Shown one piece after another: positions 1-64,000 of a stretch of DNA of 64,000 nt. Source of the stretch: Pseudarthrobacter equi (lineage in GTDB: Bacteria; Actinomycetota; Actinomycetes; Actinomycetales; Micrococcaceae). The stretch is from the NCBI RefSeq assembly GCF_900105535.1, contig NZ_LT629779.1, forward strand, positions 1,178,001-1,242,000. The letters run 5' to 3'. A program made the position numbers and the translations under genes. Under the pieces are notes generated by a model. The model was given only the letters and a program-made list of their open reading frames with translations, ran no database searches and had not been told where the DNA came from. Position 1 is the stretch's first letter; each line of letters begins with the position of its first letter.

Positions 1-870
1 TGGCGGTGCCGCGGCTCCATGTCCTCAGACCCGGCATCGGACCGGTCCATCCTGGTGGGCGGCGCCGACGATATCCGTGCCATGTTTGGTCGCGACGCCG
101 GGGCGGACATCATCGCCGCGCTGGACGCCGGGGCCATGGTGGTGACCAACCCTGCCTTTGTCCGCGACGGAAAAGCCGAGCTGCAGGGCCTGGACGTGCG
201 CACCCAGCAGCCGTCGCCGTCGGACGGGTCCATCGTCCACGACGCCGTCACCAGCACCGTCCTGGATGCCGTCATCCTGGAACCTGCGGTGGCCGTGCCG
301 TACTACGGCATCGTCTCGCCGGCCACGGCCGGGCGCCTGGGCCTTGCGCCGGAAACCGCCGGGCTGGCCATCCAGCTCAGCCGTCCCCCTTCGGCGGCCG
401 AGGTTGACGCGGTGACCGGTGCGGTGGCGGGCGTCGTTGGCCAGTCCGGCCTGGGATTCTGGGTGGAACCGGGGATCCCCAAAGACCAGGCATGGATGGG
501 GTGGCTGATCGTGGCCATCAGTGCCCTGATCACGTTCAGCGCAGCCGGGATCACCACCGGGCTTGCCCTTGCCGATGCCCGGACGGACCACGCCACGCTG
601 GCAGGGGTGGGGGCGGCTCCGCGGCTGAGGAAGGCCCTGGCGGCGGCCCAGGCGCTCTTCACCTCAGGCCTGGGCGCTGTGCTGGGGGCCGTGGCCGGGA
701 CGGTTCCCGCGGTGCTCATCGTCGCTTCCACGGAGATGCGTTCATCGCTGGAGGTACCCTGGCTTCCCCTGGCGGCCATGGTGGTGGCCATCCCGCTGAC
801 CGGATCAGCCCTGGCCTGGGCCTTCACCAGGTCTGCGCTGCCGATGACCCGAAGGGCGCTCGGCGGCTGA
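1..870 (+). CDS. FtsX-like ABC transporter permease, C-terminal part
   Basis: The reading frame is open from the first base, so this is the 3' part of a longer gene that starts upstream. The visible 289 or so residues hold an extracytoplasmic stretch, then three hydrophobic segments (around MGWLIVAISALITFSAAG, ALFTSGLGAVLGAVAG and LPLAAMVVAIPLTG). This is the usual C-terminal FtsX/MacB permease layout: a membrane segment after the external domain, then a pair. Such proteins pair with a LolD/MacB-type ATPase and act in export or signalling rather than nutrient import. The ATPase would lie upstream and is not visible. Substrate unknown. Confidence 0.75.
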   Translation, partial: WRCRGSMSSDPASDRSILVGGADDIRAMFGRDAGADIIAALDAGAMVVTNPAFVRDGKAELQGLDVRTQQPSPSDGSIVHDAVTSTVLDAVILEPAVAVPYYGIVSPATAGRLGLAPETAGLAIQLSRPPSAAEVDAVTGAVAGVVGQSGLGFWVEPGIPKDQAWMGWLIVAISALITFSAAGITTGLALADARTDHATLAGVGAAPRLRKALAAAQALFTSGLGAVLGAVAGTVPAVLIVASTEMRSSLEVPWLPLAAMVVAIPLTGSALAWAFTRSALPMTRRALGG

Positions 871-1114
871 TCCTGATCCACGGAGGATGCCCTGCGCACG
901 GTGGGCCGCAAGCGATTCCCGTGGCGCGCCTCTTTCAGCCGGGGCCAAGGAAGCCTAACGTGGAATTCACAGGCCGCCCGTCCGCCGTCGTTCGTCGCCG
1001 ATTGCCTGCCGCCTGCCGCATAACCCCGGGCACCCGGCAGAACCATCGCCGCCCACACCCCCGGGTTCGGTAGGGTGCCTCAGAGCAGATCCGCACGAAT
1101 CTCGAGGAGGAGAC

Positions 1115-3412
1115 ATGGCCACAGCGCCAGAGAACAGGTCCGGTTCATCGGGGCGGAAGGGCGCGGTGGATACCGACCCGGCGCTCCCACCCACAGCAGT
1201 GGACGAGGCCGTCCGCGAATCCGAAGACAACAAATGGACCCCGGGAAAGATCGCGCTCTGGGCTGCGATCTCCCTGCTGGGCGGCGTGGCATGGTTCATG
1301 CTCGCCATCGTCCGGGGCGAAACCGTCAATGCCATCTGGTTCGTTTTCGCCTCAGTGTGCACCTACCTGATCGGGTACCGGTTCTACTCCAAGGTCATCG
1401 AACGGTTCATCACCAAGCCAGATGACCGGCGGGCAACCCCCGCCGAGTACAAGGCCGACGGCAAGGACTACGTCCGGACGGACCGGAACGTCCTGTTCGG
1501 CCACCATTTCGCAGCCATTGCCGGCGCCGGCCCCCTCGTGGGCCCGGTCATCGCGGCGCAGATGGGCTACCTGCCCGGCACCATCTGGATCATCGTCGGC
1601 GTGGTCCTGGCCGGTGCCGTGCAGGACTACCTGGTGATGTTCTTCTCCATGCGCCGCGGCGGGCGTTCGCTGGGCCAGATGGCCCGCGAGGAACTTGGCG
1701 TCATCGGCGGTACCGCCGCCCTGGTTGCCACCCTGCTGATCATGGTGATCATTGTCGCCATCCTGGCGCTCGTCGTCGTCAATGCCCTGGGCGAAAGCCC
1801 GTGGGGCGTCTTCTCCGTCGGCATGACCATCCCCATCGCGCTCTTCATGGGCGTCTACCTGCGCTACCTCCGGCCGGGCAAGGTCATGGAAGTTTCCATC
1901 ATCGGGTTCGTCCTGCTCATGGCCGCCATCATCGGCGGCGGAATGGTTGCCGGCACCGCCTGGGGCGTGGACGTCTTCACCCTGGACAAGGTGACCATCG
2001 CGTGGGGCCTCATCGTTTACGGCTTCATCGCCGCCATCCTTCCCGTCTGGCTGCTGCTGGCACCCCGTGACTACCTGTCCACGTTCATGAAGATCGGCGT
2101 GATCGTCATGCTCGCGCTGGCCATCATCGTGGTCCGGCCGGAGATCAACGTCCCGGCCTTCAGCGAATTCGCCAGCCGGGAGAACGGCCCCGTGTTCCCG
2201 GGCGCGCTGTTCCCGTTCCTGTTCGTCACCATCGCCTGCGGTGCGCTGTCCGGATTCCATGCCCTGATTTCCTCCGGTACCACTCCCAAGCTGATTGAGA
2301 AGGAGCGGCAGACCCGGTTCATCGGTTACGGCGGCATGCTCATGGAATCCTTCGTCGCCATCATGGCGCTGGTGGCGGCCATCTCGATCGACCGCGGCCT
2401 CTACTTCGCCATGAACGCTCCGGCCGCGCTGACCGGCGGAAGCGTGGAAACGGCCGCCACCTGGGTCAACAGCCTGGGCCTGGCCGGCGTCAACATCACC
2501 CCCGAGCTGCTCACTGAGACGGCGCGGAACGTGGGCGAGCACAGCATCGTCTCCCGCACCGGCGGTGCCCCCACCCTTGCCGTCGGCCTGGCCCACATCA
2601 TGCAGCAGTTCATCGGCGGTACGGCCATGATGTCCTTCTGGTACCACTTCGCCATCATGTTCGAAGCCCTGTTCATCCTTACCGCTGTGGACGCCGGCAC
2701 CCGCGTGGCCCGGTTCATGCTGCAGGACTCGATCGGCAACTTCGTCCCCAAGTTCAAGGAAGCCTCCTGGCGTCCGGGTGCCTGGCTCTGCACGGCCATC
2801 ATGGTGGGTGCGTGGGGTGCGGTCCTGCTGATGGGCGTCACCGATCCGCTGGGCGGCATCAACACCCTGTTCCCGCTGTTCGGCATCGCCAACCAGCTGC
2901 TGGCCGCCATCGCCCTCTCCGTCTGCCTGGCCATCGTGGCCAAGCGCGGCACCTTCAAGTACCTGTGGATCGTCGCCCTGCCGCTGGCTTTCGCGGCGGT
3001 GGTTACCATCACGGCCAGCTACCAGAAGATCTTCTCGCCCACACCCGCTGTGGGGTACTTCGCCAACAACGCTGCATTCAGCAAGGCCCTGGCTGACGGC
3101 AAGACGGAATTCGGCACCGCCAAGACCGTTGCCGCCATGGAAGCCGTGGTCCGCAACACCGCCATCCAGGGCTGGCTGTCAGTGATCTTCGTGGTGCTGA
3201 GCATCATCGTGATCGCGACGGCAGTGCTCGCCACCGTGAAGGCGTTCCAGAACCGGGGTACGGGCGCTGAGAAGGACAACGAGGACCCGGCCCTGCCGTC
3301 CCGCGTGTTCGCACCTGCGGGACTCATCCCCACAGCTGCCGAGCGCGAATTGCTGGCCGAGTGGGAGAAGGTCCCGGCCAACCTGAGGTTCGAACGGGCA
3401 GGCCACCACTGA
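1115..3412 (+). CDS. cstA: CstA family carbon-starvation peptide/pyruvate transporter
   Basis: A 765-residue polytopic membrane protein with more than fifteen hydrophobic segments. The CstA-type regions are clear: GHHFAAIAGAGPLVGPV near residue 130, the stretch containing GALSGFHALISSGTTPK in the middle, and the GGINTLFPLFGIANQLLAA segment toward the C-terminus. CstA/BtsT proteins take up peptides or pyruvate across the inner membrane when carbon is limiting. A strong ribosome site (GGAGGAGAC) sits just ahead of the ATG. The stop codon overlaps the start of a small YbdD-like gene (TGATG), the arrangement known for cstA/btsT. The cytoplasmic N-terminus of about 45 residues is charged and not conserved in the family. 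Which substrate is preferred cannot be told from sequence. Confidence 0.93.
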   Translation: MATAPENRSGSSGRKGAVDTDPALPPTAVDEAVRESEDNKWTPGKIALWAAISLLGGVAWFMLAIVRGETVNAIWFVFASVCTYLIGYRFYSKVIERFITKPDDRRATPAEYKADGKDYVRTDRNVLFGHHFAAIAGAGPLVGPVIAAQMGYLPGTIWIIVGVVLAGAVQDYLVMFFSMRRGGRSLGQMAREELGVIGGTAALVATLLIMVIIVAILALVVVNALGESPWGVFSVGMTIPIALFMGVYLRYLRPGKVMEVSIIGFVLLMAAIIGGGMVAGTAWGVDVFTLDKVTIAWGLIVYGFIAAILPVWLLLAPRDYLSTFMKIGVIVMLALAIIVVRPEINVPAFSEFASRENGPVFPGALFPFLFVTIACGALSGFHALISSGTTPKLIEKERQTRFIGYGGMLMESFVAIMALVAAISIDRGLYFAMNAPAALTGGSVETAATWVNSLGLAGVNITPELLTETARNVGEHSIVSRTGGAPTLAVGLAHIMQQFIGGTAMMSFWYHFAIMFEALFILTAVDAGTRVARFMLQDSIGNFVPKFKEASWRPGAWLCTAIMVGAWGAVLLMGVTDPLGGINTLFPLFGIANQLLAAIALSVCLAIVAKRGTFKYLWIVALPLAFAAVVTITASYQKIFSPTPAVGYFANNAAFSKALADGKTEFGTAKTVAAMEAVVRNTAIQGWLSVIFVVLSIIVIATAVLATVKAFQNRGTGAEKDNEDPALPSRVFAPAGLIPTAAERELLAEWEKVPANLRFERAGHH

Positions 3413-3615
3413 TGAGCGCGCCAATGGCAGTTCTGTCCACCGGGTTCCGTGGTTTCGCACGGTACCTCAGCGGGGTGCTCGGCGCGGATGCGTACGCCAA
3501 GTACCTGGAACACCACCGGGCTTCGGGGCACAGCGGACCGCCGCTGACGGAGCGGGAGTTCTGGCGCGACAGGACCGACCGGCAGGACGCCAACCCGCAG
3601 GGCCGCTGCTGCTGA
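3412..3615 (+). CDS. YbdD/YjiX family small protein (DUF466), CstA partner
   Basis: A 67-residue protein starting at an ATG that overlaps the cstA stop codon, so it is translationally coupled to it. It has the family features: a YAKYLEHH segment, a PLTEREFWRDR segment and a short polar tail ending in cysteines. YbdD/YjiX proteins are almost always encoded directly after CstA or BtsT transporters and in E. coli BtsT needs one for pyruvate uptake. By that precedent this is an accessory subunit of the upstream transporter. A longer in-frame start upstream exists but would overlap cstA by 51 bases and has no ribosome site. Confidence 0.85.
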   Translation: MSAPMAVLSTGFRGFARYLSGVLGADAYAKYLEHHRASGHSGPPLTEREFWRDRTDRQDANPQGRCC

Positions 3616-3665
3616 TTTAGCCCTCAGCGGACGCCGCGTCAGGCGGGTTCATGGAGTGAAGTTCC

Positions 3666-3707
3666 TTCGGATCGCTCATGAGAGTATGAACGCATGAGCG
3701 ATCCGAA
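3666..3707 (+). promoter_or_regulatory. Perfect 15-bp inverted repeat over the bpa start codon
   Basis: The arm TTCGGATCGCTCATG is followed after a 12-base loop by its exact reverse complement, and the second arm contains the ATG of bpa plus the next codons. In RNA this hairpin would hide the start codon, with the purine-rich GAGAG in the loop. It could tune Bpa translation, or be an inverted duplication of the gene start. Function is inferred only. Confidence 0.5.
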
Positions 3708-4341
3708 AGACACCCCGTCAGCTGAGGACCTCCCCGTCGAAGGAACCACCCTTGACGACAACGAACCCGCAGTGCCGGCGGAAGCCGGAGCACCGGCCGG
3801 TTCGCGGGACGGCCGCAAGCCCAAGGGCAGCAACCTGCAGGACCTGGTGGACGAGCCGGCCAAGGTGATGCGGATCGGCACCATGATCCGCCAGCTCCTG
3901 GAAGAAGTGAAGTCCGCCCCGCTGGACGACGCCGCCCGGGAACGGCTGGCCGAGATCCACGCACGCTCCATCAAGGAGCTCGAGGACGGCCTGGCACCCG
4001 AGCTCGTGGAGGAACTGGACCGCATCAGCCTCCCCTTCTCCGATGAAAACACCCCTTCCGATGCCGAGCTCCGGATTGCTCAAGCACAGCTGGTGGGCTG
4101 GCTTGAAGGGCTGTTCCATGGAATCCAGACGGCCATCGCGGCCCAGCACGCTGCCCGGGAGCACGCTGCGGCACAGATGCAGCTGCGCCAACTTCCACCG
4201 GGAACCGTGATCGCCCCGGGTGTGGTGATCGGGGAAAACGGTGAACCGGAGCGTGCTCCCGCGGGGGCGGCCCGGCCGGGTGCGCCGGCCAATGCCGGCA
4301 AGCGCGATGATCCGGACCACGGTCCCGGACAGTACCTGTAG
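3694..4341 (+). CDS. bpa: Bacterial proteasome activator Bpa/PafE
   Basis: A 215-residue, largely helical protein. The central region (about residues 45-155; SNLQDLVDEPAKVMRIGTMI, then LLEEVKSAPLDDAARERL, then ELVEELDRISLPF) matches the DUF2587/Bpa four-helix core. The last four residues are GQYL, the C-terminal motif that docks into the 20S proteasome alpha ring and opens its gate. Bpa forms a dodecameric ring and lets the actinobacterial proteasome degrade unfolded proteins without ATP or pupylation. It is longer than the mycobacterial protein (about 174 residues) because of an extended acidic N-terminus and a Pro/Ala/Gly linker before the tail. The start codon lies in a hairpin. A small gene follows eight bases downstream. 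Confidence 0.92.
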   Translation: MSDPKDTPSAEDLPVEGTTLDDNEPAVPAEAGAPAGSRDGRKPKGSNLQDLVDEPAKVMRIGTMIRQLLEEVKSAPLDDAARERLAEIHARSIKELEDGLAPELVEELDRISLPFSDENTPSDAELRIAQAQLVGWLEGLFHGIQTAIAAQHAAREHAAAQMQLRQLPPGTVIAPGVVIGENGEPERAPAGAARPGAPANAGKRDDPDHGPGQYL

Positions 4342-4348
4342 GTTCCGG

Positions 4349-4798
4349 TTGGGTTTTTTCAGCGCCGCCAGGCAGGGGCGCAAGGACGACGCGGAACTGG
4401 GCAAGGGGTTGTGGCGCCGCGCGCACGACCGCTTCCACCGGGGACTGGACCGCTTCCACCAAGTGCTCGAGGGCGTTGAGGACGACCAGCTGTACGGCGA
4501 GCTGGTGGAGATCGCCAACGAACTCGCTGCCCTGCTTGACCGTGTCCGGGCCGTCTGCGTTGAAGCCCAGCGCCGCTCACCCAGTGACGGCCTGGACATT
4601 CCGGCTGCCCTGTCCGGCGTGCACCGCGCCCTGTCCAAAGCCGGCAACTCGCTGGCCACCACAGCCGAGGCTGCCGCCATGCTGCGGCTCGCCGTCGGGC
4701 CCGTACCTGTAGGCGCAGCTTCTGTTCGCCGGCGCGCGGAAGCCGTCTTCGAACAGGTTGCCGACGCCGAGCGGCACCTTGCCGGGGAAACCTCCTAG
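4349..4798 (+). CDS. Conserved helical protein downstream of bpa, unknown function
   Basis: A roughly 149-residue protein read from a TTG seven bases after the bpa stop; the codons from there give GFFSAARQGRKDDAELGKGL. A longer frame begins inside bpa but its extra part is Arg/Pro rich and looks like shadow sequence. The protein is mostly alpha helical (GLDRFHQVLEGVEDDQLYGE, then ELAALLDRVRAVCVEAQRR) with no membrane segment or recognisable catalytic motif. Spacing suggests it is co-transcribed with bpa. A link to proteasome function is a guess from position only. Confidence 0.7.
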   Translation: MGFFSAARQGRKDDAELGKGLWRRAHDRFHRGLDRFHQVLEGVEDDQLYGELVEIANELAALLDRVRAVCVEAQRRSPSDGLDIPAALSGVHRALSKAGNSLATTAEAAAMLRLAVGPVPVGAASVRRRAEAVFEQVADAERHLAGETS

Positions 4799-4903
4799 CC
4801 GCAATTTATTCCCGCTGCCGGGGGTGACTTTCCGCGTTAAGCGCCTGGCTGACAGACCGGGAATCACGTCATTTTGAGGCCCGCCGTTTGGCAGGATGAA
4901 GTC

Positions 4904-5749
4904 ATGACTCTTTCACCTACACTCACTTTCAACGACGGAAACACGATCCCCCAGCTCGGCTACGGCGTGTGGCAGGTCGAAGACGGCGTGGCTGAGAAGG
5001 TGGTCCGGCAGGCATTCGAAGCTGGCTTCCGCCACATCGACACCGCCAAGATCTACGGCAACGAAGCAGGCGTGGGGCGCGCGATCGCCAGCTCCGGCCT
5101 GACCCCCGAGCAGATCTTCATCACCACCAAGCTGTGGAATGCCGATCAGGGCTATGAGTCCACGCTGGCTGCCTTCGAGGAATCCATGGACCGCCTCGGC
5201 CTGGAAACCCTCGACCTCTACCTGATCCACTGGATGCAGCCCAAGCAGGACAAGTACGTCGACACCTGGAAGGCGCTGATCGAGCTCCAGAAGCGCGGCC
5301 GGGTCAAGTCCATCGGCGTCTCCAACTTCACCGTCGACGGGCTGCAGCGGCTCATCGACGAAACCGGTGTTGTCCCGGCCATCCACCAGATCGAGCTCCA
5401 CCCGTACTTCAGCCAGCGTGAGCTGCGCGAATTCGGTGCTTCCAAGGGCATCCTGACCCAGGCCTGGTCACCTCTGGGCCAGGGCGGCGAGCTCCTGGAA
5501 GACGCAGCCGTTGCCGCTATCGCCGCCAAGCACCAGGCCACGCCGGCGCAGGTTGTCATCGCCTGGCACCTCGCCATTGGCAACGTGGTGATCCCGAAGT
5601 CGGTCACCGAATCCCGGATCCGCGAGAACTATGCGGCACTCGACGTCACGCTGGACGCTGAGGACGTCGAGGCCATCAACGCCCTCGACCGGACCGCCAG
5701 CGGCGAAGGCAGGATCGGCCCCGACCCGGCAGTCTCCGACTTCGCGTAA
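4904..5749 (+). CDS. Aldo/keto reductase (2,5-diketo-D-gluconate reductase-like)
   Basis: A 281-residue (beta/alpha)8-barrel NADPH-dependent oxidoreductase of the AKR5-like bacterial group. The catalytic tetrad is visible: Asp in HIDTAKIYGNE, Tyr four residues later, Lys in TTKLWN and His in YLIHWMQP. Cofactor-binding motifs GVSNF, AWSPLGQGG and IPKSVTESRIRENYAALD are all present. The family reduces aldehydes and ketones to alcohols; the physiological substrate is not predictable. The ATG at the given start is preferred over one ten codons upstream because it matches the family N-terminus (short strand, then DGNTIPQLGYGVW). It is a single-gene unit ending in a clear terminator. Confidence 0.93.
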   Translation: MTLSPTLTFNDGNTIPQLGYGVWQVEDGVAEKVVRQAFEAGFRHIDTAKIYGNEAGVGRAIASSGLTPEQIFITTKLWNADQGYESTLAAFEESMDRLGLETLDLYLIHWMQPKQDKYVDTWKALIELQKRGRVKSIGVSNFTVDGLQRLIDETGVVPAIHQIELHPYFSQRELREFGASKGILTQAWSPLGQGGELLEDAAVAAIAAKHQATPAQVVIAWHLAIGNVVIPKSVTESRIRENYAALDVTLDAEDVEAINALDRTASGEGRIGPDPAVSDFA

Positions 5750-5810
5750 ACCAACCTCTCCGCAGTGAGCGCCCCGCCCTGGCCGGCGGTCCTGCTCAAC
5801 AGGGACGTCG

Positions 5811-5852
5811 AACCCGCACCACCTGGCTGGCCCAGGCGGTGCGGGTTCTTCT
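5811..5852 (+). terminator. Rho-independent terminator of the aldo/keto reductase
   Basis: Arms AACCCGCACC and GGTGCGGGTT form a perfect 10-bp stem, with an inner CCTGG/CCAGG pairing, followed by TTCTTCT. Confidence 0.85.
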
Positions 5853-5904
5853 GTTGCACGGGCCTCCTCGTGGCGAATAGCCGGCCCGGCCCAAACCTGT
5901 GGGG

Positions 5905-6087
5905 TCAGGCGGCAATGCGGACGGGCTCGACGCTGACCGCATCGATCACTGCCCAGCCGTCCTCACCGGAGCACTGCCTGTCGGCGAAACGCTGCGCATC
6001 CACCATGGTGTCGAAGGACTCAGAGCGTGTACGGCCGGAGTCGGCGTCGAAGTACGTGACGTGAAATTCCTGAACGGTGTTTTCCAT
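5905..6087 (-). CDS. Small conserved hypothetical protein (60 aa)
   Basis: A 60-residue cytoplasmic protein beginning MENTVQEFHVTYFDAD. The pattern of an aromatic strand, then an Arg/Ser/Glu stretch and AQRFADRQ helix, then a closing strand (WAVIDAVSVEPVRI) suggests a compact beta-alpha-beta fold. A much longer open frame runs upstream but changes to Arg/Pro-rich shadow sequence, so the short start is chosen. It is convergent with the aldo/keto reductase. No function recognised; composition is normal for the chromosome. Confidence 0.6.
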   Translation of the reverse strand: MENTVQEFHVTYFDADSGRTRSESFDTMVDAQRFADRQCSGEDGWAVIDAVSVEPVRIAA

Positions 6088-6222
6088 AAATCCAGTGTGC
6101 AACCGGGGTCTGACATTCCACGGAATCAGCCCCGCGTGTTGCCCTGTGACAGGGGCCCAGCGCACATCACGGTGCGTTGTGGCGGCACCGCCCGGCCCCG
6201 GAACTCCGGCTAGGCTTTCACC

Positions 6223-6588
6223 ATGGAGGTTAGCGATTCCCCGGACCGGGACAACGCCACCAGGCACATTAATCGTGAACTGGCACGGCGGCGCGGCTGG
6301 ATGTTGACGGTGGCGGTGGGGTTCGCCCTGCAGATCCTCAGTGTGGTGCTGGGACTCAAGTCCGTGGCGCCGCTGTGCGGCAGCCCGATGATCCCGCACA
6401 GCGGGGCAGCCGAACTGTCGGATGCGCAATTGCACACCACGGGCCTGGCGGCCGAGTGCTACCGGAGCATCGACTCCGCCGCTGTGCCCATTTGGATGCT
6501 GATGGGGTTCGGCATTGGCCTGGTCCTGGTGGGCGTGGCCATCAGGATCGTCGGTATCCGGCGGTCCCTCGCCGCTGTAGCCGCCTGA
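6223..6588 (+). CDS. Small two-helix membrane protein, unknown function
   Basis: A 121-residue protein with two hydrophobic segments (GWMLTVAVGFALQILSVVLG near residues 25-45 and WMLMGFGIGLVLVGVAIRIV near 90-110), a short charged N-terminus and an external loop containing two cysteines (LCGS and ECYRS) that could form a disulfide. No family recognised. It stands alone, between a minus-strand small gene and a minus-strand coiled-coil gene. Confidence 0.6.
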   Translation: MEVSDSPDRDNATRHINRELARRRGWMLTVAVGFALQILSVVLGLKSVAPLCGSPMIPHSGAAELSDAQLHTTGLAAECYRSIDSAAVPIWMLMGFGIGLVLVGVAIRIVGIRRSLAAVAA

Positions 6589-6667
6589 GGGGACGGCCAC
6601 CCTAAGACTGCTGCTCGTAGGGGCGTATAGAGCCGGCCGGCTACCCAGCGGGTTGGGGCCTTCGGAG

Positions 6668-7690
6668 TCAGGTTCCGGCCTCGCGGCGGTCCAGCCGCAG
6701 GACCCGTTCCTGGGCCAGTACGGCTGCCCTGGCCGCCTTATCCGCCGCCCGCGCTGCCTGTTTGGCCTCCGCGGAGATGGCAACAAGGCGCTTCTTCGAC
6801 TGGTCCAGCTCAGCCTCGGCCGTTTTCAGGCGGGCGCGCAAGTCCGCCGTTTCCTCCTGCAGCCCGGCAATGTCCCCAGCCGTCTGCTCCGCCTCCGCCT
6901 GAAGGTCCACGGCATGGCTGGCCGCTTCGGAGGCTTCTTCTTCGGCCGCCTCCAGCGCCGCCCTGGCCCTTTCCAGCAGAGGGGGCGACGCCGGCCGTGG
7001 CGTCTGCCGGACGGCCTCAAGGCGCGGCCTGGTGGGCCGGGGCTGGGACCCGGCTTCCGGCGTCGTGCGCTGCTTCTTTCGTGGCCGTGGTTTTTCGGAA
7101 TCCGTCTTCCCGGACGTTGGCACCGAGGCAAGGACCGGGGGAGCGGCAGCCGGTGTTGCGGGGAGGGCGCCGGGTACGGCCACCGTTCCATCCAGGTCTG
7201 CGGCGCTGACCCCGTCCGCGGACAGGGTCTTCAGGAGCCTGCCGCTGCGAACAGCGGCCGCGGCCCCTTCATCGGCAGTCAGGGCACGCAGTGTTTCCTC
7301 GACGTCCCCGGCAATAGTGTCGCTGAGTTGCCGGCCTTGACCGCGGACAACAGCGCGGGCGGCGTCGACGGCGGACGCCAGCAGGGTGCGCCGCTCACGC
7401 CCCAGGTCGCGAAGGGCGGGGGCATCAAGGGACGCCTGCGCTGCACGCATGCGGGACCCCAGATCCGCGAGTTCGTCGAGGATGTCTGGCCGCTGCAGGA
7501 CGAGCCTGTTCACAGCCCAGGCGCCTACCGACGGTTTGGCAAGTCCACGGACAGCCGCCCCCAGGCCCTTATCCCGGGCGGCGGCCTCCTTGGCCGCCGC
7601 CGTCCGGGCCGCTACGAAGTCGTCCAGGGGACAGGCGTACAGCCCGTTCGCGATCCCGGCCAAGGCCTCTTCATCCATGTCCGCCATCAT
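6668..7690 (-). CDS. Coiled-coil protein of unknown function
   Basis: A 340-residue protein with three parts. The N-terminal 150 residues are a helical domain (LDDFVAARTAAAKEAAARD, VGAWAVNRLVLQRPDIL, a run of Arg-rich helices). A Pro/Arg/Thr-rich linker follows (about 165-230). The C-terminal 100 residues are Ala/Glu-rich coiled coil. This looks like a conserved actinobacterial hypothetical protein whose N-terminal part resembles a transposase-free, DNA-binding-like helical bundle, but no family was identified. The start could also be one of two nearby ATGs four codons in. It is divergent from the NADH dehydrogenase gene. Confidence 0.65.
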   Translation of the reverse strand: MMADMDEEALAGIANGLYACPLDDFVAARTAAAKEAAARDKGLGAAVRGLAKPSVGAWAVNRLVLQRPDILDELADLGSRMRAAQASLDAPALRDLGRERRTLLASAVDAARAVVRGQGRQLSDTIAGDVEETLRALTADEGAAAAVRSGRLLKTLSADGVSAADLDGTVAVPGALPATPAAAPPVLASVPTSGKTDSEKPRPRKKQRTTPEAGSQPRPTRPRLEAVRQTPRPASPPLLERARAALEAAEEEASEAASHAVDLQAEAEQTAGDIAGLQEETADLRARLKTAEAELDQSKKRLVAISAEAKQAARAADKAARAAVLAQERVLRLDRREAGT

Positions 7691-7802
7691 AGGCGGGCGG
7701 GCTGGGACGGGTACGGAGGGCCGGGCGGGCGCTGCCGCGGACCGGACCGCCGGGGGCCCGTGAGCCCTGTTGCTCCGGCGCCGTGCACGGTATGTTGCTC
7801 GA

Positions 7803-9044
7803 ATGGACGATACATATCAGGTCATCGTGGTTGGCGGCGGTTTCGCCGGGAAAGCTGCCGCCCAGGAACTCGGCCGCAAGGGCACCCGGGTGCTGCTGAT
7901 TGATGCCAACAACTACCACCAGTTCCAGCCGCTGCTGTACCAGGTGGCATCATCGCAAATCGGTGTCTCCGCAGTGGCCCGCCCGCTCCGTGCGGTCTTC
8001 CGCAACATCAAGGGGGTTCGGGTCCTCACGGCAGAAGTCACCTCGGTGGACGCTGCCGCCCGCACCGTCACCACTGCCGACGGCACGCAGTTCAAGGCAC
8101 AGATCCTCGTCCTCGCCACAGGCGCTGTCCCGAACTTCTTCAATACCCCGGGCGCCGACAAGCACGCCTACCCGCTCTACTCCGTGGCCGACGCCACGCG
8201 GCTCAGTGCTGCCCTGACGGAAGTCCTCGACGAGGCGGACCGGGGAGCCGGCGGGAGTGCCGACGTCGTGGTGGTAGGCGGCGGCCCTACAGGGGTGGAA
8301 ACGGCCGGCGCCCTGGCCGAGAACGTCAAATACATCGTGCCGAAGTACTTCTCCTCCGAGCTCGCCGCCCGCTGCCACGTCCACCTCGTGGACATGGTGC
8401 CCAACGTGCTCATGGCGTTCTCGGAAAGATCGCAGGCCTACACCAGGGACAGGCTGGTGAAGCTGGGCGTCCAGCTGCACATGGGCCAGAGCGTTACCGA
8501 GGTCCGTCCCGACGGCGTGACGCTGGCGGACGGTACAGTGCTGCCGGCACCCATCGTTGTCTGGGCCGGCGGCCTCCAGGCAGGCAAGATCATCGCCGAA
8601 TCAGGGCTCACGCAGGGGAAGGGCGGGCGTATCGACGTCCGTCCGGACCTGACCGCTCCGGGAGTGGAGGGCGTCTACGTCCTGGGAGACTCTGCCAACA
8701 TCACCGACGCCGCGGGGGCCCGGCTCCCGCAACTGGGGTCCGTGGCACAGCAATCAGGGAAATGGGCCGCAAAGAACATCCACGCTGACCTCACCGGAGG
8801 TACCCGGCAGCCCTTCCGTTACCTCGACAAGGGGTACATGGCCATGGTTGGCCGGGGCGCCGCGGTGGCAGAGTTGGGCCCCCAGCGCATCCAGCTGCAG
8901 GGGCCGCTGGCGTTCCTGTCCTGGTTGGGCGTCCACCTTGCCCTGCTGCCCGGCGTCCAACAGAAAGTCCGTGCCCTCTTCTCCTGGGCGGTGGGTTACG
9001 TGACGCACAGCCCGTCCCAGGTTGTGGTGGGGCGGCCGGACTAG
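7803..9044 (+). CDS. ndh: Type II NADH dehydrogenase (NDH-2)
   Basis: A 413-residue FAD-dependent oxidoreductase. The N-terminal FAD site is VIVVGGGFAGKAAAQEL; the second Rossmann site for NADH, VVVVGGGPTGVETAGAL, lies near residue 160; the conserved FQPLLYQVA motif is near 40 and the C-terminal VLGDSANI FAD motif near 295. NDH-2 moves electrons from NADH to menaquinone at the membrane face without pumping protons. The C-terminus (LSWLGVHLALLPGVQQKVR) carries the usual amphipathic membrane-association segment. The ATG chosen gives the family N-terminus; an upstream start eleven codons earlier is Arg-rich and unlikely. Monocistronic, followed by a long repeat-bearing intergenic region. Confidence 0.93.
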   Translation: MDDTYQVIVVGGGFAGKAAAQELGRKGTRVLLIDANNYHQFQPLLYQVASSQIGVSAVARPLRAVFRNIKGVRVLTAEVTSVDAAARTVTTADGTQFKAQILVLATGAVPNFFNTPGADKHAYPLYSVADATRLSAALTEVLDEADRGAGGSADVVVVGGGPTGVETAGALAENVKYIVPKYFSSELAARCHVHLVDMVPNVLMAFSERSQAYTRDRLVKLGVQLHMGQSVTEVRPDGVTLADGTVLPAPIVVWAGGLQAGKIIAESGLTQGKGGRIDVRPDLTAPGVEGVYVLGDSANITDAAGARLPQLGSVAQQSGKWAAKNIHADLTGGTRQPFRYLDKGYMAMVGRGAAVAELGPQRIQLQGPLAFLSWLGVHLALLPGVQQKVRALFSWAVGYVTHSPSQVVVGRPD

Positions 9045-9122
9045 GTCCGAATAGCCACGCCGTTCGTCCCAGGCTGCATGGCGGCGTGGGGCCGGTGAGG
9101 ATTTTGGACCATGGAAAAAGGG

Positions 9123-9198
9123 GTGGGAGCCGGCGGCGGCTGGAGGAGGCACCGCACTCGCGGACAGTGCCATCGCCGCCGACTCCACGCATCACGCT
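9123..9198. repeat. Interspersed palindromic repeat, copy A
   Basis: Outer arms GGAGCCGGCGGCG and CGCCGCCGACTCC pair with one mismatch. The inside carries GGCTGGAGGAGG and an inner GGCAC/GTGCC pairing. Related to copies at 9290-9360, 24265-24318 and 24665-24722. It ends with a short ATCACGCTA-like tail shared with copy B. Confidence 0.65.
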
Positions 9199-9233
9199 AG
9201 GTCCGAGACCTGAACGAAACCCGGGTGAAAACT

Positions 9234-9288
9234 GCATCTTTCCGCAAAGCTGCCGTGCACCTTCGGTGCAGACGGCTTCGAAAGATGG
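9234..9288. repeat. Long nested hairpin between two repeat copies
   Basis: Outer arms CATCTTTC and GAAAGATG pair perfectly, an inner stem TGCACC/GGTGCA closes on a TTC loop, and GCCG/CGGC pairings lie between. There is no U-run, so it is not a typical intrinsic terminator for ndh. Confidence 0.5.
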
Positions 9289-9289
9289 T

Positions 9290-9360
9290 GCGGGCCGGCG
9301 ACGGCTGGGGGAGGTGCTGGTCTCCATCAAGCACCATCGCCGCCGGCTCCGCTCACCACG
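9290..9360. repeat. Interspersed palindromic repeat, copy B
   Basis: GGGCCGGCGACGGCTGGGG on the left faces CGCCGCCGGCTCC on the right, with an inner perfect GGTGCT/AGCACC pair. Same architecture as copy A, and the same CACGCTA tail. Confidence 0.65.
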
Positions 9361-9591
9361 CTATGGCCTCAGCAGCCGCGGCGCCTGAGTAACCGGTACG
9401 TGTTTTCGCGAACCCCGCTACGTGTGCTGCCCCCGGGCTCTGACCTGGCCGGAGGATAGGCTAAGTCGCATGATGTTGGGGGACTCACGGAAGCAGGCCG
9501 CGGTGCCGCGAATATCGACCCAGCACGCAGTCCGGTCAGGGTGTGACTTGCGGTGCGTCCAGGCTGCCCCGGGTGGCCGCGTGACGGCGCA

Positions 9592-10128
9592 ATGAAGAAC
9601 TGGGTTCGGCAGCATCCGTATTTGGCACTTGCGGCCGGCTACGTCGTCTTTTTCTTCATCGCCGGTGCCATCTGGTGGGTTTTTAACCCGGGGGATTTGG
9701 CCGACGCCGCCGTCCACGCCGCCATGAACACGCTGGTCTACTGGCTTCTGGCGCTGTTCCAAATACGCAACCTGCGGAAAACCAGCGCACGCCTCAAAGA
9801 ACATGGCCAGCTCAGGGCCTATATCCGCTATCCGGAGTCCCGCCCCGGTTCCCTCAGCGGTATTTGGAACCAGGGGATTGTGACGCCCGCTGCCGGATCA
9901 ATTCAGTTTCAGCCAGCGGTCTACGACAACCTTGAAGCGTCCGGGCGGGCCACCACACTCACTGTGGAAAAAGTGCTTCCGCAACGGTGGAAGGTCACCG
10001 GCAAGGACCGCAAATACATCGGATCGTTCGGGATGTACGCAGTGACCGCCCTGACAGATCACGGCAAAGTGGAGATAGCGGCGGGCCCTGAGTCGTTAGA
10101 CCGTCTCGCCGAGGCCCTTGAGGGCTGA
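9592..10128 (+). CDS. Membrane-anchored protein of unknown function
   Basis: A 178-residue protein with two N-terminal hydrophobic segments (YLALAAGYVVFFFIAGAIWW and AMNTLVYWLLALFQI), a basic turn, and a cytoplasmic C-terminal domain of about 110 residues rich in beta strands (GSIQFQPAVYDNL, ATTLTVEKVL, GMYAVTALTDHGKVEIAAGP). The soluble part reads like a small PH-like beta domain, as in several actinobacterial membrane proteins, but no named family was assigned. The start is the ATG just before MKNWVRQHPY. It is the last chromosomal gene before the integrated element. Confidence 0.6.
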   Translation: MKNWVRQHPYLALAAGYVVFFFIAGAIWWVFNPGDLADAAVHAAMNTLVYWLLALFQIRNLRKTSARLKEHGQLRAYIRYPESRPGSLSGIWNQGIVTPAAGSIQFQPAVYDNLEASGRATTLTVEKVLPQRWKVTGKDRKYIGSFGMYAVTALTDHGKVEIAAGPESLDRLAEALEG

Positions 10129-10218
10129 AGGGCGTCGAAGCCTAAACCGGTCGGGGCAGCCGACGTTGCGGGGAGGAGCGCCATCGTCAGCGTTCCGAAG
10201 ATGGGCTTAACCAGCGAA

Positions 10219-10259
10219 AAACCCCCCACAGCCCTCCAACGAGGGGCAATAGGGGGTTT
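10219..10259 (-). terminator. Original terminator of the tRNA-Thr gene, left outside the element
   Basis: Arms AAACCCCC and GGGGGTTT with an inner GCCCTC/GAGGGGC stem; on the minus strand it is followed by TTTTTCGC. It lies on the chromosome side of attL, so it is most likely the terminator the tRNA had before insertion. Confidence 0.7.
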
Positions 10260-10260
10260 A

Positions 10261-10311
10261 TCCCGAGCTTCCTATCAGAATCGAACTGATGACCTTTTCA
10301 TTACGAGTGAA
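10261..10311 (-). repeat. attL: 51-bp direct repeat of the tRNA-Thr 3' part
   Basis: The 51 bases are identical to those at the right end that include the anticodon arm, T arm and acceptor 3' strand of tRNA-Thr(CGT). The 5' half of the tRNA is missing here, so this copy is not a gene but the displaced chromosomal 3' end. Confidence 0.9.
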
Positions 10312-10350
10312 CACCTTTCTCCTTGTGTGACTACGGAGACGGGCCGTCCC

Positions 10351-10369
10351 GGTGACGAAAAAGTGACGA
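10351..10369. promoter_or_regulatory. Putative integrase arm site, left end
   Basis: GGTGACGAAAAAGTGACGA, repeated with one change near the other end of the element. It sits directly after the integrase stop, about 40 bases from the attL core. Confidence 0.55.
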
Positions 10370-11515
10370 TTACTCCCAGCCCAGCCTCTCCAGGGCTGCG
10401 TTCAGCCGTCCGGCACTGTCGTGGAGGTCGTGGTCGAACAAGCCGGCGTAAGTGTCCAGGGTCATGGTGGCGCTGGCGTGCCCAGCAATCCGCTGGACCA
10501 CTTTGATGTTGGCGCCGGAGCTGATCGCCAGGCTGACCGCAGTGTGCCGGAGATCGTGGAAAGTGGGGCGTGGAAAATTGGTCATAGTTGCCTTCAACCT
10601 ACCGATGGCCGGGGAGTAGTGGCGACGGGTCCAGGTGCTGTTCCGGAGCACTGATTTCCGTGCTCCACCGAATATCCTCGCTCCAGGGCTTTCAGCGGCC
10701 GACGCGACCTTGAGGCGCTCTGCCACCAGCGCCGGCAGCGGGACAACCCTGCTTTCGCCACCTTTTGTTGGGCCGAGAACAAGCCGCCCTCCGATCTCCG
10801 AAAAGGCCTTCCTTACCGTCATGGCGGGTTTGTCGACTAGGTCAAGATCCTCATATGTGAGTGCAGTGATTTCACCCCAGCGGAGACCGCAGGTTCCTGC
10901 CACCATCACGAAGAGCTCGAACTCGTCGCATGCCTTGGCGAGCGCCATAAGCTGGGGCATTGTCAGGTAAACGTGCTCCCGCTCTTTGACCCTTGCGGGA
11001 ACATAATCGGTTTGACCAAGGGGATCCTTGGTGGGATTCGTGGCCAGCAGCCGCTTCTTGACCGCATGTCCCATCAAACGGCCGAAGTACAGGCCCACTT
11101 CACGACGGGTAGTCACTCCGGCGGGGCCGCCGTCCCGTCCCTTCAGCGTCGTGATCCAGGCGGCAACGTCGTCGTACCTGACCTTGCCAATCGGTGTGTG
11201 TCCCCAGCGAGGGGCGACATAGTTCTCGTAGCAGCGCTCGTAGTTATCGATCGTCTTAGGGCTTGCCGGCTTGCGGCCGTTGGCGCCCAAGGTGGCGACT
11301 CGCTCGATCCAATCTTCGTAGAGCTGCTCAACGGTAACTTTGGCGGCTGCGCGGGGGTCGATGTAGGTTCCACTTTGAACGGACCGAACCGTTGCATGCC
11401 AGAAGTCTTCGGCTTCCCGTTTCGTGGAAAAACGTTTGCGGCGGCGGACGTTGTCGGCAGTCGTCCAGTCGACCTCCCAGCGCTTGACTCCGCTGGAGAG
11501 CTTATTAATGGCCAT
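10370..11515 (-). CDS. Tyrosine site-specific integrase
   Basis: A 381-residue tyrosine recombinase. An N-terminal AP2-like arm-binding domain (WEVDWTTADNVRRRKRFST), a SAM-like core-binding domain (about 60-165) and a C-terminal catalytic domain are present. Catalytic residues are visible: Arg in CGLRWGEITAL, His-x-x-Arg in FHDLRHTAVS, His in IAGHASATM and the nucleophile Tyr in TLDTYAG. This is the phage/ICE integrase type that uses tRNA 3' ends. It is encoded at the element's left edge pointing toward attL, overlaps the upstream minus-strand gene by 11 bases, and has a good ribosome site (GGAAGGAGAAG). It should carry out integration and, with the small helix-turn-helix protein nearby, excision. 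Confidence 0.95.
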   Translation of the reverse strand: MAINKLSSGVKRWEVDWTTADNVRRRKRFSTKREAEDFWHATVRSVQSGTYIDPRAAAKVTVEQLYEDWIERVATLGANGRKPASPKTIDNYERCYENYVAPRWGHTPIGKVRYDDVAAWITTLKGRDGGPAGVTTRREVGLYFGRLMGHAVKKRLLATNPTKDPLGQTDYVPARVKEREHVYLTMPQLMALAKACDEFELFVMVAGTCGLRWGEITALTYEDLDLVDKPAMTVRKAFSEIGGRLVLGPTKGGESRVVPLPALVAERLKVASAAESPGARIFGGARKSVLRNSTWTRRHYSPAIGRLKATMTNFPRPTFHDLRHTAVSLAISSGANIKVVQRIAGHASATMTLDTYAGLFDHDLHDSAGRLNAALERLGWE

Positions 11516-12152
11516 TGGGCTTCTCCTTCCGCGCTCGCATATCCGCCCAGATTTGGTCTCTCGTTTGCAGATAGGCGGGCGCGACTTTCGCCTGGCGGCC
11601 CTTGCCCTCCAAAATGCCCTTAGCCCTCGCCCGGCGCAGCCGGGCGGACCACGTGTCTATGCTTTCGTCGGTCCACTCGGCGAGCCTCTTGATGGGCTCC
11701 ACCGACACTTTCATAAGAGCCACATATGCAGCGGCCACATAGGTGTAATCCCGGTCAGTCTCCACCCGGGAAGGGAAAGGTGCCCATTCGTCCCGGACGC
11801 TGGCAACTGAAAGCTGTTCATGATGTTCACGCATAAGAGCCCGGGCATGAGCCATAGGTATGGATCTCAACAGAGACGTCGTGATACCGCCCTCAAACGA
11901 CTCCTCACTGGGGTTCTCGCTGGTCCCGTACTCGACCTCATCGAACTCGATTGTCAGCTTGTTGGGTTCACGGAAGTCGCCCATCGGGTGGCCTACGTCC
12001 CAGCCGATGCTCACGGCAAATCCGTCCACGATGTATCGCGCCCATAGGACCGTCCACTCCACCTCGCCTTCTTCGTGTCGCACAATGTCCGGGCCGTCCT
12101 TTGGGCCCCGGTACCTCACGTTCGGAGCCAGGCCAGGGAGTTGAATCATCAT
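11505..12152 (-). CDS. Unknown protein coupled to the integrase
   Basis: A protein of 214-215 residues, read from one of two adjacent ATGs. The N-terminal two thirds contain mixed strands (NVRYRGPKDGPDIVRHEE, WTVLWARYIVDGFAVSIG). The C-terminal third is basic and helical (ESIDTWSARLRRARAKGILE, then AKVAPAYLQTRDQIW) and resembles a DNA-binding helix-turn-helix seen in proteins encoded before actinobacterial integrases. It overlaps the integrase start, so the two are translated together. A longer frame runs through the operator region upstream and is not used. A role in regulating or assisting recombination is inferred from position only. Confidence 0.6.
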   Translation of the reverse strand: MMIQLPGLAPNVRYRGPKDGPDIVRHEEGEVEWTVLWARYIVDGFAVSIGWDVGHPMGDFREPNKLTIEFDEVEYGTSENPSEESFEGGITTSLLRSIPMAHARALMREHHEQLSVASVRDEWAPFPSRVETDRDYTYVAAAYVALMKVSVEPIKRLAEWTDESIDTWSARLRRARAKGILEGKGRQAKVAPAYLQTRDQIWADMRARKEKPNGH

Positions 12153-12176
12153 GCCGACAACGTTAACACATTTCGC

Positions 12177-12254
12177 TTGCCAAGAACATAGTGCTTGACA
12201 CGTTGTGATTGGCAGGTATTCTGGATTTCGCTGCCAACACATAATGCTTGGCAG
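12177..12254. promoter_or_regulatory. Two operator-like repeats between divergent early genes
   Basis: Two direct repeats of the form GCCAAnACATAnTGCTTG lie at 12179-12197 and 12233-12250. The second is also an inverted repeat (CTGCCAA/TTGGCAG), and a further TTGGCAG occurs between them. They probably bind a repressor that sets the integrase/excisionase switch. Confidence 0.55.
12195..12222 (+). promoter_or_regulatory. Putative promoter for the excisionase-like gene
   Basis: TTGACA at the -35 position, 16 bases, then TATTCT. The -35 box overlaps the first operator repeat. Confidence 0.45.
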
Positions 12255-12285
12255 GCTAAGTGTGTTGACTTTGATAAGGACTCCA

Positions 12286-12507
12286 TTGGACAAAAACCTG
12301 AACACCCACGACGCTCAGCCTGGGGAGGTCGCCGCGTCCCTGTACCTGACGCGGAAGCAGACCGCGGCGTACCTGAACGTCTCCGAAAAGTGGTTGGCCC
12401 AGTCCGGCCGGGCGGTTGGGCCCCGCTTCCACAAGTTCGGTTCGCAGTGTCGCTACCTGCGTTCCGACGTCGTCAGCTGGGCCCGCCAGCAGCGGGCGAC
12501 GAGGTAA
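12286..12507 (+). CDS. Excisionase-like helix-turn-helix protein
   Basis: A 73-residue protein with a MerR/AlpA-type winged helix (LTRKQTAAYLNVSEKWLA, then a loop ending in a strand with YLRSDVVSWARQQ). This is the HTH_17 type found in excisionases and recombination directionality factors. The TTG start is chosen because AAGGA lies six bases ahead, whereas upstream candidates run through the operators. It is transcribed away from the integrase. The usual Xis position and size support a role in excision, but a regulator is equally possible from sequence. Confidence 0.7.
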   Translation: MDKNLNTHDAQPGEVAASLYLTRKQTAAYLNVSEKWLAQSGRAVGPRFHKFGSQCRYLRSDVVSWARQQRATR

Positions 12508-12736
12508 CTTTTCGAGAGCCGCGTTTGACGCCGATTCGCCACGAACAGCGAGTCGCTACCGCTCGCCTGAATGATGACGCCATAGCCCGGTCGCAATATT
12601 GAGGGCCAGCCGCCGACCGAATTGTTCGGCCATCGGTCCGGGAGCGGCGCATCCCGAAGAGCATCTCACTTTCAACCGACAAGGCACCTAACAACTTTGT
12701 TGTGCCCCTTTGACCCCCAACAGATGGAGGCAGCTA

Positions 12737-13093
12737 ATGACCCATTCGACCGAACCGCTGACGTCCGACGAGCACAGCGACAGCAAGTCCGCGTTGGAGG
12801 CGCGGAACCCATTTTTGGACTGTTGGCTCGAAGCCATTGCCAGCGACACCAGCCTCCCGCCTGAGGCGCTCGCGGTGGCGAAGGTGATGGCCCTTTCAGT
12901 TGGCATCGGGCGCGCCTCTTTCACGGACTGGCAGCGGATTAATGCCTCGCTTGGCCAGGAGAGGCGGGACCTCAAGTCACTTAAGATCATGTCCGAGCTC
13001 CAGTCGAAGGGGTATATTGACCGCAATTTCTACGACGGCGTCGGCCTCCGCCGGTACGGGTGGACGCTTCTGATTCCGGAGGTAAACCTGTGA
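12737..13093 (+). CDS. Helical protein in the putative replication module
   Basis: A 118-residue protein with a good ribosome site (GGAGG) before ATG. It has an acidic N-terminus, then helices (NPFLDCWLEAIASD, PPEALAVAKVMALSVGIGR) and an HTH-like segment (SFTDWQRINASLGQERRDLK, then LQSKGYIDRN) with a final strand, the look of a winged-helix domain. It ends four bases into the next gene (GTGA overlap), so the two form a unit. No family assigned; the neighbour and the downstream iterons suggest replication or its control. Confidence 0.6.
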   Translation: MTHSTEPLTSDEHSDSKSALEARNPFLDCWLEAIASDTSLPPEALAVAKVMALSVGIGRASFTDWQRINASLGQERRDLKSLKIMSELQSKGYIDRNFYDGVGLRRYGWTLLIPEVNL

Positions 13094-13467
13094 TTCTTGT
13101 ACCCGGCCTGCCAGCCATGCCCCTGCAATATGCCAAAGCCATCAGGGACTCAGACCTCCCCACGGGAGCACGGGCTGTCTGCTGGGCGCTGGCCGCTTTC
13201 GCCGCAAATAAAACGGGAGAAGCGTGGCCCAGTCTTAAGAAGCTCGCCAAGGCCACGGACCTGACCCGAGCTGTCATCTCAAAGCACACGATTTTGGCGG
13301 AAGAGAAGGGCTTCCTCTGCAAGAAGCGCCGCTTCAACGGTTCTATCCTCTACACGATCACCATCCCGATCACGGACGACATGGTCATCGATATGGATGC
13401 GGATGCCTCTCCATATTTGGAGAATTCTGTGCCTCCCGGCGACCTGGACACGAATAGCAACCGATGA
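13090..13467 (+). CDS. Winged-helix protein, possible replication initiator
   Basis: A 125-residue protein from a GTG that overlaps the previous stop, with GGAGG seven bases upstream. The domain (LPTGARAVCWALAAFAANKT, then AWPSLKKLAKATDLTRAVIS, then a strand-rich wing) is the helix-turn-helix_36 type common in plasmid and phage replication initiators and DnaD-like proteins. It lacks the extra domains of a full Rep protein. The repeats just downstream (hairpin, AACTACC units, an 18-bp duplicated motif) fit binding sites for such a protein. Replication function is inferred. Confidence 0.6.
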   Translation: MILVPGLPAMPLQYAKAIRDSDLPTGARAVCWALAAFAANKTGEAWPSLKKLAKATDLTRAVISKHTILAEEKGFLCKKRRFNGSILYTITIPITDDMVIDMDADASPYLENSVPPGDLDTNSNR

Positions 13468-13538
13468 CCGCGTAGGCCGGGCTCAAGAAACGCCAGGGGA
13501 AGCTACCTCACAAAAGGGTGGTCACACACGCACAAAAA

Positions 13539-13581
13539 CTCGGGAGGGGTACTGCCGCATACTGCGGGTACCCCTCCCGAG
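13539..13581. repeat. Strong hairpin with 13-bp perfect stem
   Basis: Arms CTCGGGAGGGGTA and TACCCCTCCCGAG, with an inner CCGCA/TGCGG pairing. It follows the winged-helix gene by about 70 bases. It could be a terminator or part of an origin; the bases after it are only weakly T-rich. Confidence 0.65.
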
Positions 13582-13619
13582 GATTTCCCTCCACGAGGCC
13601 CCACGAAAACCCAGTCCCT

Positions 13620-13699
13620 AACTACCTCACCGTTAACTACCCAGGTAGAACGACCTTAAGGAGTTCTACCTCAACGGAACTACCCCATTAACAACTACC
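13620..13699. repeat. Iteron-like AACTACC repeats around an inverted repeat
   Basis: AACTACC starts at 13620, 13635, 13678 and 13693, with 15-base spacing within each pair. Between the pairs lies a perfect inverted repeat GGTAGAAC/GTTCTACC, whose right arm adds TTCTACC on the same spacing. This even phasing is typical of protein-binding iterons at plasmid origins. Confidence 0.55.
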
Positions 13700-13731
13700 T
13701 CAGGATCACTGCTCCAGGACCATGCCAGTAA

Positions 13732-13798
13732 GGCAGGTGCCATCCGGATAACAGTGGTACCGACAATGGCACTGCCTTAGGGCAGGTGCCATCCGGAT
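13732..13798. repeat. 18-bp direct repeat beside the iterons
   Basis: GGCAGGTGCCATCCGGAT occurs twice, 49 bases apart. The second copy also pairs with an ATGGCACTGCC stretch ahead of it, forming a hairpin. A small perfect GGCGGAGC/GCTCCGCC hairpin lies further down at 13863-13880. Confidence 0.6.
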
Positions 13799-13955
13799 GG
13801 ACCGATCACTGCCTCGTGTGATTCGGCTGTCAAGGAAAGGGGAGCGCAGCGCAGTCCCGAAGGGCGGAGCAAGCTCCGCCTAGCTCTTCGAGCCCTTTGC
13901 GGTGCACGAGCAACCACAACCCCAACACACCTACGCCCAGAATCAGGGGATATCT

Positions 13956-14255
13956 ATGAGCAAAACCAGTTCCGGCGGTCCGTGCGATGCTCCGGAAACG
14001 ATTTGGCAGGCTGGGACATTCGACTCCATAAAACGCCGTTACATGCGCCTGGGTCTGTGCTCCGCCTGCGCCGCCCAGGCGGCCTGGGGTCACCAGCTCG
14101 GCTTCTCCCTCTCCAACCCTCCATGCCAGGAGTGCCAGCCTCTCGTTGACACCTTTCCGGTCAAGAAGCCGAACCGCTGGCATTCCTGGAGCCCGCGCCG
14201 GGGCGCCAGCCTTTCCAAGGGACTCCGCCCGGGAACAGGCCAGGACCAGCCCTAG
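13956..14255 (+). CDS. Small cysteine-rich, probably zinc-binding protein
   Basis: A 99-residue protein with two Cys-x-x-Cys pairs (LCSACAAQ and PCQECQP) about 32 residues apart, plus one early cysteine. This spacing suggests a zinc ribbon or knuckle. The C-terminus is basic and low complexity (KKPNRWHSWSPRRG). An ATG eighteen codons further upstream exists but its coding stretch is His/Gln rich and less likely. Family not recognised. It lies between the iteron region and another winged-helix gene. Confidence 0.55.
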   Translation: MSKTSSGGPCDAPETIWQAGTFDSIKRRYMRLGLCSACAAQAAWGHQLGFSLSNPPCQECQPLVDTFPVKKPNRWHSWSPRRGASLSKGLRPGTGQDQP

Positions 14256-14493
14256 CTGCCGAAATTTCGGCAACGGCGCACTAACCGGCGCCGGGCGGGA
14301 GCTCTGATAGCTGAAAACGTCCATGAGATGGCTGTCAGCGCTTCCCACGGGCATGCAGCCCGCCTTGTCCGACGCACTTACGGCCCGCCCGGATGCTCTC
14401 ATCCCAGGCGCGAGCGGCGTGCATTCGCTCCCCGCCTTGAACCAACATTGCCGGCGCCAGCTATGGCGCGTTACGTCGACTTGGAGTCAACGC

Positions 14494-15024
14494 ATGTCAG
14501 ACACTTCCCTCCCCCCGACATCCACACTTCAACGAGAAATAGAGGCAATCCGTACCCTTCACGAAGCCCGACGCCGGGTGGGGAAGCCAAAGGTTCCATG
14601 CTGGACAGTCGAAGACTATCGCGAGGCAGTTGACCAGTCATCGCTAAAGGTACCGGTGAAAAGGACACTGCAAATCATGGTTGACCACGCAGGCAGTCGG
14701 CAGACGGACGTCGACCGCTTGACAGTTGCGTTACTCACAGGACTGAAAGCCGAGGCGACAGTTACGGAACACTGGAAGAAGGCTCGAGCCGCCGGCCTGC
14801 TGAAAAGTAAGGCCAGGTGGAACAGCAGCTCCATTCACACATTCTTGATCCCTGGAGCTGATTTCCTGTATGACATGGACGGCGTGGATGACGAGCAGTG
14901 GGGGGATCTGCGAAGTGGGTGGCACGTCTGGGCAGCCGGAGAGGTTGCTTGGTGGGAAGGCCTTCAAGCAGGATGCTGGGTTGCGCCTCCTTGGCAGGAT
15001 GGGCGCCTGTTACCGCCGTTTTAA
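14494..15024 (+). CDS. Winged-helix-like protein of the element
   Basis: A 176-residue protein. The central part (VPCWTVEDYREAVDQSSLK, VKRTLQIMVDHAGSRQTDV, then TVTEHWKKARAAGLLKSK and a short hairpin SSSIHTFLIPG) has the same helix-helix-wing layout as the 13090 gene product. The C-terminus is Trp/Gly rich (WHVWAAGEVAWWEGL). The first in-frame ATG lies 57 codons upstream but that stretch overlaps non-conserved Arg/Pro sequence. Likely DNA-binding; a role in element replication or regulation is only inferred. Confidence 0.5.
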   Translation: MSDTSLPPTSTLQREIEAIRTLHEARRRVGKPKVPCWTVEDYREAVDQSSLKVPVKRTLQIMVDHAGSRQTDVDRLTVALLTGLKAEATVTEHWKKARAAGLLKSKARWNSSSIHTFLIPGADFLYDMDGVDDEQWGDLRSGWHVWAAGEVAWWEGLQAGCWVAPPWQDGRLLPPF

Positions 15025-15398
15025 AAACCTCATTCTAAATAAGGCGAGCCATAGCCGGAAGGCTCGTGAGCCTTATGGCGGCAACGGATCAGGGCCCTGC
15101 GCCGGGGTACGCCCTGATGCCATCTTTCCCTTGACCAAAACCGGTAGTGGTAGCGGGGGTGGTCGCTCCGGCGACCACTGCCTTACCGACGACAGACTAG
15201 TAGGCGCCCCAGTTGGGCGCCTTGATAAATCATATTTATTGCTTCCGAACCCGTACGCTACCGAAGTCGCTATGACGGCCGGGCCGGAAGCCAACGTCGA
15301 AGGGGGTGTACCCCCACCCCCAGCCAAGGGCTGCTCTGTAGCTCCGCCGTGCGCCAAGGCGGATAATCGTCTTTGACATCGATCGTAGATATGAGCAG
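15025..15398. other. Gap without a supported gene; two hairpins
   Basis: It contains two short hairpins, GTGGTCGC/GCGACCAC near 15158 and GGCGCCC/GGGCGCC near 15203, the second followed by TTGATAAAT and so possibly a terminator for the upstream gene. No convincing coding frame. Confidence 0.5.
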
Positions 15399-15632
15399 GT
15401 GATCTCTTTGCCGCGGACAATGCTCGATAACGCCATCACAGCACTCAATGCTGTCTACTGGACCACGATGGCGGCGTGGCTGGTAGTCCTCGTTACTGAC
15501 AACGATAGTTTGATCGGTTGGGGCAGTGCAGGGTTTGTGGGCACGGCCCTTGTTACGGTCCTTGGCTGGCACGTGCTTAGATACAGACGAAAGATGCTGC
15601 GACAAAGGGCCCCGTCTAACAAGGAACCCTAA
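15399..15632 (+). CDS. Possible small membrane protein (77 aa)
   Basis: A 77-residue frame from GTG (or 70 residues from the ATG seven codons in) with two hydrophobic segments (YWTTMAAWLVVLVTDND and GSAGFVGTALVTVLGWHVL) and a basic tail. The amphipathic pattern and tail favour a real gene, but the ribosome site is weak and no family is recognised. Confidence 0.4.
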   Translation: MISLPRTMLDNAITALNAVYWTTMAAWLVVLVTDNDSLIGWGSAGFVGTALVTVLGWHVLRYRRKMLRQRAPSNKEP

Positions 15633-16558
15633 AATGCCGGTCTTGCCACGGCGCGTACCCTGCTGGCGCCGGGGAGCGAGTGGAGGCAGCTCAGCGGCTT
15701 TCCGGTCGATCGTTGCTGGTGTCAGTGAAGTACCGGTTGTTCCAGTTGCATGGCAGGAGTTGAGCACGGTCTCGTCCCGGGATGCTGTGGCGCGTGGGAA
15801 AGCTGTCGGCGCGGGGGTTCAGCGCGCCACAGGGCTGCCGTTGCTGAATGGGCGACTGACCACCGACAGAACCCGGCTGCGCGCAAGCCTCGGGCGCATG
15901 TTCCGCTTGGCTAAGGTTGAGCCCGGCCCGAAGCAGTGCATCAAGCCGCTCCGCATTCCCGCACTCATGAACTGACAACTTGGTCTCTGCTGGAGGCGCC
16001 GTGCTGCGACTTCTTGACAGCGCGGCGTCACATGAGGCCAGGAAGCAGCACCCCGATTCCGCAGCGCCCTGTTCTCATGCTCTGCTGTCCATATCAGTGC
16101 GACCCCTAGCTGGAGACGCCCCCTAAAGGTGCAAAGGGTTCAACACTTGGGAGTGCATAGGGAAAGAAGTGGCGCGGTTTGTGTAATGAGCAAGTGAGCC
16201 ACAAAGCGCGCTTGGCACTCGCGCAAGGTGTCGAAGTAGACACATACTCGCATTGCGCGCGCGAAAGACGCGCAGGTGAATCACAAGTCTTCTGTCTGCA
16301 CGCAGGATGCGCGTAATCATGAACAAGTGAACAAACAGGCACAGAAGAGGTAGCTATTGGCAAGCACGAGAGTACACGCGGCTTGACCTGAAGGGGCCAG
16401 CGGTGACACCTCCGAACTGGGCGTCGAGCAATCGCATTTTAACCCTTCGCCACAAACCAGGCTTGGGGGGAGCTTTGGAACTTGACAAGCCGATCGCGCT
16501 TTCATCGTGTTACAGTCTCCCGAAACTGTTCAGCTTTACTTTTAGGAGAGACGTACCC
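15633..16558. other. Long stretch with no supported gene
   Basis: Overlapping frames of 95-113 codons exist on both strands between 15634 and 15978, but neither looks like a structured protein. Downstream of about 16000 nothing coding is seen. The composition drops in GC toward the secretion operon. It may hold remnants of an older insertion. Confidence 0.45.
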
Positions 16559-16720
16559 ATGGATGTAGGGATGCTTGTGGGCATACTTTGGATTTTCGGT
16601 CAAATCCTTATTGTTGCATTTGTAGCTTATCTAGTCATACGACTCGCAGTTACGCATGCACTGCGTGCGCACGATAGGCGCCGAGCAGACGTGAATGAAC
16701 AAGCGCCATCTCATTTGTGA
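16559..16720 (+). CDS. Single-span small membrane protein (53 aa)
   Basis: A 53-residue protein with one long hydrophobic segment (LVGILWIFGQILIVAFVAYL), then a basic stretch (RLAVTHALRAHDRRR). The ribosome site TTAGGAGAG is ten bases ahead of the ATG, which supports a real gene despite the size. No known family; the layout is like many small actinobacterial membrane proteins. It lies just upstream of the secretion operon but is separated from it by about 190 bases with a separate promoter. Confidence 0.55.
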   Translation: MDVGMLVGILWIFGQILIVAFVAYLVIRLAVTHALRAHDRRRADVNEQAPSHL

Positions 16721-16833
16721 CTTGACATATCGCTCATCTGCGCTCTAGAGAAGGATCGATTGATGGCGTTGACCGACTGCGCTTGCAGTTAGTTGACATT
16801 GCCGTCAACTCGAGCCGGAAGCTGTAAAACAAA

Positions 16834-16862
16834 TTGACGAAACTTGCAAAGTTTGAAATACT
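16834..16862 (+). promoter_or_regulatory. Putative promoter of the secretion operon
   Basis: TTGACG, a 17-base spacer, then AATACT, in an AT-rich stretch 50 bases ahead of the first gene, which has a GGGGGGG run as ribosome site. Confidence 0.5.
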
Positions 16863-16912
16863 CCCTTTGACTCGTCAGATTGCGAGTTCTAACTAAATAA
16901 AAAGGGGGGGAT

Positions 16913-17341
16913 ATGCGACGCCTATTACGTCGTTTGTCCATAGGATTATCCGTAGTAGCACTGTCGTTAACGCTGGTGGCACCAGCAGCGAATGCTGCCG
17001 GATCAAGTTGTTCTGCATCCAGAGGCTCAACGGTGACTTGTCTCAACGTCAACGGCTCCGGTCTCTACGTTTCGACGACGAACACGCGGACCACCGGTGT
17101 CGATAATTGGAAGGCCACATTCTGTAACTTCCGTGCCAAAAACTGGTACGGCGGTTCCGTATACGGTCTCCCCTACTATGAACGCTGGGGAGGAGCGGTC
17201 TCCGGGAACTGTGGTGTAGGCAGCGTGGCGCAAGATATCGGTTGGTACACCACATTCCCGGCAAATTCACCGCTCTTTGGATCGATGTTCATCGATGGGA
17301 CCGACATGACTGGATACCCAGGAGTGAACCTGTGGCGATAG
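16913..17341 (+). CDS. Secreted four-cysteine protein A, unknown family
   Basis: A 142-residue preprotein. A classic signal peptide (basic MRRLLRRLS, hydrophobic SVVALSLTLVAP, cleavage after AANA) leaves a mature chain of about 112 residues. It has four cysteines, a FRAKNWYGGSVYG segment, a YYERWGG motif and a GVNLW ending. The next gene encodes a paralogue sharing all of these, so cysteines and motifs are probably structural (two disulfides). No known bacteriocin or enzyme family was recognised; it does not look like lactococcin 972. As first gene of a six-gene coupled operon with an exporter-like ABC system, it may be a secreted toxin, bacteriocin or surface protein. Base use is clearly lower in GC than the chromosome. 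Confidence 0.75.
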   Translation: MRRLLRRLSIGLSVVALSLTLVAPAANAAGSSCSASRGSTVTCLNVNGSGLYVSTTNTRTTGVDNWKATFCNFRAKNWYGGSVYGLPYYERWGGAVSGNCGVGSVAQDIGWYTTFPANSPLFGSMFIDGTDMTGYPGVNLWR

Positions 17342-17352
17342 AAAGAGACGTC

Positions 17353-17778
17353 ATGAGTAACCCATCGGCTACGCCGAAGAAACTGCGGCAGCGCAGCCTG
17401 GCTTTGCTGCTGACGGCGCTTACGCTAGTACTCGGTGGCCTGATTTCTGCTCCAGCAGCATCTGCCGACGGGTCCTACTGCGCCTCGAGTCAGTGCCTTA
17501 CCGTATACGGCGTTGGACTGCATGTAAGCAGCACAAAGACATACGCCACGAATGCCCAGTACTACTACTGTGATTCCAGGGCAAAGAACTGGTTCGGTGG
17601 TTCAAACTTCGGAGTTCCCTACGTTGAGCGCTGGGGCGGCACCATCTCGGGCTGCGGGACCAACCGCACCCATTGGATCACTTGGAATTACACTTTCGCT
17701 ACGCAGGGCCCACTTTTTGCTGATGTCTGGTCAAGCGGCCGCTGGAGTGGAAACACCGGAGTTAATTTGTGGGTATGA
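17353..17778 (+). CDS. Secreted four-cysteine protein B, paralogue of A
   Basis: A 141-residue preprotein with a twin-basic N-terminus (KKLRQRS), a hydrophobic core (LALLLTALTLVLGGLIS) and cleavage after ASA. The mature chain of about 107 residues keeps the four cysteines of protein A and the motifs SRAKNWFGGSNFG, PYVERWGG, SGCG and terminal TGVNLW. Overall identity to A looks near one third, concentrated in these blocks. The ATG chosen is eleven bases after the stop of A; a longer frame reaches back into A but has no signal peptide. Its stop overlaps the ATG of the following lipoprotein (ATGA). The two may act together, like two-component bacteriocins, but that is inference. Confidence 0.75.
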   Translation: MSNPSATPKKLRQRSLALLLTALTLVLGGLISAPAASADGSYCASSQCLTVYGVGLHVSSTKTYATNAQYYYCDSRAKNWFGGSNFGVPYVERWGGTISGCGTNRTHWITWNYTFATQGPLFADVWSSGRWSGNTGVNLWV

Positions 17779-18383
17779 GTTCTAGCAACCTTGTTCGACG
17801 AACCTTGAATACGGCAACGTTTTTGACCCTCATCATTACCGTGGCAGCCTGCAGCCAGCAGGCTTCCAGCACTCCGGCTTTTGATGTGCAAAAGGCAGCC
17901 GCTAATACGAGCGCCTTCCAAAAGGAATTGCTTGCCGATGGCGCTCTTACGCGCGAAGAGTACGAAAGGGCCGTCCTGGCCGAACGAGATTGCATTCAGC
18001 GGGCCGGCGCAAAACCCGGCCCGCTGGTTACCAATGGAGATAATTCGCTAAGCTTCGAAGTCGAAATAACGGCCCCGGACGAAATCCAAGGACAAGCAAT
18101 CAGCAAGAAGGCCGAGGCTTGCTACGGGGAATATGCTTCGGAGGTTTATCCTGTTTGGGCCTTTCAGAATCTTCCCACAGAGGATGACAAGCGTGAACTA
18201 AAGCCCGACCTTCTCCAATGTCTAGAGGACGCAGGAGTAGCAGTAAACAACAGCGAAACCGTCGATGACGTGATTGATGCTGTATCAACCTACTCGCAAA
18301 GCGAAGCAAGTAGGCAGAATGCAGAATTCGATGAATGCATGAAAAGGTACAAGCGGTTCTTTGATGTCTCTCCAAGAAACTGA
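17775..18383 (+). CDS. Lipoprotein of the secretion operon
   Basis: A 202-residue lipoprotein: short basic start, hydrophobic stretch (TATFLTLIITV), lipobox VAAC with cysteine near residue 26. The rest is soluble, acidic and helical, with further cysteines (RDCIQRAG, EACYGEY, LQCLEDAG, DECMKRY) placed at regular intervals, suggesting two disulfides outside the membrane. No family recognised. It is translationally coupled to protein B by an ATGA overlap, and its end overlaps the next gene by 20 bases. It could be an immunity protein or a surface receptor for the secreted proteins; both are guesses. Confidence 0.7.
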   Translation: MSSSNLVRRTLNTATFLTLIITVAACSQQASSTPAFDVQKAAANTSAFQKELLADGALTREEYERAVLAERDCIQRAGAKPGPLVTNGDNSLSFEVEITAPDEIQGQAISKKAEACYGEYASEVYPVWAFQNLPTEDDKRELKPDLLQCLEDAGVAVNNSETVDDVIDAVSTYSQSEASRQNAEFDECMKRYKRFFDVSPRN

Positions 18384-19500
18384 CAACCATCAAATTTCGG
18401 GCACGGCAAATCTCAACGAAAAACGCCGTGGTGCAGACAAGGCAAAGAATCTAAATGCAGTTGTCTCCTTCACCTGGGCCGTGGCGCTCCTGATTACTTT
18501 GGGAGCGCCACTGGCGCTGGTGGGACTCGGCCTGTTTAAAGCTCAGTCTATTGACGATCAGAGCATTCAAGGAGACCGCTGGGTTCCAGCCGCAAAACCC
18601 GCATCGTGGCCGACGTACAACGTGGAGGCAAAAGTGAAGCTGGCCGACGCGCAGACTGCCGTTAAGGCGGTGGTCGGCATGTCCGGAACAGTTACAGGAC
18701 TTCCCCCAGTGACACCAGAACAGCTTGTCAGTGGCACTTACGTGATGTCCATAAACGGGATTGATCTGACGGCCTATTCAGGAAGCACACCTTTCTTCAG
18801 GCCCCTCAGCATGGGCATGAAGGGTGCGGACGTTCAGGAATTCAACCGCTTGCTGGGAAGCCGCGGCTATGCAGCGGACACTAGCGACCGCTGGGGATCC
18901 ATTACGGACGCCGGCGCCAGACAATACTTGAAGGATATCGGCGTACAGCAAGAAGGTAATACGGAGTTTCAGCCTTCGTACATCGTTTGGGTACCCGAGG
19001 AAGGTGTGGATCTCAGTGGATATCAAGTTGCCCTCGGCCAGATGGTAGCTGCCCCAACAGCCGACGTATTCACGCCTAGGGAGACCATAGAATCCATCTC
19101 ACTAGATCAACAGAGTGAGTTGTTGCGAATGGCAAAAGCAGGTTGGAAAATCCAATACAACGAGAAGTCCTACGACTACTCAGGTAACCCGACCCAAATC
19201 TTCAAAGGACAGGACGCAAAAGCCGTTCCCGTGCCTTCTGGCGCCGAAACCATTCGCGTTGAATTTTCACCGAATTTTGGAGCAGGCACTATCAGTGTGC
19301 CGCCTTCTTCAGTACTTGAGGGTGGAGCCGGGAAACACTGCCTAATATCGCGCTCACCCAGCGGCGCGGTTGCAGTGGTAGTTGACGTGTTAGGCGGGGA
19401 GGTAGGCCGCACTTTCGTCGAACCGTTGAAAGGCGAGAGCATTAGTGAAGTCCTGGCGAATCCAGGCACCGAAAAAGAGCTTCTGTGCAAATCAGATTGA
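18364..19500 (+). CDS. Membrane protein with peptidoglycan-binding domain (MacA-like position)
   Basis: A 378-residue protein: cytoplasmic N-terminus of about 40 residues, one membrane span (VSFTWAVALLITLGAPLALVG), then a large external part. A PG_binding_1-type domain is visible around residues 150-195 (SMGMKGADVQEFNRLLGSRG, then WGSITDAGARQYLK). The C-terminal half is strand-rich with a lipoyl/beta-barrel feel (FGAGTISVPPSSVLEGG, GAVAVVVDVLGGEVG). In Gram-positive bacteria such proteins take the place of the MacA/HlyD adaptor beside MacB-like exporters. It overlaps genes on both sides, so it belongs to the same transcript. It may link the ABC exporter to the cell wall. Confidence 0.7.
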   Translation: MSLQETDNHQISGTANLNEKRRGADKAKNLNAVVSFTWAVALLITLGAPLALVGLGLFKAQSIDDQSIQGDRWVPAAKPASWPTYNVEAKVKLADAQTAVKAVVGMSGTVTGLPPVTPEQLVSGTYVMSINGIDLTAYSGSTPFFRPLSMGMKGADVQEFNRLLGSRGYAADTSDRWGSITDAGARQYLKDIGVQQEGNTEFQPSYIVWVPEEGVDLSGYQVALGQMVAAPTADVFTPRETIESISLDQQSELLRMAKAGWKIQYNEKSYDYSGNPTQIFKGQDAKAVPVPSGAETIRVEFSPNFGAGTISVPPSSVLEGGAGKHCLISRSPSGAVAVVVDVLGGEVGRTFVEPLKGESISEVLANPGTEKELLCKSD

Positions 19501-20120
19501 TTGACCTGACCTTCTCCTTTGGGTCCGGTAGCCCGCTTTTTGAGAATCTTACGCACAATTTTCATGGATCGACCACGACCGGAGTTGTAGGCCCGTCAGG
19601 AACCGGCAAAACGACGTTATTGGAACTTATTGGAGGCAAACGTAAGCCTACGCGCGGTCAAGTTATGTATGTGCCTGACAGCGTCGCTCCCCTCACGAAT
19701 CGCTTAAACCCGCGAGACATCTCCTTCATCAACCAAACAACTCCTGTCATGCCTGGTCGTACGGCTCTTCAGAACGTTCAGGTCGCACTCGTGAGCCACG
19801 GAGTTCAGCATAGGGCAGCTGAGCGAGCAGCCCACGATGCCCTAGCCGCCGTGGGACTCGAAGGGAAATGGCACCGAGAGGTATCCAAGCTATCCGGGGG
19901 CGAAGTTCAGCGTGTGTGTGTAGCTCGCTCTCTAGTCTCGCCCGCACCCATAGTGCTAGCCGATGAACCGACCGCGCAGTTGGATCAGTTGAGCGCAAAG
20001 GCTGTTTCAGAGTCGCTGACGGCATTGTCCCGGGCCGGAAAGCTGGTAATCATATCAACGCATGACCTCATGCTCGCAGATGCGTGCGACTCCATCCTGA
20101 CCATGGGCGGAGCGGAGTAG
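19485..20120 (+). CDS. ABC transporter ATP-binding protein, LolD/MacB type
   Basis: A 211-residue ATPase with Walker A GPSGTGKTT, Q-loop (SFINQTTPVMPG), signature LSGGEVQR, Walker B IVLADEPT and H-loop STHD. The short length and motif context match LolD/MacB-type ATPases, which power FtsX-like permeases for extrusion of peptides, lipoproteins or drugs. The start is a GTG overlapping the upstream gene by 16 bases, and its stop overlaps the GTG of the permease. With the peptidoglycan-binding protein and the permease it forms a complete MacAB-like exporter. Candidates for its substrate are the two secreted proteins, although these carry their own Sec signals. Confidence 0.9.
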   Translation: MQIRLIDLTFSFGSGSPLFENLTHNFHGSTTTGVVGPSGTGKTTLLELIGGKRKPTRGQVMYVPDSVAPLTNRLNPRDISFINQTTPVMPGRTALQNVQVALVSHGVQHRAAERAAHDALAAVGLEGKWHREVSKLSGGEVQRVCVARSLVSPAPIVLADEPTAQLDQLSAKAVSESLTALSRAGKLVIISTHDLMLADACDSILTMGGAE

Positions 20121-21163
20121 TGAAAATTCTTATCAGCGAGGCCGTAGTAGGTTTTCGCGCCCGAATCAGTGTCTTTTTGTTTATTTCGCTTTTCTATTCA
20201 ATTGTCGTAGCAGGCTTTCTGCTTGTCTCATTCGACGAACGCGGTGACTACGAAAACAGCCTTAGAGCCAACGCAGCTAGCGGCGCATATGTACTAGTAG
20301 CATCGGACAAGAGCGGACATCTGATGAGTTCAGAATGCGCGAGCCTGTCCGGCGTTGAAGGAGTGAAGGCTGTTGGTGCCGTGTACTCCGAGGCCACATC
20401 CTTCCTGGATAGAAATCCAGGCGAATCTGTACGTGTTGTTGATGCGCAACCTTCTGCAATCAGAGTGCTGACAGGTTCTGAAGCGATTGATGGCGCCGCG
20501 ATTGGGGCGTCCATTGGACGCCAGCTCGGTTACGGCAACGGCGACCGTATTAGTTTCGGAGACGGCGTTTCTATAAAGGTTGATTCCGTTTTTCCTGCAA
20601 GTCCTAGAAGTGACGGAAAGTCCGCATGGGTGTACAGGTCCACGGGAAACCAGCTCATGGCGTCAAAATGTATCATCGAGACTGACCCCGACTTCTTCGG
20701 AAACTATCGTAGCGCTTTACCGTCAATGTTTCCGTCCGCGGCAACTCTTGAGTTTTCCACGCTAAACGTCAATAGGCAGCAAGAAATTGAAGCGCGCTGG
20801 AAGGGTGGCCTCCATCGCCACGCCTGGCTGTTAGCTGCCATTCTAATGATGATAGGAACAACGGCGGCAACATTTCTTAGGCGAAAAGAAATAGCACTAT
20901 ATGTGATGTTAGGCATGCCGAAGTTTAAGTTGTATGGCGTTCTCACTACTCAAGCTTTAGCGACGGGTTATCTGGGCTTGGTTATCGGCGCATCATGGAC
21001 GCTGGCTTTGGCTGACAACGACATATGGGCAGGTGCGTTGAAGATCCAATACTCGCTGCCAATCCTTTGCATCATAACAGGAATCATCACTTTGGCGCCA
21101 TCGGTAGCAACAATTTTTGCTATAACTCAAAACCCGGCTCGAATCCTGAGGGACCGCAGCTGA
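20120..21163 (+). CDS. FtsX/MacB-like ABC permease of the secretion operon
   Basis: A 347-residue permease with the four-span MacB/FtsX layout: one N-terminal span (ISVFLFISLFYSIVVAGFLL), an external domain of about 200 residues with two cysteines (SECASLSG and SKCIIET), then three spans (LLAAILMMIGTTAATFL, LATGYLGLVIGASWTLAL, ILCIITGIITLAPSV). The cytoplasmic loop RRKEIALYVMLGMPKFKLYG is the typical coupling segment to the ATPase. GTG start overlaps the stop of the ATPase gene. Last gene of the operon. It lacks the fused ATPase domain of Gram-negative MacB. Confidence 0.85.
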   Translation: MKILISEAVVGFRARISVFLFISLFYSIVVAGFLLVSFDERGDYENSLRANAASGAYVLVASDKSGHLMSSECASLSGVEGVKAVGAVYSEATSFLDRNPGESVRVVDAQPSAIRVLTGSEAIDGAAIGASIGRQLGYGNGDRISFGDGVSIKVDSVFPASPRSDGKSAWVYRSTGNQLMASKCIIETDPDFFGNYRSALPSMFPSAATLEFSTLNVNRQQEIEARWKGGLHRHAWLLAAILMMIGTTAATFLRRKEIALYVMLGMPKFKLYGVLTTQALATGYLGLVIGASWTLALADNDIWAGALKIQYSLPILCIITGIITLAPSVATIFAITQNPARILRDRS

Positions 21164-21606
21164 TCAATCATCAAAGAACACAGGTGCTGATGCTGAGAGC
21201 ACATAGTGCCTCCTAAAGATAGTTAAGAAGCTACTTCTTATGAATGGCTTAGAATCATAGGTCGCGCTGGTGCCGCTCCTTGCAGGCCGGCATGCTGTCG
21301 CCGGGCTACGATGACCGGCGGAGCTGGCCTCACCGTATCTCGGCCCGCTGTTGAGCCCTTGGCTAGCTGAAGTGGAAGGCTGATACGCCAAGAACTGGTC
21401 TGGTTGTCGGCGTCTGCTGTCTGGCGGCTGTAGGAGACTGTTTCCCCGCTGCTCACTCCCCGGTGACTTCTAAGAATAAGGTCAGACAGGCTCCTCCGCG
21501 CCGTTGGCCCGAGACCTTTCACCGGTGTCGGCCACGCCTCAAGGACTGCGCGCATTTGGGGGCAACCCTGCTTTGTTTCCTCGGAAGGACCACGGCGGGG
21601 TAAGGG
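21164..21606. other. Gap after the secretion operon, no supported gene
   Basis: A 105-codon minus-strand frame spans 21238-21555 but is Arg/Pro/Ser rich without structure. Nothing else coding is seen. GC rises again here, marking the end of the low-GC block. Confidence 0.45.
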
Positions 21607-22797
21607 TCACTCCCTCCAGGTGACGCTGTCCCGAACGTTGGTAATAGCGGTCTTTGTTACGCCGTACTGTCTTGCTAGGCGATTGATGGTCCCGCGTGGC
21701 CCTGGAAGTTGGGCGCGGATGGCCCTGGCTATGTCCATCGACAGCTTCGCTCGGGCATGCCCTTCACCTCGCGGAACAGTGCCATGTCGAAGCCTGTCCT
21801 GTCCAATGTTCTCTGAGGGAGTGGCCCAGCGAAGGTTGTCAGGGCGGTTGTCAGCAGGGTTACCGTTGCGGTGGGCTGCATGCATCCCTTTAGCGGGGGG
21901 TGGCCCATCCCAAGCCTCGCACACAAGGACGTGTACGCCGCGTGGGTTGTTCTTCCCGCAGCACACGACAGCGTAGCCAAAATCCGTGATGTGGGGCTTG
22001 AGGATTTTCATGGTCCGCCCCCGGACCCGCCCTAGTGAGCTGACCCAGTAGCCCTCGAATCGGGTAGGACGCCATTCTTCACCCTGAATTTCATCGTCCG
22101 GGTGGACGATGGAAATGATCTCGGCAGACCTGGTTCGTCGATCCTGCGCCTTTGCTTCCTGCTGACGCTTGGCCAGCACGTAAGGTGAAGGACCATCTGT
22201 GGGCTGGGTGCGGGCTTTTCCCGTGGCTATCAGATACACATAGGGCCTAGTGCAGTCATAGATCTCGGCAACCTGCTGATAGCTGACACCGCGTTCGACC
22301 AGGAGCCGCATGTCTGCAACTTCCGCGTCGTTAAACCGCGCACGCGAATTGTTGAACCCTCGGGACGTATTGTAGCGGCCTTGGGCCTTTCTGTCCGCCA
22401 TATTCTCCGCGTGTGTGCCTACCCTAAGGTGCGCGATCTCCACGCAAAGGCGGGAGTTGCACGAGACCGAGTGCAACAAGAACTCCTCCCGGGACAGCAC
22501 CTCACCGTACTCCAAGACCCACGCAGCTCGGTGGGCTGGCATGGTTCTCCCACCCAGCACAAATTTCCCGTATCCCTGATTAGATACGCCAGCTGTCCAT
22601 AGCAGGCAACCACTGGGCGCCCTCCGGGTCTTAGCATAGAACCGCGCACGATCCGATTCGCTCGAATGGCGCGGACCGGCTGCTTGGTCAGGCCGGTGGG
22701 CAGCCTCGCCGACATCGGCATCTCTTTTCAGCCTTTCATGGGGAACGGCAGCGGAGCTATTGGCGTCTGAGAACCCCTCGTGACGCGATTCCATCAT
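21607..22797 (-). CDS. Protein with two HNH endonuclease units and a C-terminal HTH
   Basis: About 396 residues from the start chosen; longer starts (up to 429 residues) would run into the divergent regulator. The first unit (CLLWTAGVSNQGYGKFVLGG, then LLHSVSCNSRLCVEIAHLRV, then GTHAENMADRKAQGR) is an HNH_3-type endonuclease fold, followed by an HTH-like segment (SYQQVAEIYDCTRPYVYLI). The second unit starts with a NUMOD4-like motif (EEWRPTRFEGYWVSSLGRVR), then an HNH (VHVLVCEAWDGPPP, MHAAHRNGNPADNRPDNLRW). A final HTH (INRLARQYGVTKTAITNV) closes the protein. NUMOD4-HNH proteins are homing-type endonucleases of phages. Two fused units in one chain is unusual. It could be a selfish endonuclease or an antiphage nuclease. 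Confidence 0.8.
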   Translation of the reverse strand: MMESRHEGFSDANSSAAVPHERLKRDADVGEAAHRPDQAAGPRHSSESDRARFYAKTRRAPSGCLLWTAGVSNQGYGKFVLGGRTMPAHRAAWVLEYGEVLSREEFLLHSVSCNSRLCVEIAHLRVGTHAENMADRKAQGRYNTSRGFNNSRARFNDAEVADMRLLVERGVSYQQVAEIYDCTRPYVYLIATGKARTQPTDGPSPYVLAKRQQEAKAQDRRTRSAEIISIVHPDDEIQGEEWRPTRFEGYWVSSLGRVRGRTMKILKPHITDFGYAVVCCGKNNPRGVHVLVCEAWDGPPPAKGMHAAHRNGNPADNRPDNLRWATPSENIGQDRLRHGTVPRGEGHARAKLSMDIARAIRAQLPGPRGTINRLARQYGVTKTAITNVRDSVTWRE

Positions 22798-22878
22798 CTT
22801 CACCCGACCTTGATCAGCGGTCTTGCATGTATCACTAGTAGAGCAGACAAGGCTGACATTATTGGTTGGCATTAGTTC

Positions 22879-23190
22879 ATGCCCATTCGCCCCCATCAGT
22901 TCTCCGAGGAGCAGACGCTCCGTTGGGCTGAACGTAGGGTGAGCGTCGGAGCCCGAATAAGAGAGCTCCGTCTCGAACAGGGCCTTTCCCAGGAGTCGCT
23001 GGCCTTGGAGTCCGGACTGAGCCGGAACATGATCATCGGAATCGAATGGGGCAAGAAGAGCGTTGCTTACGAACGGCTGTGGGATATCGCCGACGTACTT
23101 GAAGTTGCAGTAGCCGAGCTACTCCTCCCGCCACGTTCGTCAGCTGAGAACAAGCCATACCGGGGTGGCCGTCGACCGATGAGCCGATAG
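22879..23190 (+). CDS. XRE-family transcriptional regulator
   Basis: A 103-residue protein with a standard Cro/C1-type helix-turn-helix at about residues 26-80 (IRELRLEQGLSQESLALESG, NMIIGIEWGKKSVAYERLWD, IADVLEVAVAELL). No additional domain. It is divergent from the double-HNH gene and 125 bases upstream of a nuclease gene on the same strand. It may repress either. The start codon has only a weak ribosome site; an in-frame GTG further in is possible. Confidence 0.8.
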   Translation: MPIRPHQFSEEQTLRWAERRVSVGARIRELRLEQGLSQESLALESGLSRNMIIGIEWGKKSVAYERLWDIADVLEVAVAELLLPPRSSAENKPYRGGRRPMSR

Positions 23191-23314
23191 CTTGGCCGAA
23201 CTAACAGCGGCTTTGACCGCACCCTGAACACGGCCTCGGCTTGAACTTGACCTGTTACCGCTTGCTGATACGTTCAACTGCAGTGCCTGCAACGAGTAGC
23301 GAACAGGGGGAGCA

Positions 23315-24247
23315 ATGGCAGCAGCGTGGGTGGTCCGGCAGGGTCGCGGCGGACAGTTCGCCGACGAGATGATCCGCAGCGGCTACATCGGAGTTGACTT
23401 CATCGGTGACTACGACATCCGGCCGCACTTGGGCGGGGGAGCGGAGGTGTTCCGCGGGGCGATGAACGGTATCTACCAGGAGATGTACCCCGAGAAGCCG
23501 CGCGTGGCGGTAGGCCTGGCGATGGGCAACCTGTGGGCGGCGTCGGAGGGCATCGCTGAAGGGGATCTGGTGCTGGCGCCGAAGCCTGACCGGACCTACC
23601 AGTACGGGGTTGTGGCTGGCGGCTATGAATATCATCCCGGCACGGACTTGCCGCACCGGCGGCCGGTGGATTGGAAGGGCTCGATAAACCGGGACGACAT
23701 GAGCCCGACCCTGGCGTCGACGGCCGCGGTGCCGATGACGGTCTTCCAGCTGGAGGCGCACGCCGCGGAGCTGGCGACCCTGACCCAGCTGACCGAGGCA
23801 AGCCAGCCGGTGGTTCAGGCGATCGCTTCAGAGGTGCAGGAGCAGCTGGCGTTCCAGCTGGAGAAGCAGCTTGAGGAGTTCCTGGTCCACAACTGGGCCA
23901 GCACCTCCCTGGGCCGTGAGTTCGACATCTACGCGGAGGACGGGCAGCCGGTCGGCCAGCAGTACCCGTCCGATACGGGCCCGATGGACATCCTGGCGAT
24001 CAGCAAGGACCGGTCCCGGCTGCTGGTCGTCGAGTTGAAGCGTGGCCGGGCCAGTGATGCCGTCGTCGGCCAGATCCAGCGCTACATGGGGTACGTCCAG
24101 GATGCACTGCTTGAACCGGGCCAGTCCGTGGAGGGGGTCATCATCGCCCAGGAGGACGACCTGAGGATCCGCCGGGCCCTGTCGATGACGAGGAACATCC
24201 GGTTCATGAGGTACCGGGTCGAATTCCACCTTGAGGAAGCCAGATAG
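23315..24247 (+). CDS. Putative type IV restriction nuclease with NucS-like C-terminal domain
   Basis: A 310-residue protein with a strong ribosome site (GGGGGAG). The N-terminal half (AWVVRQGRGGQFADEMIRSG, YIGVDFIGDYDIRP, EGDLVLAPKP, YQYGVVAGGYEY, PHRRPVDW) reads like the modified-base reader or PUA-like domain seen at the front of Mrr-type enzymes. The C-terminal half holds a PD-(D/E)xK nuclease core of the DUF91/NucS type (GPMDILAISKDRSRLLVVEL, then KRGRASDAVVGQIQRYMG): Asp in PMD, Glu and Lys in VELKRG. The combination suggests cleavage of modified foreign DNA. No methyltransferase is encoded nearby, as expected for type IV systems. Confidence 0.75.
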   Translation: MAAAWVVRQGRGGQFADEMIRSGYIGVDFIGDYDIRPHLGGGAEVFRGAMNGIYQEMYPEKPRVAVGLAMGNLWAASEGIAEGDLVLAPKPDRTYQYGVVAGGYEYHPGTDLPHRRPVDWKGSINRDDMSPTLASTAAVPMTVFQLEAHAAELATLTQLTEASQPVVQAIASEVQEQLAFQLEKQLEEFLVHNWASTSLGREFDIYAEDGQPVGQQYPSDTGPMDILAISKDRSRLLVVELKRGRASDAVVGQIQRYMGYVQDALLEPGQSVEGVIIAQEDDLRIRRALSMTRNIRFMRYRVEFHLEEAR

Positions 24248-24264
24248 GAGCGAAAAGGCTTGGT

Positions 24265-24318
24265 GGCCGGCGGCTGGGTGGAACCGCCGGTCTCAGGTAG
24301 CCATCCCCGCCGCGGGCC
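24265..24318. repeat. Interspersed palindromic repeat, degenerate copy C
   Basis: Starts GGCCGGCGGCTGGGTGG, has the shared GGTCTCA centre and ends CCCCGCCGCGGGCCC. It aligns along its whole length with copy D but has lost part of its pairing. Confidence 0.45.
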
Positions 24319-24377
24319 CTGCCATCGCCGTAGGACGGAAGACTGGGTGGATGCCGGGAGACACCGGGGAGCTGACC

Positions 24378-24563
24378 CTATTTCCCCTGGGTGATGGCGT
24401 AGATGATGAGTCCGGCCCCCATGGCAAGCCACGCCGTGGCTACGAACCGTACGATCAGGAGGCTTCGCCGGCTGGCTCCGACCCGGGCCATAGGCGCGGA
24501 CAGGAGCCACAGGAGGCCACCCCCTGCCAGCAGACACAGTCCTGCGATCACGACGACAGACAT
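24378..24563 (-). CDS. Small two-span membrane protein (61 aa)
   Basis: A 61-residue protein made of two hydrophobic segments (SVVVIAGLCLLAGGGLLWLL and LIVRFVATAWLAMGAGLIIY) joined by a basic turn (ARVGASRRS). No family recognised. It lies between two copies of the palindromic repeat and is the only plausible gene in a stretch of about 580 bases. Confidence 0.55.
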   Translation of the reverse strand: MSVVVIAGLCLLAGGGLLWLLSAPMARVGASRRSLLIVRFVATAWLAMGAGLIIYAITQGK

Positions 24564-24664
24564 GACCCCCCGGATCCTTCCCGCGGTCGGGCTCGTGGTG
24601 CCCGGTTCATTGAACTGAGCCTAGCGTGGCGGAGACCACGGCTGCGCGCGTGGGGCACATCGTC

Positions 24665-24722
24665 GGGTCGGCGGCGGCTGGGGGAGGCCCCGCGGTCTCA
24701 ACGGCGCCCTCGCCGCCGACCC
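24665..24722. repeat. Interspersed palindromic repeat, copy D
   Basis: Outer arms GGGTCGGCGGCG and CGCCGCCGACCC are perfect 12-bp complements; the interior has GGCTGGGGGAGG and GGTCTCA as in the other copies. Confidence 0.65.
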
Positions 24723-24832
24723 TGACCACAGGGTATTGATGCGCAGAGGTGACGCGCATGAGTGGTCGCTACGTATTAAGAGGCGGCAGAGCACCTGCAA
24801 GTATGTCCGCGTCCGGCCGACACGTCTGCCTG

Positions 24833-25081
24833 CTACGGGTGAGGTCCGGGAGCTTCGCCGGCACGGCGCCGGATTTCCTTGGCGGCGTAGTAGGTCTGCG
24901 TGAACCAGCCCAGGGTGAGCACGACCCAGACAGCGGTATGCCAGGTGCCAGCCCAAATTACTGCCTGCAGGAGGGAGATGAGCCCGCCGACGACGCTGGA
25001 CGTTTTGATCGTCCGCAGGGTCGGGGTGGACCGTTTCGGGAAGCGCAGCGCTGTCCGGAAGTAGTGGTGTGTGCCGGGCAT
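24833..25081 (-). CDS. Small membrane protein, tandem paralogue 2
   Basis: An 82-residue protein (86 if the upstream GTG is used) with FRTALRFPKRSTPTLRTIK, two hydrophobic segments (VVGGLISLLQAVIWAGTWH, AVWVVLTLGWFTQTYY) and a C-terminal AAKEIRRR motif. It matches the next gene upstream along its full length, so the pair arose by tandem duplication. The start with GGTGAGG ahead is preferred. Function unknown. Confidence 0.6.
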   Translation of the reverse strand: MPGTHHYFRTALRFPKRSTPTLRTIKTSSVVGGLISLLQAVIWAGTWHTAVWVVLTLGWFTQTYYAAKEIRRRAGEAPGPHP

Positions 25082-25089
25082 GAGCGGCC

Positions 25090-25332
25090 TCACCTTCCGG
25101 TCGTATCGGTGCGGCGCCGGAGTTCCTTCTCAGCCAATGACGACTGGACAAACCAGCCGAGTCCAACGAGGGCCCATACGGTTGTCTGCCAACCACCATT
25201 CCACAGCAGGGCCAGAGCCAACGCGCCAACACCCACGACGTGGTTGCTGATCCTCATCCCGCGGAGATACCCATCGGACCTCATCGGGAAGTGTACGGCG
25301 GACCGAAATCGGCGTTGCATGAAGTCGAGCAT
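25090..25332 (-). CDS. Small membrane protein, tandem paralogue 1
   Basis: An 80-residue protein with FRSAVHFPMRSDGYLRGMR, two hydrophobic segments (VVGVGALALALLWNGGWQ, TVWALVGLGWFVQSSL) and an AEKELRRR motif, the same layout as its downstream neighbour. The shared pattern is a cytoplasmic basic head, a short external loop and a basic cytoplasmic tail. It may be translated together with paralogue 2, whose possible GTG start overlaps this stop codon. No family recognised. Confidence 0.6.
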   Translation of the reverse strand: MLDFMQRRFRSAVHFPMRSDGYLRGMRISNHVVGVGALALALLWNGGWQTTVWALVGLGWFVQSSLAEKELRRRTDTTGR

Positions 25333-25389
25333 GGCGGCCTCTTCCCTGCCTTTGGAGGCCCAATTTTACTCCGACAGGGCTCCGGCTCG

Positions 25390-26004
25390 TTAGGTGGCCA
25401 TGCCCAGGTACGAGACGGGGGTACCGTCCGGGAGGTGGCGTGTGGCATTCAGGATCTGCCCTGCAATGGACCAGTAGACGTCGATGTCGGTCAGTTCCAG
25501 ATTGTCTGTGGCGTCTTCGCCGCCGAGGAACAGGGGTTGCTTGTACCCGATGCACTCTGTAAACGCGGGTGCAGCTCCTCCGGCCGCACGCCACTCGGCG
25601 AACCAATCTGGGAACAGGCACGAGTCGCGGTATTCGAAGAGGGCGTCGTCGTGGAATTTGGAGAAGGGGACAGGTACCTCCAAGGCTTCACCGGTGCCGG
25701 GCTCCAGCAGGATGACTTCCGGGTCATCCGGGGTTCCCCGGTGGAAGTCCAAGGCGAATTGGCGGCCCAGCCAATCGAATCCGAAACAGAACGTCTCCGT
25801 CTGGAATCCCGGGTACGCTTCAGCAGCTGTCTTTGAGGCAGCTTTCGATGAAACGTCGTTGTGGATCCGGTAGATGCCACCGTCGAAAGTCGTGCCGCCA
25901 AAGGTATTAAACAAGCCAGTGAGGATCCCGGGAGCGGCGGCGCTGGTGTTCTGGCGCGGCTCCTGTGATGTGGCGGTGAATCCGTTGGCGAACCGTTCGT
26001 ACAT
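25390..26004 (-). CDS. Tdi1-type (DUF1851) immunity-like protein
   Basis: A 204-residue soluble protein with a good ribosome site (GGGGAGGAA). The C-terminal third (CIGYKQPLFLGGEDATDNLE, LTDIDVYWSIAGQIL) is the T6SS immunity Tdi1 C-terminal domain signature; the N-terminal part (LFNTFGGTTFDGGIYRIHN) fits the GAD-like region that usually precedes it. Such proteins neutralise ADP-ribosyl transferase or related toxins of competitors. No cognate toxin is encoded nearby, so it is probably an orphan immunity gene. It starts a region of several immunity-like genes. Confidence 0.75.
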   Translation of the reverse strand: MYERFANGFTATSQEPRQNTSAAAPGILTGLFNTFGGTTFDGGIYRIHNDVSSKAASKTAAEAYPGFQTETFCFGFDWLGRQFALDFHRGTPDDPEVILLEPGTGEALEVPVPFSKFHDDALFEYRDSCLFPDWFAEWRAAGGAAPAFTECIGYKQPLFLGGEDATDNLELTDIDVYWSIAGQILNATRHLPDGTPVSYLGMAT

Positions 26005-26127
26005 CGATGTCGTTCCTCCCCATGGTGGTGCCTCACTCTATCCGCTGAGGCATTCGACGGGTGGCAGGCGGCCCCCTACGCATGCCTACACGTAAGGACT
26101 GTTCCTGCCACAGATAGGCTTCAATCC

Positions 26128-27057
26128 ATGAGCTTGGGGGACGCGGCGGAGCCGCTCGTACACATCAAGGATTTCCGGATGGATTTCGGGGACATCACGG
26201 TCATCCGGGACCTGTCGTTCGACGTGCGGGCGGGGGAGACGTTCGGGTTCCTGGGCTCGAACGGGTCGGGGAAGACCACGACGTTGCGGGCCTTGCTGGG
26301 CATCTACCAGCCCACGGCGGGGACGCTGCACATCGGCGGGAAGGTCTTCCAGCCCCGCGACGGTGCCCGCCTCGGGTACCTGCCTGAGGAGCGCGGACTG
26401 TACAAGAAGGAATCGGTCCTGGATGTGATGGTCTACTTCGGCCGGCTCAAGGGTCTGTCCAAGGCCGCGGCCAGGGCCTGGTCGGAGTCGTACCTGGAGC
26501 GGGTCGGGATCGGTGACAAGGCCAAGGTCCGGCTGGATAAGCTCTCCGGCGGCCAGCAGCAGAAGGTCCAGCTCGGGGTGACGATCATGAACAACCCGGA
26601 GCTGCTGATCCTGGATGAGCCGACCAAGGGATTTGACCCGGTGAACCGGCGGCTGCTGATGGACATCATCGAAGAGCACAAGCGGGCCGGGGCGACCGTC
26701 ATCATGGTCACCCACCAGATGGAAGAGGTCGAGCGGCTCTGCGACCGGGTCATCCTCCTCAAAGACGGCGTCTCCCGGGCGTACGGCACGGTCGAGGAAG
26801 TCCAGGAGGAGTTCGGCGGCACCGTCTGCCGGGTGGCCTACGACGGAGTCCTGCCGGCCTCGGGGCTGTACGACGTCGTCTCCGACAGTGACGGCCACGC
26901 CGAGCTGGCCCCGCGGCCAGGGGCGGGGGAGGCCGCGGTCCTGCGCGAGCTCGTGGAGTCCGGTGCCGGGATCCGGTCCTTCACCCCGGCCCGGATTTCC
27001 CTGGACGAGATCTTCATCAAGGTCTACGGCGAGCAGAACGAACTGACGGAGGCGTAA
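26128..27057 (+). CDS. ABC transporter ATP-binding protein (NatA-like)
   Basis: A 309-residue ATPase of the ABC-2 export class. Walker A GSNGSGKTT, the Q-loop region with LGYLPEERGLYKKESVLDVM, signature LSGGQQQK, Walker B LLILDEPT and H-loop THQM are all clear. The C-terminal 80 residues (after residue 220) form the extra domain typical of NatA-like ATPases. The stop overlaps the start of the permease gene. It likely powers export of a peptide, lipid or drug. It lies inside the immunity-gene region and might give self-protection, which is inference. High GC, unlike the secretion operon. Confidence 0.9.
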   Translation: MSLGDAAEPLVHIKDFRMDFGDITVIRDLSFDVRAGETFGFLGSNGSGKTTTLRALLGIYQPTAGTLHIGGKVFQPRDGARLGYLPEERGLYKKESVLDVMVYFGRLKGLSKAAARAWSESYLERVGIGDKAKVRLDKLSGGQQQKVQLGVTIMNNPELLILDEPTKGFDPVNRRLLMDIIEEHKRAGATVIMVTHQMEEVERLCDRVILLKDGVSRAYGTVEEVQEEFGGTVCRVAYDGVLPASGLYDVVSDSDGHAELAPRPGAGEAAVLRELVESGAGIRSFTPARISLDEIFIKVYGEQNELTEA

Positions 27058-28295
27058 TGGCACTGGCACGGCACAACCTCGGCACCGTCGTCTCGTTCGA
27101 ATTCGTCCGCACCATCAAGAAGAAGGGCTTCGCCATTGCGACCCTGGCGATCCCGGTCATCCTGATCGTGGTCTTCGCCCTGGTGTTCGCGTCCAACGCC
27201 AGCACGAAGGACAGTGCGGAGGCCCAGAAGGACGCCCGGTTCGCCTTCACGTACAGCGACGCCTCGGGCATCATCATGTCCCCCGGCGCCAAGGTCGCCG
27301 GCGGAACCTACACCGACAACCCGGCCGCCGCCATCGAGGCCGTCCGGAACGGGACCAACGAGGCGTACTTCCAATACCCGGCGGACCCGACTAAGGAGCC
27401 GGTGAAGATCTACGGGGCCGACGTGGGCATGTTCGAGAACGGCAAGTATGAGGCGGTGGCCAAGCAGCTGCTGGAGGCCTCGGCCGAATACCAGGTCGGC
27501 TCACCGAGGCTGACGGCGGCCCTGACGGAGACCGTGAAGTTCGACGCCGAAACCTTCAAGGACGGGAAGGTCGCCGCCGGCATCGGCGGGGTCATCCCGC
27601 CGCTGCTGTTCCTGGTGGTCTTCTACATTTCGATGATTCTGCTCTCCAACCAGATGCTGAACTCCACCCTGGAGGAGAAGGAAAACCGGGTCACCGAGAT
27701 GATCCTGACGACCCTGAACCCCACCACCCTGATCACGGGGAAGATCATTTCCCTGTTCGCCGTCGGGCTCGTCCAGATCCTGGTGTTCCTCGCCCCAGTC
27801 GGGCTCGCGTACCTGTTCTTCCGCGACTCCCTGGCCCTGCCGGACATGGACCTGTCCGCCCTGGTCTTCGAACCGGGCCCGATGATCACCGGGGCGCTGC
27901 TCCTGCTCGGCGGGTTCACCGTGTTCACCGGCGTCCTCGTCGCCATCGGGGCGGTCATGCCCACCGCCAAGGAAGCAGGCACCATCTTCGGCCCGCTGAT
28001 GGCAATGATGTTCATCCCCTTCTACACATTCAGCCTGGTCATCTCCAACCCCGAAGCCCTCATCGTGCAGATCTTCACCTACTTCCCGCTGACCGCCCCG
28101 GTCACCGCCCTGCTCCGCAACGGCTTCGGCACCCTGAGCCCGCTTGAGGCCGGGATCGTCATCGCCGAACTCTTCATCGTCGGCATCCTCATCCTGCGCC
28201 TGGCCGTCCACCTGTTCCGCTACGGGTCCATCGGCTACGGCAAGAAGCTCTCCATCGCCGGGACCTTCCGCCGCAACGAAATCGCCGCCAAATGA
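27057..28295 (+). CDS. ABC-2 type permease (NatB-like)
   Basis: A 412-residue membrane protein with the ABC-2_membrane_3 layout: N-terminal span (FAIATLAIPVILIVVFALVF), an external domain of about 140 residues, then five spans, the first (LLFLVVFYISMILLSNQML) followed by the conserved EEKENRVTEMILTTLNPTTL loop. The C-terminal span is followed by a basic tail. The gene overlaps the ATPase gene by one base and the next gene by four, so all three are one transcript. Substrate unknown. Confidence 0.88.
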   Translation: MALARHNLGTVVSFEFVRTIKKKGFAIATLAIPVILIVVFALVFASNASTKDSAEAQKDARFAFTYSDASGIIMSPGAKVAGGTYTDNPAAAIEAVRNGTNEAYFQYPADPTKEPVKIYGADVGMFENGKYEAVAKQLLEASAEYQVGSPRLTAALTETVKFDAETFKDGKVAAGIGGVIPPLLFLVVFYISMILLSNQMLNSTLEEKENRVTEMILTTLNPTTLITGKIISLFAVGLVQILVFLAPVGLAYLFFRDSLALPDMDLSALVFEPGPMITGALLLLGGFTVFTGVLVAIGAVMPTAKEAGTIFGPLMAMMFIPFYTFSLVISNPEALIVQIFTYFPLTAPVTALLRNGFGTLSPLEAGIVIAELFIVGILILRLAVHLFRYGSIGYGKKLSIAGTFRRNEIAAK

Positions 28296-28723
28296 GCGAC
28301 CCGGCAGCGATCATCGACTCGTTCGTCCGGCTGACGTCCCGGTGCCTGGATGCCCTGCTCACGGTGTACGGAGGAAACGAAAGGCCGACGGTGTGGACCG
28401 GCCTGTGGCTCGTGCCACGGGATGGAAGTGACCCGGTCAGGTCCGGCGTCCTTGAGGGGGTGGGTTCCTTCCATCTGCACGGCATCGGGTGCCGTTTCGA
28501 ACTGGACACCGGCGAAGACGTGGACGTCGACTGGGACTGGGACGGGCGGGCCGTGTTTAATTCGTGGCGGCTCCTGATGTACGCCCACTCGACGGGGGAC
28601 GAGACCGTCACCGAGCAGGGGCTGAGGGCTGCAGCGCACCAGGCACCGTCAGTGGTCACCTTGGAAGAGGACAAGTTCACCTTCTCGCACCGCCGGTACG
28701 ACGTCACGAGGCCGGAATCATGA
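28292..28723 (+). CDS. DUF6896-like protein, possible immunity protein
   Basis: A 143-residue soluble protein translationally coupled to the permease (ATGA) and to the following lipoprotein. The centre has the pattern FHLHGIGCRFELDTGEDVDV followed by WDWDGRAVFNSWRLLMYA, which resembles the DUF6896 family found beside polymorphic-toxin genes. No catalytic motif. Assignment is from memory of the pattern and needs a profile search to confirm. It may protect against an intracellular toxin. Confidence 0.5.
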   Translation: MSDPAAIIDSFVRLTSRCLDALLTVYGGNERPTVWTGLWLVPRDGSDPVRSGVLEGVGSFHLHGIGCRFELDTGEDVDVDWDWDGRAVFNSWRLLMYAHSTGDETVTEQGLRAAAHQAPSVVTLEEDKFTFSHRRYDVTRPES

Positions 28724-29211
28724 GGCTGAACATCAGCCGGCGGCGGGCGGTCACGACGCTGGGCCTTGTCGTGTGCGGCATGCTGCTGACCGGCTGTTCA
28801 TTGTTCGAGGTGCCCATACCCGCTAACGACGTGCAGGCCGCTCAAGTCGAAGGAAACTGGCACACCGACCACGGACAGGGGAAACGGACCCAGCTCGAAC
28901 TGCGGCCCGACGGTACGGCGGACTGGACCGGAGTCCCAGACGGCGTCTTCGACGGTTTCGCGTCCACGCTGAGTCTGGACTGGAACAGCCGAACGGATTA
29001 CCACGGCACGTGGGCCCTTGAGCAAGACCAAGGCCCCGCCGGCGACGACTATCGGATTGTCCACTTCCGCATAGACATAGAGAACAGGCCCTGGGGGTAT
29101 TGGCTCTATGTCATGGGACCTACAGATGGCAGAAGCCTGTATCAGTGGCTGGGCGACCCGGACAGCGCGGACCGGCTGACTTTCCGCCGCGACAGCAACG
29201 ACTCCGCGTGA
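28720..29211 (+). CDS. Lipoprotein coupled to the ABC-2 operon
   Basis: A 163-residue lipoprotein: SRRR followed by a hydrophobic run (AVTTLGLVVCGML) and lipobox LTGC near residue 26. The mature part is strand-rich (VEGNWHTDHGQGKRTQLELR, GTWALEQDQG, YRIVHFRID) and resembles small beta-barrel or META-like lipoproteins, without a certain family. ATG overlaps the previous stop, so it is the fourth gene of the ABC-2 transcript. It probably sits on the outer face of the membrane. Confidence 0.65.
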   Translation: MRLNISRRRAVTTLGLVVCGMLLTGCSLFEVPIPANDVQAAQVEGNWHTDHGQGKRTQLELRPDGTADWTGVPDGVFDGFASTLSLDWNSRTDYHGTWALEQDQGPAGDDYRIVHFRIDIENRPWGYWLYVMGPTDGRSLYQWLGDPDSADRLTFRRDSNDSA

Positions 29212-29505
29212 GCCCACTACGGCCAGTCCGGGACCAACGGAACCAGATGGCAGCACTTCTTCGCCGTCATCACAGGTCATCGACGGCCTCAAAGCCCTGG
29301 GCGCCGGGGACCCCGACGTCGGCCATTGGCCGGGTGCGAGGAGAACATCCGCCGCCAGGAAGCCACCGTCCGCGGCCAGCAGGAACTCGCCGCATCATCA
29401 CTGGACGCCCAGTTCGCCTCCCTCGAAGGCCTCGGCAAGGAGACCGAAGTGGAGGCACGACTGGCTGCCCTCAAGTCCATGGACCGGAAGGCCATCGACT
29501 ATTGA
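29212..29505 (+). pseudogene. Fragment resembling the end of a PspA/IM30 protein
   Basis: In frame after the lipoprotein stop, codons from about 29338 read EENIRRQEATVRGQQELAA and then DAQFASLEGLGKETEVEARL, ending in KSMDRKAIDY and a stop. This charged helical pattern resembles the C-terminal part of actinobacterial PspA/IM30 proteins. No start codon or upstream part remains. It looks like a leftover from recombination. Assignment is tentative. Confidence 0.4.
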
Positions 29506-29563
29506 GACGGCCGCCCGCCAAAGCCCCTGTACTCAAATTGTCCGGGGCTTCTACAAGGCCAAG

Positions 29564-30643
29564 CTATCCGGTGCCTACTTCTTGCAACGGTTGGTCGTCG
29601 AGTGCTTTCAGGACATCGCCGGCGCGGGTGAGGAGAATGGCCATGTCTCTAAACTCTTTGAGCCACTTGCCATAGGCCTCGTCATCGGACATTGCAGTGG
29701 GTCTGCCCACGGCGCGCAGGAAGTCGCTCCTGACAACTGGTGAAACTTCCGCTAGATACTGGTCCGACAGGTAGTCCTCCATCTCCTTCAGGACCACGTG
29801 GATTTCAGGAGGAAACGGCGTATGCAGTGTGGTTCCTTGGCGCTCCGCGGCCCGTCTCCGCAGCTCGTCCAGAGCGCTCGGGGGCCTGTCGGCGGACGTA
29901 GCCCGTATGTCCTGAACTCTCTGCCGGTAACTGCGTATGTTCGCCATCAGTGCATCGCTGGGGGGTCCGACCTGCCCTGAAATCGGCAGGCGGATCCGCT
30001 GCGTTGACTCAATGGCAGTCCGCACCAGTGCAAGCGAGATGCTGCCCATAGATTCATAGGCGTTCAAGTACCTGAGCCCATCCCATTCCTCGGCGGCGAG
30101 GTCCATCCGTGTGATCTTGGCCGCTTGCTCCTGGTTTTCGTCTCGCCAATTTGGGGCGATGCGAAGGTCAGTCCGCAGCCGAACCCGGTATAGGTAAAAG
30201 ACCGATCCTCGGTCGCCTTGTTCATTTATCCGGCGCAGCATCGACTCGATCGCTGCTTCGTATGTGCCGACGTGCAGGGCCTGGTTCTCGTAGATCCGGC
30301 GGTGCCTTTCGATTTCTTCCTCGGGCCACTGAGCCGTTCGGCGAAGGTGCCGGAGTTCTTTCTCTGGCAGCTCCCATAAAGCCTGGGGCCACTCCGGATC
30401 TGTTGTTGTGTGGTACCAGAAGAGTTGCGGAATTTTGGATGCGTCGAGAGCCTCATCTTCGGGGTCTCTGACATCGATAACCCTAGGACCGAAGTTGAAA
30501 TCGTGACCGCAGCTCGAGCAGGTCGTTACTCCGGTCCCAGAGAGCGAGTGATAGCTCTCGGCGGACAGCAGGTTACTGGCCGGGCAATTTTCACACCGCA
30601 TCCGATAGTCGTAGGAAAAATTGATCTCTCGTTCGCTGAGCAC
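29564..30643 (-). CDS. Protein with zinc-ribbon N-terminus, unknown function
   Basis: A 359-residue soluble protein. The N-terminal 55 residues carry two Cys-x-x-Cys knuckles (MRCENCPASN and TTCSSCGHDF), a likely zinc ribbon. The rest is helical and charged (LRHLRRTAQWPEEEIERHR, then AAIESMLRRINEQGDRGSVF, a basic region, and a C-terminal helical part with WLKEFRDMAILLTRAGDVL). No catalytic motif. The stop is followed by about 50 bases, then the PspA-like remnant on the other strand. Not recognised as a known defence protein, but its size and setting in a defence/immunity region make it a candidate. Confidence 0.6.
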   Translation of the reverse strand: MLSEREINFSYDYRMRCENCPASNLLSAESYHSLSGTGVTTCSSCGHDFNFGPRVIDVRDPEDEALDASKIPQLFWYHTTTDPEWPQALWELPEKELRHLRRTAQWPEEEIERHRRIYENQALHVGTYEAAIESMLRRINEQGDRGSVFYLYRVRLRTDLRIAPNWRDENQEQAAKITRMDLAAEEWDGLRYLNAYESMGSISLALVRTAIESTQRIRLPISGQVGPPSDALMANIRSYRQRVQDIRATSADRPPSALDELRRRAAERQGTTLHTPFPPEIHVVLKEMEDYLSDQYLAEVSPVVRSDFLRAVGRPTAMSDDEAYGKWLKEFRDMAILLTRAGDVLKALDDQPLQEVGTG

Positions 30644-30773
30644 AAGCCATTATTGCAACCTGCAGAAGCCCATCGAGGAGACACGCAAGCCACGTCCGTC
30701 ATCTTGTCGGGGCCCGGGTCCACCATGGGGGGGTATTACGGCTCCAACGGTGGAGGCGGCCATCCATGAACTG

Positions 30774-31019
30774 ATGGATCTCGCCTGGAATGTTGTCTTC
30801 GACGTGCTTGATGAGCGAGGGCTGCTCGGTGACGGGTTGTTCGTCGAGGAGTTCACCGGTATTCACTCTTGGCTGGACGGGCCCACCCGGTACACCGTCG
30901 TCCACTCCCGGACGGTCGCTGTCCTGTTCGTGGACACCCGGCCGGTGGACGCCATCCCCTTTCGCCATGACCTGCTCGGCGCCGACGACCCGGCCAGCTT
31001 CTTTTCCCTGCCGGGGTAG
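30774..31019 (+). CDS. Small soluble protein, possible immunity protein (81 aa)
   Basis: An 81-residue acidic protein (VVFDVLDERGLLGDGLFVEE, GPTRYTVVHSRTVAVLFVD, LGADDPASFFSLPG) with an alpha-beta pattern seen in small immunity proteins. The ribosome site is weak and the frame is open upstream, so the start is uncertain. No family recognised. It lies convergent with a nuclease gene. Confidence 0.45.
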   Translation: MDLAWNVVFDVLDERGLLGDGLFVEEFTGIHSWLDGPTRYTVVHSRTVAVLFVDTRPVDAIPFRHDLLGADDPASFFSLPG

Positions 31020-31052
31020 TAGCAGGGCGGACCAGGCAGCTGGAACCTGCTG

Positions 31053-31952
31053 TTACTCGGCGAGGTCGAAGTCCAGGTCCAGGTCTTCGAGGGAGTGGAG
31101 TTCCCGCCACGTTTCGGTCACCCGGGCGCTTGGCAGGGCCGCCGCGATCGGCATCCTGTCAACGGCCACCAGCTGGTCCAGGCCGAGCCCGGTGAGGGCT
31201 GCGACGTCACGGATGGGTACTTGGAAGGTACGGAACGGGCCCAGCGGGGGAGCGTCATCGGTGACTCCTGGGCGGGGGATGTCCGGCAGGTCATCGAGCT
31301 GGGGTGTCTGGTCCACGACGTAGCCGGTGGCCGCCAGTTCGCCGTGGTGGAGGAACGCGGCGACTTTGAAGAAGCGCAGCGGGATGTCCACTCCCCGGTA
31401 GGCCGGATCGTGTTCGCTGAATACCGGCCCGGTGAACACGACGATCCGCCTGCTGTTGTCCGCTGCGTTCTCCTGCAGGTAGGACTCCAGCCCCAGCCAG
31501 AGTTCCATGCCCTGGTTGAACTTGGCCGCCTGCGGGGCGGCGTTCGTGTAGTAGAAGGTGTCCTCGTTCGCCTGGGCGGCCTCAGCCAGGGTGTCGCCCC
31601 ACACCGCGGAGGCGCGGCGGACCAGGTGGCCGCGGTCCAGGTCGTTCCGGGCGTACACCCGTTCGCCGGTCTGCTGGTCCCCGGGCAGGCGCGGGTCCAG
31701 CCTCCACTGGATGCCGGACCGGTCCAGATCCATCAGCTTTTGCCCGTCCATAGCCAGAGCAGTCACCGCGGCCAGTCGCTTGTCCGGGCGCATCAGCACC
31801 GAGAAATGCGTGTACGGGAGCAGGACGGTCTCCACGCCTGGCAGCGCAGGGATTGGGACCGGAACGCCGAGGAAACCAGCGTCGTACCCGGCACGGCCAG
31901 CCAGGTCCCGGGCGGTGCCGACCTGTGCCTCGTGCGTCATGAGTTCGTCCAT
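31053..31952 (-). CDS. DNA/RNA non-specific endonuclease (NUC family)
   Basis: A 299-residue protein with the NUC-family (Serratia nuclease-like) core: the DRGH motif in ARNDLDRGHLVRRASAVWGD, the Asn of YYTNAAPQ and Asn/Glu of FNQGMELWLGLE, which bind the Mg-water cluster. There is no signal peptide, although the family is mostly extracellular or toxic. In this setting (immunity-like genes all around, an Imm33-like gene just upstream on the same strand) it may be a toxin module or a defensive nuclease. The C-terminal 60 residues after the core are acidic and family-atypical. Confidence 0.85.
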   Translation of the reverse strand: MDELMTHEAQVGTARDLAGRAGYDAGFLGVPVPIPALPGVETVLLPYTHFSVLMRPDKRLAAVTALAMDGQKLMDLDRSGIQWRLDPRLPGDQQTGERVYARNDLDRGHLVRRASAVWGDTLAEAAQANEDTFYYTNAAPQAAKFNQGMELWLGLESYLQENAADNSRRIVVFTGPVFSEHDPAYRGVDIPLRFFKVAAFLHHGELAATGYVVDQTPQLDDLPDIPRPGVTDDAPPLGPFRTFQVPIRDVAALTGLGLDQLVAVDRMPIAAALPSARVTETWRELHSLEDLDLDFDLAE

Positions 31953-32004
31953 GCCCGGACCCTACCAGCCGCACATGACGGTGGGCTGCACGGTCGGTCC
32001 ACCC

Positions 32005-32304
32005 TCATTCTGCTACGTCCAGCAATGCCGGGTCGTCCCAGACGTCCACGTACCCGGGCGCGAGCAGAAACCGTGAACCGGGCGGCATCTGCAGGAAGCC
32101 TTCAACTTGGGGGCAGCGCTCGACCAGGTGGGCTGCATGCCAGGGCTGGAAGAAGTCCGCGTCGGGCGACAATTCGCCGGTCCACACATACCAGCCGGAG
32201 GTGTTCGCCTCGGGCGGGTGCCGGAGCCCATGCAGCGGCCAGTCCAGTTCGCCGCTTATGACAGAGCGGGAAGCGCCCAGTACCTCCATCAGTTCATCCC
32301 CCAT
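32005..32304 (-). CDS. Imm33-like (DUF2185) immunity protein
   Basis: A 99-residue acidic protein with SGWYVWTGELSPDADFFQP, HLVERCPQVEGFLQMPPGSR and APGYVDVWDD, a pattern I associate with Imm33 domain proteins. It is encoded 52 bases upstream of the NUC nuclease on the same strand and could be its inhibitor, although immunity genes usually follow their toxins. Family assignment rests on motif memory. Confidence 0.55.
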   Translation of the reverse strand: MGDELMEVLGASRSVISGELDWPLHGLRHPPEANTSGWYVWTGELSPDADFFQPWHAAHLVERCPQVEGFLQMPPGSRFLLAPGYVDVWDDPALLDVAE

Positions 32305-32374
32305 GCCTGCAATTGTGCCCTAACCGTGTTCCGCAGCCGGGCTGTTCTGTCGCGCGCCGGGCTAGGGTGAGGCT

Positions 32375-32773
32375 ATGCGACGGTCGGCGGGTTATGCACT
32401 CTCATCGGCGCTGGTGGCCGGTTCCCTGTTGGCGGGTTGCGGGAATGTTTCCTGCGACGCGATGATGCGTTACAGCACCCTGGAGTTGGACTTCACCATG
32501 TTTCCTCGAACCGCGGGTCTCGAATATGAGGTGACATGCCTGGACCGGGCCGACCAGGATGCCTGCACCCAGTACCAGGCAGGACACCGCTACAGTGCCG
32601 CGATGCACACGTCCGTGGCCATGCAGGTCGGCGTCCGTGCCGTGCGGCTGACGGTCTACGACACTGCGTCCCAGGCGGTCGTGGCCGACAAAACACTGGA
32701 CCCTATCCCCTGGGATCCCCCGGTTAAGGATGGGCCGTGCGGCTCGCCCTCGAAAGCCGTATGGAAGTTCTAA
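32375..32773 (+). CDS. Lipoprotein, unknown function (132 aa)
   Basis: Basic start, hydrophobic run (YALSSALVAGSL) and lipobox LAGC near residue 22. The mature domain has cysteines in NVSCDAMM, VTCLDRAD, DACTQYQ and GPCGSP, suggesting two disulfides, and strand-rich stretches (YEVTCLD, RAVRLTVYD). It is followed closely by a DUF4259 gene. No family recognised. Confidence 0.65.
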   Translation: MRRSAGYALSSALVAGSLLAGCGNVSCDAMMRYSTLELDFTMFPRTAGLEYEVTCLDRADQDACTQYQAGHRYSAAMHTSVAMQVGVRAVRLTVYDTASQAVVADKTLDPIPWDPPVKDGPCGSPSKAVWKF

Positions 32774-32830
32774 GCGGGCACGGTGTTCTCTGCCATAGTG
32801 GTGTCACCGGAAACCGAGAAGGGGCGATTG

Positions 32831-33229
32831 ATGGGTGCATGGGGCTTCTTGCCGTTTGAGAACGACGACGCGCTGGACTGGATGGACGAGCTCGATGGCG
32901 GGGACACGGATTTCGTTCGCAGGGCAGTCACGGCGGTAGGGGATGGCTATGTGGAAGCCCCGGAAGGCAGTGTCGCTGTGGCGGCCGCCGAGGTCATCGC
33001 CGCCAGCCAGGGGACACCGGCGGGAAACCTTCCGGAGAACGTCGCCGACTGGGTGACCGCGCACGGGCGGGGGATCACCGCCGAGGATGTGGAGCTCGCC
33101 CTGGAAGCCGTCCAACGGGTCGCGGGGGAGGAGTCCGAACTGGCTGAACTCTGGGACGACGCCGACGAACCCGAATGGCGCGAGTCCGTCGACGACCTGT
33201 CCGAGCGACTGCGCGCTGCCCTGCGGTAG
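32831..33229 (+). CDS. DUF4259 family protein
   Basis: A 132-residue acidic protein with the family opening MGAWGFLPFENDDALDWMDEL and the helical centre (AVAAAEVIAASQGTPAG, then LPENVADWV), closing with WRESVDDLSERL. DUF4259 proteins are common single-domain proteins, often encoded among toxin immunity genes; the molecular function is unknown. The ATG chosen gives the family N-terminus. Confidence 0.8.
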   Translation: MGAWGFLPFENDDALDWMDELDGGDTDFVRRAVTAVGDGYVEAPEGSVAVAAAEVIAASQGTPAGNLPENVADWVTAHGRGITAEDVELALEAVQRVAGEESELAELWDDADEPEWRESVDDLSERLRAALR

Positions 33230-33254
33230 TTGTGGGGCGCGGCGTCGAGGCTTG

Positions 33255-33494
33255 TCAGTCTGCTGACCGTAGGAGTGTTTCGAAGTGGCTCAGCGAGACA
33301 ACGCTCTGGCGGTCCACGTCGAGCTCGTCTTCCACGATGGCCGTGCCTGCATCGACGTCCAGCAGCACATTGAAGGTGTTGTACGTCAGGTACTGCCGTC
33401 CGGCCTGCCGCTGCTCAATGATTGTCAGCAGCTGCGCGCGAATGTAGTCATTCGCCTCGCCGGCAAGAAACTCATCGATCGGCGTCTGCGACAT
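33255..33494 (-). CDS. Small hypothetical protein (79 aa)
   Basis: A 79-residue protein beginning MSQTPIDEFLAGEANDYIRA with a helix, then strands (YLTYNTFNVLLDVDAG, TAIVEDELD) and a short closing helix (SLSHFETLLRSA). It resembles small immunity or antitoxin-like alpha-beta proteins. A start thirteen codons upstream is possible but less likely. Convergent with the DUF4259 gene. Confidence 0.55.
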   Translation of the reverse strand: MSQTPIDEFLAGEANDYIRAQLLTIIEQRQAGRQYLTYNTFNVLLDVDAGTAIVEDELDVDRQSVVSLSHFETLLRSAD

Positions 33495-33529
33495 CTTCAC
33501 TAAGGCCTTCGTGAGGCCGTGCTGCCGGC

Positions 33530-33759
33530 TCACTGTTCAGGATGGGTGCCGCTGCGCCTCGATCGCCACCCGAGGACGGCCATCGAGAGCCAGAAGATCG
33601 TGAATGCAGCGCCGGCGATGACGAATACCCAGTCGACGCCGGTCCAGTGCCCTCGCTGAGACGGATCAGCGGCGGCACGATCAGGCAGACGCCCAAAATG
33701 ACGCCCAAGACCTGTGCCCGAGAACTCCGAAAGCACGGGTCTACCTGCGTTTTCCCCAT
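33530..33759 (-). pseudogene. Frameshifted two-span membrane protein
   Basis: From the ATG the first frame reads MGKTQVDPCFRSSRAQVLGV and a span ending PPLIR. Around 33665 the coding sense moves to another frame with SQRGHWTGVDWVFVIAGAAF, a second span and a proper stop after HPEQ. Joined, the two give a typical small two-span protein. A frameshift (or a sequencing error) is the simplest reading. Confidence 0.45.
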
Positions 33760-33790
33760 GCCGCAGTCTCTCAGTTCCCTACCATTGTGA

Positions 33791-34510
33791 CTAGTTGCGA
33801 CGTGGGCCATCCGGGGATGACAGCGTGGTCGGCCGCCGACCTTTGTAGCCACCACGGGGCCGACCCACCCGCCACCCAGGAATGGCCTCGTTGAGCCGGG
33901 TTTCCTTGGTCTCGGCAAGGCGGCCGGCCCGGTCGTCGATGCGCTGGGTGTGCAGCCAGACGCCCAGGGTCCGTTCTTCCTGGTCGTCGGTCTTCTGGTG
34001 CCGGGGCAGATCGTTGCCGGTGGCCAGCCAGGCGGCGACCTCGTCCAGGCGCCGGTCCCAGCGGGCGGCGTCGTCGGCCTGCTTCGTGGGCGGGTTCCGC
34101 CAGTTCGGAATCTCGTCCAGCGCCGCAGCATAGTCGGGGGAGGGGATGCCCGCCGCGTCGCCCTCCCGGCGGCGGGCCAGCCAGATCGCCAACGCTCGCT
34201 CCCTTGGCGTGCGTTTGGTGGGCAGGCGTCCCTCGGTCCGGTACAGGGCCAGAACATCGTCCAGGTTCCGCCGGCCGGCGGCGGTGACCCGGGTCGCAGG
34301 CCGCGCAGCAGCCCGGTGGGCGGCTCGAAGCCGGGGATCCTCTCTGGCGGCGATAGCCAGGTGATACCGGACCGTGGTCTCGGCAACCCGGGCGGCCGCG
34401 GCGATCGTTGAGGTCGGGGTGCCCTGGCGGTACGTCTGCACCCACTCCGGGTCGGGGGCGGTGCGTTTTAGTGATGAGGCTCGCCTCCCGTCTGCGCGGT
34501 TAGTAGGCAT
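33791..34510 (-). CDS. Helicase-associated (HA) domain protein
   Basis: A 239-residue protein. The N-terminus has an HTH-like helix pair (WVQTYRQGTPTSTIAAAAR, TTVRYHLAIAARED), and the C-terminal two thirds hold repeats of the helicase-associated pattern (RRLDEVAAWLATGNDLPRH, then ERTLGVWLHTQRIDDRAG, then LNEAIPGWR). HA repeats occur in actinobacterial mobile elements alone or fused to helicases, and probably bind nucleic acid. It overlaps the upstream SUKH gene by 11 bases. Confidence 0.75.
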   Translation of the reverse strand: MPTNRADGRRASSLKRTAPDPEWVQTYRQGTPTSTIAAAARVAETTVRYHLAIAAREDPRLRAAHRAAARPATRVTAAGRRNLDDVLALYRTEGRLPTKRTPRERALAIWLARRREGDAAGIPSPDYAAALDEIPNWRNPPTKQADDAARWDRRLDEVAAWLATGNDLPRHQKTDDQEERTLGVWLHTQRIDDRAGRLAETKETRLNEAIPGWRVGRPRGGYKGRRPTTLSSPDGPRRN

Positions 34511-35084
34511 CCCAGCCCCGCGCTTCCGGGTTCATCATCCGTGCCAGTTGTGCATAGGCGTCGTCATCCGCGTCCAGGTAGCCGGAGGGGTGCAGGAAGA
34601 AGATTCCCCTGTTGAAGGCCTCAACGAAGGTCTCGAACATCGACGAAACGGACAGGTAAAGCACGGGATGTTCTGGTTCGCCCAGCATAAAGTGGCGTAC
34701 CTGCCCCCAGCTGCCTGGGGTGCCAGAGCAGTCCACTGCGATGAAGTCGCCACCCCCATTCGCCAGCAGCGGCAGCCACGCCGGGTCCCACCGGGTGTCG
34801 TCACGGAAAACTGCATGGTTAGCGAGCGTCTCGTCGAGGTTGGGGAAGTAGAAGCCCGGGATGATGTGGATGTCGTCGAGCATGGCGCCGGGATAGTCCA
34901 GGGTTCCATCGCGCCACGCGTAGAGTCTGATGACATCGTCGGGCAAGACAAGTCCGGCGATGACGGATTTTTCAAACAGGACCCGTTCAGGCAGACCGGC
35001 CTGCAGCACTCCGGTGACAGGCCGGCTGAGGATGGAGAGATGCCCGAGAAGCTCCGGCAGAGAGTTGTCGAGATCAGCAGGCAT
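34500..35084 (-). CDS. SUKH (SMI1/KNR4) family immunity-like protein
   Basis: A 194-residue soluble protein with the SUKH pattern: N-terminal helices, LPDDVIRLYAWRDG, then PGFYFPNLDETL, WLPLLANGGGDFIAVDCS and YLSVSSMFETFVEAFNRGIF. SUKH proteins are a large class of immunity proteins against diverse intracellular toxins. No toxin is adjacent. The final segment overlaps the HA-domain gene. Confidence 0.8.
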   Translation of the reverse strand: MPADLDNSLPELLGHLSILSRPVTGVLQAGLPERVLFEKSVIAGLVLPDDVIRLYAWRDGTLDYPGAMLDDIHIIPGFYFPNLDETLANHAVFRDDTRWDPAWLPLLANGGGDFIAVDCSGTPGSWGQVRHFMLGEPEHPVLYLSVSSMFETFVEAFNRGIFFLHPSGYLDADDDAYAQLARMMNPEARGWDAY

Positions 35085-35122
35085 AGGTCGAACCTAGCAG
35101 CTGCAGTCTCCGCCCCGAGTCG

Positions 35123-35479
35123 CTAAGCCAGCTCTGCAGGGTCCGACACTATGTCGGCCTTCGTTTTGGGCAGCCTCCGTCGAGGGGAAAAGTCCACCTT
35201 CCAGCTGTCGAGTTCGTAGACGTCGTCATCCGTGTCCAGATTCAGGGCAACCTGGACCGGGAAGTTGTCGACGTCTTTGAACCAACCCTCCGCGAGCGTC
35301 CGTCCGTACTCCCGGTACGGTTTGCTGCTATGAAACTGCAGGCTGCCCATGCCGCCGTCCTCCATGTCACTTACGAGCAAAGCGGAGAGATCTAAAGCAC
35401 TCCACTGCGGCTGGCCCGTGCGCTCAAGCAGTGCTTGAGCGACGACAATTTCGCCTGGGAGAAGCGGTCTGAGGGTCAT
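35123..35479 (-). CDS. DUF6984-like protein
   Basis: A 118-residue protein beginning MTLRPLLPGEIVVAQALLER with DGGMGSLQFHSSKPYR in the middle and VALNLDTDDDVYELDSWKVD toward the end, a pattern I associate with DUF6984 proteins found in toxin-immunity loci. No catalytic residues apparent. It may be a further immunity gene. Assignment needs a profile search. Confidence 0.55.
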   Translation of the reverse strand: MTLRPLLPGEIVVAQALLERTGQPQWSALDLSALLVSDMEDGGMGSLQFHSSKPYREYGRTLAEGWFKDVDNFPVQVALNLDTDDDVYELDSWKVDFSPRRRLPKTKADIVSDPAELA

Positions 35480-35544
35480 CTGAAAATCCTATGGTTGGCC
35501 CGCGCGCAGAGTTTGCACATTATGCTGACCCGTTCAGGGGTCTG

Positions 35545-35760
35545 CTACTGCCGTGCTGTGAACAGGGCCTGGATGTCTTCGCTGGCACGGCTGAGCTCTT
35601 CGCCGGCGTCGAGCGTGACCTTGCCGCGGACGCACACCAGTCATCGTGGAAGGAAGGGTCGGGCGAATTCGATGACTTCAACGCCCCAACGCCAAGCCTG
35701 ACCCTCGAAGCTGCTGGGCTGCCTGAAATTTCCGGCAGCCCGAGATAACTCCAAACGCAA
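35545..35760 (-). pseudogene. Broken small gene with an internal stop
   Basis: One minus-strand frame reads AWRWGVEVIEFARPFLPR, a TGA, then LVCVRGKVTLDAGEELSRAS and EDIQALFTARQ before a proper stop. Both halves look coding and are in the same frame. It appears to be a short gene inactivated by a nonsense change; no family recognised. Confidence 0.3.
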
Positions 35761-35790
35761 TGCGGGGTGCCTGCAACGTGACCTTCGGAA

Positions 35791-36744
35791 CTACCGCAGC
35801 ACCGGAACGCCACGTCGGGCTTTACCGGCGTGCCATTTGGAATGCCAGGCAAAGTACTTCGCCGTATGGGGACCGAAGGCTGCAACCTTCTTTCCCACGA
35901 GGTCAGCCACGAACGCAGAAAGGTGTTCGGTAGCCGCTTGCCGCGGACCCACTTCTATCACACCGGCCGGATTCACCTTGATGTACCCGCGCTCGAAGAC
36001 GGCGTCACACCCCAGCGCACATGCGGCCATGACGACTCGCTTGTCCACGCGCTCGACGGGGCTGCATTCCGCCCGCTTCTTGATGTGCGACGTGACGAGA
36101 AGCCCCTTGGGGAGCAACTTTCCACACAGCGCGCACTCGCCGTCTTGCTTGCCACCGAACAAGTGCTTTTTCAGCTGGTTATGCTCGGCCCTCAGTTTCA
36201 CTACCACGGTCCCGTCGGCTCCCACAACGATGACAGCGTCAGCCTCATCCTCATCATTGTCTGCGGCAAGGTCTGAAAGATCGTCACCAGGTTCGGCGAC
36301 CAAGCTAAGCACGTCCATAATCCATAGCCCTGCTGCCCTGGGCAGCTCAAATAGGTAGCCCTGGTTGACACCGCCCTTGATGTTGAAAGGGCTCCCGTAA
36401 GACTTCCACGCCCTCCGGAGGGCCTCCGGAATGTCACTCAAGGGTAGCGGGACCTCAAGCTCCTGCATCCGGAGCTTGACCTCCCGGCCGTCTCTTTCCC
36501 ACTCCAGTTCCGTAAGGCCAACATGTGGGTTGGCCGCAGGCCGAGCGCCGGTCAGCGCGGTGCTTACGGAGCGGATTTGGGTATCAGCGTAGTTGATTAC
36601 AATGTCACCTGGCCTAACCCGGTCCATGCGCTCCCAGTGATGCTGACTTCTACCGTCCTCGTTGACGTACGGCGCCCACATGATTCCCAGGGCGGACTCC
36701 CACTTGTAGCTCTGCCCTTGATTTACCCACCAAAAGTTGACCAC
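35791..36744 (-). CDS. EVE-HNH fusion, putative modification-dependent restriction enzyme
   Basis: A 317-residue protein. The N-terminal 150 residues (NFWWVNQGQSYKWESALGIM, RVRPGDIVINYADTQIRSVS, then a PLPLSDIPEAL segment and YLFELP) match EVE-type PUA-like readers of modified bases. After an acidic linker, residues 200-290 hold an HNH nuclease: zinc knuckle CALCGK, then LVTSHIKKRAECSPVERVD, then CALGCDAVFERGYIKVNP. EVE-HNH fusions are known or predicted type IV restriction systems against modified phage DNA. The gene stands alone, divergent from a membrane protein gene. High GC. Confidence 0.8.
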   Translation of the reverse strand: MVNFWWVNQGQSYKWESALGIMWAPYVNEDGRSQHHWERMDRVRPGDIVINYADTQIRSVSTALTGARPAANPHVGLTELEWERDGREVKLRMQELEVPLPLSDIPEALRRAWKSYGSPFNIKGGVNQGYLFELPRAAGLWIMDVLSLVAEPGDDLSDLAADNDEDEADAVIVVGADGTVVVKLRAEHNQLKKHLFGGKQDGECALCGKLLPKGLLVTSHIKKRAECSPVERVDKRVVMAACALGCDAVFERGYIKVNPAGVIEVGPRQAATEHLSAFVADLVGKKVAAFGPHTAKYFAWHSKWHAGKARRGVPVLR

Positions 36745-36880
36745 GAATTTCCCCCTGAGAAGTTAAGAACGGTCCGGTGTTATGCCGGGATCGCGCCGTC
36801 CCTGCAAGCAAATGCTACTGGTAAGAGATTCGATGACAGCATTCGAGGCACGGTCAGTAGAAACAACGGCTAACACGCGG

Positions 36881-36905
36881 GACAGTTGCCGGCGCGGCAA
36901 CTGTC
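36881..36905. promoter_or_regulatory. Perfect 10-bp inverted repeat between divergent genes
   Basis: GACAGTTGCC and GGCAACTGTC separated by five bases, 26 bases ahead of the membrane-protein start. It may be an operator for a regulator of either gene, or an attenuator hairpin. Confidence 0.45.
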
Positions 36906-36930
36906 GGTCACGGGAAGTAGGATCAGCGGC

Positions 36931-38226
36931 GTGGAAGTGAATAACCGTGAGTGGGCGCTCGCTATCTGGCTGGCTGCATTCCTTATGCTTTTTCTGCTGG
37001 TCCCGGCTTCGCGGCGGTCAGTGCCCGGCCTGTTGCGGATCTTTTTTGGACACCGCATCTTTGTTCCATTCCTAATCATGGTTATCTACACGGGTGGAGT
37101 AATTGCAGTCCTCATAGGTATGGGTGTTTGGGAAGCAAAGCTGATCACTCCAACCATCGTCTGGTTTCTTACCATTGCCTTGATAAACTTCATGCGCGTT
37201 CCGCGAGCGATGAAGGAACCGCGCTACTTTCGCAAACTTGCGGTGAGCGCTGTAACAGTACCCGTCGCAGTCCAATTCGTGGTGGACATGTACCCCTTCT
37301 CACTCATTAGCGAGATTCTGCTCCAAGGCGGTTTCCTGCTCTTCTCAGCAGTGGCTGCCTTTGCAGCCACGGGCCAGCAGTACGCCGCGGCACGGCGTAT
37401 CCTGAACGTCCTTATTGGGCTCCTGGTGGTTGTCGTTGTCATTCACAGCGCCCACGAAATCACCGCCCAGTGGTCGAGAATTGACTTCGGAGGCGAGGCT
37501 AAGAAGTTTCTTCTGCCGATTGGCTTGACAGCTGCATTCTTACCATTCCTGTATGGACTTACGTTGTATGCCGCCTACGAGTCCGCGGCGTCCCACATGA
37601 AAGCGGTACGCCCTCCCAAAACTCCCCTGGCTCGGCCAGTGATTACACTCCTTGCAAGAACTGCCTTCAGCGTAGAAAAGATTGCAGCGGTGACTCCCCG
37701 GACACGTATGGTCATGGCGGAAACATCTAGTTGGCGCGCAGCTTCGGCTGCCTTCGATGCGGGCCGTGTCCATGAGATTACCCGACGACAGGAACTGGCC
37801 GACAAGCAGCAGCGTCTCTTGGATAACGCGGGTGTGGCTGGAACAGACGGCAATTGCAAACGGCTAGATCAAAGGGAATTTGAGCAAACAATTAGAGCCC
37901 TCAGCTACTTACATTTCTGCCAAGCCGGCAACTATCGAAATCTTGGCCGGTACCGCGCAGACCTTATCGATGCCCTCGGCCCTGAGGCACTTGCTTCAAG
38001 AGGGCTGCCCAACGAGGCAGCCATAACTATGCATGTTGCCAAGGATGGTCAGGGGTGGTGGGCTTGGCGGAGAACGGTCACCGGCTGGGTCTTCGCGATC
38101 GGAGCCATCGAAGCTCCGAACGACCGCTGGGAATTCGATGGACCGAAAGTGCCCGCCGGCGGCCCGGGGTCCGACCCCTCGTGGAGGCACTTTATGGTGC
38201 CTCCTGAACCTCACGAACATTGGTAG
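36931..38226 (+). CDS. Multispan membrane protein with cytoplasmic tail, unknown
   Basis: A protein of about 431 residues from the GTG chosen (AGGATC ahead). At least seven hydrophobic segments fill residues 8-240 (for example LAIWLAAFLMLFLLVPASRR, PFLIMVIYTGGVIAVLIGMG, ILNVLIGLLVVVVVIHSA). The C-terminal 180 residues are soluble and helical, with a Trp-rich end (GWWAWRRTVTGWVFAIGAIE). No family recognised. It lies between the EVE-HNH nuclease and an integrase remnant; a defence role is possible, for example a membrane effector, but nothing shows it. Confidence 0.6.
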   Translation: MEVNNREWALAIWLAAFLMLFLLVPASRRSVPGLLRIFFGHRIFVPFLIMVIYTGGVIAVLIGMGVWEAKLITPTIVWFLTIALINFMRVPRAMKEPRYFRKLAVSAVTVPVAVQFVVDMYPFSLISEILLQGGFLLFSAVAAFAATGQQYAAARRILNVLIGLLVVVVVIHSAHEITAQWSRIDFGGEAKKFLLPIGLTAAFLPFLYGLTLYAAYESAASHMKAVRPPKTPLARPVITLLARTAFSVEKIAAVTPRTRMVMAETSSWRAASAAFDAGRVHEITRRQELADKQQRLLDNAGVAGTDGNCKRLDQREFEQTIRALSYLHFCQAGNYRNLGRYRADLIDALGPEALASRGLPNEAAITMHVAKDGQGWWAWRRTVTGWVFAIGAIEAPNDRWEFDGPKVPAGGPGSDPSWRHFMVPPEPHEHW

Positions 38227-38711
38227 CAGACGGCTGGCGGTCTCTCCGCTCCAGCTATGAGGCCGCCCCTCCCCAACCACCTACACCCGTCCATCTCGGG
38301 GACGGTTGCGAGGGTGGCGAGAGTGACCATGAGGTCGGCCAGGTCTTTCCCCTTCATGTTTGGTTACACACTTTCTGATGGGTCTTCTTGAGGCGCAGCC
38401 TCACCCAGGCGGGGCGACGTGCTCCCCTCTATGCACGTGACGATGCATCGGACGCTGAGCATCCGGCGCAAGGGTGGCAAGGATGGAAAGGTGGCCGTGC
38501 AACGGCTGGCACGTCTTGCCGGTATTAAGGGGCGAATCAGTCCCCACTCACTGCGGCACACGTTCGTCACGCTGGCGCTCGACGCCGGGACGGCCTTACA
38601 TGACCTCCAGGACAGCATGGGCCATGCCGATCCCCGCACCACACGTAGGTACGACAGGTCTAGGCACTCGTTGGTTTAGGCGGCGGGGTACGACGTTGCC
38701 CGTGTTCTCTC
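38227..38711. other. Remnant-rich intergenic stretch
   Basis: Apart from the integrase remnant, no functional gene is seen. A minus-strand fragment near 38340 (MKGKDLADLMVTLATL) could be the beginning of another lost gene. Confidence 0.4.
38419..38679 (+). pseudogene. Remnant of a tyrosine integrase C-terminus
   Basis: About 85 residues with the catalytic end of a XerD-like recombinase: PHSLRHTFVTLALDAG, LQDSMGHADPRTTRRYDRS, including the His/Arg and the Tyr. The N-terminal domains and the first catalytic Arg are missing, and the upstream bases hold no matching sequence. It marks an older insertion or a lost element. Confidence 0.7.
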
Positions 38712-39884
38712 TCAGTCAGGTTGCGAAGCGAGGAGCCTGAATGCGCGAGGATTTAGAAGTTCCCTTCTTCGTGCGGTTCGCTTCAAATCGCCAGTGATCA
38801 GAACTTCCGAATACTCTTGATGTGCTGTAGAAGCGCGCTGGTAGTCCTCGGCAGTCAGTTCAACCCAGAAGTGCGCCAGAGGCCCACCTGGATTCGCAAC
38901 ATCGCTTCCTGCGATCGTGATTTTGCCCGGGGTATCTGAAGGGCCGGTCCTTGAGAGTCTGATAACCAGACCGCTAACAGTCACATCTTCTTCAACTGCT
39001 TCTTGACGAAGTTGTTTGCCAGCCCAGGCAATAATCTCCAACTGATCCTGCGAGACAGCGAGCTTTGATGCCGTTGTCGTGACTGGCCGACGGGCGGACC
39101 ACTTGAAGCTGAACTCCAATGGGGTGAGGCCGTCCGCCGACGTTTGCGAAAGCGCCTCACATAGGTCGGCGCTTATGCCCTCAGGAATGCGCCGTCTGAA
39201 CGCCTCAAGTCCAACATCAGATGCTATGGCCTCTGAGGCGGCATTAGCAGCGGCCTGTGTGCTCCTAAGCAGGTGTAGGGTCGTGCGGCGGGAGTAATCT
39301 TCCAGTCGTAAATCCGAGCCGGGCAACACGAAGGGGTACTGTTCAGGCATTGCATGATCGCTAAGCGGAACGGATAGTCTCCATATGAAGCTCCCGGCCA
39401 CCGGAGTCAGCATCTCTGTTGCCCGAACTAGGGCGGTGGCCTCTGGCGGTCGCCGCCGAGGTAGCACAGCGGAACTTTCCTGAAGGGCAACAGCGGTAGC
39501 CGAGCTCTCGACCCATTTTCGCAGGCCCTGGACCGACTCCGCCGAAGCGCTCAGACCCATACTCCCAGGAGCGCCAAACGGGAATGTGCGAACTTCTTGG
39601 ATGTCACGCTCTAAGTCAACGAGATCGCGTACGACATCGTCGACGTCCCGGCTTTCGGCCTTAGCAATGACCTGTATGAGCTGAGCAATCCTATCCACAA
39701 ACGTCTTGACTTCAGGATTGCTAGGTAGCCAGCCCTGCGGCTGCTCGTCGTCGGTGGCTCTCGTCCAATAGGACCCTGCAACGTCGCCGTCGACTTCTTG
39801 CCAACCGTGTGTCAGAAGGTAAGCAGTAAAGTTTGCCAATGGGATGTTGGCAAGGACCTGTCGATTCACTACATGCTGGCCCAT
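38712..39884 (-). CDS. Unknown protein, third gene of the TIR operon
   Basis: A 390-residue soluble protein with an N-terminal alpha-beta part (NIPLANFTAYLLTHGWQEVD, then YWTRATDDEQPQGWLPSN) and a long helical middle (VDRIAQLIQVIAKAESRDVD). The C-terminal 150 residues mix strands and helices (PLEFSFKWSARRP, VTVSGLVIRLSRTGPSD, HFWVELTAEDYQRASTAHQ). No family recognised. It overlaps the DUF4365 gene by 16 bases, so the two products probably work together. Genes of this sort are typical second components in antiphage operons. Confidence 0.6.
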   Translation of the reverse strand: MGQHVVNRQVLANIPLANFTAYLLTHGWQEVDGDVAGSYWTRATDDEQPQGWLPSNPEVKTFVDRIAQLIQVIAKAESRDVDDVVRDLVDLERDIQEVRTFPFGAPGSMGLSASAESVQGLRKWVESSATAVALQESSAVLPRRRPPEATALVRATEMLTPVAGSFIWRLSVPLSDHAMPEQYPFVLPGSDLRLEDYSRRTTLHLLRSTQAAANAASEAIASDVGLEAFRRRIPEGISADLCEALSQTSADGLTPLEFSFKWSARRPVTTTASKLAVSQDQLEIIAWAGKQLRQEAVEEDVTVSGLVIRLSRTGPSDTPGKITIAGSDVANPGGPLAHFWVELTAEDYQRASTAHQEYSEVLITGDLKRTARRRELLNPRAFRLLASQPD

Positions 39885-40417
39885 TGCTGCGCCTTTCCTG
39901 AATGATCGAACAAGTACTCCGACAATTTCAACGGGGTGAGCAGGCTATCCGGTGGGAACGACAATCTGCTCTGCGTTGCGGAGGGTCCAATCGGGGGACG
40001 CCCCATCAGGTCCAAAATATAGGCCTCCCGACTGAGCCTAAGGCCGTCACTCTCCATTGACGCGAAGTCTCGCCTTGAGGGTGGGACTACAACCACAATC
40101 AGGTATCTCCGAATATCGAAGTCAGTTGGGTAAGTTCCGCACAGCACATCGTGGGCCTCAGCTTTGATGTCGTACTGAAAGCTGCCATCGGGCCCGTAAA
40201 TTGGGTTCTTCGTGGACTTTACGGAGACTTCTATTGTCTGCGACGGCCAAGGGATGTCGTGGCGTCTCGTGTACTTGATGGAAAGGTCCACACCAACCGG
40301 CTCGGGGTCCTGCTTGCCGACTCCGAACCCCGCTGCACTGGCTAGTGCCCGCACATACTGTTCGGCAAAGTGGCCCTGAACGCCGCTGTGGTACCCCTGC
40401 AATTGTTGAGTTGACAT
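39869..40417 (-). CDS. DUF4365-domain protein, putative nuclease-fold
   Basis: A 182-residue protein. The first two thirds show the DUF4365 pattern: GVQGHFAEQYVRALASAAGF, VGVDLSIKYTRR, then a strand with QTIEVSVKSTKN, in the order E, D, ExxxK expected for a PD-(D/E)xK-like fold, although the final E-x-K is here E-V-S-V-K. The C-terminal part continues with strands (RRYLIVVVVPP, EAYILDLMGRP). DUF4365 proteins recur in defence islands. It lies 60 bases downstream of the TIR gene on the same strand. Confidence 0.7.
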   Translation of the reverse strand: MSTQQLQGYHSGVQGHFAEQYVRALASAAGFGVGKQDPEPVGVDLSIKYTRRHDIPWPSQTIEVSVKSTKNPIYGPDGSFQYDIKAEAHDVLCGTYPTDFDIRRYLIVVVVPPSRRDFASMESDGLRLSREAYILDLMGRPPIGPSATQSRLSFPPDSLLTPLKLSEYLFDHSGKAQQWASM

Positions 40418-40477
40418 CAGCACTGGTTGAAGCTGCAGCTTTGACTGAATGGGAGGACGCTGAAGGGTAGACCCAGG

Positions 40478-41431
40478 CTACGCAATGAGTTTAACTCCAG
40501 CTGCTACCAGCTCTTTCCTGAGCTTCTCGTACCAGTTGGGCGCGGAACGTGGTATGTAGACCAGTCCTGCGACGTCAGACGGTGTCTCGACGCCATCGTT
40601 AATGGTGATCACACGGCTGCGAGTTAGTGATCCTACAAAAAACCCCATCTCGAAGACCACGTTCTGGCGTGCACGGGGCTGAAGGTCGGCGGAAGAAGAT
40701 TTTGCCGCTCCTATGTCGTCGGGCGTAAGCAGAACGACTGCCACCGAGGCTTTGGATGCCTTGGCCTCGAACTTTTCGATCAGAGTCTTGCCCCCGCTTG
40801 CTTCAAAGTCGAGGACCACAGGGTTCGTTCCTGTGACCCGCTGAAGAAAGAGATGAACTTCGTTACGCAGATCGTGGTCATGCCCGTGAACAATAAAAAT
40901 CTCGGGTTCTTCCTTGGCTGTCACCGGCTCAGCGCTGGCAGACGGCTCCCACTGAGTGGCGCTTGGAGTACTCTCTTTCGGCAACTTGGGTGCAGCCGTA
41001 GCGATGTCCTTGTCCCAGGGCGCAGCCCACGGTGCAGCGTCCTCTAATGAGGTAGCGGTTTCTCGCTGACCGCTCTTCTTTTCAGGGGAGGCAGGGGCTG
41101 GGCCAAACACCTTCCAATACATCGCAAGATCATTTTGCTTCAACCACTCCTTGAAGCGGGGGAACGCGACTTTGACTTGGTCAAGGTCGGGCATAGATCC
41201 GTTGCCCATCGACTTCAGTATCTTCTTTGTCACGTCGACAGCATGCGTCGGGTAGTCGGGATCGCCCCAACTCAGAGCACGAAGTAACCGGTCGTGTCCT
41301 TGTATGATCTCGAGAGTCCCGGTTTCAATCCCGATTTCGATCCAGTCGGGTTCCTCGAACGTTTTTGTCACGTACTTGAGTACGGCGTTCTGGAGCTGTT
41401 GCCCGTTTGAATCCTTCGTTGGTCCCACCAT
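40478..41431 (-). CDS. TIR-like effector protein (CAP12/PycTIR-type domain)
   Basis: A 317-residue protein. The C-terminal 145 residues form a TIR-like nucleotide-binding domain of the PF10137 type: EIFIVHGHDHDLRNEVHLFL, VVLDFEASGGKTLIEKFEAK, VAVVLLTPDDIGA, then ARQNVVFEMGFFVGSLTRSR with the putative catalytic Glu, and SDVAGLVYIP. Such domains cleave NAD+ in cyclic-nucleotide-activated defence systems. The N-terminal 120 residues are a separate helical domain (LQNAVLKYVTKTF, KVAFPRFKEWLKQND), linked by a Pro/Ala/Ser-rich stretch. An ATG with TAGGATC ahead is preferred over a TTG ten codons earlier. No cyclase is nearby. First gene of the three-gene minus-strand unit by attR. Confidence 0.82.
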   Translation of the reverse strand: MVGPTKDSNGQQLQNAVLKYVTKTFEEPDWIEIGIETGTLEIIQGHDRLLRALSWGDPDYPTHAVDVTKKILKSMGNGSMPDLDQVKVAFPRFKEWLKQNDLAMYWKVFGPAPASPEKKSGQRETATSLEDAAPWAAPWDKDIATAAPKLPKESTPSATQWEPSASAEPVTAKEEPEIFIVHGHDHDLRNEVHLFLQRVTGTNPVVLDFEASGGKTLIEKFEAKASKASVAVVLLTPDDIGAAKSSSADLQPRARQNVVFEMGFFVGSLTRSRVITINDGVETPSDVAGLVYIPRSAPNWYEKLRKELVAAGVKLIA

Positions 41432-41534
41432 GTCAATGATCCTATACGGAGCCAGGTCCAATCAGTCCCGGGCTGTCCTCGGGTCGGGCGCCAGCGCGGG
41501 GCGTAGCGAACGGCAGCGGAAGGGTGTTTCCGTT

Positions 41535-41553
41535 GGTGACGGAAAAGTGACGA
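41535..41553. promoter_or_regulatory. Putative integrase arm site, right end
   Basis: GGTGACGGAAAAGTGACGA differs at one position from the repeat next to the integrase at the left end; about 100 bases from the attR core. Confidence 0.55.
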
Positions 41554-41575
41554 ACAAGCCGGGAATCAAACGAAA

Positions 41576-41604
41576 AAGCGGGGAATGCATAAGATTCCCC
41601 GCTT
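41576..41604 (-). terminator. Hairpin near the right end, possible terminator
   Basis: Perfect 11-bp arms AAGCGGGGAAT and ATTCCCCGCTT; read on the minus strand it continues TTTTTCG, so it can stop transcription entering from the tRNA side. Confidence 0.55.
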
Positions 41605-41621
41605 GTCCACAAGCCAGCGAA

Positions 41622-41655
41622 AAACCCCCCAGAAACCTTGATTTCTAGGGGGTTT
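41622..41655 (-). terminator. Element-borne terminator behind tRNA-Thr
   Basis: Arms AAACCCCC(C)AGAAA and TTTCT(A)GGGGGTTT followed on the minus strand by TTTTTCGC. It lies on the element side of attR, so the element supplies a terminator to replace the one it displaced. Confidence 0.7.
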
Positions 41656-41656
41656 G

Positions 41657-41707
41657 TCCCGAGCTTCCTATCAGAATCGAACTGATGACCTTTTCATTAC
41701 GAGTGAA
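41657..41707 (-). repeat. attR: 51-bp repeat inside tRNA-Thr
   Basis: Identical to attL over 51 bases. It covers the tRNA from the anticodon arm to the 3' end plus five bases beyond. Confidence 0.9.
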
Positions 41708-41734
41708 ACGCTCTACCGACTGAGCTAAGGAAGC
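41662..41734 (-). tRNA. tRNA-Thr (anticodon CGT)
   Basis: The minus strand folds into a complete cloverleaf: acceptor GCTTCCT/AGGAAGC, D arm with GCTC/GAGC, anticodon stem TTTCA/TGAAA with loop CTCGTAA (anticodon CGT), T stem ATCAG/CTGAT with loop TTCGATT, and discriminator T. The CCA end is not encoded. Its 3' part is contributed by the integrated element. Confidence 0.95.
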
Positions 41735-41840
41735 ACCGCACGAAATTTCCGGAAGAATCCGGGCGCTTCATGCAAGAGTCAACTGTAATGGAGTCTCCGC
41801 GCCCGGGTCAAAATGGCGGGCGCTGCCGCGGGTGAGGCCT

Positions 41841-43406
41841 TCAGCACACCGTGTTGTCGGCCGGAACCTGTCCACTGACCAGGTAGCTGTCCACCTTGTC
41901 CTCGAGGCAGCTGTTGGCCCTGCCGTAGGCCGTGTGGCCCTCGCCCTTCCACGTCAGCAGCGAAGAGTTGCCGAGCTGTTTCCGCAGCGACGACGCCCAT
42001 TCCACAGGGGTGGCGGGATCACCGGTGGTGCCGATGACCACGATCGGCGACTCACCCGTGTACTGGACGGGTGCAGGCGTGCGCACGTTCTTGTACGGCC
42101 AGTCGGCGCAGTTGATGCCGCCGTAGGCGAAGAAGTAACCCAGGGTGGGGGACTGCTGCATCAGCCGCTGCTGCTCCGCCCGCATGGACGCAGGATCGGA
42201 GTCCATGGGGTAGTCCAGGCAGTTGATGGCGTTGAAGGCGAACGTCGAATTCGACGTGTAGCTTCCGTTGGTGGACCGGTCAGCGCCGAGGTCGGACAGG
42301 CGAAGCATCAGGCTCACGTCCCCGGTCATCGCCGCGTCCAGGGCCTGGGTCAGGGCGGGCCAGCTCTGGTCGTTATACAGCGGCGTGATGAGGCCACTGA
42401 CGAACATATTGGCGTTGACCACCCGGCCGTCCTTGGCGGTGCGGGGCTGCTGCTCCACGGCGTTGATCAGGTCGCGGATCTGCTGGACGCCGCCGTCCAC
42501 TCCGCCGGTAAGGGGGCACTCCTTCTGCTGCTGGCAGCTGGCCACGTAGGTGCGGACCGCTTTTTCGAAGGCCACGGCCTGGCCGCTGGTCAGTTCCTCA
42601 TTGCTGATGGAGGGATCCAGCGCACCGTCGAGCACCATGCGGCCTACGTTCTTCGGGAACAGCTGTGCGTAGGTCGAGCCGAGGAATGTCCCGTAGGAGT
42701 AGCCCAGGTAGTTCAGCTTCGTGTCGTTAACCACGGCCCTGAGGATGTCCAGGTCCCTGGCTGCGCTCTGCGTATCGATGTGGGCCATTGACGGGCCGGT
42801 CTGCTCAGCGCACTGTTCGGCGATGACCTTGTTGTCCGCCCGGGCCGCCGCGAGGCCGGCGTCGGTCTCCAGGTCGTAGATCTTGGCCCTTGCCGCATCA
42901 CGTTCCGCGTCCGTCATGCAGGTCACCGGGGCGGACCGCTTAACGCCGCGGGGGTCGAAACCGACGAGGTCGTAGGCGTCACGGACGGGCTGGGAAAAGT
43001 GGGTGGCTGCCGCGTCCTTCACGAAGTCATACCCGGATGCGCCGGGGCCGCCCGGGTTGACCAGCAGGCTTCCGGTCTTCTTGCCAGTGCTTGAAGCCCG
43101 CAGCGCGGCCAGCTGGATGATTTCGCCGTCGGGAGCCGCATAGTCCATGGGCACTGTGACCTTGGCGCACTGGAACTGGCCTTCGCATGGCTCCCACACG
43201 ATTTCCTGCGAGTAGAACTTCTCAAGCCCCGCGGGCGCGGACGCCACGATGGAGGGATCTGCCTTTGCGGTGGCGGTTTCCTGCTGGCGGTCGCCCCCGT
43301 TGATGAGGCTGCAGGACGCCAGCACCAGGGCAAGGGCCATGGCCCCGGCGGCACGGGCCGCGGACACCAGGGGTCGTCGGCGTACGGGCAGGGGGCGGGC
43401 AGTCAT
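41841..43406 (-). CDS. Secreted alpha/beta-hydrolase, tripeptidyl aminopeptidase-like lipoprotein
   Basis: A 521-residue exported enzyme. Signal sequence with lipobox VLASC (cysteine near 32), then an alpha/beta-hydrolase fold of the SlpD/SlpE type: oxyanion region SLLVNPGGPGASGYDF, nucleophile in YLGYSYGTFLG, catalytic Asp in VVIGTTGDPATPVEWA, His in KGEGHTAYGR. Conserved cysteines (EPCEGQFQC, VTCMTDAE, INCLDYP, NSCLED) form disulfides outside the cell. Such enzymes remove N-terminal di- or tripeptides or cleave proline-containing peptides. It overlaps the upstream holB gene by four bases. Confidence 0.9.
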   Translation of the reverse strand: MTARPLPVRRRPLVSAARAAGAMALALVLASCSLINGGDRQQETATAKADPSIVASAPAGLEKFYSQEIVWEPCEGQFQCAKVTVPMDYAAPDGEIIQLAALRASSTGKKTGSLLVNPGGPGASGYDFVKDAAATHFSQPVRDAYDLVGFDPRGVKRSAPVTCMTDAERDAARAKIYDLETDAGLAAARADNKVIAEQCAEQTGPSMAHIDTQSAARDLDILRAVVNDTKLNYLGYSYGTFLGSTYAQLFPKNVGRMVLDGALDPSISNEELTSGQAVAFEKAVRTYVASCQQQKECPLTGGVDGGVQQIRDLINAVEQQPRTAKDGRVVNANMFVSGLITPLYNDQSWPALTQALDAAMTGDVSLMLRLSDLGADRSTNGSYTSNSTFAFNAINCLDYPMDSDPASMRAEQQRLMQQSPTLGYFFAYGGINCADWPYKNVRTPAPVQYTGESPIVVIGTTGDPATPVEWASSLRKQLGNSSLLTWKGEGHTAYGRANSCLEDKVDSYLVSGQVPADNTVC

Positions 43407-44566
43407 CGGGTCTCCTTGGAAGGCTGGATCAGGCTGGCTGCCATGGACTCAATGGCCAACAGCGGGGCAACGTTCGTGGTGGTGATGCGTTCGCGGGCTT
43501 TGTTGATGGCGTCCATCCGGGCAAGCGTGACTTCCGGAGTGGAACGGGAGGCGAATTCCTCCAGTTCACCCCTGAGCTCAACGTTTACCAGCTCAACGGC
43601 ATTCCCCATCTGGATGATCAGGACGTCCCTGTAGAAGGACATCAGGTCAGTGAGGGTGCGGTCCAGGGAATCGGTAATGGACCGCTTGGCCCGCCGCTTC
43701 TGGTCGTCCTCCAGCTGCTTGACCTGCGCCCGCATGGCAGGCGGAAGGGTGCCGGATTCAGGTGCGCCGAGGGTGGCGAGCAAGGCGGCTTTCTCGGCGG
43801 CGTCGCGTTCTTCATTGGAACTGTTTGCCTCGGCGGTGGCGATCTTTACGAGCTTGTCCGCCATCATGACCGCCGCGGTGACACCCCGCAGGCCCAGCGG
43901 AAACCTGACAGTTTCGAGCCGGCGTTCGCGCGCAGCAGGGTCCCGCGCCAACCGGCGGGCGATCCCCACGTGGCTTTGGGCTGCCCGGGCTGCCCGCTCC
44001 GCCACCGCGGGATCGACGCCGTCGCGCTTCACCAGGAGTTCCGCGACGTCGGCCGCGGGCGGCAATCGCAGCGCCACGCTGCGGCAGCGCGACCGGATGG
44101 TGACCAGGACGTCGGCCGGCGAGGGGGCGCACAGCATCCAGACCGTCCGGGGCGTCGGTTCCTCGATGGCCTTGAGCAGGACGTTGGTGGTTCTCTCGGC
44201 CATCCGGTCCGCATCCTCAACCACGATGATGCGCCAGCGTCCGGCGGATGGCCTGTTGCCGGCGGTGGCCACCAGGTCGCGGGCTTCGTCGATGGTGATG
44301 GTGAGCTTTTCCGTCCGGACGAACGTCACGTCCGAATGGGTTTCGCCCAGGATGGTCAGGCAGGCGTGGCACTGCCCGCAGCCGCGCAGGTTCACGTCTT
44401 CCTGGTCGCAGTTCAGGGCGGCCGCGAAGGCTTTCGCGGCGTTGGAGCGCCCCGATCCCGGCGGGCCGGTGAACAGCCACGCGTGCGTCAGGCCTTCGCC
44501 GCTGGAAGCCTGGCGCAATTGGTCGACGACGGCCGGCTGGCCCTGGAGGTCATCCCAGACGGTCAC
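43403..44566 (-). CDS. holB: DNA polymerase III subunit delta'
   Basis: A 387-residue clamp-loader subunit. N-terminal AAA+ domain with P-loop-like GPPGSGRSNAAKAF, the zinc-binding LRGCGQCHACLTI, DEARDLVATAGNRPSAGRWR (Walker B region VVEDADRM) and sensor 1 (TIRSRCRSVALR). C-terminal helical collar domain follows. Delta' loads the beta clamp with the other clamp-loader subunits. GTG start, overlapping tmk (upstream) and the peptidase gene (downstream) by four bases each, the usual tmk-holB order. Confidence 0.93.
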   Translation of the reverse strand: MTVWDDLQGQPAVVDQLRQASSGEGLTHAWLFTGPPGSGRSNAAKAFAAALNCDQEDVNLRGCGQCHACLTILGETHSDVTFVRTEKLTITIDEARDLVATAGNRPSAGRWRIIVVEDADRMAERTTNVLLKAIEEPTPRTVWMLCAPSPADVLVTIRSRCRSVALRLPPAADVAELLVKRDGVDPAVAERAARAAQSHVGIARRLARDPAARERRLETVRFPLGLRGVTAAVMMADKLVKIATAEANSSNEERDAAEKAALLATLGAPESGTLPPAMRAQVKQLEDDQKRRAKRSITDSLDRTLTDLMSFYRDVLIIQMGNAVELVNVELRGELEEFASRSTPEVTLARMDAINKARERITTTNVAPLLAIESMAASLIQPSKETR

Positions 44567-45261
44567 GGGGTGCCGCCGCCGTGCGCGCCGGCAGCGGGTG
44601 CGGCACCTGCTGGTTCGTTCCCGTGTGCTTCCAGCAGGCCGACCACGCGATCGAGGATCATCGCGGCAAGGTCATTGACCGGAAGCCGGGCAGGCAGCAC
44701 CAGGTAGGACGCCGGCCGGGCCGCAGCCAGGTCAAGGAAGGCGTCCCGGATGCGGGCATGGAACTCGTCAGCTTCGGATTCCAGGCGGTCCTCCGTTGCG
44801 TCGCCCGCAGTGCGCCGGGTCCTGCCGACTTCCGGTTCCACATCGAGCAGGACGGTGAGGTGGGGCTGAAGGCCGGAAGTTGCCCATTCGTTCAGCGAGC
44901 GGACTGCATCCATGCCGAGGTCCCTGCCGGCTCCCTGGTACGCGACGGAGGAGTCGATATACCGGTCGGTCAGCACAATGTCGCCGCGCTCCAGCGCCGG
45001 GCGGATCACCTGGCCCGCGTGGGCGGCCCTTGATGCCGCGAAGATCAGGGCTTCCGTGTGGGCGTCGATGTGGCCATGGCCGTGGTCCAAAACCAGGGAC
45101 CGGAGCTTTTCGCCGATGGGAGTGCCGCCGGGTTCACGGGTCCGGAGGACTGTAAGGCCGCGGCTTTCGAGTGCTTCGGCGAGCCTTGCCGCCTGGGTGG
45201 ACTTGCCGGCGCCGTCGCCGCCTTCGAACGCGATGAAAAGTCCGGCACTCTGTTTGTTCAC
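44563..45261 (-). CDS. tmk: Thymidylate kinase
   Basis: A 232-residue dTMP kinase: P-loop FEGGDGAGKSTQ, DR(Y/H)-motif LTDRYIDSSVAYQGAGRDLG, lid region VEPEVGRTRRTAG. It phosphorylates dTMP to dTDP for DNA synthesis. GTG start. First gene of the tmk-holB-peptidase unit, divergent from the PLP enzyme. A short C-terminal Ala/Gly tail overlaps the holB start. Confidence 0.95.
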   Translation of the reverse strand: MNKQSAGLFIAFEGGDGAGKSTQAARLAEALESRGLTVLRTREPGGTPIGEKLRSLVLDHGHGHIDAHTEALIFAASRAAHAGQVIRPALERGDIVLTDRYIDSSVAYQGAGRDLGMDAVRSLNEWATSGLQPHLTVLLDVEPEVGRTRRTAGDATEDRLESEADEFHARIRDAFLDLAAARPASYLVLPARLPVNDLAAMILDRVVGLLEAHGNEPAGAAPAAGAHGGGTP

Positions 45262-45388
45262 TGTTCAAGCCTACCGATCGGCCGGGACAATCAGTGTCCC
45301 GGCCATGGGCTTTGTGGACAGTTTCACGGCGTCTCACGCTTCGCGCGGGCTTTTCCGGCGGTCAGTGGACGAACAGTACGCTGTCCCC

Positions 45389-46579
45389 ATGAGTCTTTCC
45401 GAACAGCAGGCCGCAGGCCTGTCCGCCGAAACCGTAGTAGTGGCCGCGGGCCGCCCGCCGCGGGAACGGGACCAGCCGGTGAACCCGCCGCTGGTCCTGT
45501 CCTCCACGTACTACGGGACAGGCCCGCTCGGCCCCGGAGACCGTGGTTACGGCCGGTACTCCAACCCCACCTGGGACCCGTTCGAGGAGGCCCTCGGCCA
45601 GCTCGAGGGAGCGGACCTGCCCGGCCTGCTCTACGCGTCCGGGCTTGCTGCCGTCAGCTCCGCGTTGTCGCTGATCCCCTCCGGCGGAGTGCTGGTGATG
45701 CCTAACCACAGCTACTCCGGAACCCTTGTCATGGCCGCGGAACTGGCCCAGAAGGGGTTCATCGAGCTGCGGACCGTGGACATTGCCGATACCGGGGCCG
45801 TCGAAGCGGCCCTCGCCCCGGGTGGGCCGGATGCCAAGGCCGCCGCCATGCTGTGGCTGGAAAGCCCTACCAACCCCATGCTGGGAATCGCCGACATTCC
45901 TGCGCTGACAGAAGCCGCGCACGCGTTGGGCGCCATCGTGGTCACGGACAATACTTTCTCGACGCCGCTGGTGCAGCAGCCGCTCGCCCTCGGCTCCGAC
46001 GTCGTACTCCACTCGGTGACCAAGTACCTGGCAGGCCACTCGGACGTGGTCCTGGGCGCCCTGGTGACCTCCAACGCGGACATCCGCTCAGCCCTCCTGC
46101 ACCACAGGACCATCCACGGAGCGATCGCCGGGCCCTTCGAGGCGTGGCTTGCGCTGCGCGGCCTGCGCACCTTGGCGCTGCGCATAGAAAAGTCCCAGGA
46201 GTCCGCCAGGGTCCTGGCGGAACGTCTGAACGCCCACCCCAGGGTCGAATCGGTCCGCTTCCCGGGCCTGCCGGACGATCCCGGTCATGAACGGGCCACG
46301 GCGCAGATGAAGGGCTTTGGCTCCATCATCTGCATCCAGGTGGCGCCCGCCGGCGGACTGGACGGCGCAGCGGCGGCCGACAAGGCCGTTGAGGCAGTCA
46401 ACCTGTGGCTGCCGGCCACATCGCTGGGCGGCGTGGAATCGCTGATCGAACGCAGGCGGCGGCACACCGCGGAGCCGGCCAGCGTGCCTGAGAACCTGGT
46501 CCGCCTCAGCATCGGCATTGAGAACGTGGAAGACCTCTGGGCCGACCTGGAGCAGGCGTTGGACACTCTGGGCGGCTAG
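45389..46579 (+). CDS. Trans-sulfuration PLP enzyme (cystathionine gamma-synthase-like)
   Basis: A 396-residue Cys/Met-metabolism PLP-dependent enzyme. PLP lysine in HSVTKYLAGHSDVVLGA, phosphate and ring contacts in YSNPTWDPFEEALGQLEGAD, IVVTDNTFSTPLVQQPLALG and WLESPTNPMLGIAD. The C-terminal WLPATSLGGVESLIERRRRH and LVRLSIGIENVEDL match the family. It makes or breaks cystathionine-type bonds; synthase versus lyase cannot be decided from motifs alone. Length is normal. Followed ten bases later by a DUF2516 gene. Confidence 0.88.
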   Translation: MSLSEQQAAGLSAETVVVAAGRPPRERDQPVNPPLVLSSTYYGTGPLGPGDRGYGRYSNPTWDPFEEALGQLEGADLPGLLYASGLAAVSSALSLIPSGGVLVMPNHSYSGTLVMAAELAQKGFIELRTVDIADTGAVEAALAPGGPDAKAAAMLWLESPTNPMLGIADIPALTEAAHALGAIVVTDNTFSTPLVQQPLALGSDVVLHSVTKYLAGHSDVVLGALVTSNADIRSALLHHRTIHGAIAGPFEAWLALRGLRTLALRIEKSQESARVLAERLNAHPRVESVRFPGLPDDPGHERATAQMKGFGSIICIQVAPAGGLDGAAAADKAVEAVNLWLPATSLGGVESLIERRRRHTAEPASVPENLVRLSIGIENVEDLWADLEQALDTLGG

Positions 46580-46588
46580 GCTGGGCTT

Positions 46589-46939
46589 GTGGACGGTGAA
46601 CTGATTATTCGGCCTGTTGAACAGGCAGTGTTCTTTATCCTTGCCCTCGTTGCCCTGGGGCTGGAGTTGTGGGCCCTGGCAGACTGCGCGCGCCACAAGG
46701 CCAACGCCTTTGAGGCGACCGGCAAGCGGACCAAGGGCTTCTGGCTCGCCCTGACCGGCGGCGCCGCGCTGGTGGGCGTCATCTCCCTCTTCGCCAGCGG
46801 CGGCATCTTCGGAACCCTCGGACTGTTCGGCCTCGCCGCCGTGGTTGCCGCGTCGGTCTACCTGGCCGACGTCCGCCCTGCAGTCAAGGACGCAGGCCGG
46901 GGCGGCAGCCGCAACATGGGGCCCTACGGCCCCTGGTAA
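46589..46939 (+). CDS. DUF2516 family membrane protein
   Basis: A 116-residue protein with three hydrophobic segments (VFFILALVALGLELWALADC, FWLALTGGAALVGVISLF, GTLGLFGLAAVVAASVYLAD) and the KANAFEATGKRTKGFWLAL segment that marks DUF2516 in actinobacteria. GTG start. Function unknown; it is probably co-transcribed with the preceding PLP enzyme. Confidence 0.8.
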   Translation: MDGELIIRPVEQAVFFILALVALGLELWALADCARHKANAFEATGKRTKGFWLALTGGAALVGVISLFASGGIFGTLGLFGLAAVVAASVYLADVRPAVKDAGRGGSRNMGPYGPW

Positions 46940-47020
46940 CCCCGGTCCACCCGGGCTGTTAGGCAGGGATCCCTGGTACGGCCCGAGGGAACCCGCCGTC
47001 CGCCGCCTCGTAAATGAGGC

Positions 47021-47857
47021 TCACGGCAGCGGTGCCACTGCTTCCCAGTCCACCGTCAGCTCGCCCAGCCGCCACCGGCCCGGCCCGTCCTGGACCGGCC
47101 AGCCGGCGTCGCGCAACGCCCTGCACATAGCCTGCCAGCGCTGCCGGTTTCCAAAGGACGCCAGCGGGGCGCACTCCAGCCACGCCTTGTCCATGGCCTG
47201 CATCAGCGCATGGATCGGTTCGCCGGGAACATTCCGGTGGATCAGGGCTTTGGGGAGGCGTTCGGCAACGTCGGAGGGCAGGTCAAAACTGCCGAACCGG
47301 ACCGACATGCTCAGCGACAGCGGGCGCTCCGCGTCCAGTGCCACCCACGTCACCCGGCGTCCGATCTCGTCGCAGGTGCCGTCAATGAAGAGCCCGCCAG
47401 GGGCCAGCCTGCCCTGAACCAGGCGCCAGATCCCGGCAACATCGGCCTCCTCATACTGCCGCAGCACATTGAAGGCCCGGACCAGGGCGGGGCGTCCGGG
47501 GACAGGAAGCTCAAAACCGCCCACATGGAAGCTGAGGCCGGGCCGCTGCAGGGGGAGGGCAGCGCGCACCCGTTCCGGTTCGATTTCGATCCCGCAGACC
47601 CGGACGTCCGGACGGACCGCGGAGAGCCGCTCAAAAAGTTCGACGGAGGTGGCCGGCGTCGCACCGTAGCCCAGGTCCACAACCAGGGGGTCTGCGGCCC
47701 GGCGGAGCCGCCAGGCCTGGGGACCGGCCAGCCAGCGGTCCACCCGCCGCATCCGGTTGGGGTTGGTGGTGCCGCGGGTGACGTTCCCGACCGGCCGGCC
47801 GGTCAACTTCCTGCCGGTGGTCCCGGGGCCACTCACCCGTTCAGCCTTTTGCACCAC
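47021..47857 (-). CDS. SAM-dependent methyltransferase
   Basis: A 277-278 residue class I methyltransferase: motif [19 protein letters not shown], motif II around [12 protein letters not shown], later [13 protein letters not shown]. The extra C-terminal part ([18 protein letters not shown]) is seen in a conserved actinobacterial group of unknown substrate. Start is one of two adjacent GTGs; the much longer open frame extends over the gpmA promoter and gene on the other strand and is not used. Divergent from gpmA. Confidence 0.8.
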
Positions 47858-47983
47858 CGCCCCACTGTATCGCCGCCGCCACGGCTTGGGCGCCAGCCGG
47901 AGTGCGGGCTGCCTTGTGACGTTGTCCGTCCCTGGCCTGTAACGCTGGGCGGGCGGCAACACTGCTCGGCTAGGATGAAAATC

Positions 47984-48730
47984 ATGACTTACAAGCTGAT
48001 TCTGCTGCGCCACGGCCACAGCGAATGGAACGCCAAGAACCTGTTCACCGGCTGGGTGGACGTTGACCTGAACGACCAGGGCCGCGGGGAAGCAGCACGC
48101 GGCGGCGAGCTGCTGGTGGAGAACAACATCCTCCCCGACGTTCTGTACACGTCCTTGCTGAAGCGGGCCATCAACACCGCCAACATCGCCCTGGACAAGG
48201 CCGACCGCGGCTGGATCCCGGTCAAGCGCGACTGGCGCCTGAACGAACGGCACTACGGTGCGCTGCAGGGCAAGGACAAGGCCCAGACGCTGGCCGAATA
48301 CGGTGAAGAGCAGTTCATGGAATGGCGCCGCTCCTACGACACCCCGCCGCCGCCCCTGGATGACAACAGCGAATTCAGCCAGGCACACGATCCGCGCTAC
48401 GCGGACCTTGGCGACGCCCTGCCGCGCACCGAGTGCCTGAAGGACGTCCTGGTCCGGATCCTGCCGTACTGGGAATCCGACATCAAGGCTGACCTGAAGG
48501 CGGGCAAGACCGTCCTGGTCACGGCCCACGGCAACTCCCTGCGCGCGCTCGTTAAGCACCTTGACGGCATCAGCGACGAAGCCATCGCCGGCCTCAACAT
48601 CCCCACCGGCATCCCGCTGGTCTACGAGCTGGATGACGACTTCCAGCCGGTCAAGCCGGGCGGCACCTACCTCGACCCTGAGGCCGCCGAGCAGGCCATC
48701 CTGGCCGTAGCCAACCAGGGCAAGAAATAG
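47984..48730 (+). CDS. gpmA: 2,3-bisphosphoglycerate-dependent phosphoglycerate mutase
   Basis: A 248-residue histidine-phosphatase-superfamily enzyme: [20 protein letters not shown] with the phospho-acceptor His, [29 protein letters not shown] with the catalytic Glu, and second His in [17 protein letters not shown]. It interconverts 3- and 2-phosphoglycerate in glycolysis and gluconeogenesis. AGGA just ahead of the ATG. Ends in a strong terminator shared with the convergent phoU. Confidence 0.96.
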
Positions 48731-48746
48731 AGCAGCAGAATCAACG

Positions 48747-48786
48747 ACGACGGGCTGGTCACCTTAGGTGACCAGCCCGCCGTCGT
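48747..48786. terminator. Bidirectional terminator between gpmA and phoU
   Basis: GGGCTGGTCACC and GGTGACCAGCCC form a 12-bp perfect stem on a TTA loop, extended by ACGAC/GTCGT. Lies between convergent genes. Confidence 0.8.
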
Positions 48787-48808
48787 ATGTACGTGGGGGA
48801 GCCGGGGC

Positions 48809-49471
48809 TCAGATGTGTTCGGTGGCGTTCGGCTGCCAGGCGCCGGTCACCAGGTAGCTGACCTTCTGGGCAACGGAGACACCGTGGTCGGCGAAACGCT
48901 CGAAGTAGCGGCTGGCCAGTGCCACGTCCACAGTGGTGGCGGGCGACTCGGCCCACTCAGGTGCGGCGATGGCCTTGAACACGCTGAGGTGCAGATCGTT
49001 GATGGCGGTATTGGCCTTCATGATGTCCCGGGCCACCTCCAGGTCACGGGTCTCCAGGAGGACGGCCAGCTTGTCGGCGATGACCTGGTCCAGCTCCGCC
49101 ATCTGCTTGAACGTTCCGGTCATCGAAGCCGGAATCACGGTGGACGGGAAACGGAGGCGCGCCAGCTGCGCGATGTGCCGGGCGAGGTCACCCATCCGCT
49201 CGAGGGAGGCGCTCATCCGCAGTGATCCCACGATCATGCGCAGGTCGCTGGCCACCGGGCCCTGGAGGGCGAGGATGTCGATGGCCCGCTCGTCGAGGCT
49301 GTTCTGCAGGAAGTCGATCCGCGCATCGGCGGCAATGACGTCCTGGGCGAGGTCCACGTCCGCCACCTCGAATGAAGTGGTGGCCTTGTCTATCGCTTCG
49401 CTGACCAGCCGGGAGATCTCCACCAGCTGGTCACCGACCTGGGTGAGTTCTTCCTGAAAAACCTTACGCAC
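48809..49471 (-). CDS. phoU: Phosphate transport regulator PhoU
   Basis: A 220-residue helical protein with two PhoU repeats: helices with VFQEELTQVGDQLVEISRLV and DVIAADARIDFLQNSLDERA, then LRMIVGSLRMSASLERMGDL and again RDIMKANTAINDLH and VALASRYFERFADHGVSVAQ. It restrains phosphate uptake and signals to the SenX3/RegX3 pair encoded divergently. GTG start with AAGGAAAGGA ahead is chosen over one ten codons upstream. Confidence 0.95.
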   Translation of the reverse strand: MRKVFQEELTQVGDQLVEISRLVSEAIDKATTSFEVADVDLAQDVIAADARIDFLQNSLDERAIDILALQGPVASDLRMIVGSLRMSASLERMGDLARHIAQLARLRFPSTVIPASMTGTFKQMAELDQVIADKLAVLLETRDLEVARDIMKANTAINDLHLSVFKAIAAPEWAESPATTVDVALASRYFERFADHGVSVAQKVSYLVTGAWQPNATEHI

Positions 49472-49668
49472 GTCGGCGTCCTTTCCTTGGAACTCCCGCA
49501 CGCCCGCACAAGGGCAGCAGGAATCGTGTCGCCATTCGGCAGTCCAACTGGATACTCTGCCAGCATCCGGTGAACGGTTGATCCCTTGCAGGTGAACGTT
49601 AGTTGAACCGTGGGCGCAGGGGGCCCGGACGCGCCGTCAGGCCATTGGCAAGAGCATAAGGTGGACCT

Positions 49669-50937
49669 GTGGATCCAATGTTCATCGGCCTGATCGCGGG
49701 CCTCGTCGGCCTGGCGCTGGGCACGTTCGGTGTGCTCGCCTACCGGGTCAGCGAAAAGCAGCGCCAGCTGCTGGACATGGACGGAGACGAGCCGGGACTG
49801 CCGGACGGTGCCGCCGAGGTGCTGGCCGTCGTCGGACGCGCTTTTGTGGTGGTGGACGCCGTGGACGGTGTGGTCCGGGCAAGTCCCGCCGCCTACGCCT
49901 ACGGCCTGGTCCGCGGCCACACGGTGGTCCACAAGGAACTGCTGGACATGACGGCGGGCGTACGGCGGGACGGCGTAATCCTCGAAAAGAAGCTTGAGCT
50001 GCCGCGCGGCCCGCTGGGGCAGGGAACCATCATCGTCCAGGTGCGGGCAGCCATGCTGGGTGAGGAATATATCCTCCTCCTGGCCGATGACCGCACGGAG
50101 ATCACCAGGACCGAGGAAATCCGCAACGACTTCGTGGCCAACGTTTCCCATGAACTGAAGACGCCCGTAGGCGCCATCTCCCTGCTCGCCGAAGCGCTGG
50201 AATCCTCGGCCGATGACGAACTGGCAGTCCGCCGCTTCGCCAAACGCATGCATAAGGAGTCCGGCCGCCTGGCCGCGCTGGTGCAGGACATCATCGAACT
50301 CTCCCGCCTGCAGGGCGCCAGCGTGGTCCAGCAGGGCGGTCCCGTAGACGTCAACGCCGTGATCGCCGAGGCCGTTGACCGGTCCCAGCTGCCGGCCGAA
50401 AGCAAGAACATCACCATCGTGGTGGGTGGCCGCACCGAGGAGAAGGTTTTCGGTGACCAGGACCTCCTGGTCACCGCGCTGCGCAACCTGATCGACAACG
50501 CCATCCGGTACTCACCGCCAAACACCCGCGTGGGCATCGGCGTCCGCTCCAAGGAAGGCCTGGTTTCCATTTCGGTGACGGACCAGGGCGAGGGCCTCAG
50601 TGCCGAGGACCAGGAACGGGTCTTTGAACGGTTCTACCGCGTGGACGCCGCCCGGTCCCGCCACACCGGCGGCACGGGCCTCGGCCTGAGCATCGTCAAG
50701 CACGTCGCCTCCAACCACGGCGGCGAGGTGACGCTGTGGTCCCAGCCGGGCCAGGGTTCCACCTTCACGCTCCGGCTTCCCGAGATGGAAGGGCCTGAGG
50801 CAGGGCCCGACGGCGACACCGACCTTCCGTCCGCAACTGTCCCGGCAACGGGGCCGGCAGGACAGGCGGCCGAACAGCCCGCCGTCACCCCACTACCCCG
50901 CGCCGCCGGCGCTAAAGAACGAGGAGCTAGCGCTTGA
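49669..50937 (+). CDS. senX3: Phosphate-sensing histidine kinase SenX3
   Basis: A 422-residue sensor kinase: one N-terminal span (FIGLIAGLVGLALGTFGVLA), a PAS-like domain (about 45-150), HisKA with phospho-His in FVANVSHELKTPVGAISLLA, and HATPase boxes NLIDNAIRYSPP, VTDQGEGLSAEDQ and HTGGTGLGLSIVK. The C-terminal 50 residues are Pro/Ala-rich and variable. It senses phosphate limitation and phosphorylates RegX3. GTG start; its stop overlaps the TTG of regX3. Confidence 0.94.
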   Translation: MDPMFIGLIAGLVGLALGTFGVLAYRVSEKQRQLLDMDGDEPGLPDGAAEVLAVVGRAFVVVDAVDGVVRASPAAYAYGLVRGHTVVHKELLDMTAGVRRDGVILEKKLELPRGPLGQGTIIVQVRAAMLGEEYILLLADDRTEITRTEEIRNDFVANVSHELKTPVGAISLLAEALESSADDELAVRRFAKRMHKESGRLAALVQDIIELSRLQGASVVQQGGPVDVNAVIAEAVDRSQLPAESKNITIVVGGRTEEKVFGDQDLLVTALRNLIDNAIRYSPPNTRVGIGVRSKEGLVSISVTDQGEGLSAEDQERVFERFYRVDAARSRHTGGTGLGLSIVKHVASNHGGEVTLWSQPGQGSTFTLRLPEMEGPEAGPDGDTDLPSATVPATGPAGQAAEQPAVTPLPRAAGAKERGASA

Positions 50938-51614
50938 GCAGGATTCTGATTGTGGAGGACGAGGAGTCGTTCAGCGATCCTTTGTCCTATTTGCTGGGCA
51001 AGGAAGGGTTTGAGGTGGAGGTCGTGGACAACGGCCTCGATGCCATCACCGAGTTTGACCGCAACGGCGCCGACCTGGTGCTGCTGGACCTCCAGCTTCC
51101 CGGCCTGTCCGGCACCGAGGTCTGCAGGCAGCTCCGGCAGCGGTCAACCGTCCCGGTAATCATGCTGACCGCCAAGGACTCCGAGATCGACAAGGTGGTG
51201 GGCCTGGAGCTCGGCGCGGACGACTACGTCACCAAGCCGTATTCCTCGCGCGAACTGGTGGCCCGGGTCCGGGCCGTACTGCGTCGCCAGGGCGAGCCCG
51301 AGGAACTGATTTCCTCCACCGTCCAGGCCGGACCGGTCCGGATGGACATTGAACGCCATGTGGTGAGCGTGGACGGCGAGCAGGTACTGCTCCCGCTGAA
51401 GGAGTTCGAGCTCCTGGAGATGCTGCTGCGCAACTCCGGCCGGGTACTGACCCGTGGCCAGCTGATCGACAGGGTCTGGGGCTCCGATTATGTGGGGGAC
51501 ACCAAGACCCTGGACGTCCACGTCAAGCGGCTGCGCGGGAAGATCGAACCCGACCCCTCTGCGCCCCGGTTCCTGGTGACCGTGCGCGGCCTGGGCTACA
51601 AGTTCGAGCCGTAG
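50934..51614 (+). CDS. regX3: Phosphate response regulator RegX3
   Basis: A 226-residue OmpR/PhoB-type regulator: receiver with acidic pocket (ILIVEDEESF), phospho-Asp in VLLDLQLPGLSGTEVC, Lys in YVTKPYSSRELVARVR, then a winged-helix DNA-binding domain (LKEFELLEMLLRNSGRVLTR, then TLDVHVKRLRGKIE and VRGLGYKFEP). It controls phosphate-starvation genes. TTG start coupled to senX3. Confidence 0.95.
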   Translation: MSRILIVEDEESFSDPLSYLLGKEGFEVEVVDNGLDAITEFDRNGADLVLLDLQLPGLSGTEVCRQLRQRSTVPVIMLTAKDSEIDKVVGLELGADDYVTKPYSSRELVARVRAVLRRQGEPEELISSTVQAGPVRMDIERHVVSVDGEQVLLPLKEFELLEMLLRNSGRVLTRGQLIDRVWGSDYVGDTKTLDVHVKRLRGKIEPDPSAPRFLVTVRGLGYKFEP

Positions 51615-51672
51615 GTTTCCTGGCCGCATCCGACGCGCATCGCTGGTAGGCCAGGGACAAGGTTGGGCAGCA

Positions 51673-51704
51673 AAAAGGGAGGGACCGGACGGTCCCTCCC
51701 TTTT
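51673..51704. terminator. Terminator between regX3 and the convergent lipoprotein
   Basis: Perfect 14-bp arms AAAAGGGAGGGACC and GGTCCCTCCCTTTT on a GGAC loop; U-rich on both strands, so it works in both directions. Confidence 0.88.
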
Positions 51705-51734
51705 GCTGTTCTGCTGAAGTGCTTCAGCCGCGTG

Positions 51735-52292
51735 CTAGTGGCCTGCTGCGCTCTCCGAAGCGGACGGAGAAGGCGTTGCCGAGGTGCTCGGCGACGGCGT
51801 GCTGCCGGACGGCAGGTACTCCTTGTACTCGGGCAGTGTGGTGTCCAGGACGGGAACGCGCACGGTGCTGTTCACGTTGGTGCCGTCTTCGCTGACCTGG
51901 ACATCAACCAGTGAGCCGGCCTTGCCGCCGGTGGTGCTAAGGATGGCCTCGTCAGTGGTGTCGTTGAGCAGCGTGTACGAGTTCGCCTTTACGGCAACTT
52001 CGGTCTGCGATCCCTCCGCGCCCTTCATGGTCAGCTTCACGTCCTTGGACGAGGAGTTGTACACGGCGCCGATGACGCGGCCCGGCTGGTCCTCACCCGA
52101 GGAGACGATGAGGATGTTCCGGAGCTTCAGCGGGCCGAGGTCGGCGCGGATGCCGTCCGAAGCGGAGTACTGATGGTTTGTCTGCTGGGGCGTGATGTAG
52201 CCGCAGCCCGCGGTCAGCAGGCCCACGCCTACAACGGCGGCCGTCAGTGCCATCTTGCCCCGCCGGGCCCGGTTCATCGCAGTGAAACGCAC
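51735..52292 (-). CDS. Conserved actinobacterial lipoprotein
   Basis: A 185-residue lipoprotein: basic head MNRARRGKM, hydrophobic run (ALTAAVVGVGLL), lipobox TAGC. The mature domain is a beta-sandwich-like strand series (ILIVSSGEDQPGRVIGAVYN, KLTMKGAEG, TVRVPVLD) with a Ser/Pro/Thr tail. Similar proteins sit next to carD/regX3 in Micrococcaceae. The GTG start with GGAG ahead is chosen. Divergent from carD. Confidence 0.75.
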   Translation of the reverse strand: MRFTAMNRARRGKMALTAAVVGVGLLTAGCGYITPQQTNHQYSASDGIRADLGPLKLRNILIVSSGEDQPGRVIGAVYNSSSKDVKLTMKGAEGSQTEVAVKANSYTLLNDTTDEAILSTTGGKAGSLVDVQVSEDGTNVNSTVRVPVLDTTLPEYKEYLPSGSTPSPSTSATPSPSASESAAGH

Positions 52293-52549
52293 GTCACGTA
52301 CTCCTCGAGAGTCTTGAAACATTATTCAGCCCATAGCCTATCCGCAAAGGGGCTCAAACGCGGATTCGAGAGCGTCACATCATCCTTGGCAGCGCCTGCG
52401 CGATGCACTATTATCTGCGTTCGTCAAGGGGGTGGAGGGGGTCGATTGGGCCGATTTTCCGCGTATTTCTGCGGTTGGGGGCTCTTTCCGCGGCCGGTCA
52501 TATGCCTGAATCGTGATAAACTTGTCTCCGGGAAAGGGGAAATGTCCAC

Positions 52550-53032
52550 ATGGTATTTGAGGTCGGCGAGACAGTAGTTTACCCTCACCACGGTGCTGCG
52601 AAGATTGAAGAAATCAAGATGCGCACCATCAAGGGCGAAGAGAAAATGTATCTCAAGCTCAAGGTGGCTCAGGGTGATCTGACCATTGAAGTTCCAGCAG
52701 AAAACGTTGACCTTGTTGGGGTCCGGGACGTAGTGGGCAAGGAAGGCCTGGAGCACGTGTTTGATGTGCTCCGTGCCGAGTTCACCGAAGAGCCCACCAA
52801 CTGGTCACGCAGGTACAAGGCAAATCTGGAGAAGCTTGCTTCCGGTGACGTCATCAAGGTGGCAGAGGTCGTCCGCGATCTTTGGCGCCGGGATCACGAC
52901 CGGGGCCTTTCCGCAGGCGAAAAGCGAATGCTGGCCAAGGCACGGCAGATTCTGATCTCAGAACTGGCGCTGGCCGAAAAGACCGACGAGGAGAAGGCAG
53001 CAAGCGTTCTCGACGAGGTCCTGGCTTCCTAA
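52550..53032 (+). CDS. carD: CarD family transcription factor
   Basis: A 160-residue RNA-polymerase-binding protein: N-terminal Tudor-like domain ([40 protein letters not shown]), then a helical DNA-contacting domain ([20 protein letters not shown], then [20 protein letters not shown]). CarD stabilises open promoter complexes, including at rRNA promoters. A GATAAACT-type -10 lies about 30 bases ahead and GGAAAGGGGAAATG precedes the start. Terminator follows. Confidence 0.95.
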
Positions 53033-53040
53033 GAATTGAG

Positions 53041-53077
53041 CCCCGGCAGCACGGAAGTGCGGCCGGGGTTTCTTTTT
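53041..53077 (+). terminator. Terminator of carD
   Basis: CCCCGGC/GCCGGGG with inner GCAC/GTGC on a GGAA loop, followed by TTTCTTTTTG. Confidence 0.9.
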
Positions 53078-53152
53078 GTCCAAAAACACCCCGGCGAGCC
53101 CCCGGTGACTGCGTCGGGACGCATCAGGCACGTGGGACGTAGGCTAGTCCGC

Positions 53153-53935
53153 ATGAGCGAAACACCAACCCGCCCGGTCACCGCGGTGATCCTGGTGGCT
53201 GCAGGTTCGGGCCAGCGGCTCGGCTACGGCATGCCCAAAGCAGCCGTGCCCCTGGGCGGCGAAACCATCCTGATGCATGCCCTCCGGGGCATCGTCGCAT
53301 CCGGCGTGTCCACCCAGGTCTGCGTGGTCCTGCCTGAAGGCGACGACGGCCTGCGCTCCCTTTGCGACGCCTTCCGGGAAGAACTGGCCGACGGCGGCCC
53401 GCTCCTGACCGTCGTCGACGGCGGCCCCACCCGCGCGGACTCGGTCCGGCAGGGCATCGGCGCCCTGATGGACGGCATCGACGCTGTCCTGGTGCACGAT
53501 GCCGCCAGGGCGCTCGCCCCGGAAGGGGTCTTCCACCGCGTCGTCGACGCACTCGCGGCCGGGGCCGAGGCTGTCATCCCTGCCGTCCCCATGGTGGACA
53601 CCGTCAAGACCGTGACGCCCACGCCCGCCGGGGACCACGCCGTCGCGCCCGAAATGGTGGCCGGGACCGCGGCCCGCGAAAACCTTCGCGCCGTACAAAC
53701 GCCGCAGGGCTTCCGCGCGGAGACCCTGCGGCGCGCCCACCAAGCAGCGCAGGCGCTGGAACCGGCGGAAGCCGCCGCGGTCACTGATGATGCGATGCTC
53801 GTCGAGATGACCGGTACCGACGTCTACGTGGTGCGCGGTTCCACCCAGTCACTGAAGATCACCACGCCCTTGGACCTCATCTTCGCCGAAGGGCTCCTGG
53901 AAGGTCCCCTCGGAGCCCGGTGGGTGGAGGGATGA
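53153..53935 (+). CDS. ispD: 2-C-methyl-D-erythritol 4-phosphate cytidylyltransferase
   Basis: A 260-residue nucleotidyltransferase of the MEP isoprenoid pathway: [20 protein letters not shown] (CTP-binding), [48 protein letters not shown]. It joins MEP to CMP. The ATG chosen matches the family; the longer frame reads through the carD terminator. Its stop overlaps the ispF start. Confidence 0.95.
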
Positions 53936-54447
53936 ACGGGGAGGGCATGATCATTCCCCGCACGGGAATTGGGCTGGACGTCCACGCTTTCGCTGCGGAA
54001 GGGGAAGCACGCCAACTCTGGGTGGGCGGCCTCCTCTGGCCGGGCGAGCGTGGCCTTGCCGGACACTCGGACGGCGACCCGGTAGCCCACGCCGCCGCCG
54101 ACGCGCTGTTCTCGGCCGCCGGCGTCGGTGACCTCGGGACCCATTTCGGCACCGACCGGCCCGAGTTCGCCGGGGCATCGGGGGTAACCCTGCTCGCTGA
54201 GGCTGCGCGGATCGTCCGGGCGGCAGGATTTGAGATCGGCAACATCGCCGTGCAGTTCGTGGCCAACCGTCCCAAGTTCGGTCCCCGCCGCGAGGAATCG
54301 CAGCAGGTCCTCTCTGACGCTGCCGGCGCCCCGGTCAGCGTCACTGCCACCACCAGCGACGGCCTCGGATTCACGGGCCGCGGCGAAGGGATCTCCGCTG
54401 TGGCCACCGCCCTGGTGTATCCGCGCCTTTCCGAGTCCATCGGCTAA
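53932..54447 (+). CDS. ispF: 2-C-methyl-D-erythritol 2,4-cyclodiphosphate synthase
   Basis: A 171-residue enzyme: [13 protein letters not shown] (metal-binding Asp-x-His), [34 protein letters not shown], and the C-terminal [20 protein letters not shown]. It forms the cyclic diphosphate of the MEP pathway. Coupled to ispD (ATGA). Confidence 0.95.
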
Positions 54448-54470
54448 TAGGCATCGGCTAATCTGGAGCG

Positions 54471-55937
54471 GTGACCCTGCGCTTCTATGACACTGCCTCC
54501 GCCGAAGTCCGGAACTTCGTCCCCCTCGTAGCCGGAAGGGCCAGCCTCTACTACTGCGGGGCTACCGTGCAGGGCATGCCCCACGTCGGCCACATCCGTT
54601 CCGCCATTGCGTTCGACCAGTTGACCCGCTGGCTCACCCACCGCGGGCTGCGGGTCACGGTGGTCCGCAACGTCACGGACATTGACGACAAGATCCTCGC
54701 CAAGTCAGAGGCATCCTTCGCCTCCGGATTTCAGCCCGAACCGGGCGAGGTTCCGGGCGAGGAATGGTGGGCGCTGGCCTACCGCTACGAGCAGGAATTC
54801 CTCAAGGCCTACGACGCCCTGGGGGTCTCCCGCCCCACCTACGAACCCAGGGCCACTGGCCACATCCCGGAAATGCACGCCCTGATCCAGCAACTGATCG
54901 ACCGCGGCCACGCCTATCCGGCGCTCGATGATTCCGGCGATGTGTACTTCGACGTGCGTTCGTGGAGCAAATACGGTGCCCTGACGCGGCAGAACATTGA
55001 TGACATGCAGGCGGCACCCGACGCCGACCCCCGGGGTAAGCGGGACCCCCGCGACTTTGCGCTGTGGAAGGGTTCCAAAGAGGGCGAACCTGCCACCGCC
55101 AGCTGGGCGTCGCCCTGGGGTGCGGGCCGCCCCGGCTGGCACCTGGAATGCTCGGCGATGGTGACCAAGTACCTTGGCACCGAATTCGACATCCACGGCG
55201 GCGGCCTGGACCTGCGGTTCCCGCACCACGAAAACGAGATGGCGCAGTCGCAGGCCGCCGGGCACGGGTTCGCCAACTTCTGGATGCACAACGGCATGGT
55301 CACCTACGAGGGTGAAAAAATGTCCAAGTCCATCGGCAACACCATCAGCCCCGGCGAAATGCTGAAGCTCGCCTCGCCCCGCGTGGTGCGGTACTACCTC
55401 GGCCAAGCCCACTACCGGTCGATCCTGGACTACCGCCCCACATCCCTCCAGGAGGCCGCTGCCGCCGTCGAACGCATCGATGGGTTCCTGGCGAAGGCCG
55501 TGGCGCGCTTCGGCACCGACTTCGGCTTCGTGGCAGGGGAGTACGGCCCCTCAACGGGCAGCGTTGAGGCCTTTTACGCCGCGATGGATGACGACCTGAA
55601 CGTCCCCCGCGCCCTGGCGGCACTGCATGAGACGGTGCGGGCAGGAAACACCGCCCTTGCCGACGGCGATGACGACTCCGCACGGAAGGCGATGTACGCC
55701 GTCGTCATCATGACCGACGTGCTGGGGCTCAACGCCGTCGCCGGCTCGGAAAAAACCAGCACCCGCGAAGCCGAGGCACTGGCTGTCCTGGTGGAGGCGC
55801 AGCTTGCCGCCCGTGCCACCGCCCGCGCCGGGAAGGACTGGGCAGCCTCCGATGCCATCCGCGACACGCTCAACGAGGCCGGCGTGGTGGTGGAGGACGG
55901 TCCGGACGGTGCCACGTGGAGTTTGAAACGGGATTGA
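54471..55937 (+). CDS. cysS: Cysteinyl-tRNA synthetase
   Basis: A 488-residue class I synthetase: zinc Cys in [20 protein letters not shown] with the HIGH-type motif, [10 protein letters not shown] (Zn), [20 protein letters not shown], and [10 protein letters not shown] helical anticodon domain and C-terminal part ([14 protein letters not shown]) follow. Full family length. GTG start 23 bases after ispF; probably in the same transcript. Confidence 0.96.
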
Positions 55938-56028
55938 GCGCCGGGACCCAAAAGCCCGGGAACCCGATTTTTCTTCGGTCAGTAGACTGGTAGCCGGACT
56001 CAGTCAACACAATCAAGGGTGGAACATC

Positions 56029-57018
56029 ATGGCCAACAATGGTCGCCGATCGGTTAAAGCGAAGAAGGGCCCAACCATCGGGACCGGTGGCCATGGCCGC
56101 AAGGCCCTGGAAGGCAAGGGCCCCACGCCCAAGGCGGAGGACCGTCCGTACCACAAGGCACATAAGTCCAAGCAGCTCGCTGAGCGCTCGGCCGCCAAAC
56201 GCAACCCCGGTGCCCGCAGCGCCGGCGCCGGCAAGTCCGGCCCCAAGGGCCGCGCCACCGAGGAAGTAGTCACCGGACGCAACTCGGTAGTGGAAGCCCT
56301 CCGCGCCGGCATCCCCGCGAAGGCACTGCACGTCGCCATCCGTATCGAAATGGATGACCGCGTCAAGGAGTCCCTCAAGCTGGCGGCGGAACGCGGCATC
56401 CCGCTGCTGGAAACCGGCAAGCCTGAACTGGACCGGATGACCGACGACGCCGTCCACCAGGGCCTCGTCCTGCAGATCCCGCCCTACGATTACGCCGATG
56501 CCTATGAGCTCGCCGAAGAAACCGTGGAGAAGTGGAAGAAGGGGCACGTCAGCAACGCGCCCCTGTTCGTGGCACTGGACGGCATCACCGACCCCCGCAA
56601 CCTCGGCGCCATCATCCGCTCCGTCTCTGCCTTCAGCGGCCACGGCGTGATTGTTCCGGAGCGCCGCTCCGTTGGCGTCACCGCCTCGGCGTGGAAGACC
56701 AGCGCCGGCGCTGCGGTCCGCGTGCCGGTGGCCCGGGCATCAAACCTCAACAGCGCCCTCAAGCAGTTCAAGAACATGGGCATCTTTGTCCTGGGCCTGG
56801 ACGGCGACGGCGACGTGTCACTGCCGGACCTGAGCCTCGCCACCGAACCGGTGTGCATCGTGGTGGGTTCCGAAGGCAAGGGCCTGAGCCGGCTGGTCCG
56901 CGAAAACTGCGACCAGATCGTCTCCATCCCCATCGATTCGGCCATGGAATCGCTCAACGCGTCCATGGCGGTAGGCATCACGCTGTACGAGGTTTCCCGC
57001 CAGCGCGCAGCCAAGTAG
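56029..57018 (+). CDS. rlmB: 23S rRNA 2'-O-ribose methyltransferase RlmB/TrmH family
   Basis: A 329-residue SPOUT methyltransferase. The first 80 residues are basic and disordered (Lys/Gly/Ala rich, with RSVKAKKGPTIGTGGHGRKA), as in actinobacterial members. Then a substrate-binding domain (VVTGRNSVVEALRAGIPAKA) and the knotted catalytic core (LDGITDPRNLGAIIRSVSAF, IVVGSEGKGLSRLVRENCDQ, IPIDSAMESLNASMAVGITL). It modifies 23S rRNA, likely G2251 (E. coli numbering). A TAGACT -10 lies about 40 bases ahead. Confidence 0.93.
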   Translation: MANNGRRSVKAKKGPTIGTGGHGRKALEGKGPTPKAEDRPYHKAHKSKQLAERSAAKRNPGARSAGAGKSGPKGRATEEVVTGRNSVVEALRAGIPAKALHVAIRIEMDDRVKESLKLAAERGIPLLETGKPELDRMTDDAVHQGLVLQIPPYDYADAYELAEETVEKWKKGHVSNAPLFVALDGITDPRNLGAIIRSVSAFSGHGVIVPERRSVGVTASAWKTSAGAAVRVPVARASNLNSALKQFKNMGIFVLGLDGDGDVSLPDLSLATEPVCIVVGSEGKGLSRLVRENCDQIVSIPIDSAMESLNASMAVGITLYEVSRQRAAK

Positions 57019-57079
57019 TCAGTCCGGGCTCCTCCCGGCAGGGTCCATTCGGGTCCTGCCGGACGGGGTCCAGGCGGTC

Positions 57080-57118
57080 CTCCCGTCCGGTTCTCCCATC
57101 CGGTTCTCCCGTCCGGGG
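57080..57118. repeat. Three tandem 13-bp units
   Basis: CTCCCGTCCGGTT, CTCCCATCCGGTT and CTCCCGTCCGGGG follow each other without gap between rlmB and glgX. A CCGGCAGG/CCTGCCGG hairpin precedes them. Confidence 0.6.
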
Positions 57119-57154
57119 GCCGGGCCGGCGTCATGTGTGACGCTGGCGCAGGCC

Positions 57155-57174
57155 AGTAGCCGCCGGCGGCTACT
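57155..57174. promoter_or_regulatory. Perfect 20-bp palindrome at the glgX promoter
   Basis: AGTAGCCGCCGGCGGCTACT is perfectly self-complementary and ends 9 bases ahead of the glgX ATG, overlapping the likely promoter or leader. A regulator-binding site is probable. Confidence 0.55.
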
Positions 57175-57183
57175 ATTTAGCTA

Positions 57184-59295
57184 ATGGTCATGCCGCTCTT
57201 CGACACCGCTTCCACCATGGACGCCTCAACGGCGGTTCCCCTCGGTGTCAGCGTCCCGCGCCCCGATTCAGAGGGCTCCGGCCCGGGGAACGGGGGCCGG
57301 GCCAACGTTGCCTGCTATGCCCCCGGTGTGCCCAGCCTGGAAATCGTGTACCAGCCCCCGGGCGGTGAATGGCGCGTCCAGCCGCTGCCGAACGTTACCC
57401 ACGGAGTCCACCACGGCATCGTCGCGGACCTGCCTCCGGGCTCCCGCTATGGCTTCCGCCCTGCCTCCGGCGAACAGTCGCTGCCTGTGGCGGTACCGGC
57501 CAACGGGCTGGACGAGGACGGCAGCCGCCCGCTGCTGGATCCGTATGGCCGGGCCGTGGATCTGCGGGACGGCCTCCTCACCAGCGCCCGCACGGCCGGC
57601 GACTTTGACTGGGGAACGGACAGCCGCCTGAGGCTGCCGTGGCGGAACACCATCATCTACGAGGCACACGTCCGCGGGCAGACCATGCTCCACCCCGATG
57701 TCCCCGAAGAACTCCGCGGGACCTACGCGGGCATGGCGCACCCGGCAGTCCTTGAGCACCTCAAAGGACTTGGCATCACGTCAGTGCAGCTGCTGCCGGT
57801 CCATTTCCACCTGGACGAACCGCACCTGCAGGACCTGGGCCTGACGAATTACTGGGGCTACAACACGGCGGCCTTCTTCGCACTGCATCCCGGCTATGCC
57901 ACGGGCGCGGCGCAGGATGCCGGACCGCAGGCGGTCCAGAACGAGTTCAAGGCCATGGTCAAGGCCTTCCATGAGGCAGGACTGGAAGTCATCCTGGATG
58001 TGGTCTACAACCACACCGCGGAGGGCGGCGCGGACGGGCAGACCATCAGCTTCCGAGGGCTGGGGGAGAACCGCTACTACCGGACGGACGGCCACGGGAA
58101 GTACCTGGACACCACCGGGTGCGGAAACAGCCTCAACTTCGCCGAACCCCGGGTCATCCAGCTGGTCCTCGACTCACTGCGGTACTGGGTGGACGAATTC
58201 CACGTTGATGGTTTCCGCTTCGACCTGGCAGTGACCCTGTGCCGGAACGGCGACAACGAGTTCGACCCCCGGCACCCCTTCCTGGTGGCCGTCGCCGCTG
58301 ACCCTGTCCTGTCCGACACCAAGCTCATCGCCGAACCGTGGGACGTTGGCTACGGCGGGTGGCAGACGGGCCGCTTCCCCATGGGCTGGGTTGATTGGAA
58401 CGACCACTTCCGGGATTCCGTCCGGTCCTTCTGGCTCGCCGACCGGGCAGCACTGGAGGCCGGTGGGCAGGGCGGCTCGGTGGCAAAACTGGCCGACGCC
58501 CTGTCCGGTTCCGCTGCGCTGTTCGAAGGCTCGGGCCGGTCCCGCCTCGCGTCAGTGAACTACGTGACGGCCCACGACGGCTTCACGCTGAACGACCTTG
58601 TGTCCTACGACAGGAAACACAACGAAGCCAACGGCGAACAGAACCGCGACGGGCACGGCGACAACCGAAGCTACAACCATGGCGTGGAGGGGCCCACCGA
58701 GGACGGTGAGATCCTGGCCAGGCGTGCCCAGTCGCGCCGGAACATGATGGCGTCGCTGATGATCTCCCTCGGCATTCCCATGATTACCGCCGGCGACGAA
58801 CTGGCACGCACCCAGCAAGGGAACAACAATGCCTACTGCCAGGACAACGCACTGACCTGGGTGGATTGGACGCGTACCCCGGAATCGCATGAGATGCTCC
58901 GCAGCACCAAGCGGTACATCCGGCTCCGCAAGGAGTTCCTGGCGGCGCAGCCGCACCACTTCCCGGTCCGGGACGAGCAGTCCTACCTGTACTGGTACGA
59001 CCACAACGGCCAACCGATGTCCATGGAACGCTGGAACGATCCGCAGCACCGAGTGATGCAGTTGCTCCTGGGCTCCGACGACGGTGAGCTGGCTGGCCTG
59101 GTAGTGGTGAACGGAACCGGTTCGGACGTCACCATCACGCTTCCGCCGCTGGCCGCGGAAGGCACAGGCCCCCGCATGTTCGAACTGCGGCTCACCACCT
59201 CCCCGCTGCACGAACTGCGGCAGGGCGGCCTGGTGGCTTCGGGTGAAAAGGACCTGGTGGAGGCCAACTCCATCAGCATTTACCGCAACGCCTAG
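57184..59295 (+). CDS. glgX: Glycogen debranching enzyme (isoamylase type)
   Basis: A 703-residue GH13 enzyme. N-terminal CBM48-like domain (to about 140), catalytic barrel with the four regions: DVVYNHTAEGG, FRFDLAVTLCRN (nucleophile Asp), LIAEPWDVGYGGWQTGRFPM (acid Glu) and NYVTAHDGFTLNDLVSYDRK. GlgX cleaves alpha-1,6 branches left after phosphorylase action. C-terminal beta-sandwich (LAGLVVVNGTGSDVTITLPP) completes it. Works with GlgP and the GlgE pathway encoded next. Confidence 0.94.
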   Translation: MVMPLFDTASTMDASTAVPLGVSVPRPDSEGSGPGNGGRANVACYAPGVPSLEIVYQPPGGEWRVQPLPNVTHGVHHGIVADLPPGSRYGFRPASGEQSLPVAVPANGLDEDGSRPLLDPYGRAVDLRDGLLTSARTAGDFDWGTDSRLRLPWRNTIIYEAHVRGQTMLHPDVPEELRGTYAGMAHPAVLEHLKGLGITSVQLLPVHFHLDEPHLQDLGLTNYWGYNTAAFFALHPGYATGAAQDAGPQAVQNEFKAMVKAFHEAGLEVILDVVYNHTAEGGADGQTISFRGLGENRYYRTDGHGKYLDTTGCGNSLNFAEPRVIQLVLDSLRYWVDEFHVDGFRFDLAVTLCRNGDNEFDPRHPFLVAVAADPVLSDTKLIAEPWDVGYGGWQTGRFPMGWVDWNDHFRDSVRSFWLADRAALEAGGQGGSVAKLADALSGSAALFEGSGRSRLASVNYVTAHDGFTLNDLVSYDRKHNEANGEQNRDGHGDNRSYNHGVEGPTEDGEILARRAQSRRNMMASLMISLGIPMITAGDELARTQQGNNNAYCQDNALTWVDWTRTPESHEMLRSTKRYIRLRKEFLAAQPHHFPVRDEQSYLYWYDHNGQPMSMERWNDPQHRVMQLLLGSDDGELAGLVVVNGTGSDVTITLPPLAAEGTGPRMFELRLTTSPLHELRQGGLVASGEKDLVEANSISIYRNA

Positions 59296-59311
59296 CCCGG
59301 GATAACCGACC

Positions 59312-59821
59312 ATGCGCAACCGCAAGATCCTGCCCCTGCTGCTTGCCGCCCTCGTGGTGGTGGCAGTGCTTGTCTTCGGCGGCCAGGGAGTCCTGGGCCA
59401 GTTGACGGAGGGCACTACGACGGCGCCCACCACCGGCGCGGCGGCGGCATCAGCGGCCGCGTCCCCGGCACAGTCCCGGCCGGCGCCAGCGCACCCGTCC
59501 CAGGCGGCGCCGGCGCCCGCCCAAAAGAACCCCTCCGCCCTGCCGGCCATCAGGGAATCCCAGCTGCCGGACGAAGGGCGCCGGGTCCTGGCACTGATCC
59601 GCGCAGGCGGCCCTTACCGCTACAGCCAGGATGACCAGGCCTTCGGCAACTTTGAAGGGATCCTGCCCCGCCGGGACCGCGGTTACTACCGCGAATACAC
59701 TGTGCCCACTCCGGGGGAGTCGGACCGCGGCGCCCGCCGGATCGTTGCCGGTGCGGACGGCGAAAAGTACTACACCGGCGACCACTACGAATCGTTCTCG
59801 TTCATTACGGAAGGCAGCTAG
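59312..59821 (+). CDS. Secreted guanyl-specific ribonuclease (barnase-like)
   Basis: A 169-residue precursor: N-terminal anchor or signal (ILPLLLAALVVVAVLVFG), an Ala/Pro-rich linker, then the ribonuclease N1/T1/barnase domain with LIRAGGPYRYSQDDQAFGNF, GILPRRDRGYYREYTVPTPG (Glu and Arg) and RGARRIVAGADGEKYYTGDH with the catalytic His. Cleaves RNA after G outside the cell. A barstar gene follows eight bases later to protect the cytoplasm. Confidence 0.9.
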   Translation: MRNRKILPLLLAALVVVAVLVFGGQGVLGQLTEGTTTAPTTGAAAASAAASPAQSRPAPAHPSQAAPAPAQKNPSALPAIRESQLPDEGRRVLALIRAGGPYRYSQDDQAFGNFEGILPRRDRGYYREYTVPTPGESDRGARRIVAGADGEKYYTGDHYESFSFITEGS

Positions 59822-59828
59822 CAGCACC

Positions 59829-60185
59829 ATGAAGATCTACTCCGGCGACACCTGGACCCTCGAGGAACTGCAGGAGCAGGTGGCGGACGCCGGCCGCCGC
59901 AGCCTGGTCATCCCCCCGGCGGACAGCAAACGCGCGGTCCTGGAAACCTTCGGCGAGGTCCTGAGTTTCCCGGAACACTACGGGGTCAACCTCGACGCGC
60001 TGAACGATTCGCTGCATGACTTCGCGGACAGCATTGCGGACAACGGCAACCCGCCCGTCACTGTCCTCTGGCAGGTGGCGGCACCGTTCCGCACCGACAG
60101 GTCGTTCGGCATCCTCTGCGAAATCCTCCAGGACGCCGAACGTTACGCTGGCAAGGACCTGGCGGTCACCGCCGTTCTCCTCTGA
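59829..60185 (+). CDS. Barstar-family ribonuclease inhibitor
   Basis: A 118-residue barstar: ATLEELQEQVADAG-like N-terminus, PADSKRAVLETFGEVLSFPE (inhibitory helix with Tyr in HYGVNLDALNDSLHDFADS), then strands (VTVLWQVAAP) and the C-terminal helix (GILCEILQDAERYAG). It binds the partner RNase tightly inside the cell. Coupled to the RNase gene; terminator follows. Confidence 0.92.
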   Translation: MKIYSGDTWTLEELQEQVADAGRRSLVIPPADSKRAVLETFGEVLSFPEHYGVNLDALNDSLHDFADSIADNGNPPVTVLWQVAAPFRTDRSFGILCEILQDAERYAGKDLAVTAVLL

Positions 60186-60186
60186 A

Positions 60187-60232
60187 CATCACAACAGGAG
60201 GGAAGCCCATGGGCTTCCCTCCAGTTGTGATG
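60187..60232. terminator. Bidirectional terminator between barstar and glgP
   Basis: CATCACAAC/GTTGTGATG and GGAGGGAAGCCC/GGGCTTCCCTCC form a nearly perfect 21-bp stem; convergent genes on both sides. Confidence 0.85.
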
Positions 60233-60258
60233 CTCAGCCGGCCTGGATGGCCTGAATG

Positions 60259-62877
60259 CTACGCGTTCACGATCAGCCCCAGTTCGGCTTTCGAGGCGAG
60301 TCCCTCATGCCGGGGCAGGACGCGGACGGTGTAGCCGAACGGCCCTGACCTGTCGATGACCAGGGAACTGCTGAAGAGGTGGCGCCCGTTGCCCAGGTCC
60401 TCCTTCACGTGCAGTTCCATGATGGTGATGTCCGTCAGGGTGTCGCTTTCCTCGGCCCTGCCGTAAGCCACCTCCACACAGACGTCCTCTGGGGTCAGGC
60501 CGCTGAGGGCCACGTACGCGTTGACCTGGAGGGTGTCGCCGATCTGCGGGTCCTCGGAGACCCCCACCGAGTCCACATGCTCCACATGCACCTGCGGCCA
60601 GGCCGAGCGCACCTTCGCCGTCCACGATGCCAGCGACCGGGCCTGGGCGTAGCCCGTGGCACTGGCGCTGCGGCCGGCCTCAGCCGCGGGGCGGTAGAGG
60701 ATGTTGACGTAGTCGCGGAGCATGCGCTCAGCCGAAACCGCCGGGCCCAGGTGGGACAGGGTGTGCTTGATCATGGACACCCAGTGCGTCGGCACCCGCT
60801 CGGCTGCCGACGTCGAAGGTCCCGCTGCCCCGGCGGCCGCCGATACCGTGCTGCCGTAGAACCTCGGCGCCACCTGGCTTTCGAGCAGCTCGTACAAGGC
60901 TGCTGCCTCGATGTCGTCGCGCTCTTCGGGGGATGCGCCGTTGTTGGCCGTCGGAATGGCCCAGCCGTTCTCGCCGTCGTACATCTCGTCCCACCAGCCG
61001 TCCAGGACGGACAGGTTCAGCGAGCCGTTCAGGGCGGCTTTCATGCCTGACGTGCCGCAGGCCTCGAGGGGCCGGAGAGGGTTGTTCAGCCAGACGTCGC
61101 AACCGGGGAACAGGGTCCGCGCCATGGCGATGTCGTAGTTCGGCAGGAACGCGATCCGGTGGCGGACCTCGGGATCGTCCGTGAACCGGACCAGGTCCTG
61201 GATCATCTTCTTGCCGGCGTCATCGGCCGGGTGGGATTTGCCGGCAATGACCAGCTGGATGGGGTGGTCCTTGTGCAGCAGCAGCGCCTTCAGCCGCTCC
61301 GGTTCGCGCAGCATCAGCGTCAGGCGCTTGTACGTGGGAACGCGGCGGGCAAAGCCGATGGTGAGTACGTCCGGGTCCAGGACGTGTTCGGTCCAGCCCA
61401 GTTCGGCATCGGCGGCGCCACGCTTCTTCCATGCGGCGCGCAGGCGACGGCGGACGTCGTCCACCAGGGCCGAACGCAGCTCACGCCGGAGCGCCCAGAC
61501 GTCCGCGTCGCTGACGTTGTACGCCAGGTCCCAGCGGCCGTTCGCCTCCGCTTCGCTGCCGAACTGGTCCCGGGCCAGCTGGGAGATCCGGCTGTCCACC
61601 CAGGTGGGCACGTGTACGCCGTTGGTCACCGAGGTGATGGGCACCTCGGAGTGGTCGAATCCCGGCCACAGTGCCGAGAACATTCCACGGGACACTTCGC
61701 CGTGGAGCTTGGCCACACCGTTGGCGCGCTGGGCCAGGCGCAGGCCCATCACAGCCATGTTGAAGACGGACGGGTTGCCGTCCTCGTAGTTCTCGCGGCC
61801 CAGCTCGAGGATGCGGTCCACCGGCACGTCAGGCGCCAGCCCGGCCTGGAAGAAATGGCTGATCTGGGCAATCTCGAACCTGTCGATGCCTGCCGGGACC
61901 GGGGTGTGCGTGGTGAAGACGGTGGAAGCACGCCCGGCCGTGAGGGCTTCATCGAACGTCAATGCCTGCTCACCGGACATGAGTTCCTGGATACGTTCGA
62001 TGCCCAGGAAGCCCGCGTGGCCTTCATTGGTGTGGAACACTTCCGGAGCCGCCGTGCCAGTCAGCTTCTGGAACGCCCGCAGCGCCTTCACGCCGCCCAT
62101 GCCCAGCAGCAGTTCCTGCTGGAGCCGGTGATCGCCGCCGCCGCCGTAGAGCCGGTCGGTGATGCTGCGGGCGGCGTCGTCGTTACCCGGGACGTTGGAG
62201 TCGAGGAGCAGGAGGGGGACGCGTCCGACGTCGGCGCGCCAGATGTGTGCCAGCAGGCGCCGGCCGTTGGGGAGCGGCAACGAGACCTGGACGGCCTTGC
62301 CGTTGCCGTCCGGGGAGGGCTCGCGGAGCAGTGTGAGGGGCAGGCCGTCAGGATCCAGCACGGGGTAGGTTTCCTGCTGCCACGCATCCCGGGAGAGGGA
62401 CTGCTTGAAGTAGCCGGCCTGGTACAGCAGGCCCACGCCGATCAGCGGAACGCCTAGGTCCGAGGCCGCCTTCAGGTGGTCGCCGGCCAGGATGCCGAGG
62501 CCGCCGGAGTACTGGGGCAGGACTTCGGTGATGCCGAACTCGGGCGAAAAATACGCGATGGAGGCAGGAGCGTCCGGTCCGAGTCCCTGGTACCAGCGGG
62601 GCTCCTCAAGGTAGCGGTTAAGGTCCGCCTCGGCCGCCCGCACCTTCTCCACCACTGCCTGGTTGGCAGCCAGTTGCTGGAACTCCTCGCGGCTGACCAT
62701 GCCCAGGAAGCCCACCGGGTCCTGGCCGCTTTCCTGCCACAGCGCGGGGTTGAGACCCGCGAAGAGTTCGCGGGTGGGGCGGTGCCAGGACCAGCGCAAA
62801 TTGCTGGCCAGCCGGGCCAGGGGCCGGATGGGTTCTGGGAGGACTGTACGGACCGTAAACCTGCGGATTGCCTTCAC
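60259..62877 (-). CDS. glgP: Alpha-glucan phosphorylase (GlgP type)
   Basis: An enzyme of about 872 residues of the GT35 family, long bacterial/archaeal type: N-terminal LARLASNLRWSWHRPTRELF (DUF3417), AYFSPEFGITEVLPQYSGGL, then FARRVPTYKRLTLMLREPER, PRFYGSTVSAAAG, and the PLP-lysine region with GTSGMKAALNGSLNLSVLDG. It releases glucose-1-phosphate from alpha-1,4 glucans with phosphate. The GTG starting KAIRRFTVRTVLP matches family N-termini; a TTG seven codons earlier is possible. Divergent from glgE. Confidence 0.92.
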   Translation of the reverse strand: MKAIRRFTVRTVLPEPIRPLARLASNLRWSWHRPTRELFAGLNPALWQESGQDPVGFLGMVSREEFQQLAANQAVVEKVRAAEADLNRYLEEPRWYQGLGPDAPASIAYFSPEFGITEVLPQYSGGLGILAGDHLKAASDLGVPLIGVGLLYQAGYFKQSLSRDAWQQETYPVLDPDGLPLTLLREPSPDGNGKAVQVSLPLPNGRRLLAHIWRADVGRVPLLLLDSNVPGNDDAARSITDRLYGGGGDHRLQQELLLGMGGVKALRAFQKLTGTAAPEVFHTNEGHAGFLGIERIQELMSGEQALTFDEALTAGRASTVFTTHTPVPAGIDRFEIAQISHFFQAGLAPDVPVDRILELGRENYEDGNPSVFNMAVMGLRLAQRANGVAKLHGEVSRGMFSALWPGFDHSEVPITSVTNGVHVPTWVDSRISQLARDQFGSEAEANGRWDLAYNVSDADVWALRRELRSALVDDVRRRLRAAWKKRGAADAELGWTEHVLDPDVLTIGFARRVPTYKRLTLMLREPERLKALLLHKDHPIQLVIAGKSHPADDAGKKMIQDLVRFTDDPEVRHRIAFLPNYDIAMARTLFPGCDVWLNNPLRPLEACGTSGMKAALNGSLNLSVLDGWWDEMYDGENGWAIPTANNGASPEERDDIEAAALYELLESQVAPRFYGSTVSAAAGAAGPSTSAAERVPTHWVSMIKHTLSHLGPAVSAERMLRDYVNILYRPAAEAGRSASATGYAQARSLASWTAKVRSAWPQVHVEHVDSVGVSEDPQIGDTLQVNAYVALSGLTPEDVCVEVAYGRAEESDTLTDITIMELHVKEDLGNGRHLFSSSLVIDRSGPFGYTVRVLPRHEGLASKAELGLIVNA

Positions 62878-63031
62878 CTGCGTCACACTAACGGACAACC
62901 CCCGCGGCTGTAACCAGCTTTAGGTTTCTTTTGCGTAAATGACAGGGGACGCGAAGCAAATGAAGCGCGGCACAACAAAATACAGTGCGCAGGCTTAGCA
63001 ATCTTCGCCATTTCTCGCTAACGTCGAGCCT

Positions 63032-64000
63032 GTGACGACTAACTCAGTAACCAGTGCCGCATCAAAGAAAATGCCCAAGGGACAGATCACCGACGGACTC
63101 CGGTTCGGACGTTTTCCGATCACTGCCGTTCAGCCAGTCGTCGAAGGCGGGAAGTTTCCCGCCAAGGCGCTGCCCGGCGAAGGAATCGTCGTGGGTGCCA
63201 CCTCGTTCCGTGAGGGCCATGACCAGCTTGGCGTCAGCGCCGTGCTGCTGGATCCGTCCGGTGCCGAGCGCCAGCGCGTTCGGCTGGCGGCTCCACGCGG
63301 GGAACGGGGCATGGGAACCGACCGCTGGGAAGGTATCCTCACGCCGTCGGAACCGGGCAACTGGTCATTCGTCATTGAGGCGTGGCATGACCGCTACGGC
63401 ACCTGGCACCACAACGCTGAGGTGAAGATTGCGGCGGGCATCGACGTCGAGCTCATGCTCGCCGAAGGTGCCGCACTGCTGCGGGAAGCGTCCGCCGAGG
63501 ACTTCCGGAGCGAATGGGACAGGGGCGTCCTGCGCGACGCCGCCGCCAAGCTGGCTGACCAGTCCCTCAGTACCGAGGAACGCCTCGCCGCCGGGTTCGG
63601 CCACGATGTTGCCGGGGTTGTGGCACACCAGCCCATCCGGGAACTGGTCACCGTTTCTGAAAAGCACCCCCTCCTGGTGGAGCGCGACCGCGCCGGCCGC
63701 GGCTCCTGGTACGAGTTCTTCCCGCGGTCCGAGGGCGCCGTCAAGGACCACAACACCGGTGCCTGGACATCCGGCAACTTCCGCACGGCCGCCCGCCGGC
63801 TCGACGCCGTCGCCGGCATGGGCTTTGACGTCATCTACATGCCGCCCATCCACCCGATCGGCGTGCAGCACCGGAAGGGCCCCAACAACACCCTTGTCGC
63901 GGGCCCGCACGATCCCGGCTCCCCGTGGGCCATTGGCGCCGCCGAGGGCGGACACGACGCCATCCATCCGGACCTCGGCTCCTTCGAGGACTTTGACGCC
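63032..64000 (+). CDS. glgE: Maltosyltransferase GlgE, N-terminal part
   Basis: The gene runs off the window; about 323 residues are visible. N-terminal domain (GLRFGRFPITAVQPVVEGGK, then strand-rich EWDR and helices) and the start of the GH13 catalytic domain (ARRLDAVAGMGFDVIYMPPI, HPIGVQHRKGPNN). GlgE adds maltose from maltose-1-phosphate to alpha-glucan chains, a pathway typical of actinobacteria. GTG start; an ATG thirteen codons in is an alternative. Divergent from glgP with about 150 bases between. Confidence 0.92.
   Translation, partial: MTTNSVTSAASKKMPKGQITDGLRFGRFPITAVQPVVEGGKFPAKALPGEGIVVGATSFREGHDQLGVSAVLLDPSGAERQRVRLAAPRGERGMGTDRWEGILTPSEPGNWSFVIEAWHDRYGTWHHNAEVKIAAGIDVELMLAEGAALLREASAEDFRSEWDRGVLRDAAAKLADQSLSTEERLAAGFGHDVAGVVAHQPIRELVTVSEKHPLLVERDRAGRGSWYEFFPRSEGAVKDHNTGAWTSGNFRTAARRLDAVAGMGFDVIYMPPIHPIGVQHRKGPNNTLVAGPHDPGSPWAIGAAEGGHDAIHPDLGSFEDFDA

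Follow-up and report, generated by a model that had tools for sequence, protein, structure and literature searches.

The question raised by this locus is why genes for two small exported proteins should be coupled to those for a lipoprotein and a putative ABC pump. In the window analysed here, the whole stretch of 64,000 nucleotides from Pseudarthrobacter equi, six ORFs (A1, A2, LP, PGB, ABC, and FtsX) were read from the sequence at positions 16913–21163 of the + strand. A1 (16913..17341, 142 aa) and A2 (17353..17778, 141 aa, ATG start) encode exported four-cysteine proteins and are separated by an 11-base gap; a G-run ribosome-binding site for A1 lies at 16904–16910. They are followed by LP (17775..18383), a lipoprotein; PGB (18364..19500, ATG start), a membrane-fusion protein with an inserted peptidoglycan-binding domain; ABC (19485..20120, GTG start), an ATPase of the LolD/MacB/FtsE type; and FtsX (20120..21163, GTG start), an FtsX-like permease. 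The overlaps amount to 4 bases between A2 and LP, 20 between LP and PGB, 16 between PGB and ABC, and 1 between ABC and FtsX. A preliminary description of this DNA had reported six same-strand genes, overlapping by 1–20 bases from A2 to FtsX, in a region of low GC content. The coordinates agree with this, and the GC content is 0.515–0.553 in five 1-kb intervals at 16–21 kb versus 0.651–0.696 in ten intervals at 42–52 kb.

A1 and A2 are paralogues with 49% identity, whose four cysteines align within the mature parts (approximately 110 aa) and whose signal peptides, judged by eye, end in AxA; the first two genes had been described as encoding exported paralogues. No family of Pfam, NCBIfam, or PADLOC matched either protein. 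The lactococcin 972 models of Pfam and NCBIfam gave no match at E up to 1, the beta/gamma-crystallin family PF09076 of Pfam gave none, and by Pfam the pair is not of the crystallin type. A single-sequence search of 5.8 billion proteins with A2 returned only A2 itself, and a search of plasmids with A1 and a scan of genome contigs with the A1/A2 alignment returned nothing beyond the window's own protein. The earlier statement that the secreted pair belongs to no described family is therefore true for Pfam, NCBIfam, PADLOC, and the protein searches made. A structure model of A1 built from two sequences reached a pLDDT of 38.9, too low for use in a fold search.

The next gene product, LP, possesses the lipobox VAAC, a conserved motif (LADG-x-x-T/S-x-x-E-Y/M-E), and a conserved cysteine. 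Its family has no Pfam or NCBIfam name; a match to SHOCT was weak and below the cut-off, and hence was not used. A search of plasmids with LP gave no match; across 346 genomes of the phylum, a search with the single LP sequence gave matches in seven, one of them the host. Among 150 genomes of the host genus, two carry LP: the host and one other, a genome of 79% completeness in which LP lies without the PGB–ABC–FtsX triad.

The profile of PGB (eight homologues) matched, among solved structures, lipoyl chains (6.6e-6), peptidoglycan-binding domains of the spore cortex-lytic enzyme type (1.5e-5), and the C-terminal parts of ZneB/CusB adaptors (0.015–0.047). The occurrence of these matches in this order along the protein indicates that PGB is a membrane-fusion protein into which a wall-binding domain has been inserted. 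One plasmid record and one phage record gave partial and distant matches to PGB. ABC matched PF00005 (3.3e-27), and its best NCBIfam model was TIGR03608, the lactococcin-972-group ATPase, with 140.2 bits against a cut-off of 254.85. The match of FtsX to PF02687 (6.9e-5, 23.3 bits) was just under the 25.5-bit cut-off, and a weak match to BceB was also observed (0.034). Together with the lipobox, these matches bear out the initial assignment of a lipoprotein, a peptidoglycan-binding membrane protein, a LolD/MacB ATPase, and an FtsX-like permease.

The coupling of LP to the triad recurs elsewhere. A search of the host family with PGB, covering 295 genomes, gave matches in 38, most of them weak; apart from the host, no same-genus genome listed had one (20 others without a match). 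Loci were taken from 20 of the 43 non-self PGB matches, with preference for the best-scoring but without strict adherence to rank, and contained 22 PGB triads. ABC and FtsX lie 3' of PGB in all 22, as a fused protein at L051 and, at L049 near a contig end, with only a 108-aa fragment of FtsX. By an HMM iterated on these same loci, LP is the gene immediately preceding PGB in 16 of the 22 triads. At L036 and L043, this place is taken by a lipobox protein missed by the HMM; in the second triads of L034 and L035, LP lies behind FtsX; and at L051 and L052, LP was not found by the HMM. Among the phylum loci found through LP, the gene accompanies the triad at L089 and L092, is divergent from it at L090 and L091, and occurs without a complete triad at L082–L088 and L093. 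In the named isolate Sanguibacter gelidistatuariae (L099), LP–PGB–ABC–FtsX follows an exported protein of 1040 aa, and a small exported protein is absent. A MAG labelled Dehalococcoidia (L097) shows the order exported protein–LP–LP–PGB–LP–ABC–FtsX on a single 8.8-kb contig, for which a binning error is possible.

Small exported proteins were sought before LP by a rule fixed after the loci had been inspected: same strand, 75–190 aa, a signal peptide by heuristic, no second transmembrane segment, and an end near the start of the target. Such a partner precedes 22 of the 52 LP ORFs, a number that includes fragments and alternative-frame ORFs, but only 5 of the 114 other genes in these loci (Fisher p 4.9e-9, with related loci not independent and L059 itself found through A1). 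With the same rule, partners were found before 2 of 27 PGB, 0 of 28 ABC, and 0 of 27 FtsX genes. The count left out L035 (near-identical to L034), L060, and L061, and the rule missed visible partners at L038 and L091. Exactly two cysteines remain after the predicted cut in 17 of the 22 partners. The recurrent LP–PGB–ABC–FtsX order and the preferential presence of a small exported protein before LP support the earlier grouping of the secreted pair with the lipoprotein and the ABC triad. The partner sequences vary between loci, whereas LP and the triad are kept. PF09076 matched the partners of L043 (4.4e-6) and L048 (1.5e-7) above the cut-off and those of L036 (4.5e-4) and L037 (0.014) below it; all 16 remaining exported proteins that were scanned fell short of every Pfam cut-off. 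Against solved chains, the L048 partner matched 1g6e, the Streptomyces "antifungal protein" AFP1 (3.4e-4); its match to 1f53, the "yeast killer toxin-like protein" SKLP, was insignificant (0.7).

Relatives of A1 and A2 were reached by profile only. Among 396 genomes, the A1/A2 alignment detected an ORF in the Acidimicrobiia MAG G350 (JALSQW01) at 5.3e-5, calculated for one genome. This relative sits directly before an LP homologue on a 4.66-kb contig that carries no triad (L059). The host and this MAG belong to the same phylum, the actinobacteria. Several exported-protein/LP pairs, some of them in a row, are found in G350, and none of its seven loci (L059 and L082–L087) has a complete triad. 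Three other non-self hits of the A1 profile were weaker (0.001–0.0084), and no LP neighbour was found for L055 (read by eye) or for L060 and L061 (no module match).

Addition of the G350 ORF to the profile led to the protein P0004 at 4.6e-6 in the search of 5.8 billion proteins. A profile built from these four members (A1, A2, the G350 ORF, and P0004), restricted to their mature parts and run against 3149 sequences, detected the exported protein of L092 next (7.7e-4) and then that of L045 (0.005); its near-copy P0005 gave 0.019, P0006 gave 1.9, and P0007 gave no match. When P0004 was removed, neither L092 (6.4) nor L045 (0.48) was significant. P0005–P0007 came from a search that included L092, in which scoring was confined to 8000 candidates. 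The first and second cysteines are both missing from P0007, and this one sequence hints at a C1–C2 disulphide. Among all locus ORFs, the top three matches of the mature A1/A2 profile are LP-linked exported proteins, one of them that of L059, itself first found via A1, and five such proteins are in the top ten. In contrast, 100 column-permuted profiles placed at most two in the top three and three in the top ten, and one of the 100 detected a protein linked to LP with an E of 0.012 or lower. The similarity of A1 and A2 to the wider exported set is order-dependent but weak, and the exported proteins of L092 and L045 are probable homologues. That of L092 heads a complete LP–PGB–ABC–FtsX operon. 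The consistent occurrence of homologous pairs without the ABC triad had been named in advance as evidence against the proposed system; the pattern found is mixed, with the triad present beside the probable homologue at L092 and absent at L059.

The operon is carried on a 31.4-kb island (10250–41707) integrated in tRNA-Thr(CGT). The left att copy (10250..10311) is a 62-bp direct repeat identical at 61 of 62 positions to the right copy (41646..41707), which holds the 3' part of the tRNA gene (41661–41734, − strand), and the left copy is adjoined by a tyrosine integrase gene (10370..11515, − strand; PF00589 5.6e-18, phrog_1 4.7e-60). In the same-genus genomes G691 and G692 (loci L136 and L139), the site is empty, the outer flanks being contiguous at one tRNA-Thr. 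A repeat with the tRNA 3' end, an adjacent integrase, and an empty site in relatives are the features of a tRNA island. Other cargo comprises an HNH endonuclease (21610–22896), two sets of PADLOC candidate defence genes, one for a PDC-S02 protein (23315–24244) and the other a PDC-M02A/B pair (38715–40423), and an AbiJ_NTD5-TIR protein (40481–41461). The nuclease gene at 23315 had been considered as the chromosomal border; the att pair and the empty sites place it inside the island.

We lean towards the view that the operon specifies an antibacterial-protein system, with putatively toxic A1 and A2, a NisI-like lipoprotein for presumed immunity, and an AS-48EFGH/NisFEG-like pump. A1 and A2, in which signal peptides are seen, would be exported by Sec, cleaved, and folded with predicted disulphides outside the membrane, and would then act on competing bacteria. 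LP, on the membrane surface of the producer, would bind A1 and A2 in the manner of NisI and nisin. PGB, ABC, and FtsX have the architecture of a tripartite pump, the adaptor of which is probably tethered to the wall. The pump may remove A1 and A2 from the outer face of the membrane, possibly receiving them from LP, and drive them outwards, providing immunity and helping release. The architecture of the "MacAB-like exporter" in the preliminary description is thus retained. Because A1 and A2 carry Sec-type signal peptides, however, Sec is their more likely route across the membrane, and expulsion or self-protection is the more likely task of the pump.

The antibacterial reading is favoured by the recurrence of the module order, the enrichment of partners before LP, the G350 pairs, the PF09076 partners, the TIR/AbiJ and PADLOC genes of the island, and the parallels with nisin, enterocin, and lactococcin 972 systems described below. 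In addition, variable partners beside a kept LP and triad are expected of polymorphic toxin–immunity sets. Counted against it are the 30 of 52 LP ORFs (fragments and alternative-frame ORFs included) without a rule-defined partner, the G350 loci without a complete triad, the Sanguibacter locus without a small exported protein, the known antifungal action of AFP1-type proteins, against which a bacterium would require no immunity, and the low pLDDT of the A1 model. The toxin or bacteriocin role suggested initially remains plausible on indirect grounds, given the crystallin/antifungal-type partners at related loci and the defence-type genes of the island.

More tentatively, the loci may represent an undescribed polymorphic class in monoderms, in which rapidly diverging small toxins with disulphides, exported by Sec and with AFP1-like beta/gamma-crystallins among them, would each be accompanied by a cognate lipoprotein of one family and share a wall-anchored MFP–ABC–FtsX pump. 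Pair arrays in Acidimicrobiia and movement by tRNA islands would belong to this class, and A1 and A2 may together form a two-protein toxin.

An alternative that we regard as unlikely is a secretion machine, in which the pump would move Sec-translocated A1 and A2 through the wall, as MacAB does with periplasmic proteins, LP acting as their carrier or chaperone, and which requires neither toxicity nor immunity by LP. The coupling of a peptidoglycan-binding adaptor, ATPase, and FtsX permease to secreted genes, in an order seen at many loci, is what such a machine would show; however, the exported-protein/LP pairs of G350 have no triad nearby, which argues that export need not depend on the triad locally.

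It is quite improbable that A1 and A2 are directed at fungi or other eukaryotes in the manner of AFP1, with LP and the pump serving release only. The PF09076 members at L043 and L048, the latter with its match to 1g6e, point in this direction, as does the chitin-binding and antifungal activity of AFP1 described in an excerpt of PMC10796067. On the other hand, A1 and A2 themselves do not match PF09076, pairing with a conserved lipoprotein suggests that the producer needs to protect itself, and, according to the same excerpt, functional production of AFP1 failed in Lactococcus lactis, with an antibacterial activity suspected (PMC10796067). A resistance or sensing module, in which LP and a BceAB/MacAB-like pump would protect against peptides of foreign origin, with the small exported proteins serving as decoys or signals, accords with the weak BceB match of FtsX and with modules that have no small exported ORF in front, but we consider it just as improbable, since LP is associated with small exported proteins and no two-component system was found among the neighbouring genes searched.

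If LP does confer immunity in the preferred antibacterial system, its family would offer a way to find numerous small antibacterial proteins that actinobacteria secrete and that have so far gone unrecognised; most of the exported partners tested have no Pfam family. It would also link antifungal or killer-type crystallin proteins to immunity-bearing operons and provide a model of how monoderms shield the outer membrane face from folded protein toxins.

In the open-licence literature, a scope that excludes most subscription papers, no description was found of a module combining Sec-exported cysteine proteins with a lipoprotein and a peptidoglycan-binding MFP–ABC–FtsX pump. MacAB moves periplasmic proteins. 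As in systems of that type, an adaptor, a LolD/MacB ATPase, and an FtsX permease (the latter by a sub-cut-off match) are encoded together here, but ATPase and permease are separate genes rather than a fused MacB, and the operon encodes no outer-membrane protein as a partner. Streptomyces AFP1 and the killer-toxin-like beta/gamma-crystallin proteins of PF09076 resemble A1 and A2 as small secreted proteins; at L043 and L048 their homologues stand in the place of A1/A2, as do weaker ones at L036 and L037. They differ from A1 and A2 in the family match itself. Lactococcin 972 is a Sec-exported small protein, and its system includes two genes that could specify an ABC transporter dedicated to immunity (PMC4786598, excerpt). 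Like it, A1 and A2 have Sec-type signals (by eye), and the window's ATPase has a lactococcin-972-group model as its best among those of NCBIfam. However, A1 and A2 match no model of that group, the ATPase scores far below the TIGR03608 cut-off, and the lipoprotein and peptidoglycan-binding adaptor are additional; by sequence comparison, the operon is not a lactococcin 972 system.

Further parallels are offered by the enterocin transporters. As described in excerpts, as-48EFGH increases enterocin production and immunity (PMC6131525), and mr10EFGH consists of an adaptor, an ATPase, a permease, and a fourth component of greatest specificity (PMC10598978). The window has the same set of adaptor, ATPase, permease, and a specific fourth component, which there serves immunity and production; the fourth component is a transmembrane protein in the enterocin systems but a lipoprotein here, the adaptor here carries a peptidoglycan-binding domain, and the cargo is unrelated. 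In nisin producers, NisI and NisFEG cooperate against nisin, as stated in an excerpt of PMC4828448. Here, too, genes for a surface lipoprotein and an ABC transporter are coupled to a (putative) antimicrobial gene, as seen in the overlapping genes, the lipobox, and the recurrence of the arrangement, although A1 and A2 are Sec proteins of unmodified appearance and the permease is of the FtsX type with a membrane-fusion protein. Judged by these analogies, the nearest known kind would be a bacteriocin system with lipoprotein and ABC transporter immunity.

An integrative element of 31.4 kb, inserted in tRNA-Thr(CGT), occupies positions 10250–41707. The element is bounded by 62-bp att repeats and encodes a tyrosine integrase, and genome comparison showed that two relatives present the corresponding empty sites. 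In one of them, the same-genus relative G691, a copy of the gene at 23315–24244 (+) was found elsewhere, together with the segment 26070–28295. This gene encodes a NucS_C-domain protein, which matches the PADLOC candidate PDC-S02 (461.6 bits).

A small ORF of approximately 52 aa with one membrane segment (16562–16720, +) lies a short way upstream of the exported-protein gene A1 and may be part of its operon; a PHROG search with this ORF gave no match. Separately, many exported-protein/lipoprotein pairs were observed within a single Acidimicrobiia MAG, G350 (loci L059 and L082–L087), several of them on short contigs, and no complete pump triad was found on the stretches examined at these loci.

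The product of the gene at 25393–26004 (−) carries a C-terminal immunity domain of Tdi1 type (PF08906, 4.9e-8). The defence-type genes in the window include two neighbouring genes (38715–40423, −) that match the PADLOC candidate defence pair PDC-M02A/PDC-M02B, and a gene (40481–41461, −) whose product carries a TIR domain of the CAP12/Pycsar type in addition to AbiJ N-terminal domain 5 and also matches PADLOC PDC-S35.
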